This document shows positions 1 to 30,631 of a stretch of DNA of 30,631 nucleotides, piece by piece. Numbering within the stretch: the first letter of the stretch is position 1; each line of letters starts with the position of its first letter. The stretch lies in the IMG/VR virus record IMGVR_UViG_3300027833_001225, positions 1 to 30,631 of that record. One strand, given 5' to 3'. Source of the DNA: a virus. The translations under genes were made by a program, and so were the position numbers. The notes below the pieces were generated by a model. The model did not search any database. It saw only the letters and a list, made by a program, of their open reading frames with translations, and was not told the DNA's origin.

Positions 1-402
1 AAACCAATAGATGAATTACCCGAAGGCTGTGAAGCATTTGTGTACCTAATCACCAACACTACTAATGACAAAAAGTACATTGGTAAGAAGTTAGCAAAAT
101 TTAAAACCACTAAGCCTCCACTTAAAGGCAAAAAGAACAAGCGTCGTGGAACTAAAGAAAGTGACTGGCGCACTTATTGGGGCAGTTCAGATAACCTCCA
201 AGCAGATGTTTTAGAGTTAGGTGAAGATAAATTTACAAGAGAGATATTGCATATATGCCCAAGTCGTGGCGTTGCAAGTTACTTAGAAGCGGAAGAACAA
301 TTTAATCGCAAAGTTCTCTTGACAGACGAGTATTATAATGGTATAATAAACGTCAGAGTAGGAGGTTCACAAATCCTCCGAGAAGCTCTGAAAAAGATAT
401 AA
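1..402 (+). CDS. GIY-YIG-like endonuclease, 5' end missing
   Basis: The reading frame is open from base 1, so the gene begins outside the window; 133 codons remain. The first ATG-like codon (GTG at 40) lies inside the conserved motif and is unlikely to be the start. The visible motif is VYLITN followed by KKYIGKK, a variant of the GIY...YIG core. It is followed by a Trp-rich WRTYWGSS stretch, an EAEEQ segment that can supply the catalytic Glu, and a YYNGIIN segment with the usual C-terminal Asn. Small stand-alone proteins of this type are common in T4-like marine phages, where they act as DNA-cutting homing or recombination enzymes. That function is inferred from the family. A stretch of structured non-coding DNA follows it. 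Confidence 0.65.
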   Translation, partial: KPIDELPEGCEAFVYLITNTTNDKKYIGKKLAKFKTTKPPLKGKKNKRRGTKESDWRTYWGSSDNLQADVLELGEDKFTREILHICPSRGVASYLEAEEQFNRKVLLTDEYYNGIINVRVGGSQILREALKKI

Positions 403-425
403 CTATATATCGAACACGGCACACA

Positions 426-465
426 CAGACACCAAGTCATACACGCAGACACAAAGTCAAACACA
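426..465. repeat. Two tandem copies of a 20-bp unit
   Basis: Bases 426-445 and 446-465 are copies of one 20-bp unit (consensus CAGACAC-AAGTCA-ACAC) differing at three or four positions. They lie just after the nuclease gene at the start of the structured non-coding stretch. The unit is C/A-rich on this strand. It may be a recent duplication or the edge of an insertion. Confidence 0.7.
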
Positions 466-783
466 TAAGGCACTACACCGCCCCGACAGGGCCATAAACT
501 GTCACCCTTGACAATCCGGCAATGCAATGCACCCGGTGCGAGATACTGGGTTGTAGTCGTAAAGATGCAAAAGACGATATGGCATTAAAACGATGCAGGC
601 AATGGGAAAAAGCAACCTGCAAATTTGTATAACTAAACTATTCAAGGTTATATAAGTTTCCGTGAGGTACGCAAGTACAGTGACGGTAGTGTATGGGGAC
701 AGAAGGCTCACCGGTTCCTAGTAGCACCCGAGTAATAGTGACGAAGCTCATCTTGATGACGACCATCAGATACCTTTTTTTAT

Positions 784-805
784 ATTCACCTGGCAACAGG
801 TGAAT
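784..805. other. 9-bp hairpin with GCAA loop
   Basis: ATTCACCTG pairs perfectly with CAGGTGAAT around a GCAA tetraloop. A run of seven T lies just upstream (775-781) rather than downstream, so this is not a standard intrinsic terminator on the plus strand. On the minus strand the hairpin is followed by A residues, which also argues against termination. It may cap or protect an RNA end. Confidence 0.5.
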
Positions 806-991
806 TATGACTCCACTTTCTTGATAACGTTTAATAGTTCTTCTCTAGTAAATATATCTTACAAATGAATGAGTTTCATGAAATGAAACGATTGAATGTA
901 GTAAGGTAAGACACGAAGTGTCTATATACTGTTATAGATGCAACAAATTGTAACAAACACATATAAACTGCTCTAGAACTTATTGTAATAG

Positions 992-999
992 GTTAAATA
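992..999 (+). promoter_or_regulatory. Weak T4-like late promoter
   Basis: GTTAAATA lies 25 bp before the ATG of the haem-copper oxygenase gene, the same distance range as the better GATAAATA/TATAAATA boxes elsewhere in the window. It differs from those at the second or third base, so the call is tentative. Confidence 0.35.
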
Positions 1000-1024
1000 C
1001 TATACAGTTCCAGGAGATATATAA

Positions 1025-2308
1025 ATGAAATATATTACAGCAGCACTAGTAGCTTTATTCCCACTTATCCTATCAGCACAAACATACACTAACGAAGTAG
1101 CAACTATCATCAACGATAACTGTGTAGTGTGTCACCGTTCTGGAGGCATAGGACCAATGGGCTTTGAAACATACGAGCAAGTACGTCCATGGGCACCTTT
1201 AATATCACTTAAAGTAATGAAAAGAGAAATGCCACCTTATGCATACGATCACGGCATAGGCATACAGGACTTGCAAGGTGATTGGCGTTTATCGCAAAAA
1301 GATATAGACACTGTAGTCGAGTGGGTAGATACCGGAGCAAGGTATGGCGACCCTGACAAAGTAGTACAGCCAGTAAACTTAGGAGATCCGGAAGCATGGA
1401 GTTTCGAAGCAGATTTTGGAGCGCCGGATTCAATCATCGCAAGTGTGGCCATAGACATTCCAGCAAGTGGCAACGACTTGTGGCATAAACACAATGTTCC
1501 AACAGGACTAACCGAAGACCGTTGCATTAAAGCAATACAAGTTAAACCACGTGGCAATGCCAAAGCAGTAGTACATCATGCTAACAGCAGTATTATAACT
1601 GAGGGAGGCAGAGTGGGTATGTTAACTGAGTATGCTATGGGAAAGTGGGGAGAGATAGTTCCTGCAGGAGTATGCAGAACTATTCCAGCCAACGCAGAAG
1701 TAGCATGGGATATTCACATGTTCCCAGGTGGACTTGGGGCAATGGCACCAGGATCAGTTATTCGAGACAACGTGGTAGAGATTGGGCTTTGGTTATACAG
1801 CGAAGAGGAAAGCCAAGAATTGAAATACAAACAAGACTTGAGTTTGTATCGCCTAGGAGACCAGGACGATATAGTTATCCCACCACATGGTTATTACATG
1901 ACACAAGGCTTCCACAGTTTTGATCATCCAGTTAGACTAGATAGTTTTCAACCACACGGACACTTGCGTATGAACGCAGCAAGTTTGGAAATATTCTATC
2001 CTGAGACAGGACACACAGAACAAATTAGCCAAGTAAGTAATTGGAGTGCAACATGGCATCACAGTCATTTGTATGATCCAGACGTAGCACCACTCTTACC
2101 AGCAGGAGCAGTTATTGTTCTAAAGCAATGGTATGATAATACAGCAGAAAATCCAAATAATCCAGACCCTGATATGTGGGTAATGGGAGGCAGTAGAACA
2201 GGCGATGAAATGACACATGCCTGGCTTGCTATTACACATCTAGATGATGAAGGATACAATAAACTAAAAGAGGAACGAGATGAAAAAATTAATATTGCTA
2301 GTAAGTAG
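1025..2308 (+). CDS. Exported c-type cytochrome / PHM-type copper monooxygenase
   Basis: A 427-aa protein with a Sec signal peptide (residues 1-19, ...LILSAQ). A short cytochrome c domain has CVVCH at 33-37 and a candidate distal Met in MPPY at 69-72. A C-terminal domain carries what appears to be the full ligand set of copper type II monooxygenases (PHM/DBM family): HH at 184-185 and H231 for the first copper, HGH at 311-313 and M396 (GDEMTHAW) for the second. Family members hydroxylate C-H bonds using O2 and electrons. The fused haem would be a plausible electron donor, and the protein should act in the periplasm. The start has an AGGAG box 8 bp upstream. Such a gene is not a normal phage structural gene; an auxiliary metabolic role is inferred and the substrate is unknown. 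Confidence 0.8.
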   Translation: MKYITAALVALFPLILSAQTYTNEVATIINDNCVVCHRSGGIGPMGFETYEQVRPWAPLISLKVMKREMPPYAYDHGIGIQDLQGDWRLSQKDIDTVVEWVDTGARYGDPDKVVQPVNLGDPEAWSFEADFGAPDSIIASVAIDIPASGNDLWHKHNVPTGLTEDRCIKAIQVKPRGNAKAVVHHANSSIITEGGRVGMLTEYAMGKWGEIVPAGVCRTIPANAEVAWDIHMFPGGLGAMAPGSVIRDNVVEIGLWLYSEEESQELKYKQDLSLYRLGDQDDIVIPPHGYYMTQGFHSFDHPVRLDSFQPHGHLRMNAASLEIFYPETGHTEQISQVSNWSATWHHSHLYDPDVAPLLPAGAVIVLKQWYDNTAENPNNPDPDMWVMGGSRTGDEMTHAWLAITHLDDEGYNKLKEERDEKINIASK

Positions 2309-2453
2309 TATTATTATAACAGGATGTTCTAGTACGGGCTACAATGGACCGCATGAGTTTGATTGGATGCCTCACCCGGTGATATGGGAGAACAATATTA
2401 GAACTTGCAGGAGTGCGGATGTTTGTAGAGCAGAAACACTTTTTATAAGATGA
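2280..2453 (+). CDS. Small lipoprotein (57 aa)
   Basis: The ATG at 2280 overlaps the last 29 bases of the oxygenase gene in another frame. The product starts MKKLILLVSSIIITGC, a clear lipoprotein signal with lipobox I-T-G-C and the lipidated Cys at residue 16. The mature part of about 42 residues is Trp- and His-bearing and has two further Cys (43 and 49). No family is recognised. The overlap suggests translational coupling to the oxygenase, so it may be an envelope partner of that enzyme. An Rz1-like spanin is a less likely alternative because no Rz partner is seen here. Confidence 0.6.
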   Translation: MKKLILLVSSIIITGCSSTGYNGPHEFDWMPHPVIWENNIRTCRSADVCRAETLFIR

Positions 2454-2563
2454 TTATACAAGGGTACATAATGTTTGGAATTCTTATCGGTGTTAATACA
2501 GCAGTGTATGTAATGATACAGATGTTTTTCGAAGGACACGAAGCATTTACAAATCTACAGTAA
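2450..2563 (+). CDS. Tiny membrane peptide (37 aa)
   Basis: ATG at 2450 overlaps the lipoprotein stop as ATGA, a typical coupling signal. The 37-residue product has a hydrophobic core (about residues 7-26, from IMFGILIGV to MIQMFF) and a short polar tail. Its 3' end overlaps the convergent gene on the minus strand by nine bases. No family is recognised. It may be the third member of the oxygenase unit, or a chance open frame; its position is the main support. Confidence 0.4.
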   Translation: MIIQGYIMFGILIGVNTAVYVMIQMFFEGHEAFTNLQ

Positions 2564-2791
2564 TTCGTTGTTTCCGCTAGAACCTGATTTGGCTTGATTA
2601 TATTTATTGAGTGTTTTAATTAGCAGGTCTCTATCCATAGGTGGAATAAACCATGCTTCGGACCATGAAACTGCACCTTCACTGTATATTACTAATTCAG
2701 CGATATTTTTGTTTAGGGCAGTTTGATCATCTTTGAGCTTACCTAGGTACGCCACTACGTCCGCTGGTTCAGACTGTGCTAGGAAGCTGTG
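2555..2791 (-). CDS. -1 frame extension of the gp26-type gene
   Basis: The frame is open from inside the 3' end of the upstream gp26-type gene to a TAG at 2555. Read as a -1 frameshift product it adds 78 residues beginning HSFLAQSEPADVV and continuing into AYLGKLKDDQTALNKN. The only candidate initiation codon is a GTG at 2755 with no good ribosome site. A start there would give 66 aa. The frame stays open across the gp26 stop and back to the slippery site, as expected for a frameshift extension. The sequence is rich in polar helix-forming residues, with conserved-looking WSEAWFIPP. The layout resembles the frameshifted tail assembly chaperones (lambda G/GT, P2 E/E') of other tailed phages. 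It could also be a separate small gene. Confidence 0.65.
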   Translation of the reverse strand, partial: HSFLAQSEPADVVAYLGKLKDDQTALNKNIAELVIYSEGAVSWSEAWFIPPMDRDLLIKTLNKYNQAKSGSSGNNELL

Positions 2792-2797
2792 AAAAAA
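2736..2797 (-). promoter_or_regulatory. Programmed -1 frameshift signal
   Basis: On the minus strand the gp26 frame reads through T TTT TTC (2797-2791), a classic X XXY YYZ heptamer. The gp26 stop TAG lies ten bases further on (2781-2779). The next bases form a stem in which AGCTTCCTAG (2788-2779) pairs with CTAGG-T-AAGCT (2746-2736): ten base pairs with one bulged base. The spacer is only about two bases, shorter than usual, but outer pairs could open. After slippage both Phe codons re-pair and reading enters the open -1 frame. Confidence 0.65.
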
Positions 2798-3648
2798 TTT
2801 ACAGGATCAAAGTTTACACGACTTTCGAACACTACTGGTTCGCCTGCATCGTCTGTACATTTCTCACACTGTAGTTTCATCTCATGATTAATACCAATGG
2901 AATTCAATTGAGAAATTTGTTCTTCGATCTTCTTACCTACTTTACCTTCGGCATTATCTAAAAACTCTGAGATATGCTTTCTATCTGTTACACTTTGCTT
3001 CTCGCCTTCTTCATCGGTGTAACCAATACTAGAAATACTATCAACAATTAAACTAAAGTTTAAATCTGCAATTTGTTTAAAGTTATCATTAAACAATCTT
3101 AATCTTTCCATTTCATCAGATACTTCTGCTAATGCTTGTAAACTTCTAGTGCTTTGGAAATTAGTAATACCTGCTTGGATTGTGCTGGCATAAGTGAACG
3201 GACGAACTTTAATTTCTAGACCTTCATGCTCTACTGTGTATGATTTTTCTAGAACACCCATGGAGCCAATTGCTTGTTCAACACTAGCAACACCTTGTTG
3301 ATCTTCTTTACACGTCGGACATGGCGCAGTTACTTCTACTTCGTCTCCGTAAGTAGCACCCTGTACAGCAACTAGTAATACGTCAATATCACTGCTTAAC
3401 ATTGCTCTAGCATTCTTTACGTTAGGTACGCAACTTTGAATAACCTGTGCTACAGCTTCGCCGTTTAATAACGCATCAGGGTTTTTCATAATCATTTCGT
3501 CTTTTGCTGTCATTGCAAAGACAGGAAGTTCTAGCGTTTCGGGCATCTCTACTACTGCCGACTCATAAAATTTGCCAGCACTTGGAATAGGTGCAAACAA
3601 TTTTGGAGCTCTAAAATGCGAACTTAATGGATTGTGTTTGTTTGTCAT
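2779..3648 (-). CDS. 26: T4 gp26-type baseplate/tail assembly protein
   Basis: A 289-aa protein of the T4 baseplate hub gp26 type. Two CxxC pairs, CPTC (about residue 110) and CEKC (about 260), can form a zinc ribbon. The middle has the long helical stretch typical of the family (ITNFQSTRSLQALAEV then FNDNFKQIADLNFSLIVDSI). T4 gp26 takes part in assembly of the baseplate hub. Here the gene is alone on the minus strand, divergent from the 2OG oxygenase gene, with a late promoter at 3706-3713. Its 3' end carries a slippery site that would extend about 286 residues by 78 in the -1 frame, giving a 364-aa product. This protein is longer than T4 gp26 (about 208 aa). Confidence 0.75.
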   Translation of the reverse strand: MTNKHNPLSSHFRAPKLFAPIPSAGKFYESAVVEMPETLELPVFAMTAKDEMIMKNPDALLNGEAVAQVIQSCVPNVKNARAMLSSDIDVLLVAVQGATYGDEVEVTAPCPTCKEDQQGVASVEQAIGSMGVLEKSYTVEHEGLEIKVRPFTYASTIQAGITNFQSTRSLQALAEVSDEMERLRLFNDNFKQIADLNFSLIVDSISSIGYTDEEGEKQSVTDRKHISEFLDNAEGKVGKKIEEQISQLNSIGINHEMKLQCEKCTDDAGEPVVFESRVNFDPVNFFTAS

Positions 3649-3705
3649 ATTGTTTTATCCTAAATTTGTACTAGCACATTATGTACTATTACTTCTTTAA
3701 CTACA

Positions 3706-3713
3706 TATTTATC
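3706..3713 (-). promoter_or_regulatory. T4-like late promoter for gp26-type gene
   Basis: The minus strand reads GATAAATA, 58 bp upstream of the ATG. It lies back to back with a plus-strand TATAAATA 19 bp away, so the two face opposite directions from one short region. Confidence 0.6.
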
Positions 3714-3731
3714 GGTATTATTAACTAGGGT

Positions 3732-3739
3732 TATAAATA
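3732..3739 (+). promoter_or_regulatory. T4-like late promoter TATAAATA
   Basis: An exact match to the T4 late promoter core, with the ATG of the 2OG oxygenase-like gene 17 bp downstream. A second similar box (GGTAAATA) begins about 12 bases further on. Confidence 0.65.
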
Positions 3740-3755
3740 TCCGGTAAATATCAAT

Positions 3756-4325
3756 ATGAAACAAGAAGATTACTTTGCTAAAATAAAAGTAGATGCTACT
3801 AATCTCATAGATAGTTGTAATAAATGGATGACTCAATTTCCTGACTTGATTTATTCATACAGAACAGATTCTGACACATTAGTAGATGTAGCAGATACGC
3901 CCGATAAGGAGTTTGATAAATCGTTCAGAACATTTGATATGTGGCACCCTGAATTAGATTATACTCTTGCTAGTAACACTTTTTTAAAAAAGTTACACAA
4001 AAAATTCCCTATCAATAATATTGCAATAAACAATTTTCATCCAAACTTTTATTATAGGTTACACACTGATTGGAGAAGAGGTGTAGCAATAAACATGCTA
4101 ATAGCAGGCACAGATAGTCATTGTTTATTTGTAGACGATACACATTTTATAGAATTAGACTACAAGCCTGGTGAGATGTATTTGTTTAATACACAAAAGC
4201 CTCATACTATTACAAACTTCTCTGAGCAACGTACACTGTTTTCTATACAGTTTGTAGAAGGTAAAGATACGTTATCATATGATATGATATATGACTATTT
4301 AAAAAATAACGGGCTAGTAGATTGA
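3756..4325 (+). CDS. 2OG-Fe(II) oxygenase-like protein
   Basis: A 189-aa protein with the double-stranded beta-helix iron site: H103-T-D105 (RLHTDWRRG), distal H150 in a PGEMYLFNTQKPH stretch, and R159, which can hold 2-oxoglutarate. These enzymes use O2, Fe(II) and 2-oxoglutarate to hydroxylate proteins or small molecules in the cytoplasm. Members of this type are common auxiliary genes in T4-like marine phages, usually with unknown substrate. The start is an ATG just after a late promoter; there is little room for a strong ribosome site. Its stop overlaps the TTG start of the HD-domain oxygenase gene, so the two are probably made together. Confidence 0.7.
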   Translation: MKQEDYFAKIKVDATNLIDSCNKWMTQFPDLIYSYRTDSDTLVDVADTPDKEFDKSFRTFDMWHPELDYTLASNTFLKKLHKKFPINNIAINNFHPNFYYRLHTDWRRGVAINMLIAGTDSHCLFVDDTHFIELDYKPGEMYLFNTQKPHTITNFSEQRTLFSIQFVEGKDTLSYDMIYDYLKNNGLVD

Positions 4326-4858
4326 AATTAACAAACTTTAAAAACTTTCAAGAAAGCACAGCCAGGGACTGGCAGTTAATTGCTAAGGTCTATAAAAAGG
4401 ACAAAAAGAAACTTGTTAATAAATTTGTAGAACAATTAAAGTTATTAGAAGGCGACTTTGGTGGCTTTCCTATTTGTAGATACGAACATTGCTTACAAAC
4501 AGCAACAAGAGCATATCGGGCTGGCGAAGATGACGAATATATTGCAGTTGCATTATTGCACGATATAGGCGATACACTTAGCCCTGATAACCATGGCGAA
4601 GTTATAGGTGCTATGTTAAAACAATATATCAGCGAAGAAAACTATTTTTTACTAGTACATCACACTGATTTTCAAGGATACTACTATTACCAGCATATAG
4701 GTAAATCACGTGACCTACGTGATAAGTTCAAAGATAGTCCTCATTACGAACACACCGAACGGTTTTGCAGACTGTATGATAGTCAAAGTTTTGACGATTT
4801 GTATGAGTCAGAGTCGCTAGAGTTCTTTATTCCGTATATTACAAAACTCCTTAATTAA
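4322..4858 (+). CDS. PhnZ-like HD-domain protein
   Basis: A 178-aa protein starting with TTG at 4322, overlapping the stop of the 2OG gene. The metal ligands expected for the PhnZ/MIOX-type diiron oxygenases are present in order: H56 (YEHCLQ), H80-D81 (ALLHDIGD), H91, H113/H114 (LVHHTDF) and D153 (CRLYDSQ). The block from EH-LQ-A through ALLHD-G closely resembles the phosphonate oxygenase PhnZ as I remember it. PhnZ cleaves a hydroxylated phosphonate made by the 2OG enzyme PhnY, which makes the pairing here suggestive. An ordinary HD phosphohydrolase is the main alternative. The usual PhnZ Tyr/Glu gating pair could not be placed with certainty. Confidence 0.7.
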   Translation: MKLTNFKNFQESTARDWQLIAKVYKKDKKKLVNKFVEQLKLLEGDFGGFPICRYEHCLQTATRAYRAGEDDEYIAVALLHDIGDTLSPDNHGEVIGAMLKQYISEENYFLLVHHTDFQGYYYYQHIGKSRDLRDKFKDSPHYEHTERFCRLYDSQSFDDLYESESLEFFIPYITKLLN

Positions 4859-4869
4859 AACTCGAGTTT
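4858..4869. other. Perfect 12-bp palindrome
   Basis: AAACTCGAGTTT lies directly over the end of the HD-domain gene. It has no spacer loop and no T tract, so it is more likely a DNA-level symmetric site or chance than a terminator. Confidence 0.35.
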
Positions 4870-4877
4870 ATAATTCA

Positions 4878-4885
4878 GGTAAATA
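4878..4885 (+). promoter_or_regulatory. Weak late promoter before tape measure
   Basis: GGTAAATA precedes the ATG of the tape-measure-like gene by 23 bp. It shares TAAATA with the stronger boxes in this window but lacks the usual A at the second base. Confidence 0.4.
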
Positions 4886-4908
4886 CATGCAGTAAGAGAG
4901 GATACTGA

Positions 4909-7900
4909 ATGTCAAGGGTACAACTGCCGGATGGCGGAGAAGCAATAATTGCAGATTTTGCACTAGAAAGCACAGCTCAGATGATGCTGGCGCAACTAGC
5001 ACAACTCAATGGCAATAAAGACTGGAAACTGTTAGTTGACCACGCTAAAAATAATGCAAAAGATCAAGAAACATTCCACAAATCCACACTCGAACATCAG
5101 AAAAAACTACTAGGCGAATTTGAGGATTTAGCTGACGAAGTTGAAAAGAGTAATAAAAAAGGAACTCCCCTACCGGCACCCACAGTTGGCAATGCTGGAC
5201 CCGGGCCTGCTCAAATAGGTAAAGCGGCAGATGGTGCCGCAGCTTCACTAGACAGTTTTAACAAAGGTGCTGCTAGGGGCGAAAAAATCTTTGCTGGCGT
5301 ATATGGTGCAACTGCATCAGCAATCAAAGGTATAGCAACGTCTATTGTAGTCTACGGTGGAATACTTATAGACACATTTACTGGTTTAGGTGATGAACTA
5401 AATGAGATGACAAAAGTTGGTGTAGGATTCACCGACAGTGTAGGCCAAGGTGGCATGAGTGCCACAAGTGCTATGATGTCATTGAGTAGCATGGGTATAG
5501 ATGCTGCAGGCACATTAAAGAACTTGAGTGGTGTTGTTCAAACAATGAGCAAGAAATCGTTCACAGAATTTACAGGTGCATTCATGGACGCAACTAACAG
5601 TGGTGTAGAGCTAGGCATGAGTCTAGACGACAGTGTTGAGCGTATGGGTGCAGAATTAAGAAAAAGGCAAGCAATGGGTGTTGCCGACGGCATGAATCAA
5701 GCCAGGATGAATGCACAAATTACCAAGACTATCAAGACACAACAAAAATATGCAAGTGTACTTGGTGAGAGTGTCGACGAGATAGTTAATTTTACAGACA
5801 GTTTAATACAGCAAACACCAGTACTTACTTCTAGTTTATTAAGGATGGACAGAGAATTAAGAGGTAAAGTTATATCAGGTATAACAGACTTTGCTGGCAC
5901 TATGAGAGCTATGGGCGGAGAAGCCGGTGGTGACATAGCGGCTGCTATGACAGAGGCTGCTGCAAGTGGACAATTAGGATTTAGTCAATCCATGGTTGGG
6001 TATGTTACAGCATTACCTAGTTTACAAGGCCCAATGAATAATTATATTGAGGCAATTAAGAATGGCACACTGAGTCAAGAAGATGCTGAGCAAATGGCAC
6101 TAGACATGACTTCACAGTTGGGTAATCTCAGTAAAGCAGAAAAAGATAGAATATTCTTGCTAGACAGAGCTGGCAATGCACAGGCTGCTAGTATGGCAAA
6201 GGCTATTACACAGTTCGAAGCATCTGCTAAAAAGTTAAAAGACCTAGGTCCAGGCTTAGAAATGGAAGGTGTGCAAAAAGGTTCCAACACATTAGCAAAA
6301 ATAATGAAGCAGATCACTGGTTCGTTTGAAGGTATAAAAACTGGCTTCCTACAAGGATTTGGTAATATCACCGACGGCGGCAAAGGGTTAAGCGATACTT
6401 TCGAAAAAATGAAAAAGACCGTTATGACTTCTATTAGTATAGCAATGAAGAAATTTGGTTTAGTCGGCGGCGTATTTGATGAAATGTCCGGCGCTGGAAT
6501 TAGTTTAGGCGAACAGTTAGGTAAAAAATTACCTGGCATGTTAGAAACGTTTGCAGAATATGTAGGCATGGCTATAGAAGCGTTACCGGGTATTTGGGAA
6601 GGTATTAAAAGTTTTATAAATGTTATGAAGACAGTTGGTAGCATACTAGGTGTAGTTATGAAAATAGTCTCCGGTGCTGTTACTATAGCAACTAATGCTT
6701 TCAATGCACTCTTCTCGCCTATTGATGCAGTAGCAAGTATATTTACTAAAGTTGATGGCGAAACTACAGGCTTCCTAGCAACACTTGGTAAACTAGCAGG
6801 TCTTACAGGATTAGTAGTACTTGGATTTAAAGCAGTAAGCGGTGTGCTAGGCCTCTTTGGTAAATCAATGCCAGCAATGTTTGCTAACATGGGCAAGTCT
6901 TTAATGTCCGGTGCTAAGAACATGATGGGCAAAGTCACAGGTGGTCTAAGCAAAGCAACAGGTGGAAAACTTGACGGCTTATTTGGTAAAGCCAAAGACA
7001 AGATAGCAGGCAAATCAAAAGAAATGGACATGGGCTCAAAAGCCATGGACACTGCAAGTAAGAAATCCAAGAGCTTTACAAAAACATTATCAACAGGCAT
7101 GAAAGATATATCCAAAGGTATATCTAGTACGCTAACAAATTTAAGCAAAGGTATTAGCAACTCTGTAAGCAATATTGCAACAGGCATACAAAAAGGTATA
7201 AGTGCATTATCAAAAGGTATTGCAGACGCAGGTAAAGGTATTGGAGCAGGCATTGGCGGCTTATTAAAAGGAACATTAACAGGTTTAGGGCAAGGTTTAA
7301 AAGTATTAGGTGATCCTAAAGCATTACTAGGCACAGTAGTACTAGCGGCACTAGGTGGTGCAATGTTTATTGCAGGTAAAGCATTCCAGCAGTTTGCAGA
7401 TATTAATTGGGCAGGTGTTGGCGCAGGAGCATTAGCATTAGGTGTATTAGGTGTAGCGGCAGCGTTAATAGCACCTATATCACCATTATTAATCACAGGT
7501 GCAGTAGCAATTGGTGCATTAGGCTTAGCACTTGTTCCGTTTGCTTATGCTGTAAGTTTAGCGGCACCAGCAATGGTTGAGCTAATGGGCAGCTTTAAAC
7601 TGCTCAACGAAGTTGATCCTAAAAATGTATTATTGTTAGGCCCAGCACTAGTATCACTAGCAGCCGGTATGGCTGCATTTAGTGCAGGTGGGTTAGTAGG
7701 CGGCATACTAGATGGATTAGGCAGTTTGCTTGGGCAAGACTCGCCATTTGATAAACTTGCTAAAATAGGAGCAGCAGCTCCGGCAATTAATGAAATGACA
7801 TCAAACATGGGTTCGTTTGGTACCACAGTAGAAACATTCAATGATGCAATGGAACAATTAGATGGCGCAGCTATTAAAGGTTCGTTTGAGACAATGGCAG

Positions 7901-8763
7901 AAGGCATTGACACACTAAATGCATCGATGGCTGAGATTAGTCTTGTTTCAATAATGAAAATGGCTGCTATGAAGTCATTTGGTCCTATAGCAGAAGAGCC
8001 AGCAACAGAGCCAGCAGAGCCAACCGAAGCTGAGAAGCCTAAACTTACAGACAAAGATTATGTAATGGCACGAGCAGGCGACCCAGACGCACAGGCTAGA
8101 GTTGATGCAGGCCAGACGCAGGAACAAAAAGATGAAAGAGCTAAATTTGATAAGTCTATACCAGGGCAAATACTAGCCGACACAGGCACAGACGAGAATC
8201 CATTCGCAGTGCCATTAGAGCAAGCAAAGGAATCATTAAATACAGCAATAGCGGCACAGGCAGCAGGCCTCAGGGAAGGCGTTGACTGGATAGATCAAAT
8301 GAATCTAGATAATAGTGTTAAATGGGCACAAATGGATTTAGATGACGCAACTAAGCTAGACAAAGAAGCAGCAACGAAAAAAGATAACAGTGCAGAAATA
8401 AAAACACCAGAAAAATCAAAGATTGATAGATCGCCTGCAGGTAGAGCTCAAAGACGTCAAGATCAGTTGAACAAGAAGAAGGAACAACTCCCAGAAGGTC
8501 AAACCTCAGCCACATTTGTTAACGGAAAACCAGTAAAACCAGTAGCAGCCAAGACTAATCAACCAGCACAGGCAAATGTAGCAATGGCTGCAGAAACTCC
8601 TAAAGATGCTAACAAGAAGGCTGCAGAAGGCACTGACGATTCTAGCACTAAGACAGAATCAAATAAAGAATTGTTCGAACGTATGGTTAAAAATCAAGAA
8701 CAAACTAACAAACTACTCAAATCAGGCAACAGACTTACTAGCGATCTAAGCGACGATTTCTAA
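4909..8763 (+). CDS. Tail tape-measure-like protein
   Basis: A 1284-aa protein. The N-terminal 90 residues are helical and charged. A predicted membrane-like segment lies near 139-157 and further hydrophobic stretches near 560-640. A Lys/Gly/Ser-rich repetitive section follows (about 660-790, with repeats such as KGIS and SKGI), then a very hydrophobic Ala/Gly/Leu block (about 800-910). The C-terminal 280 residues are polar, rich in Glu, Lys and Ala. This long helical and hydrophobic make-up is typical of tail tape-measure proteins, which set tail length and enter the host envelope. It occupies the neighbourhood of the gp26-type chaperone candidate. T4's own counterpart is gp29; direct homology is not visible by eye. 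The ATG follows an AGAGAGGA box. Confidence 0.6.
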   Translation: MSRVQLPDGGEAIIADFALESTAQMMLAQLAQLNGNKDWKLLVDHAKNNAKDQETFHKSTLEHQKKLLGEFEDLADEVEKSNKKGTPLPAPTVGNAGPGPAQIGKAADGAAASLDSFNKGAARGEKIFAGVYGATASAIKGIATSIVVYGGILIDTFTGLGDELNEMTKVGVGFTDSVGQGGMSATSAMMSLSSMGIDAAGTLKNLSGVVQTMSKKSFTEFTGAFMDATNSGVELGMSLDDSVERMGAELRKRQAMGVADGMNQARMNAQITKTIKTQQKYASVLGESVDEIVNFTDSLIQQTPVLTSSLLRMDRELRGKVISGITDFAGTMRAMGGEAGGDIAAAMTEAAASGQLGFSQSMVGYVTALPSLQGPMNNYIEAIKNGTLSQEDAEQMALDMTSQLGNLSKAEKDRIFLLDRAGNAQAASMAKAITQFEASAKKLKDLGPGLEMEGVQKGSNTLAKIMKQITGSFEGIKTGFLQGFGNITDGGKGLSDTFEKMKKTVMTSISIAMKKFGLVGGVFDEMSGAGISLGEQLGKKLPGMLETFAEYVGMAIEALPGIWEGIKSFINVMKTVGSILGVVMKIVSGAVTIATNAFNALFSPIDAVASIFTKVDGETTGFLATLGKLAGLTGLVVLGFKAVSGVLGLFGKSMPAMFANMGKSLMSGAKNMMGKVTGGLSKATGGKLDGLFGKAKDKIAGKSKEMDMGSKAMDTASKKSKSFTKTLSTGMKDISKGISSTLTNLSKGISNSVSNIATGIQKGISALSKGIADAGKGIGAGIGGLLKGTLTGLGQGLKVLGDPKALLGTVVLAALGGAMFIAGKAFQQFADINWAGVGAGALALGVLGVAAALIAPISPLLITGAVAIGALGLALVPFAYAVSLAAPAMVELMGSFKLLNEVDPKNVLLLGPALVSLAAGMAAFSAGGLVGGILDGLGSLLGQDSPFDKLAKIGAAAPAINEMTSNMGSFGTTVETFNDAMEQLDGAAIKGSFETMAEGIDTLNASMAEISLVSIMKMAAMKSFGPIAEEPATEPAEPTEAEKPKLTDKDYVMARAGDPDAQARVDAGQTQEQKDERAKFDKSIPGQILADTGTDENPFAVPLEQAKESLNTAIAAQAAGLREGVDWIDQMNLDNSVKWAQMDLDDATKLDKEAATKKDNSAEIKTPEKSKIDRSPAGRAQRRQDQLNKKKEQLPEGQTSATFVNGKPVKPVAAKTNQPAQANVAMAAETPKDANKKAAEGTDDSSTKTESNKELFERMVKNQEQTNKLLKSGNRLTSDLSDDF

Positions 8764-8800
8764 GCACTGCCAATATTAAATTTTATACTTTAAAATAGTT

Positions 8801-8808
8801 GATAAATA
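8801..8808 (+). promoter_or_regulatory. T4-like late promoter for the capsid block
   Basis: GATAAATA sits 30 bp before the gp20 ATG, in an AT-rich spacer. It probably drives the portal-to-capsid operon. Confidence 0.6.
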
Positions 8809-8838
8809 GTATTATCAATAACAGGACTATTATATAAT

Positions 8839-10560
8839 ATGAGTTGGCGCAAACATTTTACACCCTTTGACAATTCGGGTTTACCTTTAAACATTCAGTC
8901 AGGTGCGGATAAAAATGACGGCTCGTTCGGTGCAGCCGCAACAAGTAGATTTAATAGTTGGTTACCAGAAGTATACGCAGGAAGTCCTAATAGACTTATG
9001 CGTTATGTGCAGTATGATCAAATGGATTCGGATCTAGAAGTAAATGCCGCACTAGATACTATTGCAGAATTTGGCACACAAGAAAACGAGTACTCGGGTT
9101 TACCGTTTACTATTGACTTCTTATCGTCACCAAGTGATACAGAAGCAAAAATCATAGATAAAACATTACATAGTTGGGTTAGACTTAACAAGTTACACAA
9201 ACGTGCATTTAGAATGTTCCGTAGTACTTGTAAGTATGGCGATCAGTTTTTTATTAGAGATCCAGAAACATACGAATTGTACTGGGTTGATCCTGCAAAC
9301 ATTGAAAAGGTTGTTGTTAACGAAAGTGAAGGCAAAAAGATAGAGCAATACTTTATCAAAAACCTAGAAGCAAACTTTGCAGAGCAAGTAGCAACAAACG
9401 CAAGTGGACTACATGCAAGACCATATGGTAGTGGACAAGGCCTAACAGGCATAATGAGCCCTACTAATACAGTAAGCAACAATTACTTAACAGGATCAGT
9501 AGATGGTGCAGGCGAAGGCGTACCAGTTGATGCTAAACATGTTGTGCATGTTAGTTTAACAGAAGGCATGGATCATTCATGGCCTTTCGGCGTAAGCATA
9601 CTAGAACCAATTTTTAAAGTGTTCAAGCAGAAAGAATTGCTAGAAGACAGTATTATCATTTATCGTGTACACAGAGCACCTGAAAGACGTGTGTTCTTTA
9701 TTGACGTAGGTAATATGCCAGCCCACAAAGCACAGCAGTACTTAGAACGTGTAAAATACGAAGTACAGCAAAAACGTGTACCTAACAGCAAGGGCGATGG
9801 TAGCAGTGTAACAGACAGTGCATACAATCCAATGAGTATGTTAGAAGATTACTTCTTTGCACAAACAGCAGACGGACGTGGTTCTAAAGTTGATACACTA
9901 CCGGGTGGTGAGAACTTAGGCCAAATAGACGACCTTAGATACTTTAATAACAAACTATTACGTGGTTTGCGTATTCCTGCTAGTTATTTGCCAACAGGAC
10001 CAGACGATGGAAGTGCTACTTACAACGATGGCAAAGTAGGTGTTGCATACATTCAAGAATATAGATTTGCAAAGTATGTTGAAAGACTGCAAAAGCAAGT
10101 ACAAGAAGATTTAGATAGAGAATTTAAACTGTTCCTAAAATACAAAGGCATAGATATTGATAACAGCACATTTAGAATGTTGTTTAACAAGCCAATGAAC
10201 TTTAGTAGTTACAGAGAATTACAACTTAATACAGAACGTGCTCAGATGTTTAATCAAGTTGCAAACTTACCATACATGAGTAAGCGATTCGCTTTACAGA
10301 AGTATATGGGTTTAAGCGACAACGAAATGAAGCAAAACGAAGAGCAGTGGCGTGAAGAGAACGATTATCAGAAATATCAAGATAATGAAAAAGCAGCCGC
10401 ACTTAAGAACATAGGTATTAGACCAGAACCTAATGCCGCAGTTGATTTAGACGCAGAACCAGACCTTTCTGGGCTTGAAGATCCGACATTAGGCGGAGAA
10501 GACATAAATACAACTATAGACAATACAGTTCCACCAGCAGAAGGCGAGGGTTTAGTATAA
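8839..10560 (+). CDS. 20: Portal vertex protein gp20
   Basis: A 573-aa protein, slightly longer than T4 gp20 (524 aa). Recognisable portal features include the N-terminal stretch around NSWLPEVYAGSPNRLMRY, the DLEVNAALDTIAEFGTQ helix, the SILEPIFKVFKQKELLEDS segment, VHRAPERRVFFIDVGNMP, and RIPASYLPTGPDDG. The portal dodecamer forms the DNA entry vertex of the head and the platform for the packaging motor. It heads the head-assembly operon in the T4 order. Its stop overlaps the next start as TAATG. Confidence 0.93.
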   Translation: MSWRKHFTPFDNSGLPLNIQSGADKNDGSFGAAATSRFNSWLPEVYAGSPNRLMRYVQYDQMDSDLEVNAALDTIAEFGTQENEYSGLPFTIDFLSSPSDTEAKIIDKTLHSWVRLNKLHKRAFRMFRSTCKYGDQFFIRDPETYELYWVDPANIEKVVVNESEGKKIEQYFIKNLEANFAEQVATNASGLHARPYGSGQGLTGIMSPTNTVSNNYLTGSVDGAGEGVPVDAKHVVHVSLTEGMDHSWPFGVSILEPIFKVFKQKELLEDSIIIYRVHRAPERRVFFIDVGNMPAHKAQQYLERVKYEVQQKRVPNSKGDGSSVTDSAYNPMSMLEDYFFAQTADGRGSKVDTLPGGENLGQIDDLRYFNNKLLRGLRIPASYLPTGPDDGSATYNDGKVGVAYIQEYRFAKYVERLQKQVQEDLDREFKLFLKYKGIDIDNSTFRMLFNKPMNFSSYRELQLNTERAQMFNQVANLPYMSKRFALQKYMGLSDNEMKQNEEQWREENDYQKYQDNEKAAALKNIGIRPEPNAAVDLDAEPDLSGLEDPTLGGEDINTTIDNTVPPAEGEGLV

Positions 10561-10760
10561 TGAAAATAAATGAATTTTACGAACCTAGCAGAGATCAAGA
10601 AGCAATGCGTTCTGAGGAAGATACTAGAAAGTCTAAACTAACACTTAAAGAATTGAACAAATTAAGAAAAGTTAGAGAAATTAGCAGAGCAGAAGAAATA
10701 GAACATACAAAATTTGTAAAAGTTATGTATAAAGCTGGTGGCGAAGAGCCAGCACTGTAA
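10560..10760 (+). CDS. Small protein in the gp67/gp68 position
   Basis: A 66-aa, strongly charged helical protein (LKELNKLRKVREISRAEE), starting within the stop of gp20. T4-like phages carry one or two small prohead core genes (67 and 68) between 20 and 21, and this gene sits there. Similarity to either cannot be established by eye, so a prohead or core role rests on position. Confidence 0.6.
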   Translation: MKINEFYEPSRDQEAMRSEEDTRKSKLTLKELNKLRKVREISRAEEIEHTKFVKVMYKAGGEEPAL

Positions 10761-10915
10761 GCACACCCACATTTTCCAGAAAAGTCGCTTATGACTGTTT
10801 TGGTACCAAAAAAACACCATTATAACACATATTTTATCGATTGCTATAAGTAAATGGTAATCATGCAATTCTTATTGGCGTAAGTTTGCATTAAAAAACA
10901 ATTAAGGAGGCCACA
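10761..10915. other. 155-bp spacer with hairpins before the acidic core gene
   Basis: It contains a loopless palindrome TTTTGGTACCAAAA (about 10798-10811) and a late-promoter-like TATAAGTA (10845-10852). A stem-loop at 10863-10891 has ATGCAA pairing with TTGCAT and CTTA pairing with TAAG. A strong AAGGAGG ribosome site lies at 10904-10910. It is the largest spacer inside the otherwise compact head operon, so it may set the level of the core protein separately. Confidence 0.45.
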
Positions 10916-11647
10916 ATGTCTAAGAAGTTAGAATCAATATTAGAACTTCTCCTTGCTGAAGAAAACGAGAAAGCCGAAGAGTTGTTACATGAGTATGTCG
11001 TAGACAAAGCCCGTGAGCAATATGAAAGCCTACTTGATGATGAGGTAGAGGAAGAAGAAGTAAGTGAAGTAATTGACCAAAGTAATGACTTTGTTGATGA
11101 CATCACTACAGACGAAGACGAAATCAAAGCTGATGAAATTGGCGAAGAGGACGACGAAGAAAGCGACAATCCTTTTGCAGACGCAGAAGAATCAGAAGAC
11201 GAGTCAGAAGGTGAAGAAGACCTAGAAGACAAAGTTGATGATATCGCTGACGAACTAGAATCATTAAAAGCAGAATTTGATGCACTAATGGCAGACGGTG
11301 ATGAACCAGAAGCTGAGTTAGGTGACGAAGAAGAAGCAGAACTTGATATGGACGGTGAAGAAGAACTTGATTTAGAGAGTGTTGAATACGATCTAGATGA
11401 AGCTACAGACGAAGACGAAGACGAAGTTGTTGAAGAAGCAACTAAGTTATCTGACAACGTTGCTGCACCTAAAGCAGGCGAAGCAGATTCAACAGAATCA
11501 CCTTTAACTAAAGCACCAAAAGCAACTAAAGTAGCAGGCGCTGGTTCACCAGTAAAAGCAAAAGACGGTAGCGAAGGTGTCAAAGGCGAAAGTGCTAAAG
11601 ACAACACACCTACAGACAACATTAAAGTTGAGCCTAAAAAGGCGTAA
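10916..11647 (+). CDS. Acidic prohead core protein (gp67-like)
   Basis: A 243-aa, extremely acidic protein. The N-terminus (KLESILELLLAEENEKAEELLHEYVVDKAREQYESLL) matches the pattern of prohead core proteins of T4-like cyanophages. The middle is Asp/Glu-rich low complexity, and the last 80 residues are Ala/Lys/Pro-rich. T4 gp67 is much shorter (about 80 aa). Such proteins fill the prohead core and are degraded by gp21 during maturation. A strong ribosome site suggests high output. The long open frame on the opposite strand is a by-product of the GAA/GAC-rich codons. Confidence 0.7.
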   Translation: MSKKLESILELLLAEENEKAEELLHEYVVDKAREQYESLLDDEVEEEEVSEVIDQSNDFVDDITTDEDEIKADEIGEEDDEESDNPFADAEESEDESEGEEDLEDKVDDIADELESLKAEFDALMADGDEPEAELGDEEEAELDMDGEEELDLESVEYDLDEATDEDEDEVVEEATKLSDNVAAPKAGEADSTESPLTKAPKATKVAGAGSPVKAKDGSEGVKGESAKDNTPTDNIKVEPKKA

Positions 11648-11665
11648 GTAGGAGATTAGATTAAG

Positions 11666-12292
11666 ATGCAATCCAGAAAGTTATACGAATATTTGAATCC
11701 TAGTACTGCTAATATGCAGATCATGGAATCACAAGACGGTAAAGACCTTTTCATGCAAGGATTATTCATTCAAGGCGATGTAAAAAATCAAAATGGACGA
11801 GTATACCCAAAAGATGAAATTGCTCGTGCTGTTGAAAGTGTTCGTACACGTTTAGGCGAAGGCGAAACTGTAATGGGAGAGTTAGATCACCCAGAAGAGT
11901 TACAAATTAACTTAGACAGAGTAAGTCATATCATTACAGAAATGCATTGTGATGACGCTAATGGACTAGGCAAATTAAAAATTATAGATACACCCATGGG
12001 TAACATTGCGAAAGCATTGTTAAAAGCAGGGGCAAAGCTAGGCGTGAGCAGTAGAGGCAGTGGTAATGTAAATGAGTCAGGTAAAGTATCTGACTTTGAT
12101 ATTATAACAGTCGACATTGTGGCCCAGCCTAGTGCACCAGATGCTTATCCCAAGACTATCTATGAAAGTCTATTTAACATGAAAGGCGGTGCAATGTTGC
12201 ACGAATTAGCCGGACAAGTTACACACGACATAAGTGCAGAAAAACATCTGATAGGTGAGATACACAAACTTATCAGAGAATTAAAAATATAA
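11666..12292 (+). CDS. 21: Prohead core protease gp21
   Basis: A 208-aa serine protease of the T4 gp21 family, about the T4 length. The probable catalytic residues are H75 in GELDHPE, S128 or S129 in GVSSRGSG, and D150 in DIITVDIV. It matures the prohead by cutting core and capsid proteins after L/I-x-E motifs. The gene follows the acidic core gene by 18 bp, with a TAGGAGA ribosome site. Confidence 0.92.
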   Translation: MQSRKLYEYLNPSTANMQIMESQDGKDLFMQGLFIQGDVKNQNGRVYPKDEIARAVESVRTRLGEGETVMGELDHPEELQINLDRVSHIITEMHCDDANGLGKLKIIDTPMGNIAKALLKAGAKLGVSSRGSGNVNESGKVSDFDIITVDIVAQPSAPDAYPKTIYESLFNMKGGAMLHELAGQVTHDISAEKHLIGEIHKLIRELKI

Positions 12293-12311
12293 CAGGAAGT
12301 AGGAGACTACT

Positions 12312-13421
12312 ATGGCAGTGACATTTAAAGACCTAATTGAAGGAACAGATTTAACTTCTGAAGTTAAAGAGTCCTTACAAGAAGCATGGGAAGCCAAGGT
12401 ATCTGAAGCAAAAGAGCAAATGACAGCTGAACTCCGTGAGGAGTTTGCACAGCGTTACGAGCATGACAAGAGTCAAATCGTAGAAGCAGTGGACAACTTT
12501 ATCACTGATAAAGTAACAGCAGAAGTTGCAGAAATTGCAGAAGAAAAAGGTGCCTTAGCGGAAGACAGAGTCAAATATCACAAAGCCATTAGTGAACACG
12601 CTAAACTGTTGAATTCTTTCGTAACTGAAAGTTTAGCAAAAGAAGTTAAAGAACTCCGTGCAGACAAATCAAGAGTAGCAGAACATGTTACTAAACTTGA
12701 TGAGTTTATCACAGAATCTTTAGCATCTGAAATTGCTGAATTCCACGAAGATAAGAAATCATTAGTAGAGCAAAAAGTTAAAATGGTAAGAGAAGGCAAA
12801 GCACAATTAGCGGAAGCTAAGAAGAGCTTTATTTCTAAGGCTGCTAACTTAATTGAGAATAAAATCAATACAGTTATCACCGAAGAAGTCAAATCTTTCC
12901 GTGATGATATCACTAAGAGCCGTGAGAATGACTTTGGACGTCGAATTTTTGAATCTTTCGCTAACGAGTACAACACATCGTACTTAAACGAAAGCAAAGA
13001 AATTAAGACATTACAGAGAACACTCGCTGAGATGGAAACTAAGATTAACGAAGCAACAGACAGTGTAGAAGCATCGCAAGACGCAGCTAAACTTACTGAA
13101 AGCAAGTTAAGAATAGCAGAAGATCGTTACACTCGTAAAGAGACACTTAACGAACTAATGGCACCACTTGGCAAAGAGAAGAAAGAAATCATGTCAGACT
13201 TACTTGAAAGTGTTACCACTGAAAAACTAGAAGGTGCTTTTAACAAGTACTTGCCTAGCGTTTTAGATGGCGAAACACCTAGAGTGAAGAAGACATTGTC
13301 TGAATCAGTAATCAAAGAACATACTGGTAACAAAGAATCTGTGCAAACAGCTTCTGATGACGAAACAGATAATGTAGTCGAATTAGATTACATTAAAAAA
13401 CTAGCCGGACTTTCAAAATAA
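12312..13421 (+). CDS. 22: Prohead scaffold protein gp22
   Basis: A 369-aa, almost fully helical, Glu/Lys-rich protein with long coiled-coil stretches, located between the protease and major capsid genes exactly as in T4. It is longer than T4 gp22 (269 aa) and has an internal near-repeat (HAKLLNSFVTESLAKEVKEL and HVTKLDEFITESLASEIAEF). It forms the prohead core around which gp23 assembles and is then cut up by gp21; several L/I-x-E sites are present. Confidence 0.85.
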   Translation: MAVTFKDLIEGTDLTSEVKESLQEAWEAKVSEAKEQMTAELREEFAQRYEHDKSQIVEAVDNFITDKVTAEVAEIAEEKGALAEDRVKYHKAISEHAKLLNSFVTESLAKEVKELRADKSRVAEHVTKLDEFITESLASEIAEFHEDKKSLVEQKVKMVREGKAQLAEAKKSFISKAANLIENKINTVITEEVKSFRDDITKSRENDFGRRIFESFANEYNTSYLNESKEIKTLQRTLAEMETKINEATDSVEASQDAAKLTESKLRIAEDRYTRKETLNELMAPLGKEKKEIMSDLLESVTTEKLEGAFNKYLPSVLDGETPRVKKTLSESVIKEHTGNKESVQTASDDETDNVVELDYIKKLAGLSK

Positions 13422-13436
13422 CAGGAGTAATTAATA

Positions 13437-14576
13437 ATGGCAAATTTATTTGAAAGCAACTGGTCCGCAACCAAAGAAGCATTGCTTGAAGGTGTTTCTG
13501 GAAACAGAAAATCTTCATTGGATGTGGTCCTCGAAAATACGAAACGCTATTTGTCAGAGGCCGCAACTACAGGTGCAACAGGTGCAGGTTCAGTCGCAAC
13601 TTTAAACAAGGTAATGTTACCTTTAATCAGAAGGGTTATGCCTTCAGTAATAGCTAACGAGCTAGTCGGTGTTCAACCAATGACTGGTCCAGTTGGCCAA
13701 ATACATACACTAAGAGTCCGTTATGCGGAAACTGGTGGTGGTGCAACAGCAGGTGACGAGGCTTTAAGTCCTTTCAAACTTGCTTCAACTTATGCAGGTT
13801 CTCCAGATGCTACAGCAGCAGCTGAAGGTAATCCTGGACGTAAGATGAGCATCCAAATCTTAAAAGAAACAGTGGAAGCTAAGACTAGACGTCTAAGTGC
13901 TCGTTGGACTTTTGAGGCAGCTCAAGATGCAGAATCTATGCACGGCGTTGATGTCGAAGCAGAAATTATGCAGGCTCTAGCTCAGGAAATCGTAGTTGAA
14001 ATCGACCAAGAAATTATCGGTTCATTACGTTCATTAGCAGGTGCTGGTACTACTTTAGACTTTAGTTCTTTAAGTGGTCAATCAGTATACGTTGGTGACA
14101 GACACGCAGCTTTAGCTATTGAAGTTAATAGAGCAGCAAACAGAATCGCAGCAAGAACACGTCGTGGCGCTGGTAACTACATCGTAGTATCTCCAGAAGC
14201 ATTGACAATCTTGCAAAGTGCATCAACTTCAACGTTCGCAAGAACAACTGAAGGTTCTTTTGACGCTCCTACAAACACTAAGTTTGTTGGAACATTAAAC
14301 GGAACAATCAAAGTATTCGTAGACAACTACGCAGCTGACGGTACTAAAGTACTTGTTGGTTACAAAGGTTCAAGCGAGTCAGATGCTCCAGCATTCTACT
14401 GTCCTTATATCCCATTAATGAGCACAGGTCCAGTTATGGATCCTAGCACATTTGAACCAGTAGTTAGCTTTATGACACGTTATGGTTATAAAGAACTAAC
14501 AAACACTGCTTCATCTTTGGGTAACGCAGCAGACTACGTTGACGCAATTACATTGTCCAACATAGCATTCCAGTAA
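13437..14576 (+). CDS. 23: Major capsid protein gp23
   Basis: A 379-aa protein of the gp23 family, shorter than T4's 521 aa but in the range of compact marine relatives. Family-like blocks include LPLIRRVMPSVIANELVGVQPM, RLSARWTFEAAQDAESMHGVD, the YIVVSPEAL segment and the C-terminal YCPYIPLMSTGPVMDPSTFEPVVSFMTRYG. It forms the head shell. A protease site of the L-x-E type occurs at YLSE41-A, so about 40 residues may be removed on maturation. An AGGAG box precedes the ATG and a strong terminator follows the stop. Confidence 0.94.
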   Translation: MANLFESNWSATKEALLEGVSGNRKSSLDVVLENTKRYLSEAATTGATGAGSVATLNKVMLPLIRRVMPSVIANELVGVQPMTGPVGQIHTLRVRYAETGGGATAGDEALSPFKLASTYAGSPDATAAAEGNPGRKMSIQILKETVEAKTRRLSARWTFEAAQDAESMHGVDVEAEIMQALAQEIVVEIDQEIIGSLRSLAGAGTTLDFSSLSGQSVYVGDRHAALAIEVNRAANRIAARTRRGAGNYIVVSPEALTILQSASTSTFARTTEGSFDAPTNTKFVGTLNGTIKVFVDNYAADGTKVLVGYKGSSESDAPAFYCPYIPLMSTGPVMDPSTFEPVVSFMTRYGYKELTNTASSLGNAADYVDAITLSNIAFQ

Positions 14577-14600
14577 GCCTTAAAACTTATAAGAATAGGA

Positions 14601-14628
14601 AAAAGCACTCTTCGGAGTGCTTTTTTTT
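14601..14628 (+). terminator. Strong intrinsic terminator after gp23
   Basis: GCACTC-TTCG-GAGTGC followed by eight T, with A-rich DNA upstream. The UUCG tetraloop makes this very stable. The same hairpin and T tract recur at 25562-25586. Confidence 0.92.
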
Positions 14629-14733
14629 GACTTAAATATCAGTATCTAAATTACCTCAACATTTATACACGGTGTGAACTTAACAGGCATTACAATATGC
14701 TATAATCAAGCATTAAATAATATGTACAAACAC

Positions 14734-14762
14734 TTGACATCATTGCACTTTTTGTGTATAAT
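14734..14762 (+). promoter_or_regulatory. Consensus sigma-70 promoter
   Basis: TTGACA (14734-14739) and TATAAT (14757-14762) are both perfect and separated by the ideal 17 bp. The expected start of transcription is near 14769, giving a leader of about 68 bases before the porin-like gene. Other transcription units in the window carry late-type boxes instead, so this gene should be read by unmodified host RNA polymerase. Confidence 0.85.
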
Positions 14763-14836
14763 ATAACCATGCCGTGGACAAAAGGTAGGACAATTCTGTC
14801 TCTATTTAGAAGCCACTGTAGAAAAAGGAGGAATAA

Positions 14837-15484
14837 ATGAAAACTTTATTCAATATAGAGAATGGATTCAAAGCACTAGTAATTATACTATTGTCGATGA
14901 TCGCATTCAATGCCGATGCGGCAAAATGGAGCGGAGAAGCAGGTTATGCAAATGACTATGTATTCCGTGGAATATCTCAAACTCAAGGCGCAAGTTCTGC
15001 TTTCGGATCTATTGATTTAGATTTAGAGAACGGTATTAATGCTGGTGTTTGGGTAGGTCAAGTAGACTTTTCTGGTAGCGATGCTAGTGAAGAAATCTAC
15101 TCTTACATTTCATATAGCAAAACTTTAAGTGATGCTGTATCTGTAAGCGTAGGCTACGGTGATTACACATACGCAGGAGATTCAAGTTTAAATGGATCCG
15201 AGCAGTATATTTCCGTTAATGTAAAAGACTTCGGTCTTACACATGTAATGGGTAATGACACCTACAACGATTATACAAGACTAAGTTATACTGGTTTTGA
15301 TATTGTTGATATAGCATATGGCATGCAAGACGGTGTTGGAGACAATTTAATGTTTTTTAGATCTTTTGATTTACCTTTTGGTGGATTAGAAGGTTCAGTA
15401 GCATATATTGACTTCACTGCTGATGACAGCAGTTTACTACAGGACGAAGACCAGTTTGTCTTTGCTGTAAGTAAATCATTCTAA
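14837..15484 (+). CDS. Outer-membrane porin-like protein (TorF/Gcw_chp family)
   Basis: A 215-aa protein with a signal peptide ending ...MIAFNADA, then the mature start AKWSGEAGYANDYVFRGISQT, the hallmark of the Gcw_chp/TorF putative porin family. Alternating beta-strand sequence runs to a C-terminal Phe (VFAVSKSF), the usual signal for the outer-membrane assembly machinery. An AGGAGG site lies 6 bp before the ATG. The gene stands alone between two strong terminators with its own sigma-70 promoter, a cassette layout typical of a moron. A role in changing the host surface (superinfection exclusion, receptor masking, nutrient uptake) is inference. Confidence 0.8.
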   Translation: MKTLFNIENGFKALVIILLSMIAFNADAAKWSGEAGYANDYVFRGISQTQGASSAFGSIDLDLENGINAGVWVGQVDFSGSDASEEIYSYISYSKTLSDAVSVSVGYGDYTYAGDSSLNGSEQYISVNVKDFGLTHVMGNDTYNDYTRLSYTGFDIVDIAYGMQDGVGDNLMFFRSFDLPFGGLEGSVAYIDFTADDSSLLQDEDQFVFAVSKSF

Positions 15485-15500
15485 GTATACTAACTTAGCG

Positions 15501-15538
15501 AAATTTACCCCAAAGCGAAAGCAGAGGGGTATTTTTTT
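15501..15538 (+). terminator. Intrinsic terminator after porin-like gene
   Basis: TACCCC (15506-15511) pairs with GGGGTA (15526-15531), with an inner GC-GAAA-GC turn, followed by seven T. A second small inverted repeat, CTAAGT/ACTTAG, overlaps the gene stop at 15481-15498. Confidence 0.85.
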
Positions 15539-15574
15539 GACCGCTGTTTCATAATAACATATTTTATCTTTCTT

Positions 15575-15582
15575 GATAAATA
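15575..15582 (+). promoter_or_regulatory. T4-like late promoter
   Basis: GATAAATA, 38 bp before the ATG of the 1350-aa structural gene and just after the porin terminator. Confidence 0.6.
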
Positions 15583-15620
15583 GTTATTATATTACAGTTT
15601 ACGGTAAGGGATAATTTAAA

Positions 15621-18600
15621 ATGGCAAAACGCACAGTTATAGCAGCAGATGAAGAGTTACTGGTACAAGGTACGCTCACAGTCACGGGAAATGTTACCCA
15701 GGTAGAATCAACGCAACTAGTTAACAGGTTAGAATCAGATGAACTTGTTATTAATGCTGACGGTGATGATGTTACGTCAAAACTTATCCTAAAAAGTAAC
15801 ACAACTCAAGCAACTATATCGTATAACCATACTGCTGGTGTTATTGAAATAGACAAAAACATCACATTTACTGGTGCAAGCCCAAGTTTAACAACAGACA
15901 TTGTCGGTGACGTTACAGGTGATGTAACTGGTGATGTAACTGGTACTGTTAGCAGTATTGCTAATCATACTACTTCTGACTTAACAGAAGGCAGTCGTCT
16001 ATACTATACAACTAATAGAGCTAACGCAGATTTTGATACAAGACTAGCAACTAAAGACACTGGCGATTTAGCAGAAGGCGGCAATCTTTATTATACTAGT
16101 GCCAGAGCAGATGCTAGAGTTAACTTGCAAACCGGTAGCAACTTAGACCTAAGTCAAAAAACTACATCGGATTTAGCAGAAGGTACAAATTTATATTATA
16201 CTCAGGGCAGATTCGACATAGCCTTTGGTAATAAGACAACAGCAAATTTATCAGAAAATACTAACTTATACTTTACAACTACAAGAGCTAGACAAAGTAT
16301 AAGTCATGCAGATACAGGCGGCGACGGAAGTTTATCATATGATAGCGGCACAGGTGTAATAACTTACACAGGACCGAGTGCTAGTGAAGTAAGAGCACAT
16401 TTTAGTGTTGGTACTAACAGCGGTGACGGTGATTTAAGTTATGCAAACGGTGTATTTGATTACACAGGTCCAACAGCAGCAGAAACAAGAGCTCACTTTA
16501 GTGCAAGTAACGGCGTTTCTTTAAGCAACGGTGCATTCCAAGCAGTTGAGAGCGAAATACAACATGATAGTTTATCCGGCTTTGTAACAAACGAACATAT
16601 TGACCACAGTGGTGTTTCATTAACAGCAGGTGCAGGTCTTACAGGTGGTGGTGATATCACTGCAAGTAGAACATTTAATGTTATAGGTGCTAATGGTATC
16701 ACAGCGAATGCAAATGATATTGAAATAGATACAACAGTAGTTGTAGACAGATCAACAGATCAAAGTATTGCAGGTGTTAAGACATTTACAGGCAGTGTAG
16801 ATCTAACAAGTGCAACTACAACAGCAGTAACCCAAGCAAACACAGACAACACTACTAACGTTGCTACTACAGCCTATGTTAAAACCGTTGTTGGTGATTT
16901 GATAGATGGTGCACCTGGTGCATTAGATACATTAAACGAATTAGCAGCCGCACTAAATGATGACGCAAGTGCCGGTACTAAAATAACAGATAATACAACT
17001 AGAATTACTACACTTGAAGGCGTAACAGTTTCTACAGGTAACGGACTAAGTGTAGATAATAGTGCAATACTTAGTAGCCCTACATTAACAACAGACGATA
17101 CTTACATTAAAAACTTGTTTAGTGCAACAGATGCAGGTGGTGATGGTTCGTTTAGTTATACTAACGGAGTATTCACATACACTGGCCCAAGTGCTAGTGA
17201 AACAAGAGCACACTTTAGTGGTAGTACAGGAATAACATTAAGCAGTGGTGCAATAAGCATTACTAACACAGCAGTTACAGCAGCAAGTTATGGTAGTGCA
17301 ACAGCAATACCAACTTATACTGTAAACGCACAAGGACAACTTACAGCGGCCGCTGATGTAAACATAGCAATACCGCATACGCAAATCACAGACTTTGACG
17401 CAGAAGTTGGTGCAAGAATAGATGCAGAACTAACTGGAGGAGACGGAATTGATTACACTGCTGGAGATATAGCAGTAGACTCCACAGTTGTCAGAACTTC
17501 AGGTAATCAAGCACTTGCAGACACTAAAACATTTACCGGAGCATTAGTAACCCCAAGCAGTTCATCTACAACAACTGGTGCAATATATCATGACACTAGT
17601 GCTAACAAAGCATACATTTATGTAGGTGGTGTTGCAAGAGAAATTACTCCAGCAGTTGATGTTGGTGCATTAGAAGATGTCGGCGCAACAGGTACAGACA
17701 TTTACGCAGGTGATAGAGTTGACGGTGCAACAACATACGCAGGTATTAAAAGTATAGCAGACGGCACATACTCTACATTATCAGATTCTGCAAACGTTAT
17801 CACAATAGACGCAGACATTACTGCAATACGTGGAGCATTTAGTGCCGTAGACAATGCAGGTGATGGAACATTTACATATAACAGTACAACTGGTGCATTT
17901 AGTTATTCAGGTGTATCCCAGAGTCAAATTAGATCAGAGTTTAGTGCTAGTGGAGCCACATTAAGTTATAACAACGGTACCGGCGCATTTACAAGCACAG
18001 CAGATAATTATAATTCATGGAAGTTTGCAACACCTACTACAGGAAACGTAGTTGTTGCTAGTGGAGACTTAGTTAACTTTACTGCAGGTTCCGGTATTGC
18101 AATTAGTAATTCGGGCAAAACAATTTCAATTACAAATACTAACGCTGCAGATATCACAGCAGTTACAGCAGGCACTGGTTTAAGTGGTGGTGGTACAGCA
18201 GGTGCAGTTACACTTAATCTCAATGCAAGTACAAGTCTTGTAACCGAAGGCACAAATTTATATTATACAGATGCAAGAGCAGATGCTAGAATTTCAAATG
18301 CAATACTAGATTCAGATACATTTACTGGGGCAACCGCAACTAACATACCATCAGCAGAATCAACAAAAGCATACGTTGATACAGCGGTACTTGGCGTAGT
18401 TGGTGGCTCGCTAGATTTAAGTTCTAAGTCAACTAGTGATTTAGCAGAAGGTACAAATTTATATTATACAGATGCAAGAGCCAGAGCGGCAGTAAGTGCA
18501 ACACTTGGTACAGCAGGTTATACAGAAAGCACAGGTGTGTTTAGCATACCAAGTACCACAGCACATATTTCAGAAGGTACTAATTTATATCACACAACAG

Positions 18601-19673
18601 CAAGAGCAAGAGCAGCTATAAGTGCTGGTGGTGATTTATCATACAACAGCACAACTGGTGTAATTAGTTATACTGACCCATCACCTAGAACTGATGCTAC
18701 AATCAGAGGTTTGTTTAGTGCAGGTGGAGACATTTCGTACAACAGTTCAACTGGTCAGTTTAGTTTTACAGATTCAGATAGAAATGATGCTACAATCAGA
18801 GGTTTGTTTAGTGGTGGAACCGGTATTACATATAACAGCACATCTGGTGCGATTAGTTTAACAGACACTGGATATGTAACAGGTGTTACAGCCGGCACTG
18901 GTTTAAGTGGAGGCGGTACTTCAGGTACAGTTTCACTAGCAGTTAGTGGCTTAACAGTAGCAGAATTTGCAGGCAGTGCAATCCAATTAAGTTCAGAAAG
19001 TTATGTAGACAACAATACATCACTAATGACCTCAGCGGCTATTAGCGATAAGATCGAAAGTTATGGTTATTCAACAACAGTTGGTGACATTACAGCAGTA
19101 ACAGCAGGCTCCGGTTTAACAGGTGGAGCAACTAGCGGAGGTGCAACATTAAATGTAGGCGCCGGAAGTTATATTGTTGTAGCAGCCGATACGGTAGCAG
19201 TTGATGCAACAAGTGCAAACTCAGCAAGTAAAGTTGTAGCCAGAGACGGCTCAGGTAACTTTAGTGCAGGTGTTATTACAGCAACAGCAACCGCAGCAAG
19301 ATACGCTGACTTGGCAGAGAAATACGCAACTGATACAGATTACGAATACGGCACAGTTGTTGTGTTTGGAGGCGAAAAAGAAGTTACTGTAACAAGCGAA
19401 AGCAATTCACCAAGAGTAGCAGGCGTTATTAGTACAGATCCTGCTTACATGATGAACAAAGATGCAGAAGGACAATACGTTGCATTACGTGGACGAGTTC
19501 CGTGTAAAGTAATTGGCCCAGTTGCAAAAGGTGATGTACTTGTGACATCAAGCAGACCAGGCTTTGCAGAAGCAGCAAGCGACCCACATTTTGTAGGCGT
19601 TGCATGTTATGTAGGTAAAGCAATTTCAAGCATAGACACCCCATCCGAAGGCGTTATCGAAATTATGGTATAA
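15621..19673 (+). CDS. Large repetitive tail fibre/adhesin-type structural protein
   Basis: A 1350-aa Ser/Thr/Gly/Asn-rich protein. It contains many degenerate copies of a unit like [17 protein letters not shown] followed by [23 protein letters not shown], as in marine T4-like phage fibre and structural proteins. The C-terminal 150 residues ([52 protein letters not shown]) form a domain shared with the 1084-aa protein. Such proteins probably trimerise into beta-rich fibres that touch the host. Host binding is inference. The N-terminus begins [23 protein letters not shown], resembling virion-anchoring ends of related proteins. Confidence 0.65.
18786..19319 (+). repeat. Shared C-terminal block, copy 1
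   Basis: This 178-codon block aligns without gaps to 24651-25184 (constant offset 5865). By eye about ten residues differ, while many synonymous positions differ. It covers the segment from [11 protein letters not shown] to ARYADLAE. Confidence 0.85.
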
Positions 19674-19695
19674 CAATCCTATTTGTTAAATCTTT

Positions 19696-19703
19696 GATAA
19701 ATA
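19696..19703 (+). promoter_or_regulatory. T4-like late promoter
   Basis: GATAAATA, 73 bp before the ATG of the 324-aa gene. The longer leader contains two adjacent hairpins. Confidence 0.6.
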
Positions 19704-19719
19704 CTTACAACGGACTAGA

Positions 19720-19755
19720 CAGTGCAATTGCACTGACAGTGTGTATTTACACACT
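19720..19755 (+). other. Two adjacent hairpins in an mRNA leader
   Basis: CAGTGCAATTGCACTG (19720-19735) is a perfect 16-bp palindrome. AGTGTGTA-TT-TACACACT (19738-19755) is an 8-bp inverted repeat with a two-base centre. Neither has a T tract, so termination is unlikely. They lie between a late promoter and a start codon and may stabilise the transcript or control translation. Confidence 0.6.
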
Positions 19756-19776
19756 CTGAACTAACCGGGGAAATAA

Positions 19777-20751
19777 ATGGCAATTTTTGGAAATTTCAAA
19801 GGTACCACTACATCTGAATTCAAGATCGGAAAGAAAGAAAGTGGTAGCAAAATATCGACGGGCACAAGACCCTCCTCAGACCTATCCAACGGAGATGTAT
19901 ACTTCGATTCAGCAAATGCAACGTTAGACATATACGACACTAGCTGGAAAAACATAGGCGAAACCTTAACTGAATTAAACGTTGATGACGGAACATTATT
20001 TGTTAATAGTACAAACGATACTGTTAGCATAGGTTCAACGGCATCTAATGAAAGATTATTTGTTAACGGTAATTTACGATTAGGAACAAATCCAAGCATT
20101 CAATTCTCTGGTTCATCATTAGACCTTAGACATTCAAACGGCACAGCAACCCAAGTACGCATAAGAGACAATAGCAGTAGCAGTGATCCTATATTTAAAG
20201 TATATGACGCAGACAACACTAACGAAGTCTTTAAAGTACAAGGTAGTGCAACCACAATTAATAATGCATACGCACTTCCAACAGCAGACGGCTCAGCAGG
20301 CCAAGTAGTTGTTACAGACGGAAGTGGAGCACTTTCATTTACTTCAGTAAGTGCAAACCCAGAAGGTGGAAACACTGACATACAGTTTAACGACAGTGGC
20401 TCTTTTGGTGGCAACGATGCATTAACATACGATAAAAGTTCAAGCACATTAAAAACTGGTGTTGTACAAGGAGTACTTTTTGAACCTATATCGGATTACG
20501 GTTCGATAGCAGATACAGCAAATATGACAATCAGTTTTGGTACAGTAGAAGAGTCAGCAACAGTTGGCGACTTTGAGTACATTAAAGATACCTTTGGTCC
20601 AACAAGTGATTCGTATGTAGTTGCAAATTTACCAGATTCATCAGTAGCAGGTCAAATGATTTATGTAAGCGATGAGACAGGTGGAGCAGTCATGGCATTT
20701 AGCGATGGTAGCAACTGGAGAAGAATTACAGACAGAACAATAGTAAGTTAA
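19777..20751 (+). CDS. Fibre/adhesin-type structural protein (324 aa)
   Basis: The N-terminus (MAIFGNFKGTTTSEFKIGK) and a RPSSDLSNGDVYFDSANATLDIYD segment look like a virion-attachment part. The middle is beta-rich with NGNLRLG and PSIQFSG motifs. The C-terminus (ANLPDSSVAGQMIYVSDETGGAVMAFSDGSNWRRITDR) is a tip motif seen in many marine phage fibre proteins. Its place between the larger fibre-like genes supports a tail-fibre or accessory adhesin role; the exact part is not known. Confidence 0.6.
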   Translation: MAIFGNFKGTTTSEFKIGKKESGSKISTGTRPSSDLSNGDVYFDSANATLDIYDTSWKNIGETLTELNVDDGTLFVNSTNDTVSIGSTASNERLFVNGNLRLGTNPSIQFSGSSLDLRHSNGTATQVRIRDNSSSSDPIFKVYDADNTNEVFKVQGSATTINNAYALPTADGSAGQVVVTDGSGALSFTSVSANPEGGNTDIQFNDSGSFGGNDALTYDKSSSTLKTGVVQGVLFEPISDYGSIADTANMTISFGTVEESATVGDFEYIKDTFGPTSDSYVVANLPDSSVAGQMIYVSDETGGAVMAFSDGSNWRRITDRTIVS

Positions 20752-20769
20752 ACATAATAGGACACACAC

Positions 20770-22224
20770 ATGCCAAGAGCAAAAAAAGAAATAAAAATTA
20801 TAAAAGATAAAGATATTAAAGAAGAAAAGATAGTTGAGAAAGAAACGCAACCTATCGGAACTTCTAGAAAAAAGATAGAAAGTACTAAGGTAGATACAAA
20901 AAAGCAAACTATAGGAACTTCTAGAAAGAAAAAAGAAGCTACTACAGCAGATGCATTAGCAGAATTTAAAGCAGAATTAAAGCAAGAATTATATAAAGAA
21001 ATTAGAGAACAAGTAATTGCAGAAAACAAAAGACTGGAGCACGTTGAGCAAACAAAACAAAAAATGGAAGCAACATTGACCAAAACGGAATTAGTACTAG
21101 CCGGACCTGAAACATTTAGATTCAGTGGCACTAAAGACGGTCTAGATATTTCCAAGGGTGAGCTTGTGATGCAAAGTTTTAATAAGGGTGGCGCAATGGG
21201 TATAGGTATATCTAATCCTAAAGCAGTAGGCCCAGGTAGTGTGCATATTAGATCTAATTATAACAGTGAAGCATCTTTGCCAATTGACGGTAAAGGACAA
21301 ACAAGAGGCCTATTAATTGAAAGTGATGCTGATGACAGTAATTCATTTTTATTTAGAGGCGTTAGTAGAAAGAATAGACAAGGAATAAACTTAACAGGAG
21401 CAGGTGATTTGTCATTAGGACTTATGCATGATGAGACGCAAAGTAGATTAAATGTGTATCAGCCTAATAACAATAAAAACATTTTCAATGGATATGCACC
21501 AAGTAGATTCTATCACGGAAACATGATGGATCTATCAACACAGGCAACTTCTAATAAGTCATATAATTTTATTGAAGCAAAGAATCAAAGTTTAGAAAAC
21601 GGCGATATCTATGCACAAAAAGTATTTACAGTAGACGGCACGGGAGCAGTATTTAGCGACGGTGCAATACACAGTAACAATTCAGGTTATGCAGAAATGT
21701 TTGAGTGGGGAGACGGTAACCCTCGCAAAGAAGATAGAACCGGATATGTAGTTACACTTAGTCCTAAGGGTGAGTTAGTAACTGCAGGTGAAGGCGACGA
21801 TATAGTTGGTGTGGTTTCAAAAAATCCAGCAGTTATCGGCGGAGCAGGCTGGAATCACTGGCAAGACAAATATTATGCTGATGAGCGTGGGAATAAAAAA
21901 GAATTAGGTGTACACATAATGGAATGGGAGAAACGAGACCATACTATTGAGAGTCATTTTAATTCTACACTACCTAGAGATTTTCAAACTCCTGAAAATA
22001 CAACGGTGTATGAAACTCACACAACAGGCGAAGATATGTACACAGGACACGAAACGCCAGAATTCGAAAGACAACAAGAATATAGAAGTAGGGTACAACG
22101 CGGCGAATGGGCACCAGTGATAACACACGGATGTGCAATTGTTGCTAAAGGACAAATAACAGGCGAGTCATGGATCAAGTTAGCTGATATATCAGACGAC
22201 TTAGAAAGATGGCTAATTAAATGA
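20770..22224 (+). CDS. Structural protein with Peptidase_G2-like C-terminus
   Basis: A 484-aa protein. Residues 1-105 are highly charged coiled coil with a repeated PIGTSRKK/TIGTSRKK motif. Residues 110-290 are beta-rich. From about 300 on, NSGYAEMFEWGDGNPRKEDRTGYVVTL and DDIVGVVSKNPAVIGG match the Peptidase_G2/intramolecular-chaperone family. That family sits at the end of phage appendages, assists trimer folding and can cut itself off. It follows the 324-aa gene by 18 bp and is probably co-transcribed. Self-cleavage here is inferred from the family. Confidence 0.65.
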   Translation: MPRAKKEIKIIKDKDIKEEKIVEKETQPIGTSRKKIESTKVDTKKQTIGTSRKKKEATTADALAEFKAELKQELYKEIREQVIAENKRLEHVEQTKQKMEATLTKTELVLAGPETFRFSGTKDGLDISKGELVMQSFNKGGAMGIGISNPKAVGPGSVHIRSNYNSEASLPIDGKGQTRGLLIESDADDSNSFLFRGVSRKNRQGINLTGAGDLSLGLMHDETQSRLNVYQPNNNKNIFNGYAPSRFYHGNMMDLSTQATSNKSYNFIEAKNQSLENGDIYAQKVFTVDGTGAVFSDGAIHSNNSGYAEMFEWGDGNPRKEDRTGYVVTLSPKGELVTAGEGDDIVGVVSKNPAVIGGAGWNHWQDKYYADERGNKKELGVHIMEWEKRDHTIESHFNSTLPRDFQTPENTTVYETHTTGEDMYTGHETPEFERQQEYRSRVQRGEWAPVITHGCAIVAKGQITGESWIKLADISDDLERWLIK

Positions 22225-22228
22225 AAAC

Positions 22229-22236
22229 GATAAATA
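22229..22236 (+). promoter_or_regulatory. T4-like late promoter
   Basis: GATAAATA, 47 bp before the ATG of the 1084-aa structural gene, just past the stop of the previous gene. Confidence 0.6.
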
Positions 22237-22283
22237 GTGTTAAATAAAAATCATTTTCTAACAAAGATTTAGGGGAATATAAA

Positions 22284-25200
22284 ATGGCAACAGCTATTCA
22301 GTTTAGACGCGGTACGACCGCACAACACAGCTCATTTACAGGCTTAGTAGGTGAAATCACGGTCGATACCGATTTGGATACAATTCGTGTCCATGACGGC
22401 TCAACTGCTGGTGGCACACGATTAGCAAAGTACAGTGAGGTAGTAGCAGCGGCAACAGGTGATATTACATCGGTTGTAGCAGGCTCAGGATTAACAGGTG
22501 GAGCAACAGACGGTGATGCAACCATAAGTTTAGATTACGGTAACTTGACAGGTAGTTTAATACCAAGTGCTAACGTAACATACGACTTAGGTTCATTAAC
22601 AAAGCAATGGAAAGACATATATGTTGGACCAGGTTCACTTTACGTTAACGGACAAAAGGTACTTGAAGATAATTCAGGAACAATTCAGTTTACAGCAGAC
22701 AATAACCAGAACATTAGTATTTTAACTACTGGCTCCGGTGACTTGGAAATGACATCAGGTGGAACAATCCAGCTCAAGTCAGATGTTGTATTAACAGCAA
22801 CTAAAACAATCACATCAAGTGGCGGTGTTAAGTTTGGATCAAACATTAACATGAACAGCAGCAACATCAACAATGTTGATGATCCTGTTGCGGCACAAGA
22901 CGCAGCTACTAAAGCATACGTTGATGCACAGGTTGATACAAAAGATGCATTAAGCGAACTAAGTGGTGATACTGATGATGTATCAGAAGGTTCAACTAAT
23001 TTATACTATACAACAGCACGTTGGGATAGCAAAATGGCATCAGCTGATTCAGATAATTTAAGTGAAGGTTCAACTAATCTTTACTTTACAGATGCAAGAG
23101 CAGATGCAAGAGCACTTGGTGCTATTTCTGTAACAGATGCAGGTGGTGATGGTTCATTATCATATAACAACGGTACTGGTGTTATTACTTATACTGGTGT
23201 TAGTGCAGCAGAAACAGAATCAAGAATAGACGCTCACTTAGTAGGCGGCGATGGCCTTGACTATGCAAGTGGTACATTTGATGTTGATGCTACAGTTGTA
23301 AGAACAGCTGGTGCTCAAACAGTAGCAGGTGCTAAGACATACAGTGACGATGCAGTGTTTAACGGTAACGTTACAATTAGTGGTACACAAACTATTGTTA
23401 ATTCACAGATTACTGCATTAGCAGATAGCGTTATTGAATTAAACAGAGATGCAAGTGGTGCTCCAAGCGAAGATGCTGGAATACAAATTAACAGAGGTTC
23501 AAGTGCAGATGTTAACTTAATATGGGACGAAAGCGAAGGCTATTGGTCATTTACTAATGACGGAAGCTCAAACTTTAAGATCGCTACTGAAACTGACGAC
23601 TTAGTTGAAGGTTCAAGTAACCTTTACTTTACAGATGCAAGAGCAAGAGCTGCTGTTTCAGTAACTGACGCAGGTGGTGACGGTTCATTAACATACAACA
23701 GCACATCTGGTGTTATTACTTATACAGGCCCTAGTGCAGCAGAAGTACAAGCTCACATTAGCGTAACTGACGCAGGTGGTGATGGTTCATTAGCATACAG
23801 CAGTGGTGTAATTACTTATACCGGTCCTAGTGCATCAGAAACAAGAGCACATTTAAGTGCTGGAACTGGAATGACATTTAGTGGTGGCGCATTTGCTACA
23901 ACTATTACTCAGTATACTGATGCAATGTCAGACAGCAGATTTGATGTTAAACTTGCAGCAGGCGATACAGATGATTTAAGTGAAGGTGCAAGTAACCAAT
24001 ATCACACAACTGCAAGAGCTAGAGCAGCAATTAGTGCAAGTGGCGATATATCATACAACAGCACAACTGGTGTAATTAGTTTTACTAACGATGCAGGTGA
24101 TATTGAAAGTGTAGTAGCAGGCGCTGGTATGACAGGTGGCGGCACAACAGGTGATGTCACATTAAATGTTATAGGCGGTAACGGTATTACTGTATCAGCA
24201 GACAGCATTGCAATTACTGATTCATATGTTAATACATTAGCAGATGCAAGAGTACAAGCGGCTATAGATACAGATGCTACTTTTGCTAGTGCTTCTAATA
24301 GTTTAATACCTTCACAGTTAGCAGTTAAAACATACGTTGACGCACAGATTGATACAGCAGACGCACTTAGTGAACTAAGTGGCGACTCAGATGATATAAC
24401 AGAAGGCGGAACTAACTTATTCCACACAACTGCAAGAGCTAGAGCGGCAATTAGTGCAACTGGTTCACTTACATATAACTCAGGAACAGGTGTTATTAGT
24501 TATACACAAAGTGATACAGACGGTGTTAGCGAAGGTTCAAGTAACCTTTACCATACATCAGCAAGAGTTAGAGCAGCAATTAGTGTAAGCGGAAGTTTAT
24601 CATACAACAGTTCAACTGGTGTTATTAGTTATACTGACTCAGACAGAAGTGATGCTACAATCAGAGGTTTGTTTAGTGGCGGAACTGGTATTACATATAA
24701 CAGCACATCTGGTGCTATTAGTTTAACAGATACTGGTTACATTACTGGTGTTACAGCAGGTACTGGTTTAAGTGGCGGTGGTACAAGTGGTACAGCAACA
24801 TTAAACGTAAGTGGCTTAACTGTAGCAGAATTTGCAGGAAGTGCAATTCAAATAAGCTCAGAGAGTTATGCAGACAACAACACATCATTAATGACTTCAG
24901 CAGCTATTAGTGATAAGATTGAAAGTTACGGATACTCAACTACAACAGGTGATATTACAGCAGTAACAGCAGGTTCTGGTTTAACAGGTGGTGCTACAAG
25001 TGGTGGCGCAACTCTTAACGTTGGAGCAGGTTCTTACATAGTAGTAGCATCTGATACAGTAGCAGTTGATGCAACAAGTGCAAACTCAGCAAGTAAAGTA
25101 GTAGCAAGAGATGGCTCAGGTAACTTTAGTGCAGGAACTATTACAGCAACAGCAACATCAGCAAGATATGCGGATTTGGCTGAGAACTATGAAGCTGACG

Positions 25201-25538
25201 CAGAGTACGAAGCAGGAACAGTTGTTATGTTTGGTGGTGAGAAAGAAATTACAGCAACAGACAGTGAAAACAACAGTGCTGTAGTTGGTGTTATCTCAAC
25301 AGACCCAGCTCACTTAATGAATGCAGATTGCGAAGGCATAGCATTACCAGTAGCATTAGCAGGACGAGTACCATGTAAAGTAAGTGGTCCAGTTGCTAAA
25401 GGTGACTTAATGGTTTCCGCAGGCGAAGGTAGAGCTAAAGCAGACAATGCGGCGCAAGCAGGTTGTATCATTGGTAAAGCAATTAGTGCAAACGAAGACG
25501 GCGAAGGCGTTTGTGAAGTACTAGTTAACATGATGTAA
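22284..25538 (+). CDS. Large tail fibre/adhesin-type protein with Mtd-like N-terminus
   Basis: A 1084-aa protein. The first 50 residues (IQFRRGTTAQHSSFTGLVGEITVDTDLDTIRVHDG) resemble the N-terminal virion-attachment domain of phage receptor-binding proteins such as the major tropism determinant. Then come many copies of the LSEGSTNLYYTTARA / [23 protein letters not shown] unit, and the C-terminal domain shared with the 1350-aa protein. The shared 178-residue block is nearly identical between the two. A receptor-binding or fibre role is likely but not proven. The block ends at a strong terminator. Confidence 0.65.
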   Translation: MATAIQFRRGTTAQHSSFTGLVGEITVDTDLDTIRVHDGSTAGGTRLAKYSEVVAAATGDITSVVAGSGLTGGATDGDATISLDYGNLTGSLIPSANVTYDLGSLTKQWKDIYVGPGSLYVNGQKVLEDNSGTIQFTADNNQNISILTTGSGDLEMTSGGTIQLKSDVVLTATKTITSSGGVKFGSNINMNSSNINNVDDPVAAQDAATKAYVDAQVDTKDALSELSGDTDDVSEGSTNLYYTTARWDSKMASADSDNLSEGSTNLYFTDARADARALGAISVTDAGGDGSLSYNNGTGVITYTGVSAAETESRIDAHLVGGDGLDYASGTFDVDATVVRTAGAQTVAGAKTYSDDAVFNGNVTISGTQTIVNSQITALADSVIELNRDASGAPSEDAGIQINRGSSADVNLIWDESEGYWSFTNDGSSNFKIATETDDLVEGSSNLYFTDARARAAVSVTDAGGDGSLTYNSTSGVITYTGPSAAEVQAHISVTDAGGDGSLAYSSGVITYTGPSASETRAHLSAGTGMTFSGGAFATTITQYTDAMSDSRFDVKLAAGDTDDLSEGASNQYHTTARARAAISASGDISYNSTTGVISFTNDAGDIESVVAGAGMTGGGTTGDVTLNVIGGNGITVSADSIAITDSYVNTLADARVQAAIDTDATFASASNSLIPSQLAVKTYVDAQIDTADALSELSGDSDDITEGGTNLFHTTARARAAISATGSLTYNSGTGVISYTQSDTDGVSEGSSNLYHTSARVRAAISVSGSLSYNSSTGVISYTDSDRSDATIRGLFSGGTGITYNSTSGAISLTDTGYITGVTAGTGLSGGGTSGTATLNVSGLTVAEFAGSAIQISSESYADNNTSLMTSAAISDKIESYGYSTTTGDITAVTAGSGLTGGATSGGATLNVGAGSYIVVASDTVAVDATSANSASKVVARDGSGNFSAGTITATATSARYADLAENYEADAEYEAGTVVMFGGEKEITATDSENNSAVVGVISTDPAHLMNADCEGIALPVALAGRVPCKVSGPVAKGDLMVSAGEGRAKADNAAQAGCIIGKAISANEDGEGVCEVLVNMM
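24651..25184 (+). repeat. Shared C-terminal block, copy 2
   Basis: Partner of 18786-19319. Protein sequence is kept more tightly than third-codon positions. That points to an old duplication under purifying selection, or to occasional gene conversion, rather than a fresh copy. Confidence 0.85.
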
Positions 25539-25557
25539 ACAATACTTAGGTATAATA

Positions 25558-25586
25558 AAGAGCACTCTTCGGAGTGCTTTTTTTTT
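25558..25586 (+). terminator. Strong intrinsic terminator, duplicate of the gp23 one
   Basis: GCACTC-TTCG-GAGTGC followed by nine T. The hairpin and at least eight T plus the following GA are identical to 14604-14630. Confidence 0.92.
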
Positions 25587-25597
25587 GATCGTAAAGT

Positions 25598-25605
25598 CAT
25601 AAATA
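25598..25605 (+). promoter_or_regulatory. T4-like late promoter of the curli operon
   Basis: CATAAATA lies directly after the terminator, about 100 bp before the first gene of the operon. It fits the late boxes elsewhere with one change at the first base. Confidence 0.55.
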
Positions 25606-25608
25606 CTG

Positions 25609-25633
25609 TTATAGGTAGGTAGGCTTCCTATAA
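25609..25633 (+). other. Hairpin in the curli operon leader
   Basis: TTATAGG (25609-25615) pairs with CCTATAA (25627-25633) around an 11-base loop holding GGTAGG-type repeats. It lies immediately after the late promoter, near the 5' end of the transcript. Confidence 0.5.
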
Positions 25634-25706
25634 CGAGTGATACACACAATAACTGTAATGAGTTATAAACACCGTAAAGACACAATGTGAAACGGCGGAG
25701 ATTCGT

Positions 25707-26003
25707 ATGAACGAGATTTTTGGATTTATAGGAGAGGTAGGAGCACCAATTGCTGGCAGTCTAGTAATGGGTTTCTTTATATTCTTAGTAATCAAACAAA
25801 TACTCGAAGGAGTCGTAGGCCAAGTAAAAACACTTACAATTTTTTGTAAGAGTTTAGAAAACCGTGCATCTACTATGTCAAACGAAATGATAAAGATTGA
25901 CATGTTAGTAAGCAGTGCATTAGATTTACGACCAGACATAGAACGTATTGCTAGAGCAGAAAACTTTGTAGAAGAAGGCAAAGTGGACGTGAGGAGAGAC
26001 TAA
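25707..26003 (+). CDS. Small membrane-anchored coiled-coil protein
   Basis: A 98-aa protein with one membrane segment (about residues 12-32, APIAGSLVMGFFIFLVIKQIL), then a polar helix to the C-terminus. It has the general look of small phage holin-like or anchor proteins, but no family is certain. It is first in the curli operon, after a GGCGGAG ribosome site, and its stop overlaps the next start as TAATG. The 100-aa protein two genes on has the same layout, so the pair may be distant copies. Confidence 0.6.
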   Translation: MNEIFGFIGEVGAPIAGSLVMGFFIFLVIKQILEGVVGQVKTLTIFCKSLENRASTMSNEMIKIDMLVSSALDLRPDIERIARAENFVEEGKVDVRRD

Positions 26004-26206
26004 TGACGAGATTCTGCGATTACTATTTTAGTACAACACCTGATTCAATTGAAATGGATGAGGAATTAACTTTAGATCAATTAGGTTTAAAGTTAGGTGA
26101 CGGATTAGTTACAACACTTGATAAGAACGGCACCGTTGTTCTTAAGAAAATTGACTTAACTAAGGTTGAGCATATAGAGTTAACTGATATTAAAATAAAG
26201 GAATAA
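26003..26206 (+). CDS. Small unknown protein (67 aa)
   Basis: The product is short, mainly polar and acidic, with MDEELTLDQLGLKLGDGLVTTLDKNGTVVLKK. It has no signal peptide or membrane segment. It lies between the two membrane/coiled-coil genes with one-base overlap or spacing on either side. No family is recognised; the close packing is the reason to accept it as a gene. Confidence 0.55.
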   Translation: MTRFCDYYFSTTPDSIEMDEELTLDQLGLKLGDGLVTTLDKNGTVVLKKIDLTKVEHIELTDIKIKE

Positions 26207-26207
26207 T

Positions 26208-26510
26208 ATGGAAGAGATTGTCAACGCAATAAACGACTATGGATTCCCAGTAGTAATGAGTGTTGGCCTAGGATATTTTGTGTATTACATTTGGTGGTTT
26301 ATTGGAGAAAAGATAGACCCAGCATTAGAAGAAATGCACATGGCTTTAATTAAAGTAATAGATAAAACTCGCATGCTAGATCAAGACTTGATCAGACTAC
26401 AACAAAAAGTAAATGTCGTATTAGAATATAAAGCAAAAGAACAAATTATTAAGGACGCACAGAACACAGAGCTTTTAAAAAACATAGAGGAAGGATTAAC
26501 ACATGATTGA
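26208..26510 (+). CDS. Second small membrane-anchored coiled-coil protein
   Basis: A 100-aa protein with a membrane segment at about residues 13-33 (FPVVMSVGLGYFVYYIWWFIG), followed by a long charged helix. It resembles the 98-aa protein in length, an M-x-EI start, a G-x-P before the membrane segment and a helical tail. It overlaps the csgF start by eight bases (ATGATTGA). It may assist export, form a holin-like pore or anchor the curli apparatus to the inner membrane; none of these can be chosen from sequence. Confidence 0.6.
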   Translation: MEEIVNAINDYGFPVVMSVGLGYFVYYIWWFIGEKIDPALEEMHMALIKVIDKTRMLDQDLIRLQQKVNVVLEYKAKEQIIKDAQNTELLKNIEEGLTHD

Positions 26511-27027
26511 TAACAAACACAAAGATACACCTTTACTAGTTTTAGGTTATATCTTGTTAGGTATGATAGTACTGCTATCTACTACCGCAACTGCAGATTC
26601 ATTAACGCACAAATTTAAGAATCCTAGTTTTAGTGGTATTGGAACTGGAGCACATTACCTAACGATAGAAAATCAAGAAAGAACTCGTAGGCAAAAGATC
26701 AAAGACGATATTGAATCAGCTTTAAAGCAAGCAGAACGAGAAGACTCGAACAGCACAATTAACAAATTCATTAGAAATTTAGAGAGCAGAATATACGCCC
26801 AAATCTCTAAGGGATTAGTTGACAGCATGTTTTGTGATCCAGCTACTGTAGTAGAGTGTACGGGTTCAGACTCAGGCGACTTTACAATTGAAGGTAATAA
26901 TGTAAGTTACCAAATAGTTATATCTGACGATGGATTAGAAGTAATGAGACTTACTATTGTTTCTCCAGACGGCACAATAACTGAGATAGAGATACCGATC
27001 GGCATCGGCAGCATTGGCGGCGGGTAA
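26503..27027 (+). CDS. csgF: CsgF-like curli assembly protein
   Basis: A 174-aa protein with an N-terminal signal/anchor (LLVLGYILLGMIVLLSTTATA). The predicted mature start DSLTHKFKNPSFSG matches the CsgF signature (E. coli FQFRNPNFGG), the segment that plugs into the CsgG pore. The C-terminal beta part (YQIVISDDGLEVMRLTIVSPDG) also fits CsgF. In curli systems CsgF couples the secretion pore to nucleation of the fibre. The middle is longer than in E. coli CsgF (138 aa) and includes a charged helix. The residue matching E. coli N17 is Thr or a gap. It directly precedes csgG with TAATG overlap. Confidence 0.85.
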   Translation: MIDNKHKDTPLLVLGYILLGMIVLLSTTATADSLTHKFKNPSFSGIGTGAHYLTIENQERTRRQKIKDDIESALKQAEREDSNSTINKFIRNLESRIYAQISKGLVDSMFCDPATVVECTGSDSGDFTIEGNNVSYQIVISDDGLEVMRLTIVSPDGTITEIEIPIGIGSIGGG

Positions 27028-27980
27028 TGATGAAGTATTTAGGAATCGCACTTCTATGTGTAGGCTTCTTGTCAGGCTGTGCAAGCATGGCTCTACCTGG
27101 CGACAAAAACTGCACCACTGATTTCCTCCAATGCATCGAAGAACCAAAAGAAGTAGAATTACCTACATTCAAAAAATTACGACAGTTACCACCGGCTGAA
27201 ACAAGACCGATTGTAGCAGTTTATCAATTTGCCGACTTAACTGGACAACGTTTAAGTTCTGGCGGAGCGGCTAGTTTTAGCACAGCCGTAACACAAGGTG
27301 CTAAAGCCTTACTAATAGACGCACTCAAAGCAGCAGGCGCTGATTCAGACCCGCAGGGTACTTGGTTCAGAGTTGTTGAAAGAGGTCTGGGTCTAGACAA
27401 TCTTGTCCGAGAGCGACAAATAATTCGTAGCACACGTGATAGTTATGCTACTGAGAAAGCTCCGCCACAAGATGTACAACCATTATTATTTGCAGGAGTG
27501 ATACTAGAGGGTGGCGTTATTGGCTACGACTCTAATATTGAGACTGGCGGTAACGGTGCTCGATACCTAGGTATTGGCACAACTAATGAATATAGGCGTG
27601 ACAGTGTTGTAGTTTCGCTTAGAGCAGTTAGTGTACTTACTGGCGAAGTGATATTAAACGTACAGACATACAAAACTATTCTCAGTGTTGGGATGGGTGG
27701 TGACGTATTTAAATTCCTTGATATGGATACGCGACTACTTGAAATTGAGAGTGGTATGACAGAGAATGAAAGTGTAACTTGGGGTGTTAGATCAGCGATC
27801 GAAGCAGCCGTTTATGCTCTCATCGAACAAGGAGATGAAAGAGGTTTCTGGAAAATAAACTACCCATTAGAGTTGGGTAACACTACAACAGGTACTATCG
27901 ACGGTACTGACACAGATTTAGAAACGGGTAATGAGCCCTCTGATAGCCAATTGGCTTTAGAGGATAATGAGAATGATTAA
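27027..27980 (+). CDS. csgG: CsgG-like curli secretion pore lipoprotein
   Basis: A 317-aa protein with a lipobox LSGC at residues 15-18. CsgG landmarks include VAVYQFADLTGQ, FSTAVTQGAKALLIDAL, the ERGLGLDNLVRERQIIR helix, the GGVIGYDSNIETGGNGARYLGIG strand region, TGEVILNVQTYKTILS and the SAIEAAVYALIEQGDERGFW helix. CsgG forms the nonameric outer-membrane channel for curlin export. The constriction loop differs from E. coli: the YPASNF motif is replaced by roughly GGAASF, keeping Phe56 but not Tyr51 or Asn55. The last 35 residues are an acidic Thr/Asp/Glu tail. ATG at 27030 is an equally good start. Confidence 0.92.
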   Translation: MMKYLGIALLCVGFLSGCASMALPGDKNCTTDFLQCIEEPKEVELPTFKKLRQLPPAETRPIVAVYQFADLTGQRLSSGGAASFSTAVTQGAKALLIDALKAAGADSDPQGTWFRVVERGLGLDNLVRERQIIRSTRDSYATEKAPPQDVQPLLFAGVILEGGVIGYDSNIETGGNGARYLGIGTTNEYRRDSVVVSLRAVSVLTGEVILNVQTYKTILSVGMGGDVFKFLDMDTRLLEIESGMTENESVTWGVRSAIEAAVYALIEQGDERGFWKINYPLELGNTTTGTIDGTDTDLETGNEPSDSQLALEDNEND

Positions 27981-27999
27981 TCATAAAATGGAGAATAAA

Positions 28000-28797
28000 A
28001 TGAAGACTTTTTCGAGCAAGTTATTTGCAGGTGTCTTCGCTACGGTTTGCTTTTTTACTGGTAATTTAGCTAGTGCTGATAATGAAGTATTGATCGATCA
28101 AATAGGTGACAACTTAACTTTAACTGTGTTACAAGCCGGTTATGGAAACAGTTTGTCCGGCGATACAAGTCAGGGAACTGATCTAACTTTAACAGGTGGA
28201 TCATTAATCATTGACCTTATACAAGATGGTAATCTTAACGAAACTTTTGGTTCGTGGGTACTTGACGGTTCGGGTTCAAGTGTGATTGACTTATATTTCC
28301 AAGGCGATAGTAATATTTGGGATATGAATATTGGTGCTACAGGCAGTGGTGACTATACTGACATCTTATCAAACATAATAGGTTCTAGTAACTTATTTGA
28401 TATAGATATTGGTGGAAACGCAGTTGCTGAAAGTACAAATATGGATCTTTACATACTAGGTGATAGAAATGACTTTTCAACAAGTTTTACTAACAGCAAA
28501 GTATGGGCAGCAGGTGGTTCAGTTAATAATAGTACTGGTACACAGACCATGGCAGGCATAGTTATAGATTCAAGCAACAATATTTGGAACTTTGATGTTA
28601 CAGGCGACGACAATGCATTCGCAACAAAACAGGCAAGCAATGACGGTAATAGCATGACAGTAGAACTCATGGGTTCAGATGGAGACTTCCAGCTGATACA
28701 GAACATGACATCTACATGTACACCAGCATGTGCTGGAGTTATCAATTTAGATATTGATAGTGAAAATGCATCAGTCAGTGTTGTTCAGCAAGACTAA
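28000..28797 (+). CDS. Curlin-repeat protein (CsgA/CsgB-like)
   Basis: A 265-aa protein from the ATG at 28000, chosen because a GGAG box lies 6 bp upstream and the signal peptide then fits (MKTFSSKLFAGVFATVCFF...LASA). An in-frame start at 27967 exists but adds an unlikely leader. The mature part has degenerate curlin repeats of the Q-x-G-x-N type: LIDQIGDNLTLTVLQAGYGN, LIQDGNLN, YFQGDSN, ILGDRND, VTGDDNAF, LMGSDGDFQLIQ. It ends SVSVVQQD. Curlins are secreted through CsgG and self-assemble into amyloid fibres. The spacing and length are less regular than E. coli CsgA (151 aa), so fibre formation is inference. Confidence 0.8.
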   Translation: MKTFSSKLFAGVFATVCFFTGNLASADNEVLIDQIGDNLTLTVLQAGYGNSLSGDTSQGTDLTLTGGSLIIDLIQDGNLNETFGSWVLDGSGSSVIDLYFQGDSNIWDMNIGATGSGDYTDILSNIIGSSNLFDIDIGGNAVAESTNMDLYILGDRNDFSTSFTNSKVWAAGGSVNNSTGTQTMAGIVIDSSNNIWNFDVTGDDNAFATKQASNDGNSMTVELMGSDGDFQLIQNMTSTCTPACAGVINLDIDSENASVSVVQQD

Positions 28798-29938
28798 GTG
28801 GCTTTTGCTACTTAGTTGCATTGCAACAAGTTCAATAAATGCCGCTGAAAATATCGGCGGCATACTTGAACAATCTGGTTCCGTAGGTAAAATATCTAGA
28901 ACAACTGGAGAAACTTTACAAGCAGAATTACAGACAGACATTGTTAGTATGGACGAGGTAGAAACTGCTAACGGTAGATTAAAGATTAAATTTATAGACG
29001 ATACGCAAGTTAGTCTAACAGAAAATACATACATGGAAATTAACGAGTATGTGTTTGACCCAGACCCTAATAAAAGCAGGATGGCTTTAAATTTTGTGTC
29101 AGGAACAGCAAGATTTGCAACAGGCGGATTAGGACTTGTAGCAAGAGAGAATATAACAATACAAACTCCCACAGCCAGTATAGGCATAAGGGGAACAGAT
29201 TTTACTACCACAGTTGATGAACTAGGTAGAAGTTTGGTAATATTATTACCAGACGAAGATTGCACAGATAGAGTAGCACTAGAAGAAGGGTGTGCTCCGA
29301 GTGGAAGTATAACAGTTACTAACGCAGGTGGTACGCAAGTATTAGACGAAGCGTACCAAGCAGTAATGGTAAGCACATTTGAAACTATACCTACTGCACC
29401 TGTTAAACTAGTAAACTTAGATTTAAATATGATAGACAATATGTTTATTGTAAGTGAGCCAGCAGAAATTACCGAAGCAGAAGAAGAGCAAGCATCAGAA
29501 TTAAAAGGCGGTGGCGGAATGCTAGACTTTGACGGACTAGATCAAGACTTTTTAGATACTGCTACACTAGATGATAATACAGCAAACAATTATGAATTTA
29601 GCGAATTAGACATTGACTTTTTAGATGTAGAATTCTTAAACGATTTGCTAGATGTGCTAAGTGATGATATAGATTCACTAGCAGAAGAAAATACAGCCGC
29701 AGGTGGTGATAGACTAATTGGAACAAAGTTCGGTAACGATCCAGAGACACAGTTTAATACATTTCCTGACTATGATGGCAAAGTGTTTTTTCTTAGACAA
29801 GTTGGAAACAAAGTAGGAATAAAATTAGCACAAGGTGCAAAGGCACGAATTACTATATATGACGATGATACAGGAGAAACTTTGTTATGCTTGAACAGTT
29901 GTGATGGCGTATACATAAGTATTACACAAAATGATTAA
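28766..29938 (+). CDS. Exported FecR-domain protein
   Basis: A 390-aa protein. The ATG at 28766 lies in the last 32 bases of the curlin gene and is followed by a signal peptide (SKTKWLLLLSCIATSSINA). Residues of about 25-170 carry a FecR-type domain: GSVGKISRTTGETLQ, NGRLKIKFIDDTQVSLTENTYMEINEY, and ENITIQTPTASIGIRGTDFTTTV. The rest is acidic, with repeated DFLDT/DFLDVEFLND-like elements, and a C-terminal beta domain with two Cys. FecR domains occur in envelope signalling and in exported structural proteins. A sensor, anchor or cap of the curlin fibre is possible; the operon position between two curlins favours an extracellular role. Confidence 0.75.
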   Translation: MHQSVLFSKTKWLLLLSCIATSSINAAENIGGILEQSGSVGKISRTTGETLQAELQTDIVSMDEVETANGRLKIKFIDDTQVSLTENTYMEINEYVFDPDPNKSRMALNFVSGTARFATGGLGLVARENITIQTPTASIGIRGTDFTTTVDELGRSLVILLPDEDCTDRVALEEGCAPSGSITVTNAGGTQVLDEAYQAVMVSTFETIPTAPVKLVNLDLNMIDNMFIVSEPAEITEAEEEQASELKGGGGMLDFDGLDQDFLDTATLDDNTANNYEFSELDIDFLDVEFLNDLLDVLSDDIDSLAEENTAAGGDRLIGTKFGNDPETQFNTFPDYDGKVFFLRQVGNKVGIKLAQGAKARITIYDDDTGETLLCLNSCDGVYISITQND

Positions 29939-30631
29939 GAACATATTAAATAAAATAACAGGTACGCATCTAGGAATACTAGTTATAGTAATGTTCTTTA
30001 CAGCACAGGCATGTTATGCACAAGACAATGTACTAACAATGACTCAGCAAGGGGACAATGTTATTATAGACGTTTTACAAGCAGGATACAATAACAGTAT
30101 AGATGTTGATTTAGGATTAAGTGGATTTGATGCCAGCAATGAATTTGAAGTAAAACAAGACGGCAATGACAACGATGTCTTTTTAAGTATAGGCGGAAAT
30201 ACTAACAGTCTAATTTTTTATCAGAAAGGTGCTAAAAACACAATCGGCTGGACAGACACTTGGGGTAGCGGATTAAATTGGGGTGGAGACTTAGACGGTG
30301 ATAATAACAATATTATGATTAAACAGTACACTGACACTGGTAAAAATATAGCAGATAACTACTTTGGCTTCCACATACAAGGCGATAATAATAATGTAAA
30401 AGGTGGACAAGGCTATTTCATAAACAGTAACACAGGTTCTTATAGCCAAGGACAAGGGTGGGGTGATAATTATATGAGATTAGATATCCATGGTGATAGC
30501 AATGATGTAATAACCACACAAAGAACTGATGCCGCAAATAATGGAGCAACAGCCTATGTAAATGTGTACGCAGATCTCAATGATTTGTATGTGCAACAAC
30601 GACAAGGCGCTCACACATTAAACTTAACTAT
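29931..30631 (+). CDS. Second curlin-repeat protein, 3' end missing
   Basis: ATG at 29931 overlaps the FecR gene stop (ATGATTAA), the same join type as at csgF. A signal peptide (GILVIVMFFTAQACYA) is followed by curlin-type repeats: MTQQGDNVIIDVLQAGYNNSIDV, VKQDGNDND, IGGNTNSLIFYQKGAKNTI, IQGDNNNVKG, IHGDSNDVITTQ, YVQQRQGAH. The repeats match the Q-x-G-x-N pattern better than those of the first curlin, with more Asn, so this may be the main subunit and the first the nucleator, or the reverse. The frame is still open at the window end after 233 codons. Confidence 0.82.
   Translation, partial: MIKNILNKITGTHLGILVIVMFFTAQACYAQDNVLTMTQQGDNVIIDVLQAGYNNSIDVDLGLSGFDASNEFEVKQDGNDNDVFLSIGGNTNSLIFYQKGAKNTIGWTDTWGSGLNWGGDLDGDNNNIMIKQYTDTGKNIADNYFGFHIQGDNNNVKGGQGYFINSNTGSYSQGQGWGDNYMRLDIHGDSNDVITTQRTDAANNGATAYVNVYADLNDLYVQQRQGAHTLNLT

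Follow-up and report, generated by a model that had tools for sequence, protein, structure and literature searches.

Architecture of the locus

The DNA analysed here, hereafter the window, is the 30,631-nucleotide (nt) stretch of viral DNA that makes up IMG/VR record IMGVR_UViG_3300027833_001225. Near its 5′ end, positions 1025–2308 of the plus strand encode gene A, a predicted exported haem c/PHM-type dicopper protein of 427 amino acids. An earlier note had proposed this architecture from the sequence alone, and its open reading frame (ORF), start, stop, and residue numbers (C33-V-V-C36-H37, H184/H185, H231, H311/H313, M396) all proved exact. Judged by inspection, the N-terminus, MKYITAALVALFPLILSA, fits the Sec signal that the note had claimed, with a predicted signal peptide at residues 1–18 (1025–1078), cleavage at about the junction of LSA and QT, and a helix spanning residues 2–9 in the structural model. 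Further along lie the invariant haem c attachment motif CVVCH at residues 33–37 (1121–1135) and Met69 (1229–1231), which sits in an invariant MPP motif and is the best candidate for the distal ligand that had been suggested as possible.

The putative copper ligands occupy the C-terminal part of the protein. Enzymes of the PHM/DBH superfamily hold two coppers about 11 Å apart across a cleft and carry out O2-dependent hydroxylation. In PHM, the CuM site is built from H242, H244, and M314, the predicted counterparts of which are His311-x-His313 (1955–1963), aligned with the HxH of dopamine beta-hydroxylase (DBH), and the thioether ligand Met396 in a DEM motif (2210–2212), placed by the alignment of relatives together with a structural offset. 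The CuH ligands of PHM are H107, H108, and H172 (PMC6123673), to which correspond His184-His185 (1574–1579), aligned with the HH of DBH, and His231 (1715–1717), aligned with its HY and invariant in both gene A and A3. All six ligands that the earlier note had listed are thus present, and they are conserved across viral and bacterial homologues: together with CxxCH and M69, they are invariant in 59 of 59 aligned representatives (52–88% identity to the window protein) and unchanged in 81 viral and 95 bacterial homologues, save for two bacterial rows that end before M396. Such invariance shows that the motifs are not there by chance.

Several other residues are equally fixed. Met45 is likewise invariant in gene A and is replaced by W or F in relatives that retain CxxCH and Met69. 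His345, His348, His398, and His405 are also invariant, the first two belonging to a WHHSH cluster (His345, His346, His348; 2057–2068) that is specific to gene A, invariant or nearly so within it, and occupied by Q and Y in most of the distant relatives. This cluster may tune the active site. In PHM, Q272 belongs to a water network with H108, Q170, and the substrate (PMC6123673), and in our own alignment His345 falls where PHM has Q272, which provides a lead.

Gene A and its operon partners

Gene A is the first gene of a phage operon, a finding added here; its partners in various loci are a lipoprotein, a cytochrome c, and a second haem–copper enzyme. Its 5′ leader (936–1024, plus strand) contains a late promoter-like TTAAATA at 993–999 and a ribosome-binding site, AGGAGA, at 1012–1017. 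This leader of about 90 bases and the first 36 bases of gene A are 73–80% alike in viral loci that differ further upstream (L003–L018). TTAAATA shows no enrichment across the whole window, so a promoter at the leader is only suggested; counts of the late-promoter pattern in the window are no higher than chance, and sigma-70 scans gave the same result. In some viral loci a T4 late-like motif, TATAAATA, precedes gene A. The only exact T4 late-type TATAAATA in the window lies elsewhere, at 3732–3739, 16 bases before an ORF at 3756 with a weak match to endonuclease V.

Immediately 3′, with its start codon inside the end of gene A, lies a small lipoprotein gene (2280–2453, plus strand) of 57 amino acids with the lipobox ITGC and the C-terminal sequence CRSADVCRAETLF. 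Among 80 viral loci, 26 have a member of this lipoprotein family after gene A. The family also occurs in the window and in L081 (a contig of 335 kb from a Neomarinimicrobiota bin), and it was not found in the other bacterial loci examined from the genome collection. In 49 of the 80 viral loci the place of the lipoprotein is taken by gene B, a haem–copper paralogue 26–29% identical to gene A, whose ligands are intact in the copies read; a scan for gene B alone found it in 117 viral stretches. Between genes A and B, nine viral loci carry a small cytochrome c, the one tested of which passes Pfam Cytochrom_C. Lipoprotein and gene B occur together only in L067, which displays the fullest order, namely A, lipoprotein, cytochrome c, B. 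The idea that the window lipoprotein is a decayed gene B with a retained leader was ruled out, as it belongs to a conserved family and coexists with gene B in L067.

The predicted structure of the copper domain matches the PHM and DBH fold

The AlphaFold2 model of gene A, built on the alignment, has a pLDDT of 82.5. When it was compared with the PDB by Foldseek, ranks 1 to 31 were all DBH or PHM (E 4e-11 to 1e-8). VIA-align likewise paired it with DBH (Z 19.6, rmsd 3.4 over 267 residues) and with PHM entries (Z 15.6–18.9), the next fold being PNGase F at a Z of 8.2. Structure prediction, which the earlier note had named as a check, therefore places the fold with DBH/PHM far above anything else (Z 16–20 vs. 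8). Residues 131–410 of gene A superpose on PHM 55–328, and His184 and Met396 lie opposite PHM residues near 108 and about 314, respectively.

The link is harder to see by sequence comparison. Direct Pfam and NCBIfam scans of gene A gave no copper-domain match, and Cu2_monooxygen (PF01082) and Cu2_monoox_C (PF03712) matched none of the 59 members. Searches of PDB sequences with phmmer and the gene A profile found nothing significant, the matches to cytochrome c6 and SMC proteins being no better than chance. One intermediate relative, L157, does score above the Cu2_monoox_C cut-off, and the gene A profile finds it at E 4.6e-25; searched by itself against the PDB, it too gave no link to DBH or PHM. 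The connection was made by adding intermediate relatives to the profile. A 13-sequence profile of wider-family bacterial relatives, gene B, and the window protein (25–85% identity to the first row) has 17 invariant columns; the six copper ligands, as HH, H, HxH, and M, are all among them. Human DBH is recovered by this profile at E 1.6e-5, and its HH, H, and HxH ligands line up with those of the family.

The earlier note had envisaged a profile search against both kinds of family: a cytochrome c model matches 59 of 59 members, with the scores of the window protein itself below the cut-offs, and a direct match to the Cu2 families failed. Because none of the 59 members matches the Pfam copper models and only L157 passes, membership is claimed at the level of the superfamily, by way of fold and profile, and not in the Pfam families. 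At that level, the predicted two-subdomain beta-sandwich, the His-His plus His set for CuH, and the His-x-His plus Met set for CuM, in which H311 and H313 are aligned with DBH, are all found in gene A, and its assignment to the PHM/DBH copper monooxygenase superfamily is supported by the model and by the profile alignment. The proposed haem c plus dicopper architecture accordingly stands on fold, on the DBH match with aligned ligands, and on relatives above the Cu2_monoox_C cut-off.

Gene A shares with PHM and DBH, the copper type II ascorbate-dependent monooxygenases (PF01082/PF03712), the two-subdomain fold, the order and identity of the six copper ligands, and an extracytoplasmic location. 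In contrast to these animal enzymes, it is bacterial and phage-borne, is only about 10–15% identical to them and not recognized by Pfam directly, bears additional invariant histidines (345/348/398/405), and is fused to an N-terminal haem c domain in place of the DOMON (DBH) or PAL (PAM) neighbours.

A probable class I haem c domain

Pfam detects in the window protein only a weak cytochrome c at residues 25–103, scoring below the cut-offs of both Cytochrome_CBB3 and Cytochrom_C. Across the aligned members the families emerge more clearly: Cytochrome_CBB3 matches 59 of 59 (best E 2.2e-5) and Cytochrom_C 56 of 59. The two cysteines, the histidine, and the MPP methionine are invariant across 24 diverse N-terminal domains as well, giving the attachment motif and a likely distal ligand of a c-type cytochrome. 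In the full model, pLDDT is just 50–54 around CxxCH; folded alone, the domain is helical with a pLDDT of 82.7. Its structural matches are mostly cytochromes but weak, the best being PccH (Z 7.4, rmsd 2.0 over 76 residues), with Foldseek E above 1. We regard it as a probable class I haem c domain. Like class I monohaem cytochromes c (Cytochrome_CBB3/Cytochrom_C, PccH-like), it has CxxCH near the N-terminus, a candidate distal Met, and a helical fold, and it differs from them in its weak family scores and in forming the N-terminal domain of an oxygenase. In Pseudohongiella O18 (L147), an ORF for a 289-amino acid redoxin–cytochrome adjoins PHM-domain ORFs that lack a haem motif, an arrangement which suggests that the modules can also act as separate partners.

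Phage setting and distribution

Gene A lies among structural genes. The window encodes a portal (E 5e-120), a head protease, a capsid protein, a tape measure, and a baseplate hub, and the portal is closest, at about 55% identity, to those of PA5oct-type Pseudomonas jumbo phages, which are roughly 287 kb in size. Relatives of gene A were found in at least 193 viral contig stretches of IMG/VR, on contigs of up to 340 kb, which answers the objection that the gene might be confined to bacterial contigs. They occur in several contexts: after a GIY-YIG-like ORF (window, L001, L002, L061–L064), directly after the capsid gene (L047–L052 and others), or after a tail-fibre region (L021–L024, L044).

That cellular DNA had been misclassed as viral, or had contaminated the record, is scarcely credible and was rejected. 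The most numerous relatives outside viral contigs are indeed bacterial, and neither gene A nor gene B was found among the INPHARED isolate phages. Against this stand the genes for portal, capsid, head protease, and tail that share the 30.6-kb record with gene A, the capsid genes that directly precede gene A in other contigs, the clustering of the phage sequences in the tree described below, and base composition: GC is 0.43 for gene A, 0.39 for the window, and 0.36–0.43 in phages versus 0.53–0.59 in bacterial loci. The phage origin of the gene is secure.

PHROGs and BFVD returned no clear relatives of gene A, and the literature search, in which subscription journals and preprints were thinly covered so that an earlier description is possible, found no account of a phage or bacterial haem c–PHM fusion.

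Several features of the surroundings may be recorded in their own right. A partial ORF at 1–402 of the window matches homing-endonuclease (GIY-YIG-type) PHROGs and, better still, a PHROG annotated as NAD synthetase; it is retained ahead of gene A in L001, L002, and L061–L064 and might help the locus to move. The 530 or so bases that follow (403–935) hold no long plus-strand ORF and are about 70% conserved in L061–L064 and 87–98% in L001 and L002. This segment has no Rfam match; neither a tRNA nor an Rfam match was found in the window at large. Fe–S assembly genes lie near gene A in many phages, with an IscA-like gene (PF01521) in 23 viral loci (e.g., L007:4193–4561) and an IscU-like ORF just after gene A in L010.

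Bacterial origin and purifying selection

The earlier note had also put forward a phylogeny against marine bacterial homologues. In a tree of 97 sequences, the phage sequences group together inside marine Gammaproteobacteria, from which gene A came by this sequence evidence; the nesting also makes a gammaproteobacterial host likely. Two bacterial sequences, L082 and L083, separate the main phage clade from an outer pair of phage sequences (L073, L077), a placement that requires either two captures or a single capture with a single return. Between the window and other phages, pairwise dN/dS runs from 0.06 to 0.13 (0.064 at its lowest), and the gene is under purifying selection in phages and kept intact. 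Gene A thus combines residence in genuine phages, derivation from hosts, and purifying selection, as an auxiliary metabolic gene does.

Seven tested gammaproteobacterial genomes with gene A each hold 17–34 members of the wider family, some of which pass the Cu2_monoox_C cut-off. In subsets of loci, the bacterial copies neighbour TonB receptors, an MFS transporter, a PQQ alcohol dehydrogenase, a GMC oxidoreductase, gluconate-2-dehydrogenase subunit 3, and a thiolase. This set points to uptake and oxidation of an organic compound, in which hydroxylation would yield an alcohol for the next dehydrogenase. A conserved 317-amino acid protein without a Pfam match adjoins the bacterial copies in 39 loci (e.g., L084:3219–4169) and was not found in the viral loci examined.

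A few records carry puzzling labels. L128 and L134 come from a record titled as a Klebsiella pneumoniae MAG, probably a mislabelled genome; L128 has four tandem copies of gene A, which group with other Gammaproteobacteria MAGs. In L081 the gene falls inside the phage clade, and in L090, from a Flavobacteriales bin, in or next to it; both look like viral contigs binned into MAGs.

Proposed function and alternatives

Taken together, we consider it probable that gene A encodes a periplasmic copper monooxygenase and serves as an auxiliary metabolic gene for a T4-like phage, probably a jumbo one, that infects a marine gammaproteobacterium. The protein would be exported by Sec, and the host Ccm system would attach haem to its CxxCH, with Met69 as distal ligand. 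The C-terminal two-subdomain beta-sandwich would bind CuH through H184, H185, and H231 and CuM through H311, H313, and M396. Electrons could reach the haem domain from the periplasmic cytochrome pool or, in some related phages, from the small cytochrome c, and would pass on to the copper sites in lieu of the ascorbate used by animal PHM and DBH; by analogy with those enzymes, the natural donor is probably the fused haem c, itself supplied by periplasmic cytochromes. On the same analogy, CuH would relay electrons and CuM would activate O2, which would then hydroxylate a C–H bond of the substrate. A PQQ alcohol dehydrogenase, a GMC oxidoreductase, and TonB receptors beside the bacterial copies fit hydroxylation followed by alcohol oxidation. 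The coupled lipoprotein may tether or assist the enzyme at a membrane, and the phage would gain from keeping up the oxidation of a substrate on which many host paralogues already act. The low pLDDT around CxxCH, the weak structural matches of the isolated haem domain, and the failure to find the 317-amino acid bacterial neighbour in the viral loci examined count against this proposal.

Other activities deserve consideration. The locus stresses electron transfer, through the cytochrome fusion, the additional cytochrome c of nine viral loci, and the second haem–copper protein of 49 in 80, much as expected if the enzyme drew electrons from host periplasmic cytochromes to reduce O2 (or peroxide) with no dedicated organic substrate, keeping up respiratory flux or redox balance during infection. 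Such an electron sink is unlikely, as strong purifying selection maintains every ligand of a dicopper hydroxylase and the 17–34 diversified bacterial paralogues speak more for substrate specificity than for a single generic sink. It is also conceivable that the protein is a cytochrome that binds copper in order to buffer it or to transfer electrons, with no oxygenation at all, because CuM can be lost in this family: three of the redoxin-fused bacterial paralogues aligned lack H311 and H313. The phages have not lost it, however, with all CuM ligands retained in 81 of 81 viral sequences, and copper handling of this sort is very unlikely. Finally, enzyme and lipoprotein might oxidize a cell-surface or periplasmic component, thereby blocking other phages or stabilizing the envelope. 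The export signal, the coupling of gene A to a lipoprotein that is phage-specific in the sample, and its position beside capsid genes in some phages, as is the case for many accessory genes, all accord with this; yet its homologues are multicopy bacterial genes beside transporters and dehydrogenases, no receptor or exclusion motif was seen, and a role in superinfection exclusion or envelope modification seems quite unlikely.

The preferred reading, a periplasmic monooxygenase, can be set against two other systems. Large freshwater phages carry a copper membrane monooxygenase subunit (PMC7674155), and there too a virus bears part of a host copper oxygenase. That subunit, pmoC, belongs to an integral-membrane enzyme whose fold is unrelated, whereas gene A encodes a complete soluble haem–copper enzyme with its own candidate electron carrier. 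In Teredinibacter turnerae, large redox proteins contain cytochrome c-like X183 domains, and X183 is reported to have given no electrons to the LPMO tested (PMC10916295). X183 and the haem domain of gene A are both c-type-like cytochrome modules of marine gammaproteobacterial type and raise the same question of feeding copper oxygenases; their partner domains differ.

Implications

Gene A is a viral metabolic gene, and no earlier report of its enzyme class in phages was found. Most viral metabolic genes known so far work either in the cytoplasm or at photosynthetic membranes. An exported enzyme, a host-derived gene, and sustained selection together imply that this group of aquatic bacterial viruses probably changes a periplasmic oxidation step of its hosts, and infected cells would then spend scarce copper and the host haem-maturation system on a viral oxygenase. 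The phage genes also draw attention to a large family of haem-fused PHM-like enzymes in marine gammaproteobacteria, hardly any of it annotated, and show which of its members is valuable enough for viruses to carry. They offer a compact enzyme that lends itself to testing and that would draw its electrons from a fused haem c instead of ascorbate. More tentatively, and with rather less assurance than for gene A itself, marine jumbo and other T4-like phages could carry a self-contained periplasmic oxygenase unit, made up of A, the phage-specific lipoprotein, a soluble cytochrome c, and B in various combinations, in which cytochrome c replaces ascorbate and host respiration is coupled to substrate hydroxylation. 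If so, this would be a virus-encoded PHM/DBH-type system with its own electron-transfer chain.

Follow-up and report, generated by a model that had tools for sequence, protein, structure and literature searches.

We analysed a 30,631-nt stretch of viral DNA (the window; IMG/VR virus record IMGVR_UViG_3300027833_001225, positions 1 to 30,631) carrying a minus-strand gene of the T4 gp26 family together with T4-type portal, prohead protease and major capsid genes. A likely tape-measure gene adjoins the portal gene and is divergent from the gp26-type gene (Table 1). The order gp26, large protein, portal was also found in RaK2, CBB, 121Q, PA5oct and Phosso. Elsewhere in the window we observed a SegE-type GIY-YIG endonuclease at the left edge (1-402; PF19835, E 5.8e-32); a 427-aa open reading frame, an unusual phage cargo, with a weak N-terminal cytochrome c match (1025-2308; E 0.007) and no PHROG match; a 215-aa protein adjoining the capsid gene that matches PF09694 Gcw_chp, a bacterial family of unknown function (14837-15484; E 4.4e-11); and, at 26503-27980, adjoining genes matching CsgF (E 3.3e-12) and CsgG (E 5.8e-45), which are curli secretion parts in a phage contig. 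Rfam and tRNA scans of the window returned no matches.

By its sequence, the gene is a homologue of T4 gp26. Its product matched PF12322 (T4_baseplate; E 6.7e-18, with 65.6 bits passing the curated cut-off of 24.5), PHROG 150 (baseplate hub; E 4.9e-19) and, by hhalign, the T4 gp26 family (E 6.9e-7). The protein has two CxxC pairs and a C-terminal end of VNFDPVNFFTAS, and the 3' end of the gene reads GTA AAT TTT TTC ACA GCT TCC TAG, within which two heptamers overlap. The -1 frame is open from about 25 nt ahead of the zero-frame stop, just before the T run, and its helical product would be the C-terminal, T-like domain of a putative long form.

Table 1 Features of the gp26-type locus in the window
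Feature	Positions	Strand	Details
Zero-frame gene	2779-3648	-	289 aa; short form (G-like, TAC-N); T4 gp26 family
Zero-frame stop, TAG	2779-2781	-	Three sense codons past the heptamer
Candidate slippery heptamer, T TTT TTC	2791-2797	-	In zero-frame phase
Second heptamer, A AAT TTT	2794-2800	-	Overlaps the first; canonical, in phase
-1 frame extension	2558-2797	-	80 codons from the slip (FF included); stop at 2557-2555; sequence FFHSFLAQSEPADVVAYL...
Predicted bulged stem, 10 bp	2736-2788	-	2788-2779 pairs with 2746-2736; one bulge; -17.6 kcal/mol
Likely tape-measure protein	4909-8763	+	1284 aa; PHROG 305 (tail length tape measure), E 3.1e-6
Portal gene	8839-10560		PF07230, E 1.6e-112

A preliminary description of this DNA had pointed to the gene end, the heptamer T TTT TTC, the open -1 frame and the 10-bp stem, and all four were found where it had placed them. 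It had also held that the -1 frame has no good start of its own; near the front of that frame the window has a single start codon, a non-conserved GTG at 2755. Since the window contains 36 in-phase X_XXY_YYZ heptamers among 9042 codon pairs, the heptamer by itself is unremarkable, and a -1 frame of such length stayed open in 135 of 20,000 mononucleotide shuffles.

Conservation of the site and of the -1 frame

An initial search of viral contigs yielded 42 usable loci at 54-92% identity, every one of which (42/42) had a zero-frame stop three sense codons past the site and a homologous -1 frame. A broader search, together with ten isolated jumbo phages that include RaK2, 121Q, CBB, PA5oct and Atu_ph07, enlarged the set to 101 distinct loci. 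The in-phase heptamer, the zero-frame stop close by and the homologous -1 domain were all present in 101/101, and it is on this conservation that the case for frameshifting rests; aligning the site across relatives, a check proposed beforehand, came out in favour of the preliminary description. The heptamer was T_TTT_TTC at 89 loci, T_TTT_TTT at five and A_AAT_TTT alone at seven, and A_AAT_TTT was found as well at 75 of the 94 loci carrying a T heptamer. Seven loci with TTTTTCC have lost T_TTT_TTC and kept A_AAT_TTT; the AACTTTTTTC locus has lost A_AAT_TTT and kept T_TTT_TTC. The zero-frame stop lay 1-11 codons past the heptamer throughout the 101 loci, mostly at 1 or 3, and the -1 frame ran for 71-92 codons where the contig allowed.

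Codon choice around the site was examined in 52 distinct loci whose zero frame ends in [TM]AS and a stop. The overlap Ala codon was invariably GCT (52/52; 28% in the rest of the gene), the overlap Ser codon was TCC in 40 (3.5% elsewhere) and the stop was TAG in 48. The Val codon that provides the first A of A_AAT_TTT was GTA in 52/52, against 42% elsewhere, and was followed by AAT in 51. Where the site encodes Phe-Phe, its first codon was TTT in 94/94, whereas TTC makes up 25% of Phe codons elsewhere. Codon choice of this kind is understandable if ribosomes read the -1 frame, or the heptamer, across the zero-frame stop. Comparison with the seven nearest relatives gave the -1 frame a dN/dS of 0.08-0.21 beyond the stop, where the other two frames contained more than six stops on average. 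The overlap is dual-coding, and purifying selection acts on the -1 frame.

To the ten jumbo genomes we applied a profile of the -1 domain (T-domain) built from the window and IMG/VR metagenomic copies, without the jumbo isolates. It matched all ten (E 1e-10 to 1e-21), always from model position 1 (FF), and found no second copy in them with E below 0.007. PF12322 gave one match in nine of the ten, and in SCTP-2 it was undetected by profile search. With one -1 domain and no second gp26-type gene, the jumbo phages have no detectable fused second gene to supply the long form, unlike T4. The T-domain profile reached no match in T4, cyanophage and Acj9 records; PHROG 634, searched against the jumbo genomes without a positive control, did not find the extension. 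For CBB, the excerpt of the virion mass-spectrometry table that we consulted passes from CBB_247 to CBB_251 (a large neighbour, 29 peptides) with no row for CBB_250, the gp26 homologue; its absence from this excerpt fits the expectation for a chaperone.

Candidate stimulators and the cyanophage relatives

Spacers of 2 nt and 5 nt separate the predicted stem from T TTT TTC and A AAT TTT, respectively, and the stability of the stem was hardly above chance when compared with shuffled sequences (z -0.15 over 96 nt, -1.25 over 61 nt). RNAalifold gave no consensus structure downstream of the site in the window clade, and pairing or compensation in the stem amounted to 77.7%, compared with 77.2% for shuffled partners (87.7% versus 87.4% in a closer subset). 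We rejected the stem as a conserved stimulator on account of the missing consensus fold and of compensation no better than in shuffles. What the preliminary description had read as a frameshift signal is a predicted stem that exists, but without conservation or covariation; it may be active in the window's own subclade, and its role is doubtful. An upstream Shine-Dalgarno-like stimulator was seen in 1/52 loci of the window clade and 0/49 of the other non-cyanophage clades, and on these counts was rejected outside cyanophages.

Upstream Shine-Dalgarno sequences at a spacing near ten bases are a known -1 stimulator, for example in E. coli dnaX. All 48 cyanophage-type relatives carried T_TTT_TTC, and at 34 of 43 distinct cyanophage sites a Shine-Dalgarno-like GGAGG stood exactly 10 nt ahead of it. 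Glu at the GGAGG position was encoded by GAG in 39/43, versus 25% elsewhere. The window and jumbo clades are without this cyanophage-type GGAGG.

The cyanophage arrangement is otherwise like that of the window, with a gp26-family gene followed by a gp51-like C-terminal domain of about 60 codons in the -1 frame. Unlike the window clade, cyanophages offer the short frame an invariant ATG, located immediately after the stop in 48/48 types, from which a short gp51 is annotated, and they usually have the GGAGG upstream of the heptamer. The cyanophage -1 open reading frame matches PHROG 634, which also covers the C-terminal extension of gp51 (147-246). Cyanophage gp51 has been described as shortened to about 20% of normal length and aligning with the C-terminal region only, in a paper whose main text leaves frameshifting unmentioned (Sullivan 2010, PMC3037559).

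Other routes to the second frame

The -1 frame could instead be a separate small gene, translated as a stand-alone protein through translational coupling, with re-initiation at an overlapping or nearby start. Independent starts in relatives, which the preliminary description had named as evidence against its reading, do occur by sequence in a minority: in 12 of the 101 loci an ATG is the first -1-frame start no more than eight codons from the slip (TAATG in 121Q, ATGA in Phosso and Atu_ph07), and all 48 cyanophage types have their invariant ATG. TAATG is found too in the gp26 relative of Pseudomonas phage Cygsa01, which is without a good heptamer, having ATT TTC for TTT TTC; here the heptamer has possibly been lost and a separate start is used. 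No ATG, GTG or TTG occurs within eight codons, however, in 84 of the 101 loci, including the window clade, RaK2, CBB and PA5oct, and in 10/10 jumbo genomes the -1-frame homology starts at FF, upstream of any ATG. In the 12 loci and the cyanophage types with an ATG the heptamer is kept, and none of the ATGs checked (0/13 in the window and jumbo clades, 0/45 in cyanophages) had a Shine-Dalgarno-like sequence at a usable distance; the GGAGG of most cyanophages stands instead ten bases ahead of the heptamer. The codons between heptamer and stop are constrained by the -1 frame. Coupling is in our judgement an unlikely explanation for the locus.

Homopolymer runs bring with them two further sources of a frame break. 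RNA polymerase can slip on such runs, and transcriptional slippage on the T run would give the second frame; we consider this very improbable, as six T (five in the TTTTTCC loci) fall short of typical slippage runs, what is conserved is a codon-phased heptamer whose alternative forms replace each other, and the cyanophage Shine-Dalgarno-like element sits at ribosomal spacing. A six-T run is likewise the classic place for an indel error in sequencing or assembly, in which case the two frames would be one long open reading frame. The identical break and a conserved zero-frame stop were nevertheless seen in 101 + 48 distinct sequences, from independent metagenomes and separately sequenced isolates, and codon constraint shows that both frames are used. 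Sequence number and dual-frame constraint together refute the error in practice.

A putative chaperone pair and its relation to T4 gp26 and gp51

Programmed -1 ribosomal frameshifting accounts best for the locus, and the gp26-type gene very probably encodes a tail assembly chaperone in two forms that arise in this way. We infer both the frameshifting itself and the chaperone function from sequence comparison, the function by analogy with T4 gp26 and gp51, which are listed as hub assembly chaperones (PMC3004832). Most ribosomes would read to the TAG and release the 289-aa short form. Some would shift back by one nucleotide at A_AAT_TTT/T_TTT_TTC as tRNA-Asn/Phe or tRNA-Phe/Phe re-pair; a slip on either heptamer would give the identical junction ...NFFHSFLA..., so that the window fusion is predicted to contain the junction peptide VNFDPVNFFHSFLAQSEPADVVAYLGK where the short form has its VNFDPVNFFTAS end. 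The slipped ribosomes would read 78 codons beyond FF to produce a 364-aa long form. Following this logic, the 289-aa and 364-aa forms would be equivalent to T4 gp26 and gp51, and, if lambda G/GT is a guide, the short domain would coat the tape-measure protein while the helical extension would recruit tail-tube subunits.

The comparative evidence (the site in 101/101 relatives, codon constraint and the -1 domain) supports well what the preliminary description had proposed, namely frameshifting to a G/GT-like chaperone pair. Counting against it are the lack of a conserved stimulatory structure in the window clade, the divergent orientation of gene and tape-measure gene, the weak match to the gp51 C-terminus and the lack of a solved-structure match. 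AlphaFold2 modelled the short form with a pLDDT of 85 and the -1 extension, which is helical, with 86. The short-form model matched predicted structures of gp26-type proteins from other phages (E to 1e-25); structure search of the PDB gave no significant match to the short form or the extension, and the VIA rows of that search were middling, covering mainly one helical stretch. Sequence searches found no solved relatives of the gp26 profile or gp51.

The T4 gp26 and gp51 families matched each other with E 2e-18 by hhalign, over gp51 6-202 and the whole length of gp26, and PF12322 matches both. The -1 domain of the window clade matched the gp51 C-terminus weakly (hhalign, E 0.0018 over 33 columns). 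T4 gp26 and gp51 are like the window in belonging to the PF12322 family and, if the window gene frameshifts, in pairing a short form with a long form that has a C-terminal extension; in T4 (Straboviridae) these are two separate, divergent genes, whereas in the window, the jumbo phages and the cyanophages one gene and its -1 frame would putatively provide both. In an unrooted tree, the sampled T4-type gp26 and gp51 formed one side of a split (100/96) whose other side held every single-gene type.

Frameshifting reportedly produces the lambda G/GT tail assembly chaperones (Levin in 1993 and Xu in 2004 are said to have described it), and the lambda slippery heptamer is G_GGA_AAG, compared with T_TTT_TTC and A_AAT_TTT in the window. 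The two systems are alike in a short protein that ends just past a slippery heptamer, in a -1 extension without a start of its own and in a tail gene context. Between their sequences no relation was detectable; the window gene has significant matches only to PF12322 and PHROG 150. Nor is the lambda gene layout found here; in lambda, G and T immediately precede the tape-measure gene within one operon, whereas the window gene, on the minus strand, is divergent from a plus-strand tape-measure gene. The phage Adele locus (GTTTTT) offers a comparative case, in which -1 frameshifting is argued from sequence comparison for a poly-T site close to where a TAC-N gene ends, with a -1 frame open for more than 200 bp; it belongs to different phage families (Vandenendeviridae/Andersonviridae) and is likened to the window by site layout (PMC12846349).

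The family-level idea that gp26 is a chaperone is not new, although the preliminary description knew of no report for this family. Vladimirov, Gautam and Davidson reportedly identified the gp26/gp51-type tail assembly chaperones of T4-like phages in 2022 (Virology 566:9), in an article whose title is said to argue for a mechanism other than frameshifting. The chaperone genes of that work we take to be gp26 and gp51, which fits the paralogy found here. It is cited in two later papers: in the citing passage of the PRFect paper, for T4-like phages some of which have a short gene and a fused long gene (PMC10885494), and in that of the Adele paper, for the poly-T slippery sites that TAC-N genes of T4-like phages carry (PMC12846349). 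Judged from these passages, the present analysis extends the case to marine and jumbo lineages and adds the tandem site, codon-level evidence and the GGAGG of cyanophages. The word "frameshift" is absent from the jumbo phage papers on CBB, RaK2, Atu_ph07, phAPEC6 and MIJ3.

A broader reading, for and against which we see the balance as even, is that frameshifting is an old and widespread route to the gp26-type pair across marine, jumbo and cyanophage relatives of T4, and that the two-gene gp26/gp51 arrangement of T4 and its near relatives is a later replacement, derived by duplication. The site would then consist of tandem heptamers, either of which suffices, with lineage-specific stimulators such as the cyanophage GGAGG. 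The idea that frameshifting is ancestral draws on the split in the tree between T4-type gp26/gp51 and the single-gene types, in a tree that is unrooted.

For genome annotation, the deposited jumbo genomes miss the -1 domain, which is unannotated in RaK2 and PA5oct, or list it as a separate hypothetical protein from an internal start, as in CBB, 121Q and Phosso. In cyanophages, the short gp51 probably represents a frameshift extension. Frameshifting on the gp26 family is very probably in use in many T4-related lineages, which makes the two-gene layout of T4 directly comparable with the frameshift layout.

Follow-up and report, generated by a model that had tools for sequence, protein, structure and literature searches.

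Most HD-domain proteins are phosphohydrolases, and the three known HD oxygenases are PhnZ, TmpB and MIOX (myo-inositol oxygenase), as set out in the sections of a 2020 paper drawn on here (PMC8177086). PhnZ is the 2-aminoethylphosphonate oxygenase that works with PhnY, and TmpB works with TmpA in the 2-(trimethylammonio)ethylphosphonate pathway; both act in tandem with a 2OG hydroxylase, and the same sections describe no 2OG partner for MIOX (PMC8177086). PhnZ and TmpB carry a YxxE gate loop (Y24/E27 of PhnZ), the Tyr of which caps the second iron while the Glu meets the substrate amine (PMC8177086). In the section of a virome paper cited here, phnZ is named among viral genes (PMC11018836).

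The locus described below, from a large T4-like phage, comprises a small 2OG-Fe(II)-type oxygenase gene that overlaps the gene for an HD protein with the PhnZ/TmpB/MIOX fold. The original prediction read the two as a PhnZ-type pair that could plausibly perform a phosphonate-type two-step oxidation in phosphate-poor ocean water. The fold class was read correctly, and the coupling to a 2OG gene is likewise borne out; the phosphonate chemistry, judged by the gate, a lysine conserved in PhnZ-type proteins and the family to which the HD protein belongs, is most likely wrong.

Organization and conservation of the gene pair

The analyzed stretch, here called the window, comprises 30,631 bases and derives from a T4-like phage, with a T4 portal protein (PF07230, 1.6e-112), a Gp23 capsid protein (1.3e-97) and a prohead protease (6.8e-25). 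The best relatives of the portal protein are found in jumbo phages of Pseudomonas (54–56% identity, records of 284–288 kb), followed by Agrobacterium phage Atu_ph07 (48% identity, 490 kb), so that the hosts of the nearest named phages by this protein are Pseudomonas and Agrobacterium, and the ocean setting of the original prediction is conjectural.

The 2OG gene (3756–4325, plus strand, ATG start) encodes 189 residues and was recognized from the list of open reading frames, its HxD...H...R motif and its AF2 fold; the HD gene (4322–4858, plus strand, TTG start) encodes 178 residues and was recognized from its ligand set, profile matches and AF2 fold. As originally predicted, the stop of the first overlaps the start of the second. 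The junction reads ...GAT TGA / TTG AAA..., with the TGA stop at 4323–4325 and the TTG start at 4322–4324, giving a four-base overlap, TTGA (4322–4325, plus strand), for which translational coupling is predicted. The TTG start is supported by the homologue in contig L002, whose ATG start aligns with it. To the left of the pair lies a T4-type baseplate protein gene (2779–3648, minus strand; PF12322, 6.7e-18; phrog_150), and to its right a long ORF (4909–8763, plus strand) that appears tape-measure-like from its length and composition. A promoter scan of 3600–5000 gave about as many promoter-like sites as shuffled sequence would (6 vs 6.4 expected), and a terminator scan of the same region gave two overlapping terminator-like sites on the opposite strand, within the HD gene.

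The same two genes occupy the same slot, between the same baseplate gene and long ORF, in three related contigs (L001, L002 and L007), with identities to the window of 97, 74 and 52% for the HD protein and 92, 49 and 40% for the 2OG protein, respectively. The genes overlap in all four paired contigs, although the junction takes three forms: the window and L001 share TTGA, L007 has ATGA, and in L002 the overlap spans 14 bases. Both are under purifying selection in the comparison of the window with L001 (dN/dS of 0.048 for HD and 0.08 for 2OG). Because the four contigs have their surrounding genes and slot in common, they possibly reflect one acquisition and not repeated selection for pairing.

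The 2OG protein belongs to a phage family with varied neighbors

The 2OG protein has the HxD...H...R motif as H103, D105, H150 and R159 (codons 4062–4064, 4068–4070, 4203–4205 and 4230–4232), all invariant in 19/19 phage homologues. Its AF2 model (pLDDT 85.4) retrieves oxygenases with the double-stranded beta-helix (DSBH) fold at Z 10–12 among the VIA matches listed, with near-ties between a nucleoside-antibiotic hydroxylase (7v4m, 12.0), ALKBH7, AlkB, AspH, PHD2 and P4H. Cpz10-type, AlkB/ALKBH7, AspH and P4H enzymes share the DSBH fold and the HxD..H..R motif with it at this level, but without significant sequence similarity. On the basis of the model, we assign the protein to a small AlkB/AspH/P4H-like phage family. 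Since the model ties among many families, no substrate can be read from the fold; with hydroxylases of proteins and nucleic acids among its closest folds, to propose a small-molecule substrate is to guess.

Profile searches agree with the original prediction that this protein does not resemble PhnY. It has no Pfam match at E ≤ 0.1 and no match to PhyH or TauD at E ≤ 1, and PhyH and TauD are absent from the five Pfam families matched by its 19 homologues at E ≤ 0.1. Two of the 19 match PF13640 (best E 0.0035), which the window protein itself does not. The partner 2OG enzymes of the phosphonate HD oxygenases are of the PhyH or TauD type. The phrog_274 profile ('DNA endonuclease V') matches residues 67–172 at 4.2e-6, a label that is doubtful and may be wrong for this family. 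Among named phages there was no match for the window protein or for two of its homologues, and a profile that recovers 19/21 virus control records found the family in 0/190 alphaproteobacterial genomes. Two tandem overlapping copies of the family occur in each of L043 (44–1175) and L045 (4364–5501).

A scan of viral sequences found 32 loci of the 2OG family, the L001, L002 and L007 contigs accounting for three; neighbors were varied in the 15 loci viewed, and 17 of 19 2OG-bearing virus records, all fragments, have no detectable HD gene (2/19 have one). Conversely, viral scans gave six phage contigs with an HD gene of the type found here, the window included and a 22-residue fragment match in L121 left out of the count. 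The 2OG gene lies directly upstream of the HD gene in four of the six; in the fragments L008 and L009, the 2OG family of the window was not detected by profile, and L008 has other 2OG-type genes (PF13640, 5.9e-16; PF13759, 1e-15). This distribution invites the reading that the two genes are unlinked cargo, the 2OG enzyme acting, in the manner of small AspH/P4H/AlkB-like enzymes, on a macromolecule (nucleic acid, or a protein of the phage or its host) and the HD protein being a separate oxygenase or hydrolase, with a common transcript and no common pathway. The many phages that have the 2OG gene beside unrelated genes, the HD copies that lack it and the fold neighbors AlkB, ALKBH7, AspH, P4H and PHD2 speak for this reading, whereas the stop/start overlap that persists in four contigs and three junction forms, down to 52% HD identity, speaks against it, as does the circumstance that the best-known partners of PhnZ-fold oxygenases, as presented in those sections of PMC8177086, are 2OG hydroxylases. 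We consider independent roles possible, on the unlikely side.

Fold and metal ligands of the HD protein

The H, HD, H, H, D ligand set named in the original prediction is present as H56, H80-D81, H91, H114 and D153, and is invariant in 42/42 rows of a family alignment (5 phage and 37 cellular rows, 41 of them distinct, with L001 omitted as 97% identical to the window). Pfam gives only the general HD family (4.7e-7). The best NCBIfam match is TIGR03276 Phn-HD (1.7e-8), which at 34.2 bits lies far below its cut-off of 214.6; TmpB (27.2 bits) and HMP dioxygenase (22.2 bits) fall equally short of theirs (300 each). The local similarity to PhnZ that had been noted is real, and in a single-sequence search of the PDB covers residues 42–88 only (E 1.7e-4). 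With a 12-row family profile the PDB search returned PhnZ (1.4e-8) and TmpB (1.3e-6), then MIOX (0.099), and hhalign against 20 PhnZ-type proteins gave an E value of 4.9e-17 across residues 30–177.

The AF2 model (pLDDT 90.6) is closest to the same three enzymes: VIA matched it to PhnZ with Z 18.0 (rmsd 3.1, 154 aligned), to TmpB with Z 17.1 (rmsd 2.9, 153 aligned) and to MIOX with Z 12.8 (rmsd 3.1, 140 aligned), all other chains among the matches listed having Z ≤ 8.5. Foldseek gave ten matches at E ≤ 0.001, every one PhnZ or TmpB; BFVD held no match to the model at E ≤ 0.001, an absence that carries no weight. As profile and VIA both put PhnZ, TmpB and MIOX on top, and Foldseek agrees, the HD protein falls into the fold group of the known HD oxygenases, and a grouping with ordinary HD hydrolases is not favored. 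From its ligands and modeled fold, the HD protein would be a diiron enzyme with an iron cofactor, and it is likely to be an oxygenase rather than a hydrolase.

A competing reading of these data takes the HD protein, in spite of its fold, for a metal-dependent phosphohydrolase such as a nucleotidase, with the pair serving during infection to adjust nucleotide pools or modified nucleotides. Most HD-domain proteins are of this kind, Pfam places the protein no more narrowly than the general family, and the YxxE oxygenase gate is absent, as described below; MIOX, which shares the ligand set with the HD protein, also lacks the YxxE loop. Against a hydrolase stand the fold and profile rankings, in both of which every hydrolase comes clearly below PhnZ, TmpB and MIOX, and the dinuclear set of six ligands that never varies in the family. 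Such an activity is, in our judgment, rather improbable.

The HD protein lacks the gate and lysine of PhnZ

Although the fold is shared with PhnZ, the substrate-gripping positions are not. Alignments and column counts place residues F46-G47-G48-F49 (codons 4457–4468, plus strand) where PhnZ has its YxxE gate loop, with F49 the equivalent of E27. The gate Glu position is occupied by F in 33, Y in 7 and L in 2 of the 42 family rows, and by Glu in 0/42; the gate Tyr position, F46 in the window, holds Y in 3/42, and G48, just before the Glu position, is invariant. The 20 PhnZ-type rows have the gate Tyr in 20/20 and a nearby Glu in 18/20 (by eye). The original prediction had singled out these Tyr/Glu gating residues as needed for PhnZ chemistry, and they are missing from the HD protein.

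A second difference concerns Q118 (codon 4673–4675, plus strand), four residues after H114, where PhnZ-type proteins have the invariant Lys of HVxAK. Column counts at this position give Q in 41/42, T in 1/42 and K in 0/42 family rows, compared with K in 20/20 Phn-HD rows. The LSxxSxx[ST]LxxQGG motif, present in 20/20 Phn-HD rows, is absent from the window HD protein by inspection. According to the PhnZ structure paper, the HVxAK lysine and a Ser/Gln loop reportedly bind the phosphonate. In the positions by which PhnZ grips amine and phosphonate, the family instead conserves aromatic and amide residues (F49, F117, Q118 and Y120–Y123). The residues that follow the HD dyad also differ, with HDxGD in 40/42 family rows (HDIGD in the window) and HDxGH in the PhnZ-type rows. 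The more distant phage HD copies in L008 (1251–1790) and L009 (1226–1768) have HDIGK in place of HDIGD; MIOX has HDIGK after its metal dyad. MIOX, moreover, is much longer than the HD protein, to which it has no significant sequence match (E 0.099).

In a maximum-likelihood tree, the 20 PhnZ-type rows split from the 42 rows of the family, which we call GG[FY] after its loop, with 100/100 support, and the HD protein thus lies outside the PhnZ-type clade. In the same tree, the phage rows form one clade (99/95) nested within the cellular, alphaproteobacterial family; the family rows are from Alphaproteobacteria and phage only, and the donor lineage is judged within that sample. On these alignments, the HD protein belongs to a separate bacterial GG[FY] family, apart from Phn-HD. 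As the residues with which PhnZ grips its substrate are missing, with aromatic and amide residues in their stead, and the family is a separate one, the HD protein probably has a non-phosphonate substrate.

These findings weigh directly on the proposal of a phosphonate-degrading pair like PhnY/PhnZ or TmpA/TmpB. The resemblance is genuine in that, among solved structures, PhnZ and TmpB come closest, with the same H..HD..H..H..D ligand set and two-gene arrangement, Phn-HD is the best NCBIfam match and a 2OG gene lies directly upstream. However, neither the gate nor the phosphonate-type residues of PhnZ and TmpB are present, the scores fall below both family cut-offs, the clade is distinct and the 2OG partner is neither PhyH- nor TauD-like. 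Together, the gate, the lysine, the family cut-off, the tree and the type of partner lead us to reject phosphonate degradation as very improbable, and we suggest that gate residues be checked before 'phnZ-like' calls in viromes are taken to signify phosphonate use. The GG[FY] family appears instead as a sister branch of the known HD oxygenases in which the metal site is intact and the gate is different.

Cellular relatives of the HD protein

The seven nearest cellular members of the GG[FY] family match the HD protein over its full length at 44–50% identity, with the GG[FY] and FQGYY motifs and the metal ligands in common. Counted by hand, 55 of 190 alphaproteobacterial genomes contain 66 places that match at 133 bits or more, nearly all at full length; the next match scores 45.8 bits, and places below 46 bits were not taken as members. 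PhnZ-type proteins of the same 190 genomes match the family profile in a short stretch only. Among 299 sampled Pseudomonadota genomes, 40 have a family match at E ≤ 1e-20.

The genes of the nearest cellular clade adjoin zinc-type dehydrogenases, a TPP enzyme, NUDIX and an acyl-CoA synthetase-like protein (the last by eye), and other cellular members have varied neighbors that include metabolic genes. A Pfam tally of 88 neighbors, taken from 22 of 27 cellular loci (L011, L012, L015, L102 and L116 were omitted as near-duplicates by eye), gave zinc-binding dehydrogenase domains 12 times, NUDIX five times, and amidase, acyl-CoA dehydrogenase and class II aldolase three times each. Phosphonate families were not among the first 25 of the 98 Pfam families in this tally, from which a lone phosphonate gene could have escaped, and phosphonate genes were not seen next to any of the 27 cellular relatives in the parts of the neighborhoods viewed, a further point against a phosphonate pathway. 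The cellular neighbors point, weakly, to varied carbon metabolism over phosphonate use. The phage copies differ from the cellular ones in their setting, as the phage 2OG family was not seen beside any cellular GG[FY] copy; in one cellular locus, L103, a same-strand 2OG-FeII_Oxy_5 gene closely precedes the HD gene.

Bacterial fusions of HD and 2OG domains, which would have linked the two activities, were also considered. The 13 candidate regions, mostly picked for their long open frames, have the HD domain in 13/13, with no fused 2OG domain recognized, and by eye their N-terminal extensions look like out-of-frame high-GC sequence. In named phages, the sole HD match was a weak one in Curtobacterium phage Pippin15 (23.5% identity, E 5e-4), near which no 2OG gene is annotated. 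In open-license papers, searched by title and the start of the abstract, we found no characterization of the GG[FY] family, no biochemical data on its members and no phage 2OG-HD pair.

Proposed function of the pair

The reading we favor, tentatively and at somewhat under an even chance, is that the pair forms a coupled two-step oxygenase module of a 2OG enzyme and a diiron HD enzyme, carried by one T4-like lineage and probably directed at a non-phosphonate substrate. PhnY/PhnZ and TmpA/TmpB likewise pair a 2OG gene with one of the PhnZ fold, which suggests the same logic of hydroxylation followed by cleavage, and by this analogy it is plausible that both enzymes serve one pathway. The two proteins would be translated together, coupled through the overlap; the 2OG enzyme would add a hydroxyl group, most likely to a small carbon compound, in which the bond beside the new hydroxyl would then be cleaved with O2 by the HD enzyme at its Fe(II)/Fe(III) pair. 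Several points tell against such a module: a fold alone is no proof of function, most records of the 2OG family have no detectable HD gene, two HD-bearing fragments lack that family, and the four paired contigs may go back to one acquisition.

A more specific version, in which the GG[FY] HD diiron oxygenase cleaves a C–C or C–N bond of the 2OG-hydroxylated substrate in a phage tandem pathway, is conceivable and correspondingly doubtful. If true, it would be a new reaction for the GG[FY] branch of the fold, and a bacteriophage would carry a diiron HD oxygenase. The phage GG[FY] HD protein and its 2OG partner offer a defined two-enzyme system with which the chemistry of the family can be tested.

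Other features of the window

Several further genes of the window merit description. A SegE-type GIY-YIG endonuclease is encoded at 40–402 (PF19835, 9.7e-29). The ORF at 1025–2308 encodes a putatively secreted protein of 427 residues with an N-terminal CxxCH cytochrome-c-like part (a weak match, under the Pfam cut-off) and His-rich motifs that, by eye, recall copper monooxygenases; it is kept in the same slot in L001 and L002, with a dN/dS of 0.075 against L001. A Gcw_chp outer-membrane or porin-like protein (14837–15484; PF09694, 4.4e-11) adjoins the phage capsid gene.

Toward the end of the window, a curli-type cluster (26503–30629) contains CsgF (PF10614, 3.3e-12), CsgG (PF03783, 5.8e-45) and FecR (PF04773, 1.8e-10). 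Pelagimyophages have already been reported to carry CsgF/CsgG clusters, without recognizable CsgA/CsgB according to the sections of the report cited here (PMC7029224). Two ORFs of the window cluster (27967–28797 and 29931 to the end) have no Pfam match and show curlin-like repeats by eye; they could be the subunits that are missing from the pelagimyophage clusters.

Follow-up and report, generated by a model that had tools for sequence, protein, structure and literature searches.

Between the major capsid gene and the fibre genes of a T4-like phage lies a single gene for a putative outer-membrane protein, and the question is what a gene of this kind does there and when it would be expressed. 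The DNA analysed, here called the window, is a linear IMG/VR fragment of 30,631 bases (record IMGVR_UViG_3300027833_001225) from a marine T4-like phage infecting bacteria; 92% of it is coding. The portal and prohead genes and gp23 occupy positions 8839-14576, and fibre genes follow from 15621 onward. The gp23 of the window shares 68% identity with that of the PA5oct-type Pseudomonas phages, the nearest isolates. Three other regions were noted: at 1025-2308, an exported 427-aa protein that weakly matches cytochrome c (CxxCH), which is unusual in a phage; at 3756-4858, a 189-aa ORF and, behind it, an HD-domain protein similar to PhnZ-type oxygenases that degrade phosphonates, scoring under the equivalog cut-offs; and at 26503-29938, a run of CsgF, CsgG, curlin-like and FecR-domain genes, which is the partial curli cluster described for pelagimyophages and phage Melnitz (PMC7029224, PMC9004378). 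The features of the porin locus are listed in Table 1.

Table 1. Elements of the porin locus and its flanking genes (window coordinates)
Feature	Position	Strand	Evidence
Major capsid protein gp23 (flanking gene)	13437..14576	+	PF07068, E 1.3e-97
gp23 terminator hairpin with T-tract (upstream insulation)	14600..14628	+	-17.9 kcal/mol, z -6.1
Sigma70-type promoter, TTGACA-17-TATAAT	14734..14762	+	12/12; kept in all promoter-type relatives, some with small departures
Predicted two-helix leader hairpin with GACAAAA internal loop	14769..14820	+	Folds, two-sided pair changes
Shine-Dalgarno AGGAGG, outside the hairpin	14826..14831	+	Sequence, conservation
TorF/Gcw_chp-family outer-membrane porin (predicted), 215 aa, signal peptide, C-terminal Phe	14837..15484	+	Family profiles
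Cassette terminator, TACCCC...GGGGTA then T7	15506..15538	+	-13.6 kcal/mol, z -3.8
Late promoter motif of T4 type, GATAAATA, belonging to the fibre gene that follows (marks the cassette boundary, outside the cassette)	15575..15582	+	Motif
Tail-fibre-like protein, 1350 aa (flanking gene)	15621..19673	+	Profile matches

The original prediction assigned the protein to the TorF/Gcw_chp family, and two profiles agree, both above their curated cut-offs: TIGR02001 (E 4e-20, 72.3 bits against 47.15) and PF09694 (E 4e-11, 43.7 bits against 24). The matches span residues 25-161 of the 215 encoded between the ATG at 14837 and the stop codon at 15482-15484, and account for roughly 50-60% of the profile lengths. 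No relative was found by sequence in the PDB, and PHROGs holds no family for the protein. Given its family membership, the protein is predicted to form an outer-membrane beta-barrel. The dN/dS of the porin, compared between the window and a relative with the gene at the same junction (L005), is about 0.2, indicating that the gene is under purifying selection.

The promoter consists of TTGACA (14734-14739) and TATAAT (14757-14762), separated by 17 nt. Only 0.015 perfect sites of this form are expected per window in first-order Markov sequences. Since a second perfect copy, presumably due to chance, lies at 319-347 within a GIY-YIG-like ORF, the motif alone is weak evidence, and it is conservation in other phages that gives the porin promoter its weight and makes it credible. 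Promoter, leader hairpin, ribosome site and porin are kept together in 13 phage loci of two genomic settings, in part of which a similar terminator also follows the porin. In L002-L007 the promoter is retained at the same gp23-fibre junction, and in L008-L012, L116, L123, L124 and L137 promoter, leader and ribosome site are retained between unrelated flanks, where a few promoters show one or two departures or a spacer one base longer or shorter. Behind the L010 and L116 porins, which have such unrelated flanks, a similar hairpin was found 3' of the gene. More distant phage porins (L126-L134) are not preceded by this type of promoter. The perfect promoter, the strong AGGAGG site (five bases ahead of the ATG) and the terminators on both sides of the gene, all named in the original prediction, were thus recovered; the 5'-leader hairpin and the late-type promoter of the fibre gene had been missed in it.

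Late-type motifs of the form [AGT]ATAAATA occur seven times in the window, always between genes and in six cases 24-81 bp upstream of one; the scan found none ahead of the porin. In the phages of the second setting the neighbours of the porin, ClpX-like, ferritin-like, nucleotidyltransferase and HNH genes, form an auxiliary region, and the 110-kb record of this group contains seven perfect TTGACA-17-TATAAT sites, all on one strand. The second-group records tested are fragments and yielded no gp23; one of the group (G009) has a T4-type DNA polymerase. The 110-kb contig of the group (L100-L105) carries, besides the porin, genes for an ammonium transporter, a SufBD-type protein, a SufS-like class-V aminotransferase, a ketoacyl synthase and ClpA-/ClpX-like proteins. 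Because the porin lacks a late motif and in other phages the same unit sits in an auxiliary region where such promoters are plentiful, we infer with good support that it would be expressed early. The early timing proposed in the original prediction is thereby strengthened, as a reading of sequence signals and their setting. The arrangement also suggests that expression of the porin may be independent of the flanking late genes.

The transcript is predicted to begin with a leader of about 68 nt, whose hairpin starts six bases past the -10 box, at the predicted +1. The outer helix pairs 14770-14777 with 14813-14820 and the inner one 14783-14792 with 14797-14807, GACAAAA forming the 5' side of the internal loop between outer helix and inner hairpin. 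The minimum-energy fold has the same form in all 12 different leaders despite differing stem letters. Two-sided exchanges occur at outer-helix positions 3-8 (at position 4, for example, C-G, A-U and G-C), as read from predicted folds and hence biased towards structure. In a model-fitted alignment of the leaders, which carries the same bias, 76.9% of cells pair; shuffled alignments gave 67.3% and slid ones no more than 47%. The covariation score exceeded those of all 500 shuffles. A covariance model (R1) trained on eight leaders recovered the leader 5' of the held-out porins L116 (61.7 bits), L124 (56 bits), L123 (40 bits) and, weakly, L137. In about 690 kb, including bacterial homologue loci and other phage contigs, R1 found no leader except upstream of these porins; the leader RNA was likewise absent from 30 bacterial homologue loci. 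No Rfam family matched the leader above its gathering score, and a minus-strand match to STnc370, below cut-off, covers merely the gp23 terminator region. The predicted leader structure is thus supported by covariation. The AGGAGG would stay outside the hairpin, whose probable role is to stabilise or control the mRNA. A further-reaching idea is that the leader is an RNA of a new kind that acts in cis, as a sensor or a binding site for protein and more than a stabiliser, moves between phages within the promoter-RNA-porin-terminator unit and tunes the dose of porin to the state of the host; we regard this as rather unlikely.

Comparison of 57 distinct gp23 junctions bears on how the gene came to lie where it does. 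The porin is missing from about 44 of them: 34 span 103-159 bp and about 10 more run directly into another type of fibre. The site is empty in L028, whose gp23 is 97% identical to that of the window and which has the same terminator and the same TTGATAAATAGTT ahead of the fibre gene; a terminator occupies this position in junctions without cargo. The terminator ahead of the insert and the late promoter behind it are therefore ancestral, and the insert, lying between them, brings a terminator of its own. Judged from these junctions, the porin is an insertion between genes that are adjacent in relatives, its presence being variable at this position, one of the points raised with the original prediction. 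Other cargo was found at the same place: a 385-residue lipoprotein-like protein with its own terminator and a TTGACA-17-TATTAT promoter (L029), a 124-residue secreted protein (L031), a 54-residue protein (L053-L057) and, between gp23 and the porin in L005-L007, an SGNH-like gene recognised by motif (no Pfam match). This SGNH/GDSL-like gene (L005:5088-5798), present in three relatives, is preceded by a late-type motif, AATAAATA. In marine T4-like phages the junction between gp23 and the fibre may therefore be regarded as an insertion site for envelope genes. With a promoter of its own, terminators on both sides and a position in a variable junction, the predicted stand-alone, insulated cassette within the late region, readable by a host-type polymerase, fits the data.

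The best reading is that the cassette is a moron, an autonomous single-gene unit placed between the gp23 terminator and the late promoter of the fibre gene. Shortly after the DNA enters, unmodified host RNA polymerase would read the consensus sigma70 promoter without need of the phage late system; the transcript would open with the conserved hairpin described above, the AGGAGG left free; and the porin, to judge from its family and signal peptide, would leave the cytoplasm through Sec and be assembled into the outer membrane by BAM as a beta-barrel. We put the probability of these three steps jointly at about 0.7, a figure that excludes the purpose of the gene. The added barrel would then remodel the host surface.

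An alternative origin for the same arrangement is recent capture of a host gene that still runs on its bacterial promoter and has no role in the phage. The promoter is indeed of host type, and the family is common in bacteria: of 398 Pseudomonadota genomes sampled, 130 have homologues. In a tree that includes 30 bacterial homologues, however, 21 of 22 phage porins fall in one clade (support 99/97), in which the porin group of the window nests with the second-group L010, L116 and L123; the phylogeny that the original prediction called for thus separates phage from bacterial porins. The best bacterial matches are far weaker, the leader RNA is confined to the phage loci as compared with 30 bacterial ones, and the gene is carried by several phage lineages at a dN/dS of about 0.2, so that recent capture is largely refuted. 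Between the window and L005 the dS of the porin is 0.83 and that of gp21-gp23 0.18-0.28, indicating that the cassette moved independently of its flanks. Among 50,697 phage records no true phage has a porin of this kind; the two matches were bacterial chromosome pieces filed as phage. One search of phage records gave nothing but a mislabelled Acinetobacter chromosome contig: L172 (CAKLQH020000037.1), filed as 'Acinetobacter phage MD-2021a', looks like a piece of bacterial chromosome. Of two genome-contig searches for relatives, one yielded none and the other two weak Caulobacter ones. In the openly accessible library searched, no report of a phage TorF/Gcw_chp porin was found, and the word 'porin' is absent from the main text of PMC7029224 and PMC9004378.

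That the protein instead belongs to the virion or to the late products, as a structural membrane protein or one involved in lysis would, and is merely placed in the late region, is suggested by its location between gp23 and the fibre and by distant phage relatives that carry the gene without such a promoter. The sigma70 promoter, the lack of a late motif, the flanking terminators, the signal peptide and the absence of the gene from most close relatives that share the virion genes make this improbable. More serious is the proposal that the porin is an auxiliary gene for nutrient uptake, whose early product makes the outer membrane more permeable to ammonium-related or other small nitrogen compounds and thereby helps the infected cell to feed virus synthesis; its anatomy is that of the moron, and the difference lies in purpose alone. 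Bacterial homologues adjoin P-II and ammonium transporter (Amt) genes in 3 of 20 loci, amidohydrolases (in several loci) and other transport or amino-group genes lie near them, and one second-group phage with the cassette has an ammonium transporter gene at another place in its genome. That is, however, 1 of 18 phage records (many of them fragments), with no such gene near a porin, and a general link between phage porin and ammonium transporter was rejected; the junction cargo of relatives is, as far as seen, unrelated to transport. We consider nutrient uptake less likely than not. Because other exported proteins occupy the same junction, and because morons are known for such habits, we tentatively favour, at slightly under even odds and by a small margin over uptake, a change of the cell surface that protects the infected cell against competing phages.

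Single genes with their own sigma70 promoter and terminator, lying in a late operon region and encoding an outer-membrane product, are known as the morons lom and bor of lambdoid phages. The porin cassette resembles them in all these respects, its product being a predicted one, but its carrier is a marine phage of T4 type, in which it lies between the terminator of gp23 and a late promoter; its protein comes from an unrelated family, and its 5' leader is structured and conserved. Lc of phage PA-2 (nmpC-type) is likewise an outer-membrane porin encoded by a phage and is associated with altered adsorption of phages; it is a 16-stranded OmpC-type protein of a temperate phage, whereas the mature TorF/Gcw_chp protein has roughly 187 residues. 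For the leader, a counterpart is the E. coli ompA mRNA, which has a 5'-terminal hairpin and a free ribosome binding site; the phage leader would match it as a 5'-terminal hairpin on the mRNA of an outer-membrane protein, although its role is a proposed one. The CsgGF 'curli pore' genes of pelagimyophages and methylophage Melnitz (PMC7029224, PMC9004378), also present in the window at 26503-27980, are another case of marine T4-like phages adding an outer-membrane pore, but differ in family and location. With the putative TorF porins of Pseudomonadota (TIGR02001/PF09694) the phage protein shares an SDYVFRGxSQT-type motif, a signal peptide and the above-cut-off match, whereas phage members are mostly shorter and form a separate clade, and 13 phage loci have the phage-specific promoter and leader. 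The locus thus offers a phage-borne outer-membrane porin family, found in none of 50,697 phage records, whose promoter is conserved and whose leader RNA is new, as well as a testable case in which a lytic marine phage may alter the surface of its host soon after entry. Morons with outer-membrane products are already known; new here are the different porin family, the conserved leader RNA and the insertion site.

Follow-up and report, generated by a model that had tools for sequence, protein, structure and literature searches.

The stretch analysed here, 30,631 nt of phage DNA (IMG/VR record IMGVR_UViG_3300027833_001225, positions 1 to 30,631; hereafter the window), carries a viral curli (type VIII secretion) operon, as originally predicted: its CsgF and CsgG homologues score over their Pfam cut-offs and phage structural genes lie alongside. 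Viral curli modules are already known as a kind; what seems new is that the second curlin-like subunit, CurB, is hypervariable and swapped between viruses as a cassette. Reading from the sequences, we think the balance tips slightly towards a module through which the infected Gram-negative cell comes to bear a phage-encoded fibre, its core conserved and its recognition subunit interchangeable.

A curli-type operon in phage DNA

All of the genes named in the original prediction were found on the plus strand, end to end over positions 25707-30631 (Table 1), with the FecR gene between the two curlin genes. The predicted list needs amending in two places: the two membrane genes are separated by a 67-residue ORF, and the second curlin gene, although present, is truncated at the window end. 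The operon does lie directly after the tail-fibre terminator, a strong terminator standing just 3' of the tail-fibre gene. The proposed late-type promoter finds support only in the relatives, where ATAAATA is enriched upstream (25/52 distinct operons vs 82/508 background ORFs; Fisher 5e-7), but not within the window, where the ATAAATAC motif was seen 3 times against 2.4 expected and is not above chance. The operon is probably made late, the one pointer to its timing being the motif common to the relatives. An Rfam search of the window gave no match.

Table 1. Features of the curli operon and its upstream region in the window
Feature	Position	Strand	Basis or remark
Intrinsic terminator after tail-fibre gene	25557..25588	+	Stem 25557-25582 then T run; 11 pairs, pattern scan
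Late-promoter-like motif ATAAATAC	25599..25606	+	ATAAATA enriched upstream of related operons
TM-cc1, small protein, one N-terminal membrane helix and coiled coil	25707..26003	+	PHROG 18771, 2e-22
Unnamed 67-residue ORF	26003..26206	+	Found only here and in L003
TM-cc2, paralogue of TM-cc1	26208..26510	+	PHROG 18771, 1.5e-24
CsgF homologue with CsgG-docking motif FKNPSFSG	26503..27027	+	Pfam 3.3e-12; aligned to E. coli CsgF
CsgG homologue, outer-membrane lipoprotein pore	27027..27980	+	Pfam 5.8e-45, PDB 2e-45
CurA, conserved curlin-like subunit, predicted beta-solenoid	27967..28797	+	Start perhaps 28000; Curlin_rpt 0.074
FecR-domain protein	28766..29938	+	Likely start ATG 28766 (listed ORF: TTG 28754); Pfam 1.8e-10
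Curlin-like C-terminal module of FecR-domain protein (predicted)	29711..29935	+	Separate beta domain, pLDDT about 90
CurB, second curlin-like subunit, exchanged cassette	29931..30631	+	Cut by window end; NCBIfam CsgB 4e-4

The CsgF and CsgG identities, described beforehand as clear, are significant in profile searches (47.1 bits vs a Pfam cut-off of 25.8 for CsgF and 153.6 bits vs 20.8 for CsgG), and the PDB match of CsgG is to E. coli CsgG structures. CsgG forms an outer-membrane pore, and CsgF docks in the pore mouth. The viral proteins would be arranged likewise, and both hallmarks are conserved, with the CsgF docking motif in 38/40 representatives and the CsgG lipobox in 35/39. The original prediction saw no CsgE up to the window end; in the relatives, too, none exceeded the cut-off across 14 long records, the complete HTVC008M and Melnitz genomes among them, the window being only part of a genome.

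The two membrane/coiled-coil genes are, as foreseen, both present, and are paralogues in one PHROG. TM-cc1 is kept at the same place in relatives at a dN/dS of about 0.05, and TM-cc2 is confined to curli-bearing phages within the phage collection searched; a search of the PDB with TM-cc2 returned weak, chance-like matches only. The published label of histidine kinase for such upstream genes was rejected here, the two proteins being 98 and 100 residues long with no kinase family among the matches listed. The 'histidine kinases' of the literature thus appear to be small membrane proteins in the window, which seems new, and the pair may serve as inner-membrane partners. A holin or YvrJ identity was likewise rejected, the best PHROG holin match (0.02) and YvrJ match (0.066) not being significant.

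The search for relatives yielded 80 related viral contigs, and the secretion and fibre gene set is complete and near-invariant in order in 83 loci. A curlin gene lies downstream of csgG in all 74 loci with room downstream, leaving no pore-only operon among these 74 csgG genes, and the FecR gene is present in 63/63 loci with room. CurA, CsgG, CsgF and FecR are under purifying selection (dN/dS about 0.10-0.13). A CHASE2 adenylate cyclase, which may report on fibre export, follows in most relatives, including the sister contigs L002-L007; it was not found in L008-L010 and L012, and in our own case the operon end lies beyond the window.

A conserved curlin, a FecR-domain protein and an exchanged curlin

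The prediction of two curlin-repeat genes is upheld at the level of the families. The window's own copies fall below the curated Pfam cut-off when taken alone (13.5 and 12.8 bits vs 20.7), but Curlin_rpt matches 26/36 CurA relatives (best 8.6e-6) and 26/37 CurB relatives (best 7.4e-17). An exact count of curlin repeats was too strict to be useful, and iterated CsgF and curlin profiles recruit each other, so genes were assigned by position and C-terminus. CurA, Foldseek searches of whose predicted model (pLDDT 74, pTM 0.70) gave no significant match among solved structures, and whose VIA comparison returned generic beta-helices (best SufB/SufD, Z 17.8), is therefore claimed here only as a predicted beta-solenoid. 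It would be the standard, conserved building block of the fibre. CurA, FecR and CurB all carry a C-terminal phi-x-phi-x-Q motif that the remaining operon genes lack; the possibility that it is a by-product of overlapping genes was discarded, as it persists in CurA where overlap is lacking (gap +57 in L053, +2 in L082).

The FecR-domain gene was confirmed by the Pfam search and by a predicted model that shows the FecR fold and resembles PupR and the anchoring domain of an adhesin. In order, the protein comprises a signal-like helix, the FecR fold and a curlin-like tail. In profile comparison its C-terminus matches that of CurB at 3.1e-5 (controls no better than 0.14), a match whose probability is only 73% and beside which one negative control reached 0.006. 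From profile and model, the supposed 'FecR regulator' appears to end in a curlin-like module, which seems new; bacterial contigs (L104-L111) gave eight FecR relatives that do not show the tail, one of these ORFs being cut by a contig end. Identity as a FecR-type iron anti-sigma regulator was rejected, the protein having no cytoplasmic anti-sigma N-terminal part and the operon no sigma factor. Rather than regulating iron, the protein would be exported, its FecR/anchoring-type domain preceding the curlin-like module, and may hold, start or cap the fibre, or stand in for the missing CsgE as a plug of the pore.

CurB is far more variable than all of its neighbours, with a median identity of 52% in relatives vs 84-87% for CsgG, CurA, FecR and the cyclase, and the borders of exchange are sharp. 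The same CurB occurs in L003 (91-100% identity at the nucleotide level), and some CurB relatives carry a PA14 domain. The sequence pattern of this cassette exchange suggests an extracellular binding role: the CurB body would be replaced by virus-virus recombination, as expected of an exposed part contacting other cells or phages. Relaxed constraint together with recombination could be an alternative source of the exchange.

Virus lineages and known curli systems

The window's capsid protein groups with those of the jumbo phages PA5oct and CBB in the capsid tree (100/100), sharing 68% identity with PA5oct and merely 40% with HTVC008M. In the CsgG tree, by contrast, the window nests among pelagimyophage-like contigs, though not with HTVC008M, and this discordance is our reason for concluding that the curli module moved between lineages. 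The window virus is no ordinary pelagimyophage, and the transfer seems new. The module is found in two or more virus lineages. A jumbo genome exceeds 200 kb; the longest of the PA5oct-like sister contigs has 109.7 kb, the window record itself being a 30.6 kb fragment. In a third contig group (L054-L081) the T4-type portal is absent, and a search for the podoviral portal matched no contig anywhere and so says nothing on placement; we therefore left this group unplaced.

The pelagimyophage precedent named in the original prediction is real: curli modules were published for pelagimyophages in 2020 (PMC7029224) and for podoviral pelagiphages in 2022 (PMC9599517). In the former, a single operon of HTVC008M and its relatives likewise combines CsgF and CsgG with curlin-associated and hypothetical genes. 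In the latter, podoviral HTVC023P-type and myoviral systems have the same order (one or two small genes, csgF, csgG, curlin, fecR, curlin, cyclase) and, like the window's relatives, no CsgE, and transfer between virus families was already proposed. That study does not treat the window's PA5oct/CBB-like lineage and describes neither CurB exchange nor a curlin-like FecR terminus, and no kinase domain was seen in the window counterparts of the small genes that it labels 'histidine kinases'. The OM43 phage Melnitz, published in 2022, has the same operon as the window's relatives, including FecR and the CHASE2 cyclase; although said to lack csgA/B (PMC9004378), it carries two curlin genes in both its GenBank record and the present analysis, an observation that seems new. 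Also in 2020, curli genes were reported in TARA_ERS488589_N000003, assigned to Bacteroidetes (PMC7198788). Like the window it represents a marine T4-like virus with curli genes, for which a role in attachment was suggested, but this 180 kb Exo-T4-like genome lies near pelagibacter and cyanobacterial phages and is not PA5oct-like. Bacterial curli (E. coli csgBAC/csgDEFG; alphaproteobacterial operons) share the CsgG and CsgF families and subunits ending in phi-x-phi-x-Q, whereas in the viral relatives no CsgE was found and the module adds the FecR protein and CHASE2 cyclase, neither of which was found near five alphaproteobacterial curli loci.

Proposed function and alternatives

We favor a secreted fibre of variable specificity because curlins always accompany the pore, with one conserved and the other swapped. 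The operon would be a mobile viral type VIII (curli-type) secretion module whose fibre is displayed on the infected cell, probably late in infection, with recognition outside the cell as its net function. Such a fibre may either hold nearby cells so that they can be infected next, an idea of sibling capture already proposed for pelagimyophage curli (PMC7029224), or shield the infected cell from competing phages; the lack of clumping in Melnitz cultures (PMC9004378) speaks against cell capture.

Pore-type and fibre-type ideas on the purpose of viral curli have stood side by side since 2020. From structure models and gene context, the Melnitz operon was read as a lysis or depolarisation pore (PMC9004378), with CsgG and CsgF now serving as a gated pore or pinholin that would help set the moment of lysis and the curlins as bystanders, and the TM-cc proteins do faintly resemble holin and YvrJ families (PHROG 4898, 0.02; YvrJ in 6/29 members, best 0.066). 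This is unlikely, in that the proposal rested partly on the missing csgA/B, yet Melnitz has two annotated curlin-repeat genes; the invariable presence of curlins after csgG, under purifying selection, also speaks against it, and it leaves CurB exchange unexplained. The earlier suggestion of envelope weakening fits poorly as well, since one of the ever-present curlins diversifies. Missing CsgE and the FecR domain would agree with a CsgG pore standing open for the uptake of nutrients or cofactors, the FecR protein being an iron-linked regulator (PMC7029224, PMC9599517); however, that protein has a signal-like start, a curlin-like end and no cytoplasmic anti-sigma part, and the conserved and diversified curlins go unexplained, making this decidedly unlikely.

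Curlin-type products might instead sit on virions, as decoration or as virion-virion or virion-cell glue, in keeping with an operon right after the tail-fibre genes, its late-type motif and tail-fibre-like CurB variation. We consider this improbable, as the predicted export signals and dedicated outer-membrane pore imply that the proteins leave the cell before the virions, and the HTVC008M and Melnitz operons sit away from tail-fibre genes. Viral curli genes are ultimately of bacterial origin (PMC9599517) and some contigs are without the cyclase, as ordinary accessory cargo, transient in phage genomes and with no specific role in infection, might be; the order conserved in 83 loci, strong purifying selection and spread over two or more virus lineages leave this very unlikely. 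There is next to no chance that the segment came from bacterial DNA or from a chimaeric assembly, even though curli is a bacterial system and some matches fall in bacterial MAGs: portal, prohead protease, gp23-type capsid and tail fibres share the same 30.6 kb with the operon, which is also present in other, independent viral contigs (alongside capsid and portal genes in some of them) and in two phage isolates, while viral and bacterial CsgG are split at 100/100 and seven of the MAG matches carry the phage-type operon. The predicted phage origin thus stands.

A fuller version of the favored secreted-fibre reading, in which a mobile fibre apparatus, made late, is common to marine phages from at least two T4-related lineages distant from each other, with CurB traded as a cassette and the FecR-curlin-terminus protein as anchor, is put forward tentatively from sequence. 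Two published statements, that Melnitz is without csgA/B and that histidine kinases lie upstream, are put in doubt; CurB is singled out as the piece for functional testing, and the FecR protein gains a candidate structural rather than iron-regulatory role. Occurrence in a jumbo-related lineage implies that the module travels widely among marine phages. If the proposal is true, it would constitute a recognition organ built by the virus on the host surface, evolving as tail fibres do.

Operon layout and gene identities

The window spans one complete IMG/VR record of 30,631 bases, and downstream of the ATAAATAC motif the genes are tightly packed end to end up to the window end. Profile searches bore out the original prediction of CsgG (Pfam match 5.8e-45), CsgF (3.3e-12) and a FecR-domain gene (1.8e-10), all above the Pfam cut-off. 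CsgG aligned with E. coli CsgG structures at 2e-45, and the N-terminal CsgF stretch FKNPSFSG aligned with FRNPNFGG of E. coli CsgF, the part seated in the CsgG mouth in published CsgG-CsgF structures. The two genes predicted to carry curlin repeats, here CurA (the conserved subunit) and CurB (cut by the window end), scored low by themselves; it was their families that matched the curlin repeat clearly.

Features of the window outside the curli genes
Feature	Position	Observation
Protein with signal-like start	1025-2308	Haem-binding-like CVVCH motif; Cytochrome_CBB3 match weak and under the cut-off (0.007)
Exported Gcw_chp-family protein	14837-15484	Pfam 4.4e-11; outer-membrane-barrel-like, final residue F; between capsid and tail-fibre genes
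Very large tail-fibre-like protein	15621-19673	
Very large tail-fibre-like protein	22284-25538	Gene precedes curli operon
Terminator, clear	25557-25582	After large tail-fibre gene
ATAAATAC motif	25599	Between terminator and first operon gene

Elsewhere in the window, the Gcw_chp-family protein is possibly another change to the host surface, and the first-listed product may be a phage-encoded, secreted protein of cytochrome-like type. Towards the C-terminal ends of the two tail-fibre-like proteins, long stretches are almost the same in both, as if one gene had been copied from the other.

A search with CsgG yielded 80 IMG/VR loci, and matches among 50,697 phage records were confined to the pelagimyophage HTVC008M (two records), the OM43 phage Melnitz (four) and one 1.5 kb record. 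The last (OR851715.1, 1,499 bases) bears the name Salmonella phage S.Kent 1-2-1 but is possibly a piece of bacterial csg DNA deposited as phage. Gene order in related loci was near-invariant: two paralogous small membrane/coiled-coil proteins (TM-cc1, TM-cc2), CsgF, CsgG, CurA, FecR, CurB and a CHASE2 cyclase. Among loci with enough sequence after csgG, FecR was present in 63/63 and CurA, assigned by position, in 74/74, so that no pore-only operon was observed; curlin-type invariant residues were common to all 36 CurA representatives. According to its paper (PMC9004378), Melnitz has no csgA/B. Contrary to that text, two proteins with curlin repeats and one FecR protein are annotated at 6357-9151 of its GenBank entry (L083, MZ577097.1).

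The cyclase was not found within several kb after CurB in a sister subgroup (L008, L009, L010, L012) and thus seems dispensable or moved. In L054-L073 the stretch from CurB to the cyclase repeatedly holds small ORFs (about 106-118 residues) with barrel-like products, perhaps further envelope proteins travelling with the module. Seven loci with the phage-type operon (L097-L103) are filed under bacterial MAGs labelled Saprospirales, Sphingobacteriales, Planctomycetaceae, Flavobacteriaceae, Pirellulales and Rhodobacteraceae, and are probably misbinned phage contigs.

The genes ahead of csgF have been termed histidine kinases in published work. In the loci examined here, a set apart from the podoviral genomes of the histidine-kinase paper, there are one or two of them, whose products measure 83-119 residues and carry a membrane helix at the N-terminus, and no kinase family was among their listed matches. 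TM-cc2 was confined to curli-bearing phages within the phage collection. Resemblance of the small membrane proteins to YvrJ/holin families was too faint for naming.

CurB exchange and the FecR terminus

Across 49 pairs of operons chosen by CsgG identity of 75-99.5%, which are not independent because some contigs are near-copies, CsgG, CurA, FecR and the cyclase had median identities of 86%, 87%, 84% and 84%, against 52% in CurB; CurB fell below CsgG, CurA and FecR in 42 of the 49. Nucleotide profiles placed sharp borders around the exchange. Two sister contigs (L002 and L003) were mostly >85% identical up to the CurB start, about 13-56% in its body and >90% again in most of the cyclase; conversely, L058 and L070 shared a CurB mostly 99-100% identical within operons of roughly 60-86%, and the window CurB was 91-100% identical to that of L003 though the 3' part of FecR was 70-74%. 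The same operons were recovered in separate assemblies (e.g. L004, L005, L006), which argues against assembly chimaeras. Purifying selection acts on the remaining operon genes (median dN/dS 0.05-0.13, many of the synonymous distances approaching saturation). A PA14 domain, a type that occurs in adhesins, is present in some CurB relatives. Collectively, these comparisons indicate that CurB is an exchanged cassette.

The FecR protein begins with a signal-like N-terminus and a FecR fold; its structure model matches the PupR periplasmic signalling domain (Z 16.4; 134 residues at 2.5 A) and 5ix9, a surface-anchoring domain (Z 9.3; 74/76 residues at 2.3 A; by sequence E 0.095). Beyond a poorly predicted linker, the C-terminal ~75 residues form a beta domain of their own, modelled with pLDDT near 90. 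All 40/40 FecR relatives end in I-x-Q. The C-terminal motif phi-x-[VIL]-x-Q was present in 36/36 CurA, 38/40 FecR and 32/41 CurB representatives, as against 0/133 of TM-cc1, TM-cc2, CsgF and CsgG and 1/33 cyclases. By profile comparison the FecR and CurB C-termini matched at E 3.1e-5 over 60 columns (other genes 0.28-0.9; column shuffles >=0.14). Because the CurA-CurB curlin pair reached 2.1e-10 and one negative control 0.006, we regard a curlin-like C-terminal module on the FecR protein as supported, not proven. This tail was not seen in bacterial FecR relatives and, unlike the viral operon, five alphaproteobacterial curli loci had no FecR or cyclase homologue nearby. The domain name apart, nothing supports the iron-regulatory role implied by the published name. 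In the open-access literature searched, we found no report of either CurB exchange or a curlin-like FecR terminus.

Lineage, timing and proposed function

Viral curli modules are of an already published kind; the window is a new case in a viral lineage for which we found no report of one. Its capsid protein, portal and protease are 68%, 55% and 64% identical to those of the Pseudomonas jumbo phage PA5oct, and its capsid protein is 38-40% identical to those of Melnitz and HTVC008M. A tree of capsid proteins joins the window and sister contigs to PA5oct, CBB, Phosso and Vibrio 2.275.O (100/100). The tree of CsgG places them within a group of contigs with Kyanoviridae-like capsid proteins (99/98), and HTVC008M and Melnitz branch elsewhere in it. 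No CsgG was found in jumbo phages of the phage collection (50,697 records). The simplest reading of these trees is that the module passed between virus lineages.

ATAAATA, which resembles the T4 late-promoter consensus TATAAATA, lay <=140 bases upstream of 25/52 distinct operons versus 16% of background ORFs (Fisher 5e-7, the related operons not being independent). This enrichment and likeness make expression late in infection likely. In L018-L024, L033 and L045 the motif lies only ~12 bases ahead of the first start codon, upstream of TM-cc1, so the transcript would be nearly leaderless.

We propose that a fibre would be assembled on the infected cell from CurA, its subunits exported through CsgG/CsgF, with CurB as an exposed, exchangeable subunit. 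No CsgE was found in relatives, and the FecR protein may therefore tie the fibre to the cell or terminate it. Ideas that invoke the pore by itself, for lysis timing or nutrient uptake, are less likely since the curlins are always present and under selection. Two purposes fit such a fibre: capture of neighbouring cells, already proposed (PMC7029224, PMC7198788), and shielding from rival phages, likewise proposed (PMC9599517). Melnitz cultures showed no clumping (PMC9004378), which is mild evidence for shielding. Exchange of CurB fits both purposes, and its pattern is that of a part meeting variable partners outside the cell.

Follow-up and report, generated by a model that had tools for sequence, protein, structure and literature searches.

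The window, i.e. the whole stretch of DNA that we analysed (30,631 nucleotides, 30.6 kb), is part of the genome of a T4-like phage. Its portal and capsid proteins match phrog_213 and phrog_138, respectively, and it also encodes a T4-type baseplate protein. At the end of the window csgF, csgG, a first curlin-like gene (curlin 1), fecR and a second curlin-like gene (curlin 2) lie in a row on one strand, as listed in Table 1. The csgG product matches Pfam CsgG at 153.6 bits (cut-off 20.8), and the translated protein carries the lipobox LSGC. Its predicted structure, a monomer with mean pLDDT 74.2 and about 60 in the eyelet loop, has the CsgG fold, with Z 18.8 to the E. coli structure 7brm over 237 residues (rmsd 6.0) and Z 18.5 to another E. 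coli structure, 4uv3. This fold is common to the E. coli CsgG-CsgF structures (4uv3, 6l7a, 6si7 and 7brm; Z about 18), and the sequence identity to 4uv3 and 7brm is 38-39%. An adjacent csgF is the mark that tells a curli CsgG from the CsgG paralogues, and the gene immediately upstream of the window csgG is csgF (PF10614). Two small proteins encoded upstream of csgF (25707-26003 and 26208-26510) both match the unnamed phrog_18771. Elsewhere in the window, a Gcw_chp-family protein (14837-15484) and a weak cytochrome c match (1025-2308) represent probable auxiliary genes.

Table 1. Features of the curli locus and their positions in the window.
Feature	Position	Strand	Basis or remark
csgF, phage-type	26503..27027	+	Pfam PF10614 3.3e-12; phrog_35372 2.3e-41
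CsgF second-constriction turn SGIGTG, residues 44-49	26632..26649	+	54 viral and 88 bacterial CsgF aligned
csgG, probable outer-membrane curli secretion channel	27027..27980	+	Pfam PF03783 5.8e-45; phrog_20175 5.7e-67
CsgG C-loop (eyelet) QRLSSGGAASFST, residues 74-86	27246..27284	+	phmmer alignment to E. coli CsgG chains
Arg75 of CsgG (= E. coli Phe48)	27249..27251	+	Arg throughout phage-type CsgG counted
Gly79 of CsgG, opposite E. coli Tyr51	27261..27263	+	Asp in nearest relatives
Ser83-Phe84 of CsgG, opposite E. coli Asn55-Phe56	27273..27278	+	
Curlin-like repeat protein 1	27967..28797	+	likely cargo; predicted beta-solenoid
FecR-domain protein	28754..29938	+	Pfam FecR 1.8e-10; phrog_37870 1.7e-61
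Curlin-like repeat protein 2	29931..30629	+	open-ended ORF, runs off contig

The eyelet of the window CsgG differs from that of E. coli, whose C-loop spans residues 47-58 (PMC9245180). In the phmmer alignment G79-G80-A81-A82-S83-F84 of the window pair with Y51-P52-A53-S54-N55-F56, and the window loop QRLSSGGAASFSTAV is one residue longer than the E. coli QF-KPYPASNFSTAV, the extra residue sitting earlier in the loop than the '51'-'56' stretch. The preliminary description had reported Tyr51 changed to Gly, Asn55 to Ser, Phe56 retained and a one-residue insertion, all of which are borne out by this alignment; in place of the Tyr51, Asn55 and Phe56 rings of the E. coli-type eyelet the window has Gly, Ser and Phe. 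Of these assignments, Phe56 and the insertion are secure, and the residue at '51' hinges on where the gap is placed. The MAFFT gap falls elsewhere than that of phmmer, and residues were therefore counted backwards from Phe56. Position '51' is Asp in the window's own clade (L002, L003, L004, L007 and L008) and Gly in the window alone, through one change of the GAC-to-GGC type. Judged from the aligned loops, this Gly is the sole window-specific feature of the eyelet.

We compared the loop across viral and bacterial CsgG. The viral sequences came from 80 contigs (the best 80 of 109 relatives), the window and the phages HTVC008M and Melnitz, and the genome-derived ones from the best 80 of 289 contigs and from family searches in SAR11, Gammaproteobacteria, Alphaproteobacteria and Bacteroidota; both best-80 sets are biased towards the window. 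Among 166 genome-derived CsgG-like loci, 51 were dropped for having no csgF or no loop match; these are largely paralogues, and csgF lies perhaps past the locus edge in L119, L165, L237, L239 and L244. Eighteen genome-derived loci were separated out as phage-type before the bacterial counts. There remained 56 distinct viral CsgG and 91 distinct bacterial CsgG with an adjacent csgF.

The longer (9-residue) loop is present in 56/56 viral and 84/91 bacterial CsgG of these sets. Tyr at '51' occurs in none of the viral or bacterial CsgG listed (0/56 and 0/91), and Asp or Glu is the usual residue there (45/56 and 70/91). At '55' the viral CsgG listed have Asp (17), Ser (15), Asn (11), Gln (7), Leu (5) or Lys (1), and the bacterial ones Thr (47), Ser (24), Glu (9), Asn (5) or others (6). 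Position '56' is hydrophobic throughout the listed sequences, being Phe in 36 and Leu in 20 of the 56 viral CsgG, and Leu in 48, Phe in 16, Tyr in 16 and Trp in 11 of the 91 bacterial ones. Ser55 and Phe56 occur together in 6/91 bacterial CsgG listed, two of them from Pseudomonas (e.g. APASSF), and the chromosomal CsgG homologue of Hyphomonas TMED17 has the loop AGVSSF; the complete Gly/Ser/Phe triple of the window is found in 0/91 among the bacterial matches listed. The motif PYPASNF was seen, among the sequences examined, in E. coli K-12 and in the Salmonella-type csgG of OR851715. The latter record (OR851715.1, L265; 1,499 bases, labelled Salmonella phage S.Kent 1-2-1) holds an enterobacterial-type csgG and is probably host DNA contamination.

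The preliminary description had proposed such a comparison as a check on its suggestion that the loss of Tyr51 and Asn55 would give a pore that is wider and suits another cargo, or that leaks, and bacteria with the same kind of loop were indeed found. It is true that the eyelet residues differ from those of E. coli, and that Gly at '51' is unusual (1/56 viral and 2/91 bacterial CsgG listed). However, the bacterial homologues listed never have Tyr51, rarely have Asn55 and mostly have the longer loop, and the window retains the hydrophobic ring at position 56. With E. coli being the outlier, the inference from its Tyr51 and Asn55 to an altered pore fails, and we consider a wider or leaky channel improbable. 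The alignments indicate that the window eyelet is family-typical and of the non-E. coli type, E. coli being the exception, and that it is probably neither damaged nor specially widened. Two distinct phage-type CsgG, one from L100/L169 (one contig) and the other from L094, have a loop four residues shorter (TGQRKQVGLSTAV); if any phage-type pore were widened, these would be better candidates than the window.

A different residue of the loop separates the phage-type CsgG from the bacterial ones. We scanned 227 alignment columns for a residue found in at least 90% of the viral and at most 5% of the bacterial CsgG, and two columns passed, i.e. window Arg75 (E. coli Phe48) and Thr235 (E. coli Gln197); the chance that at least one of two separating columns falls in the 13-residue loop is 0.11. 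Arg at '48' is present in 56/56 viral CsgG and in 13/13 phage-type CsgG on genome-labelled contigs, hence in 69/69 of these sets, and in 0/91 of the bacterial CsgG listed, which have Phe, Tyr, Asn, Leu or His instead. In a further sample of 22 Hyphomonadaceae loci (105 genomes), 21 have Phe at '48' and only Hyphomonas TMED17 has Arg. The mean charge of the eyelet loop is +1.4 in viruses versus +0.16 in bacteria, with the window and E. coli both at +1. The phage clade being one lineage, Arg75 may reflect a single inherited event. No paper on CsgG Phe48 (F48) was found in the literature searched.

The second constriction, formed by CsgF, departs from E. coli as well. The CsgF alignment took in 54/56 viral and 88/91 bacterial sequences of the sets compared above. 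The earlier observation that CsgF Asn17 is changed holds, as Thr48 (26644-26646) aligns with it; the neighbouring E. coli Asn18 is deleted in the window CsgF. Among the viral CsgF listed, the residue at E. coli 18 is missing in 54/54, Gly stands at 16 in 54/54, and position 17 is Thr, Tyr or Gln in 51/54; in the 88 bacterial sequences listed, position 17 is Phe in 63 and Asn in none. Mutant data given in PMC6957492 indicate that E. coli CsgF N17Y keeps curli formation, N17D reduces it, N17F nearly abolishes it and N17R loses the phenotype. By these data Phe at 17, the bacterial majority residue, should not work in E. coli, a further sign that the E. coli numbering is not transferable. The same source gives F7D and F12D of E. 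coli as abolishing CsgF-CsgG binding. F38 and F43 of the window CsgF correspond to F7 and F12, and the equivalents are retained in 54/54 viral CsgF listed; the window CsgF has thus kept two of the three Phe at which mutations abolish CsgG binding, and the CsgG-CsgF pair would be expected to form, going by the E. coli mutants.

Compared with E. coli, then, the window shares Phe56 and the CsgF residues F7 and F12, but lacks Tyr51, Asn55, Phe48 and the CsgF residues Asn17 and Asn18. Since Tyr51 and CsgF Asn17 were not found, and Asn55 was found in few, of the other bacterial curli systems surveyed, the departure from E. coli Tyr51, Asn55 and CsgF Asn17 gives no information on function. Among the sequences compared, by contrast, the phage-type pores are set apart from the bacterial ones by Arg at '48' and by their shortened CsgF turn. 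The alphaproteobacterial curli systems (Sphingomonas, Hyphomonadaceae, Pseudovibrio) resemble the window in their longer loop and in having no Tyr51. Their CsgG, unlike that of the window, usually has Leu or Tyr at '56' and Phe or Tyr at '48', and their CsgF has a turn one residue longer than the window's, usually with Phe at '17'.

The genes downstream of csgG point to a curlin cargo. Of the viral loci listed, all those with 1.2 kb or more beyond csgG have a curlin-like ORF adjoining it (73/73). Where 2.2 kb is available, a FecR motif is present in 51/60 loci, and where 3.4 kb is available, a second curlin in 44/57. Window curlin 1 contains nine degenerate curlin repeats versus 1.0 in shuffled sequences (0/2000 as high), and window curlin 2 three strict Q.G..N repeats versus 0.25 (1/2000). 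The Pfam Curlin_rpt match of curlin 1 (0.074) does not reach the cut-off, and curlin 2 has no Pfam match. The repeat Q, G and N are among the invariant positions when 27 first curlins, chosen from loci having one, are aligned. The model of curlin 1 is a row of repeated strand pairs, and its matches are generic beta-helices, with no curlin among the 50 listed. Curlin 1 has a net charge of -30 over 239 residues. The viral first curlins average -12.9 charges per 100 residues (52 distinct, among the matches listed), bacterial curlin-like ORFs -5.9 (127, from 66/91 loci listed) and E. coli CsgA -4.6. Other proteins of the window are also acidic, i.e. FecR (-10.9) and ORF 14837 (-9.8), and the acidity of the curlin cargo may be partly general. 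The preliminary description had also suggested a differently gated channel with another cargo. Its basis in Tyr51 and Asn55 does not stand, while Arg75, the shortened CsgF turn and the adjacent, very acidic and divergent curlin lend it some support. No match to CsgE (PF10627) was found in the window, which is a partial record. PMC3521004 reports csgE as absent from all Alphaproteobacteria surveyed, so the window's lack of a match need not indicate a defective system.

A tree of 77 CsgG places 28 viral and 12 phage-type genome-contig sequences against 37 bacterial ones, E. coli included, with branch support 100/100. Five candidate bacterial CsgG loci (L083-L087) were excluded from the bacterial counts, since each of them groups with the phages in this tree and the contigs of L085 and L086 carry a T4-type capsid gene. 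These two (C58 and C79 of genome G004) are phage contigs binned in a Sphingobacteriales metagenome-assembled genome. Several of the genome-labelled phage-type members are misbinned phage, i.e. two contigs with a capsid gene and two with terminase genes. In Hyphomonas TMED17, a phage-type csgF-csgG-curlin-fecR module (L088 3483-7468) lies on a 705-kb contig; its curlin was called from the repeats and has no Pfam match, its CsgF is also phage-type, and the neighbouring genes encode FAA hydrolase and lactone oxidase domains. No T4-type capsid gene was found in the Hyphomonas TMED17 genome, and the module looks chromosomal. The other 21 csgG loci sampled in Hyphomonadaceae are of the ordinary alphaproteobacterial type. 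Hyphomonas TMED17 could be either a donor to phages or a recipient from them.

The CsgG matches in SAR11 gave no reading of the host. PF03783 matched in 5/297 SAR11 family genomes. All three strong matches are of the phage type: the first sits on a contig of 3,066 bases, and the contigs of the second and third carry terminase genes, in one case also portal and endolysin genes. The remaining two matches are weak. As for the carrier, the window capsid (13437-14576) is 68% and the portal (8839-10560) about 55% identical to those of PA5oct-like Pseudomonas phages, and the capsid is 40% and 38% identical to those of HTVC008M and Melnitz, respectively. As the capsid is nearest to the PA5oct-like phages, the module is carried by at least one lineage besides the Kyanoviridae pelagimyophages. 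The PA5oct-like phages are roughly 290 kb, and judging by these identities a large marine phage is a possible source of the window. Among 20 curli-bearing viral contigs compared with the window, capsid identity is 86% in three and 36-39% (best piece) in four; thirteen gave no capsid match, many of the contigs being fragments. A search for CsgG and curli together with 'jumbo phage' found no paper in the incomplete literature collection searched. Phage curli modules have already been published, and the carrier of the window looks like a further lineage.

The pelagimyophages HTVC008M and Melnitz (Kyanoviridae) offer the closest comparison among the known systems considered. Their CsgG are 43-46% identical to the window's, and both phages share with the window Arg at '48' and a phage-type CsgF, but differ from it at '56' (Leu, against Phe in the window) and at '55' (Gln, against Ser). 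The annotation of Melnitz gives the order csgF-csgG-curlin-FecR-curlin as in the window, and that of HTVC008M gives CsgF, CsgG, a curlin-associated protein, hypothetical proteins and a cyclase. In Melnitz (L264 5857-8651) two proteins are annotated in GenBank as curlin-associated repeat proteins, although PMC9004378 states that Melnitz lacks csgA and csgB; PMC9599517 reports CsgA/B in both phage types. The latter also describes the module of the HTVC023P-type podophages, a different phage type from the window, as CsgF, CsgG, CsgA/B-like, FecR, second curlin and adenylate cyclase. Two phage contigs binned with SAR11-family genomes (L171/L172) have Arg at '48' and branch apart from the window clade; our guess is that they are of the HTVC023P type.

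The csgG gene is under purifying selection, with dN/dS of 0.085-0.17 in the six of eight comparisons with relatives where it was computable, which argues for a pore in use; csgF has dN/dS of 0.07-0.20 in the five of eight that were computable. We regard it as likely that the phage carries a type VIII (curli) secretion module at this locus, with a working pore, an acidic curlin and an arginine-lined eyelet, and without CsgE. CsgG would form an outer-membrane pore, presumably a nonamer, with CsgF seated in its barrel, and the adjacent curlin would be exported through the two, in unfolded form, to the cell surface. The eyelet would then present nine arginines, one per subunit, where nine aromatic residues usually stand, and the CsgF turn would be shortened, with Gly and Thr, Tyr or Gln. 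Such an arginine gate and short turn could fit a strongly acidic cargo, and curlin export may be independent of CsgE as in the Alphaproteobacteria, a class in which PMC3521004 reports no CsgE among the members surveyed. A phage might benefit through the aggregation or shielding of infected cells.

Two published proposals assign other roles to the phage pore. Pinholins and holins are small inner-membrane proteins with transmembrane helices that control lysis, and a lipobox of the kind seen here is typical of outer-membrane lipoproteins. The window CsgG is a 317-residue CsgG-fold protein with such a lipobox, which speaks against a lysis-timing pore (pinholin- or secretin-like) that has lost curlin export. 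Buchholz et al. proposed this role for Melnitz on the strength of monomer models with a narrowed barrel and of a divergent CsgF (PMC9004378), and the absence of CsgE from the window, a partial record, would agree with it. But the Melnitz argument needs csgA and csgB to be missing, whereas two genes next to csgG in its GenBank entry bear the annotation 'curlin associated repeat protein'. Moreover, a curlin-like gene follows csgG in all 73 testable viral loci listed, and CsgF still has two of the three Phe needed for CsgG binding. We consider a lysis-timing pore very improbable. PMC7029224 and PMC9599517 suggest instead an ungated channel through which siderophores, cofactors or other molecules enter during infection, and the window, partial as it is, shows no CsgE cap. 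This nutrient-uptake role leaves the co-conserved CsgF and curlin genes unexplained, and we give it slightly less credence still. For curlin secretion, a role of the fibres in sibling capture or superinfection shielding is speculation in the published literature (PMC7029224 and PMC9599517), and according to Buchholz et al. (PMC9004378) no clumping was observed in Melnitz cultures.

We speculate, with considerable doubt, that the Arg-48 ring and the shortened Gly/Thr or Gly/Tyr turn of CsgF might act as a CsgE-independent, charge-matched double gate for very acidic curlins, and that such pores, including the one on the Hyphomonas TMED17 chromosome, might be a distinct functional class. CsgG underlies commercial nanopores, and natural variants of its eyelet are of practical interest. 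Arg at '48', the shortened CsgF turn and the acidic cargo together provide a testable marker of phage-type curli pores, and the conserved curlin-like gene beside the phage-type csgG weighs against cargo-free lysis-pore models.
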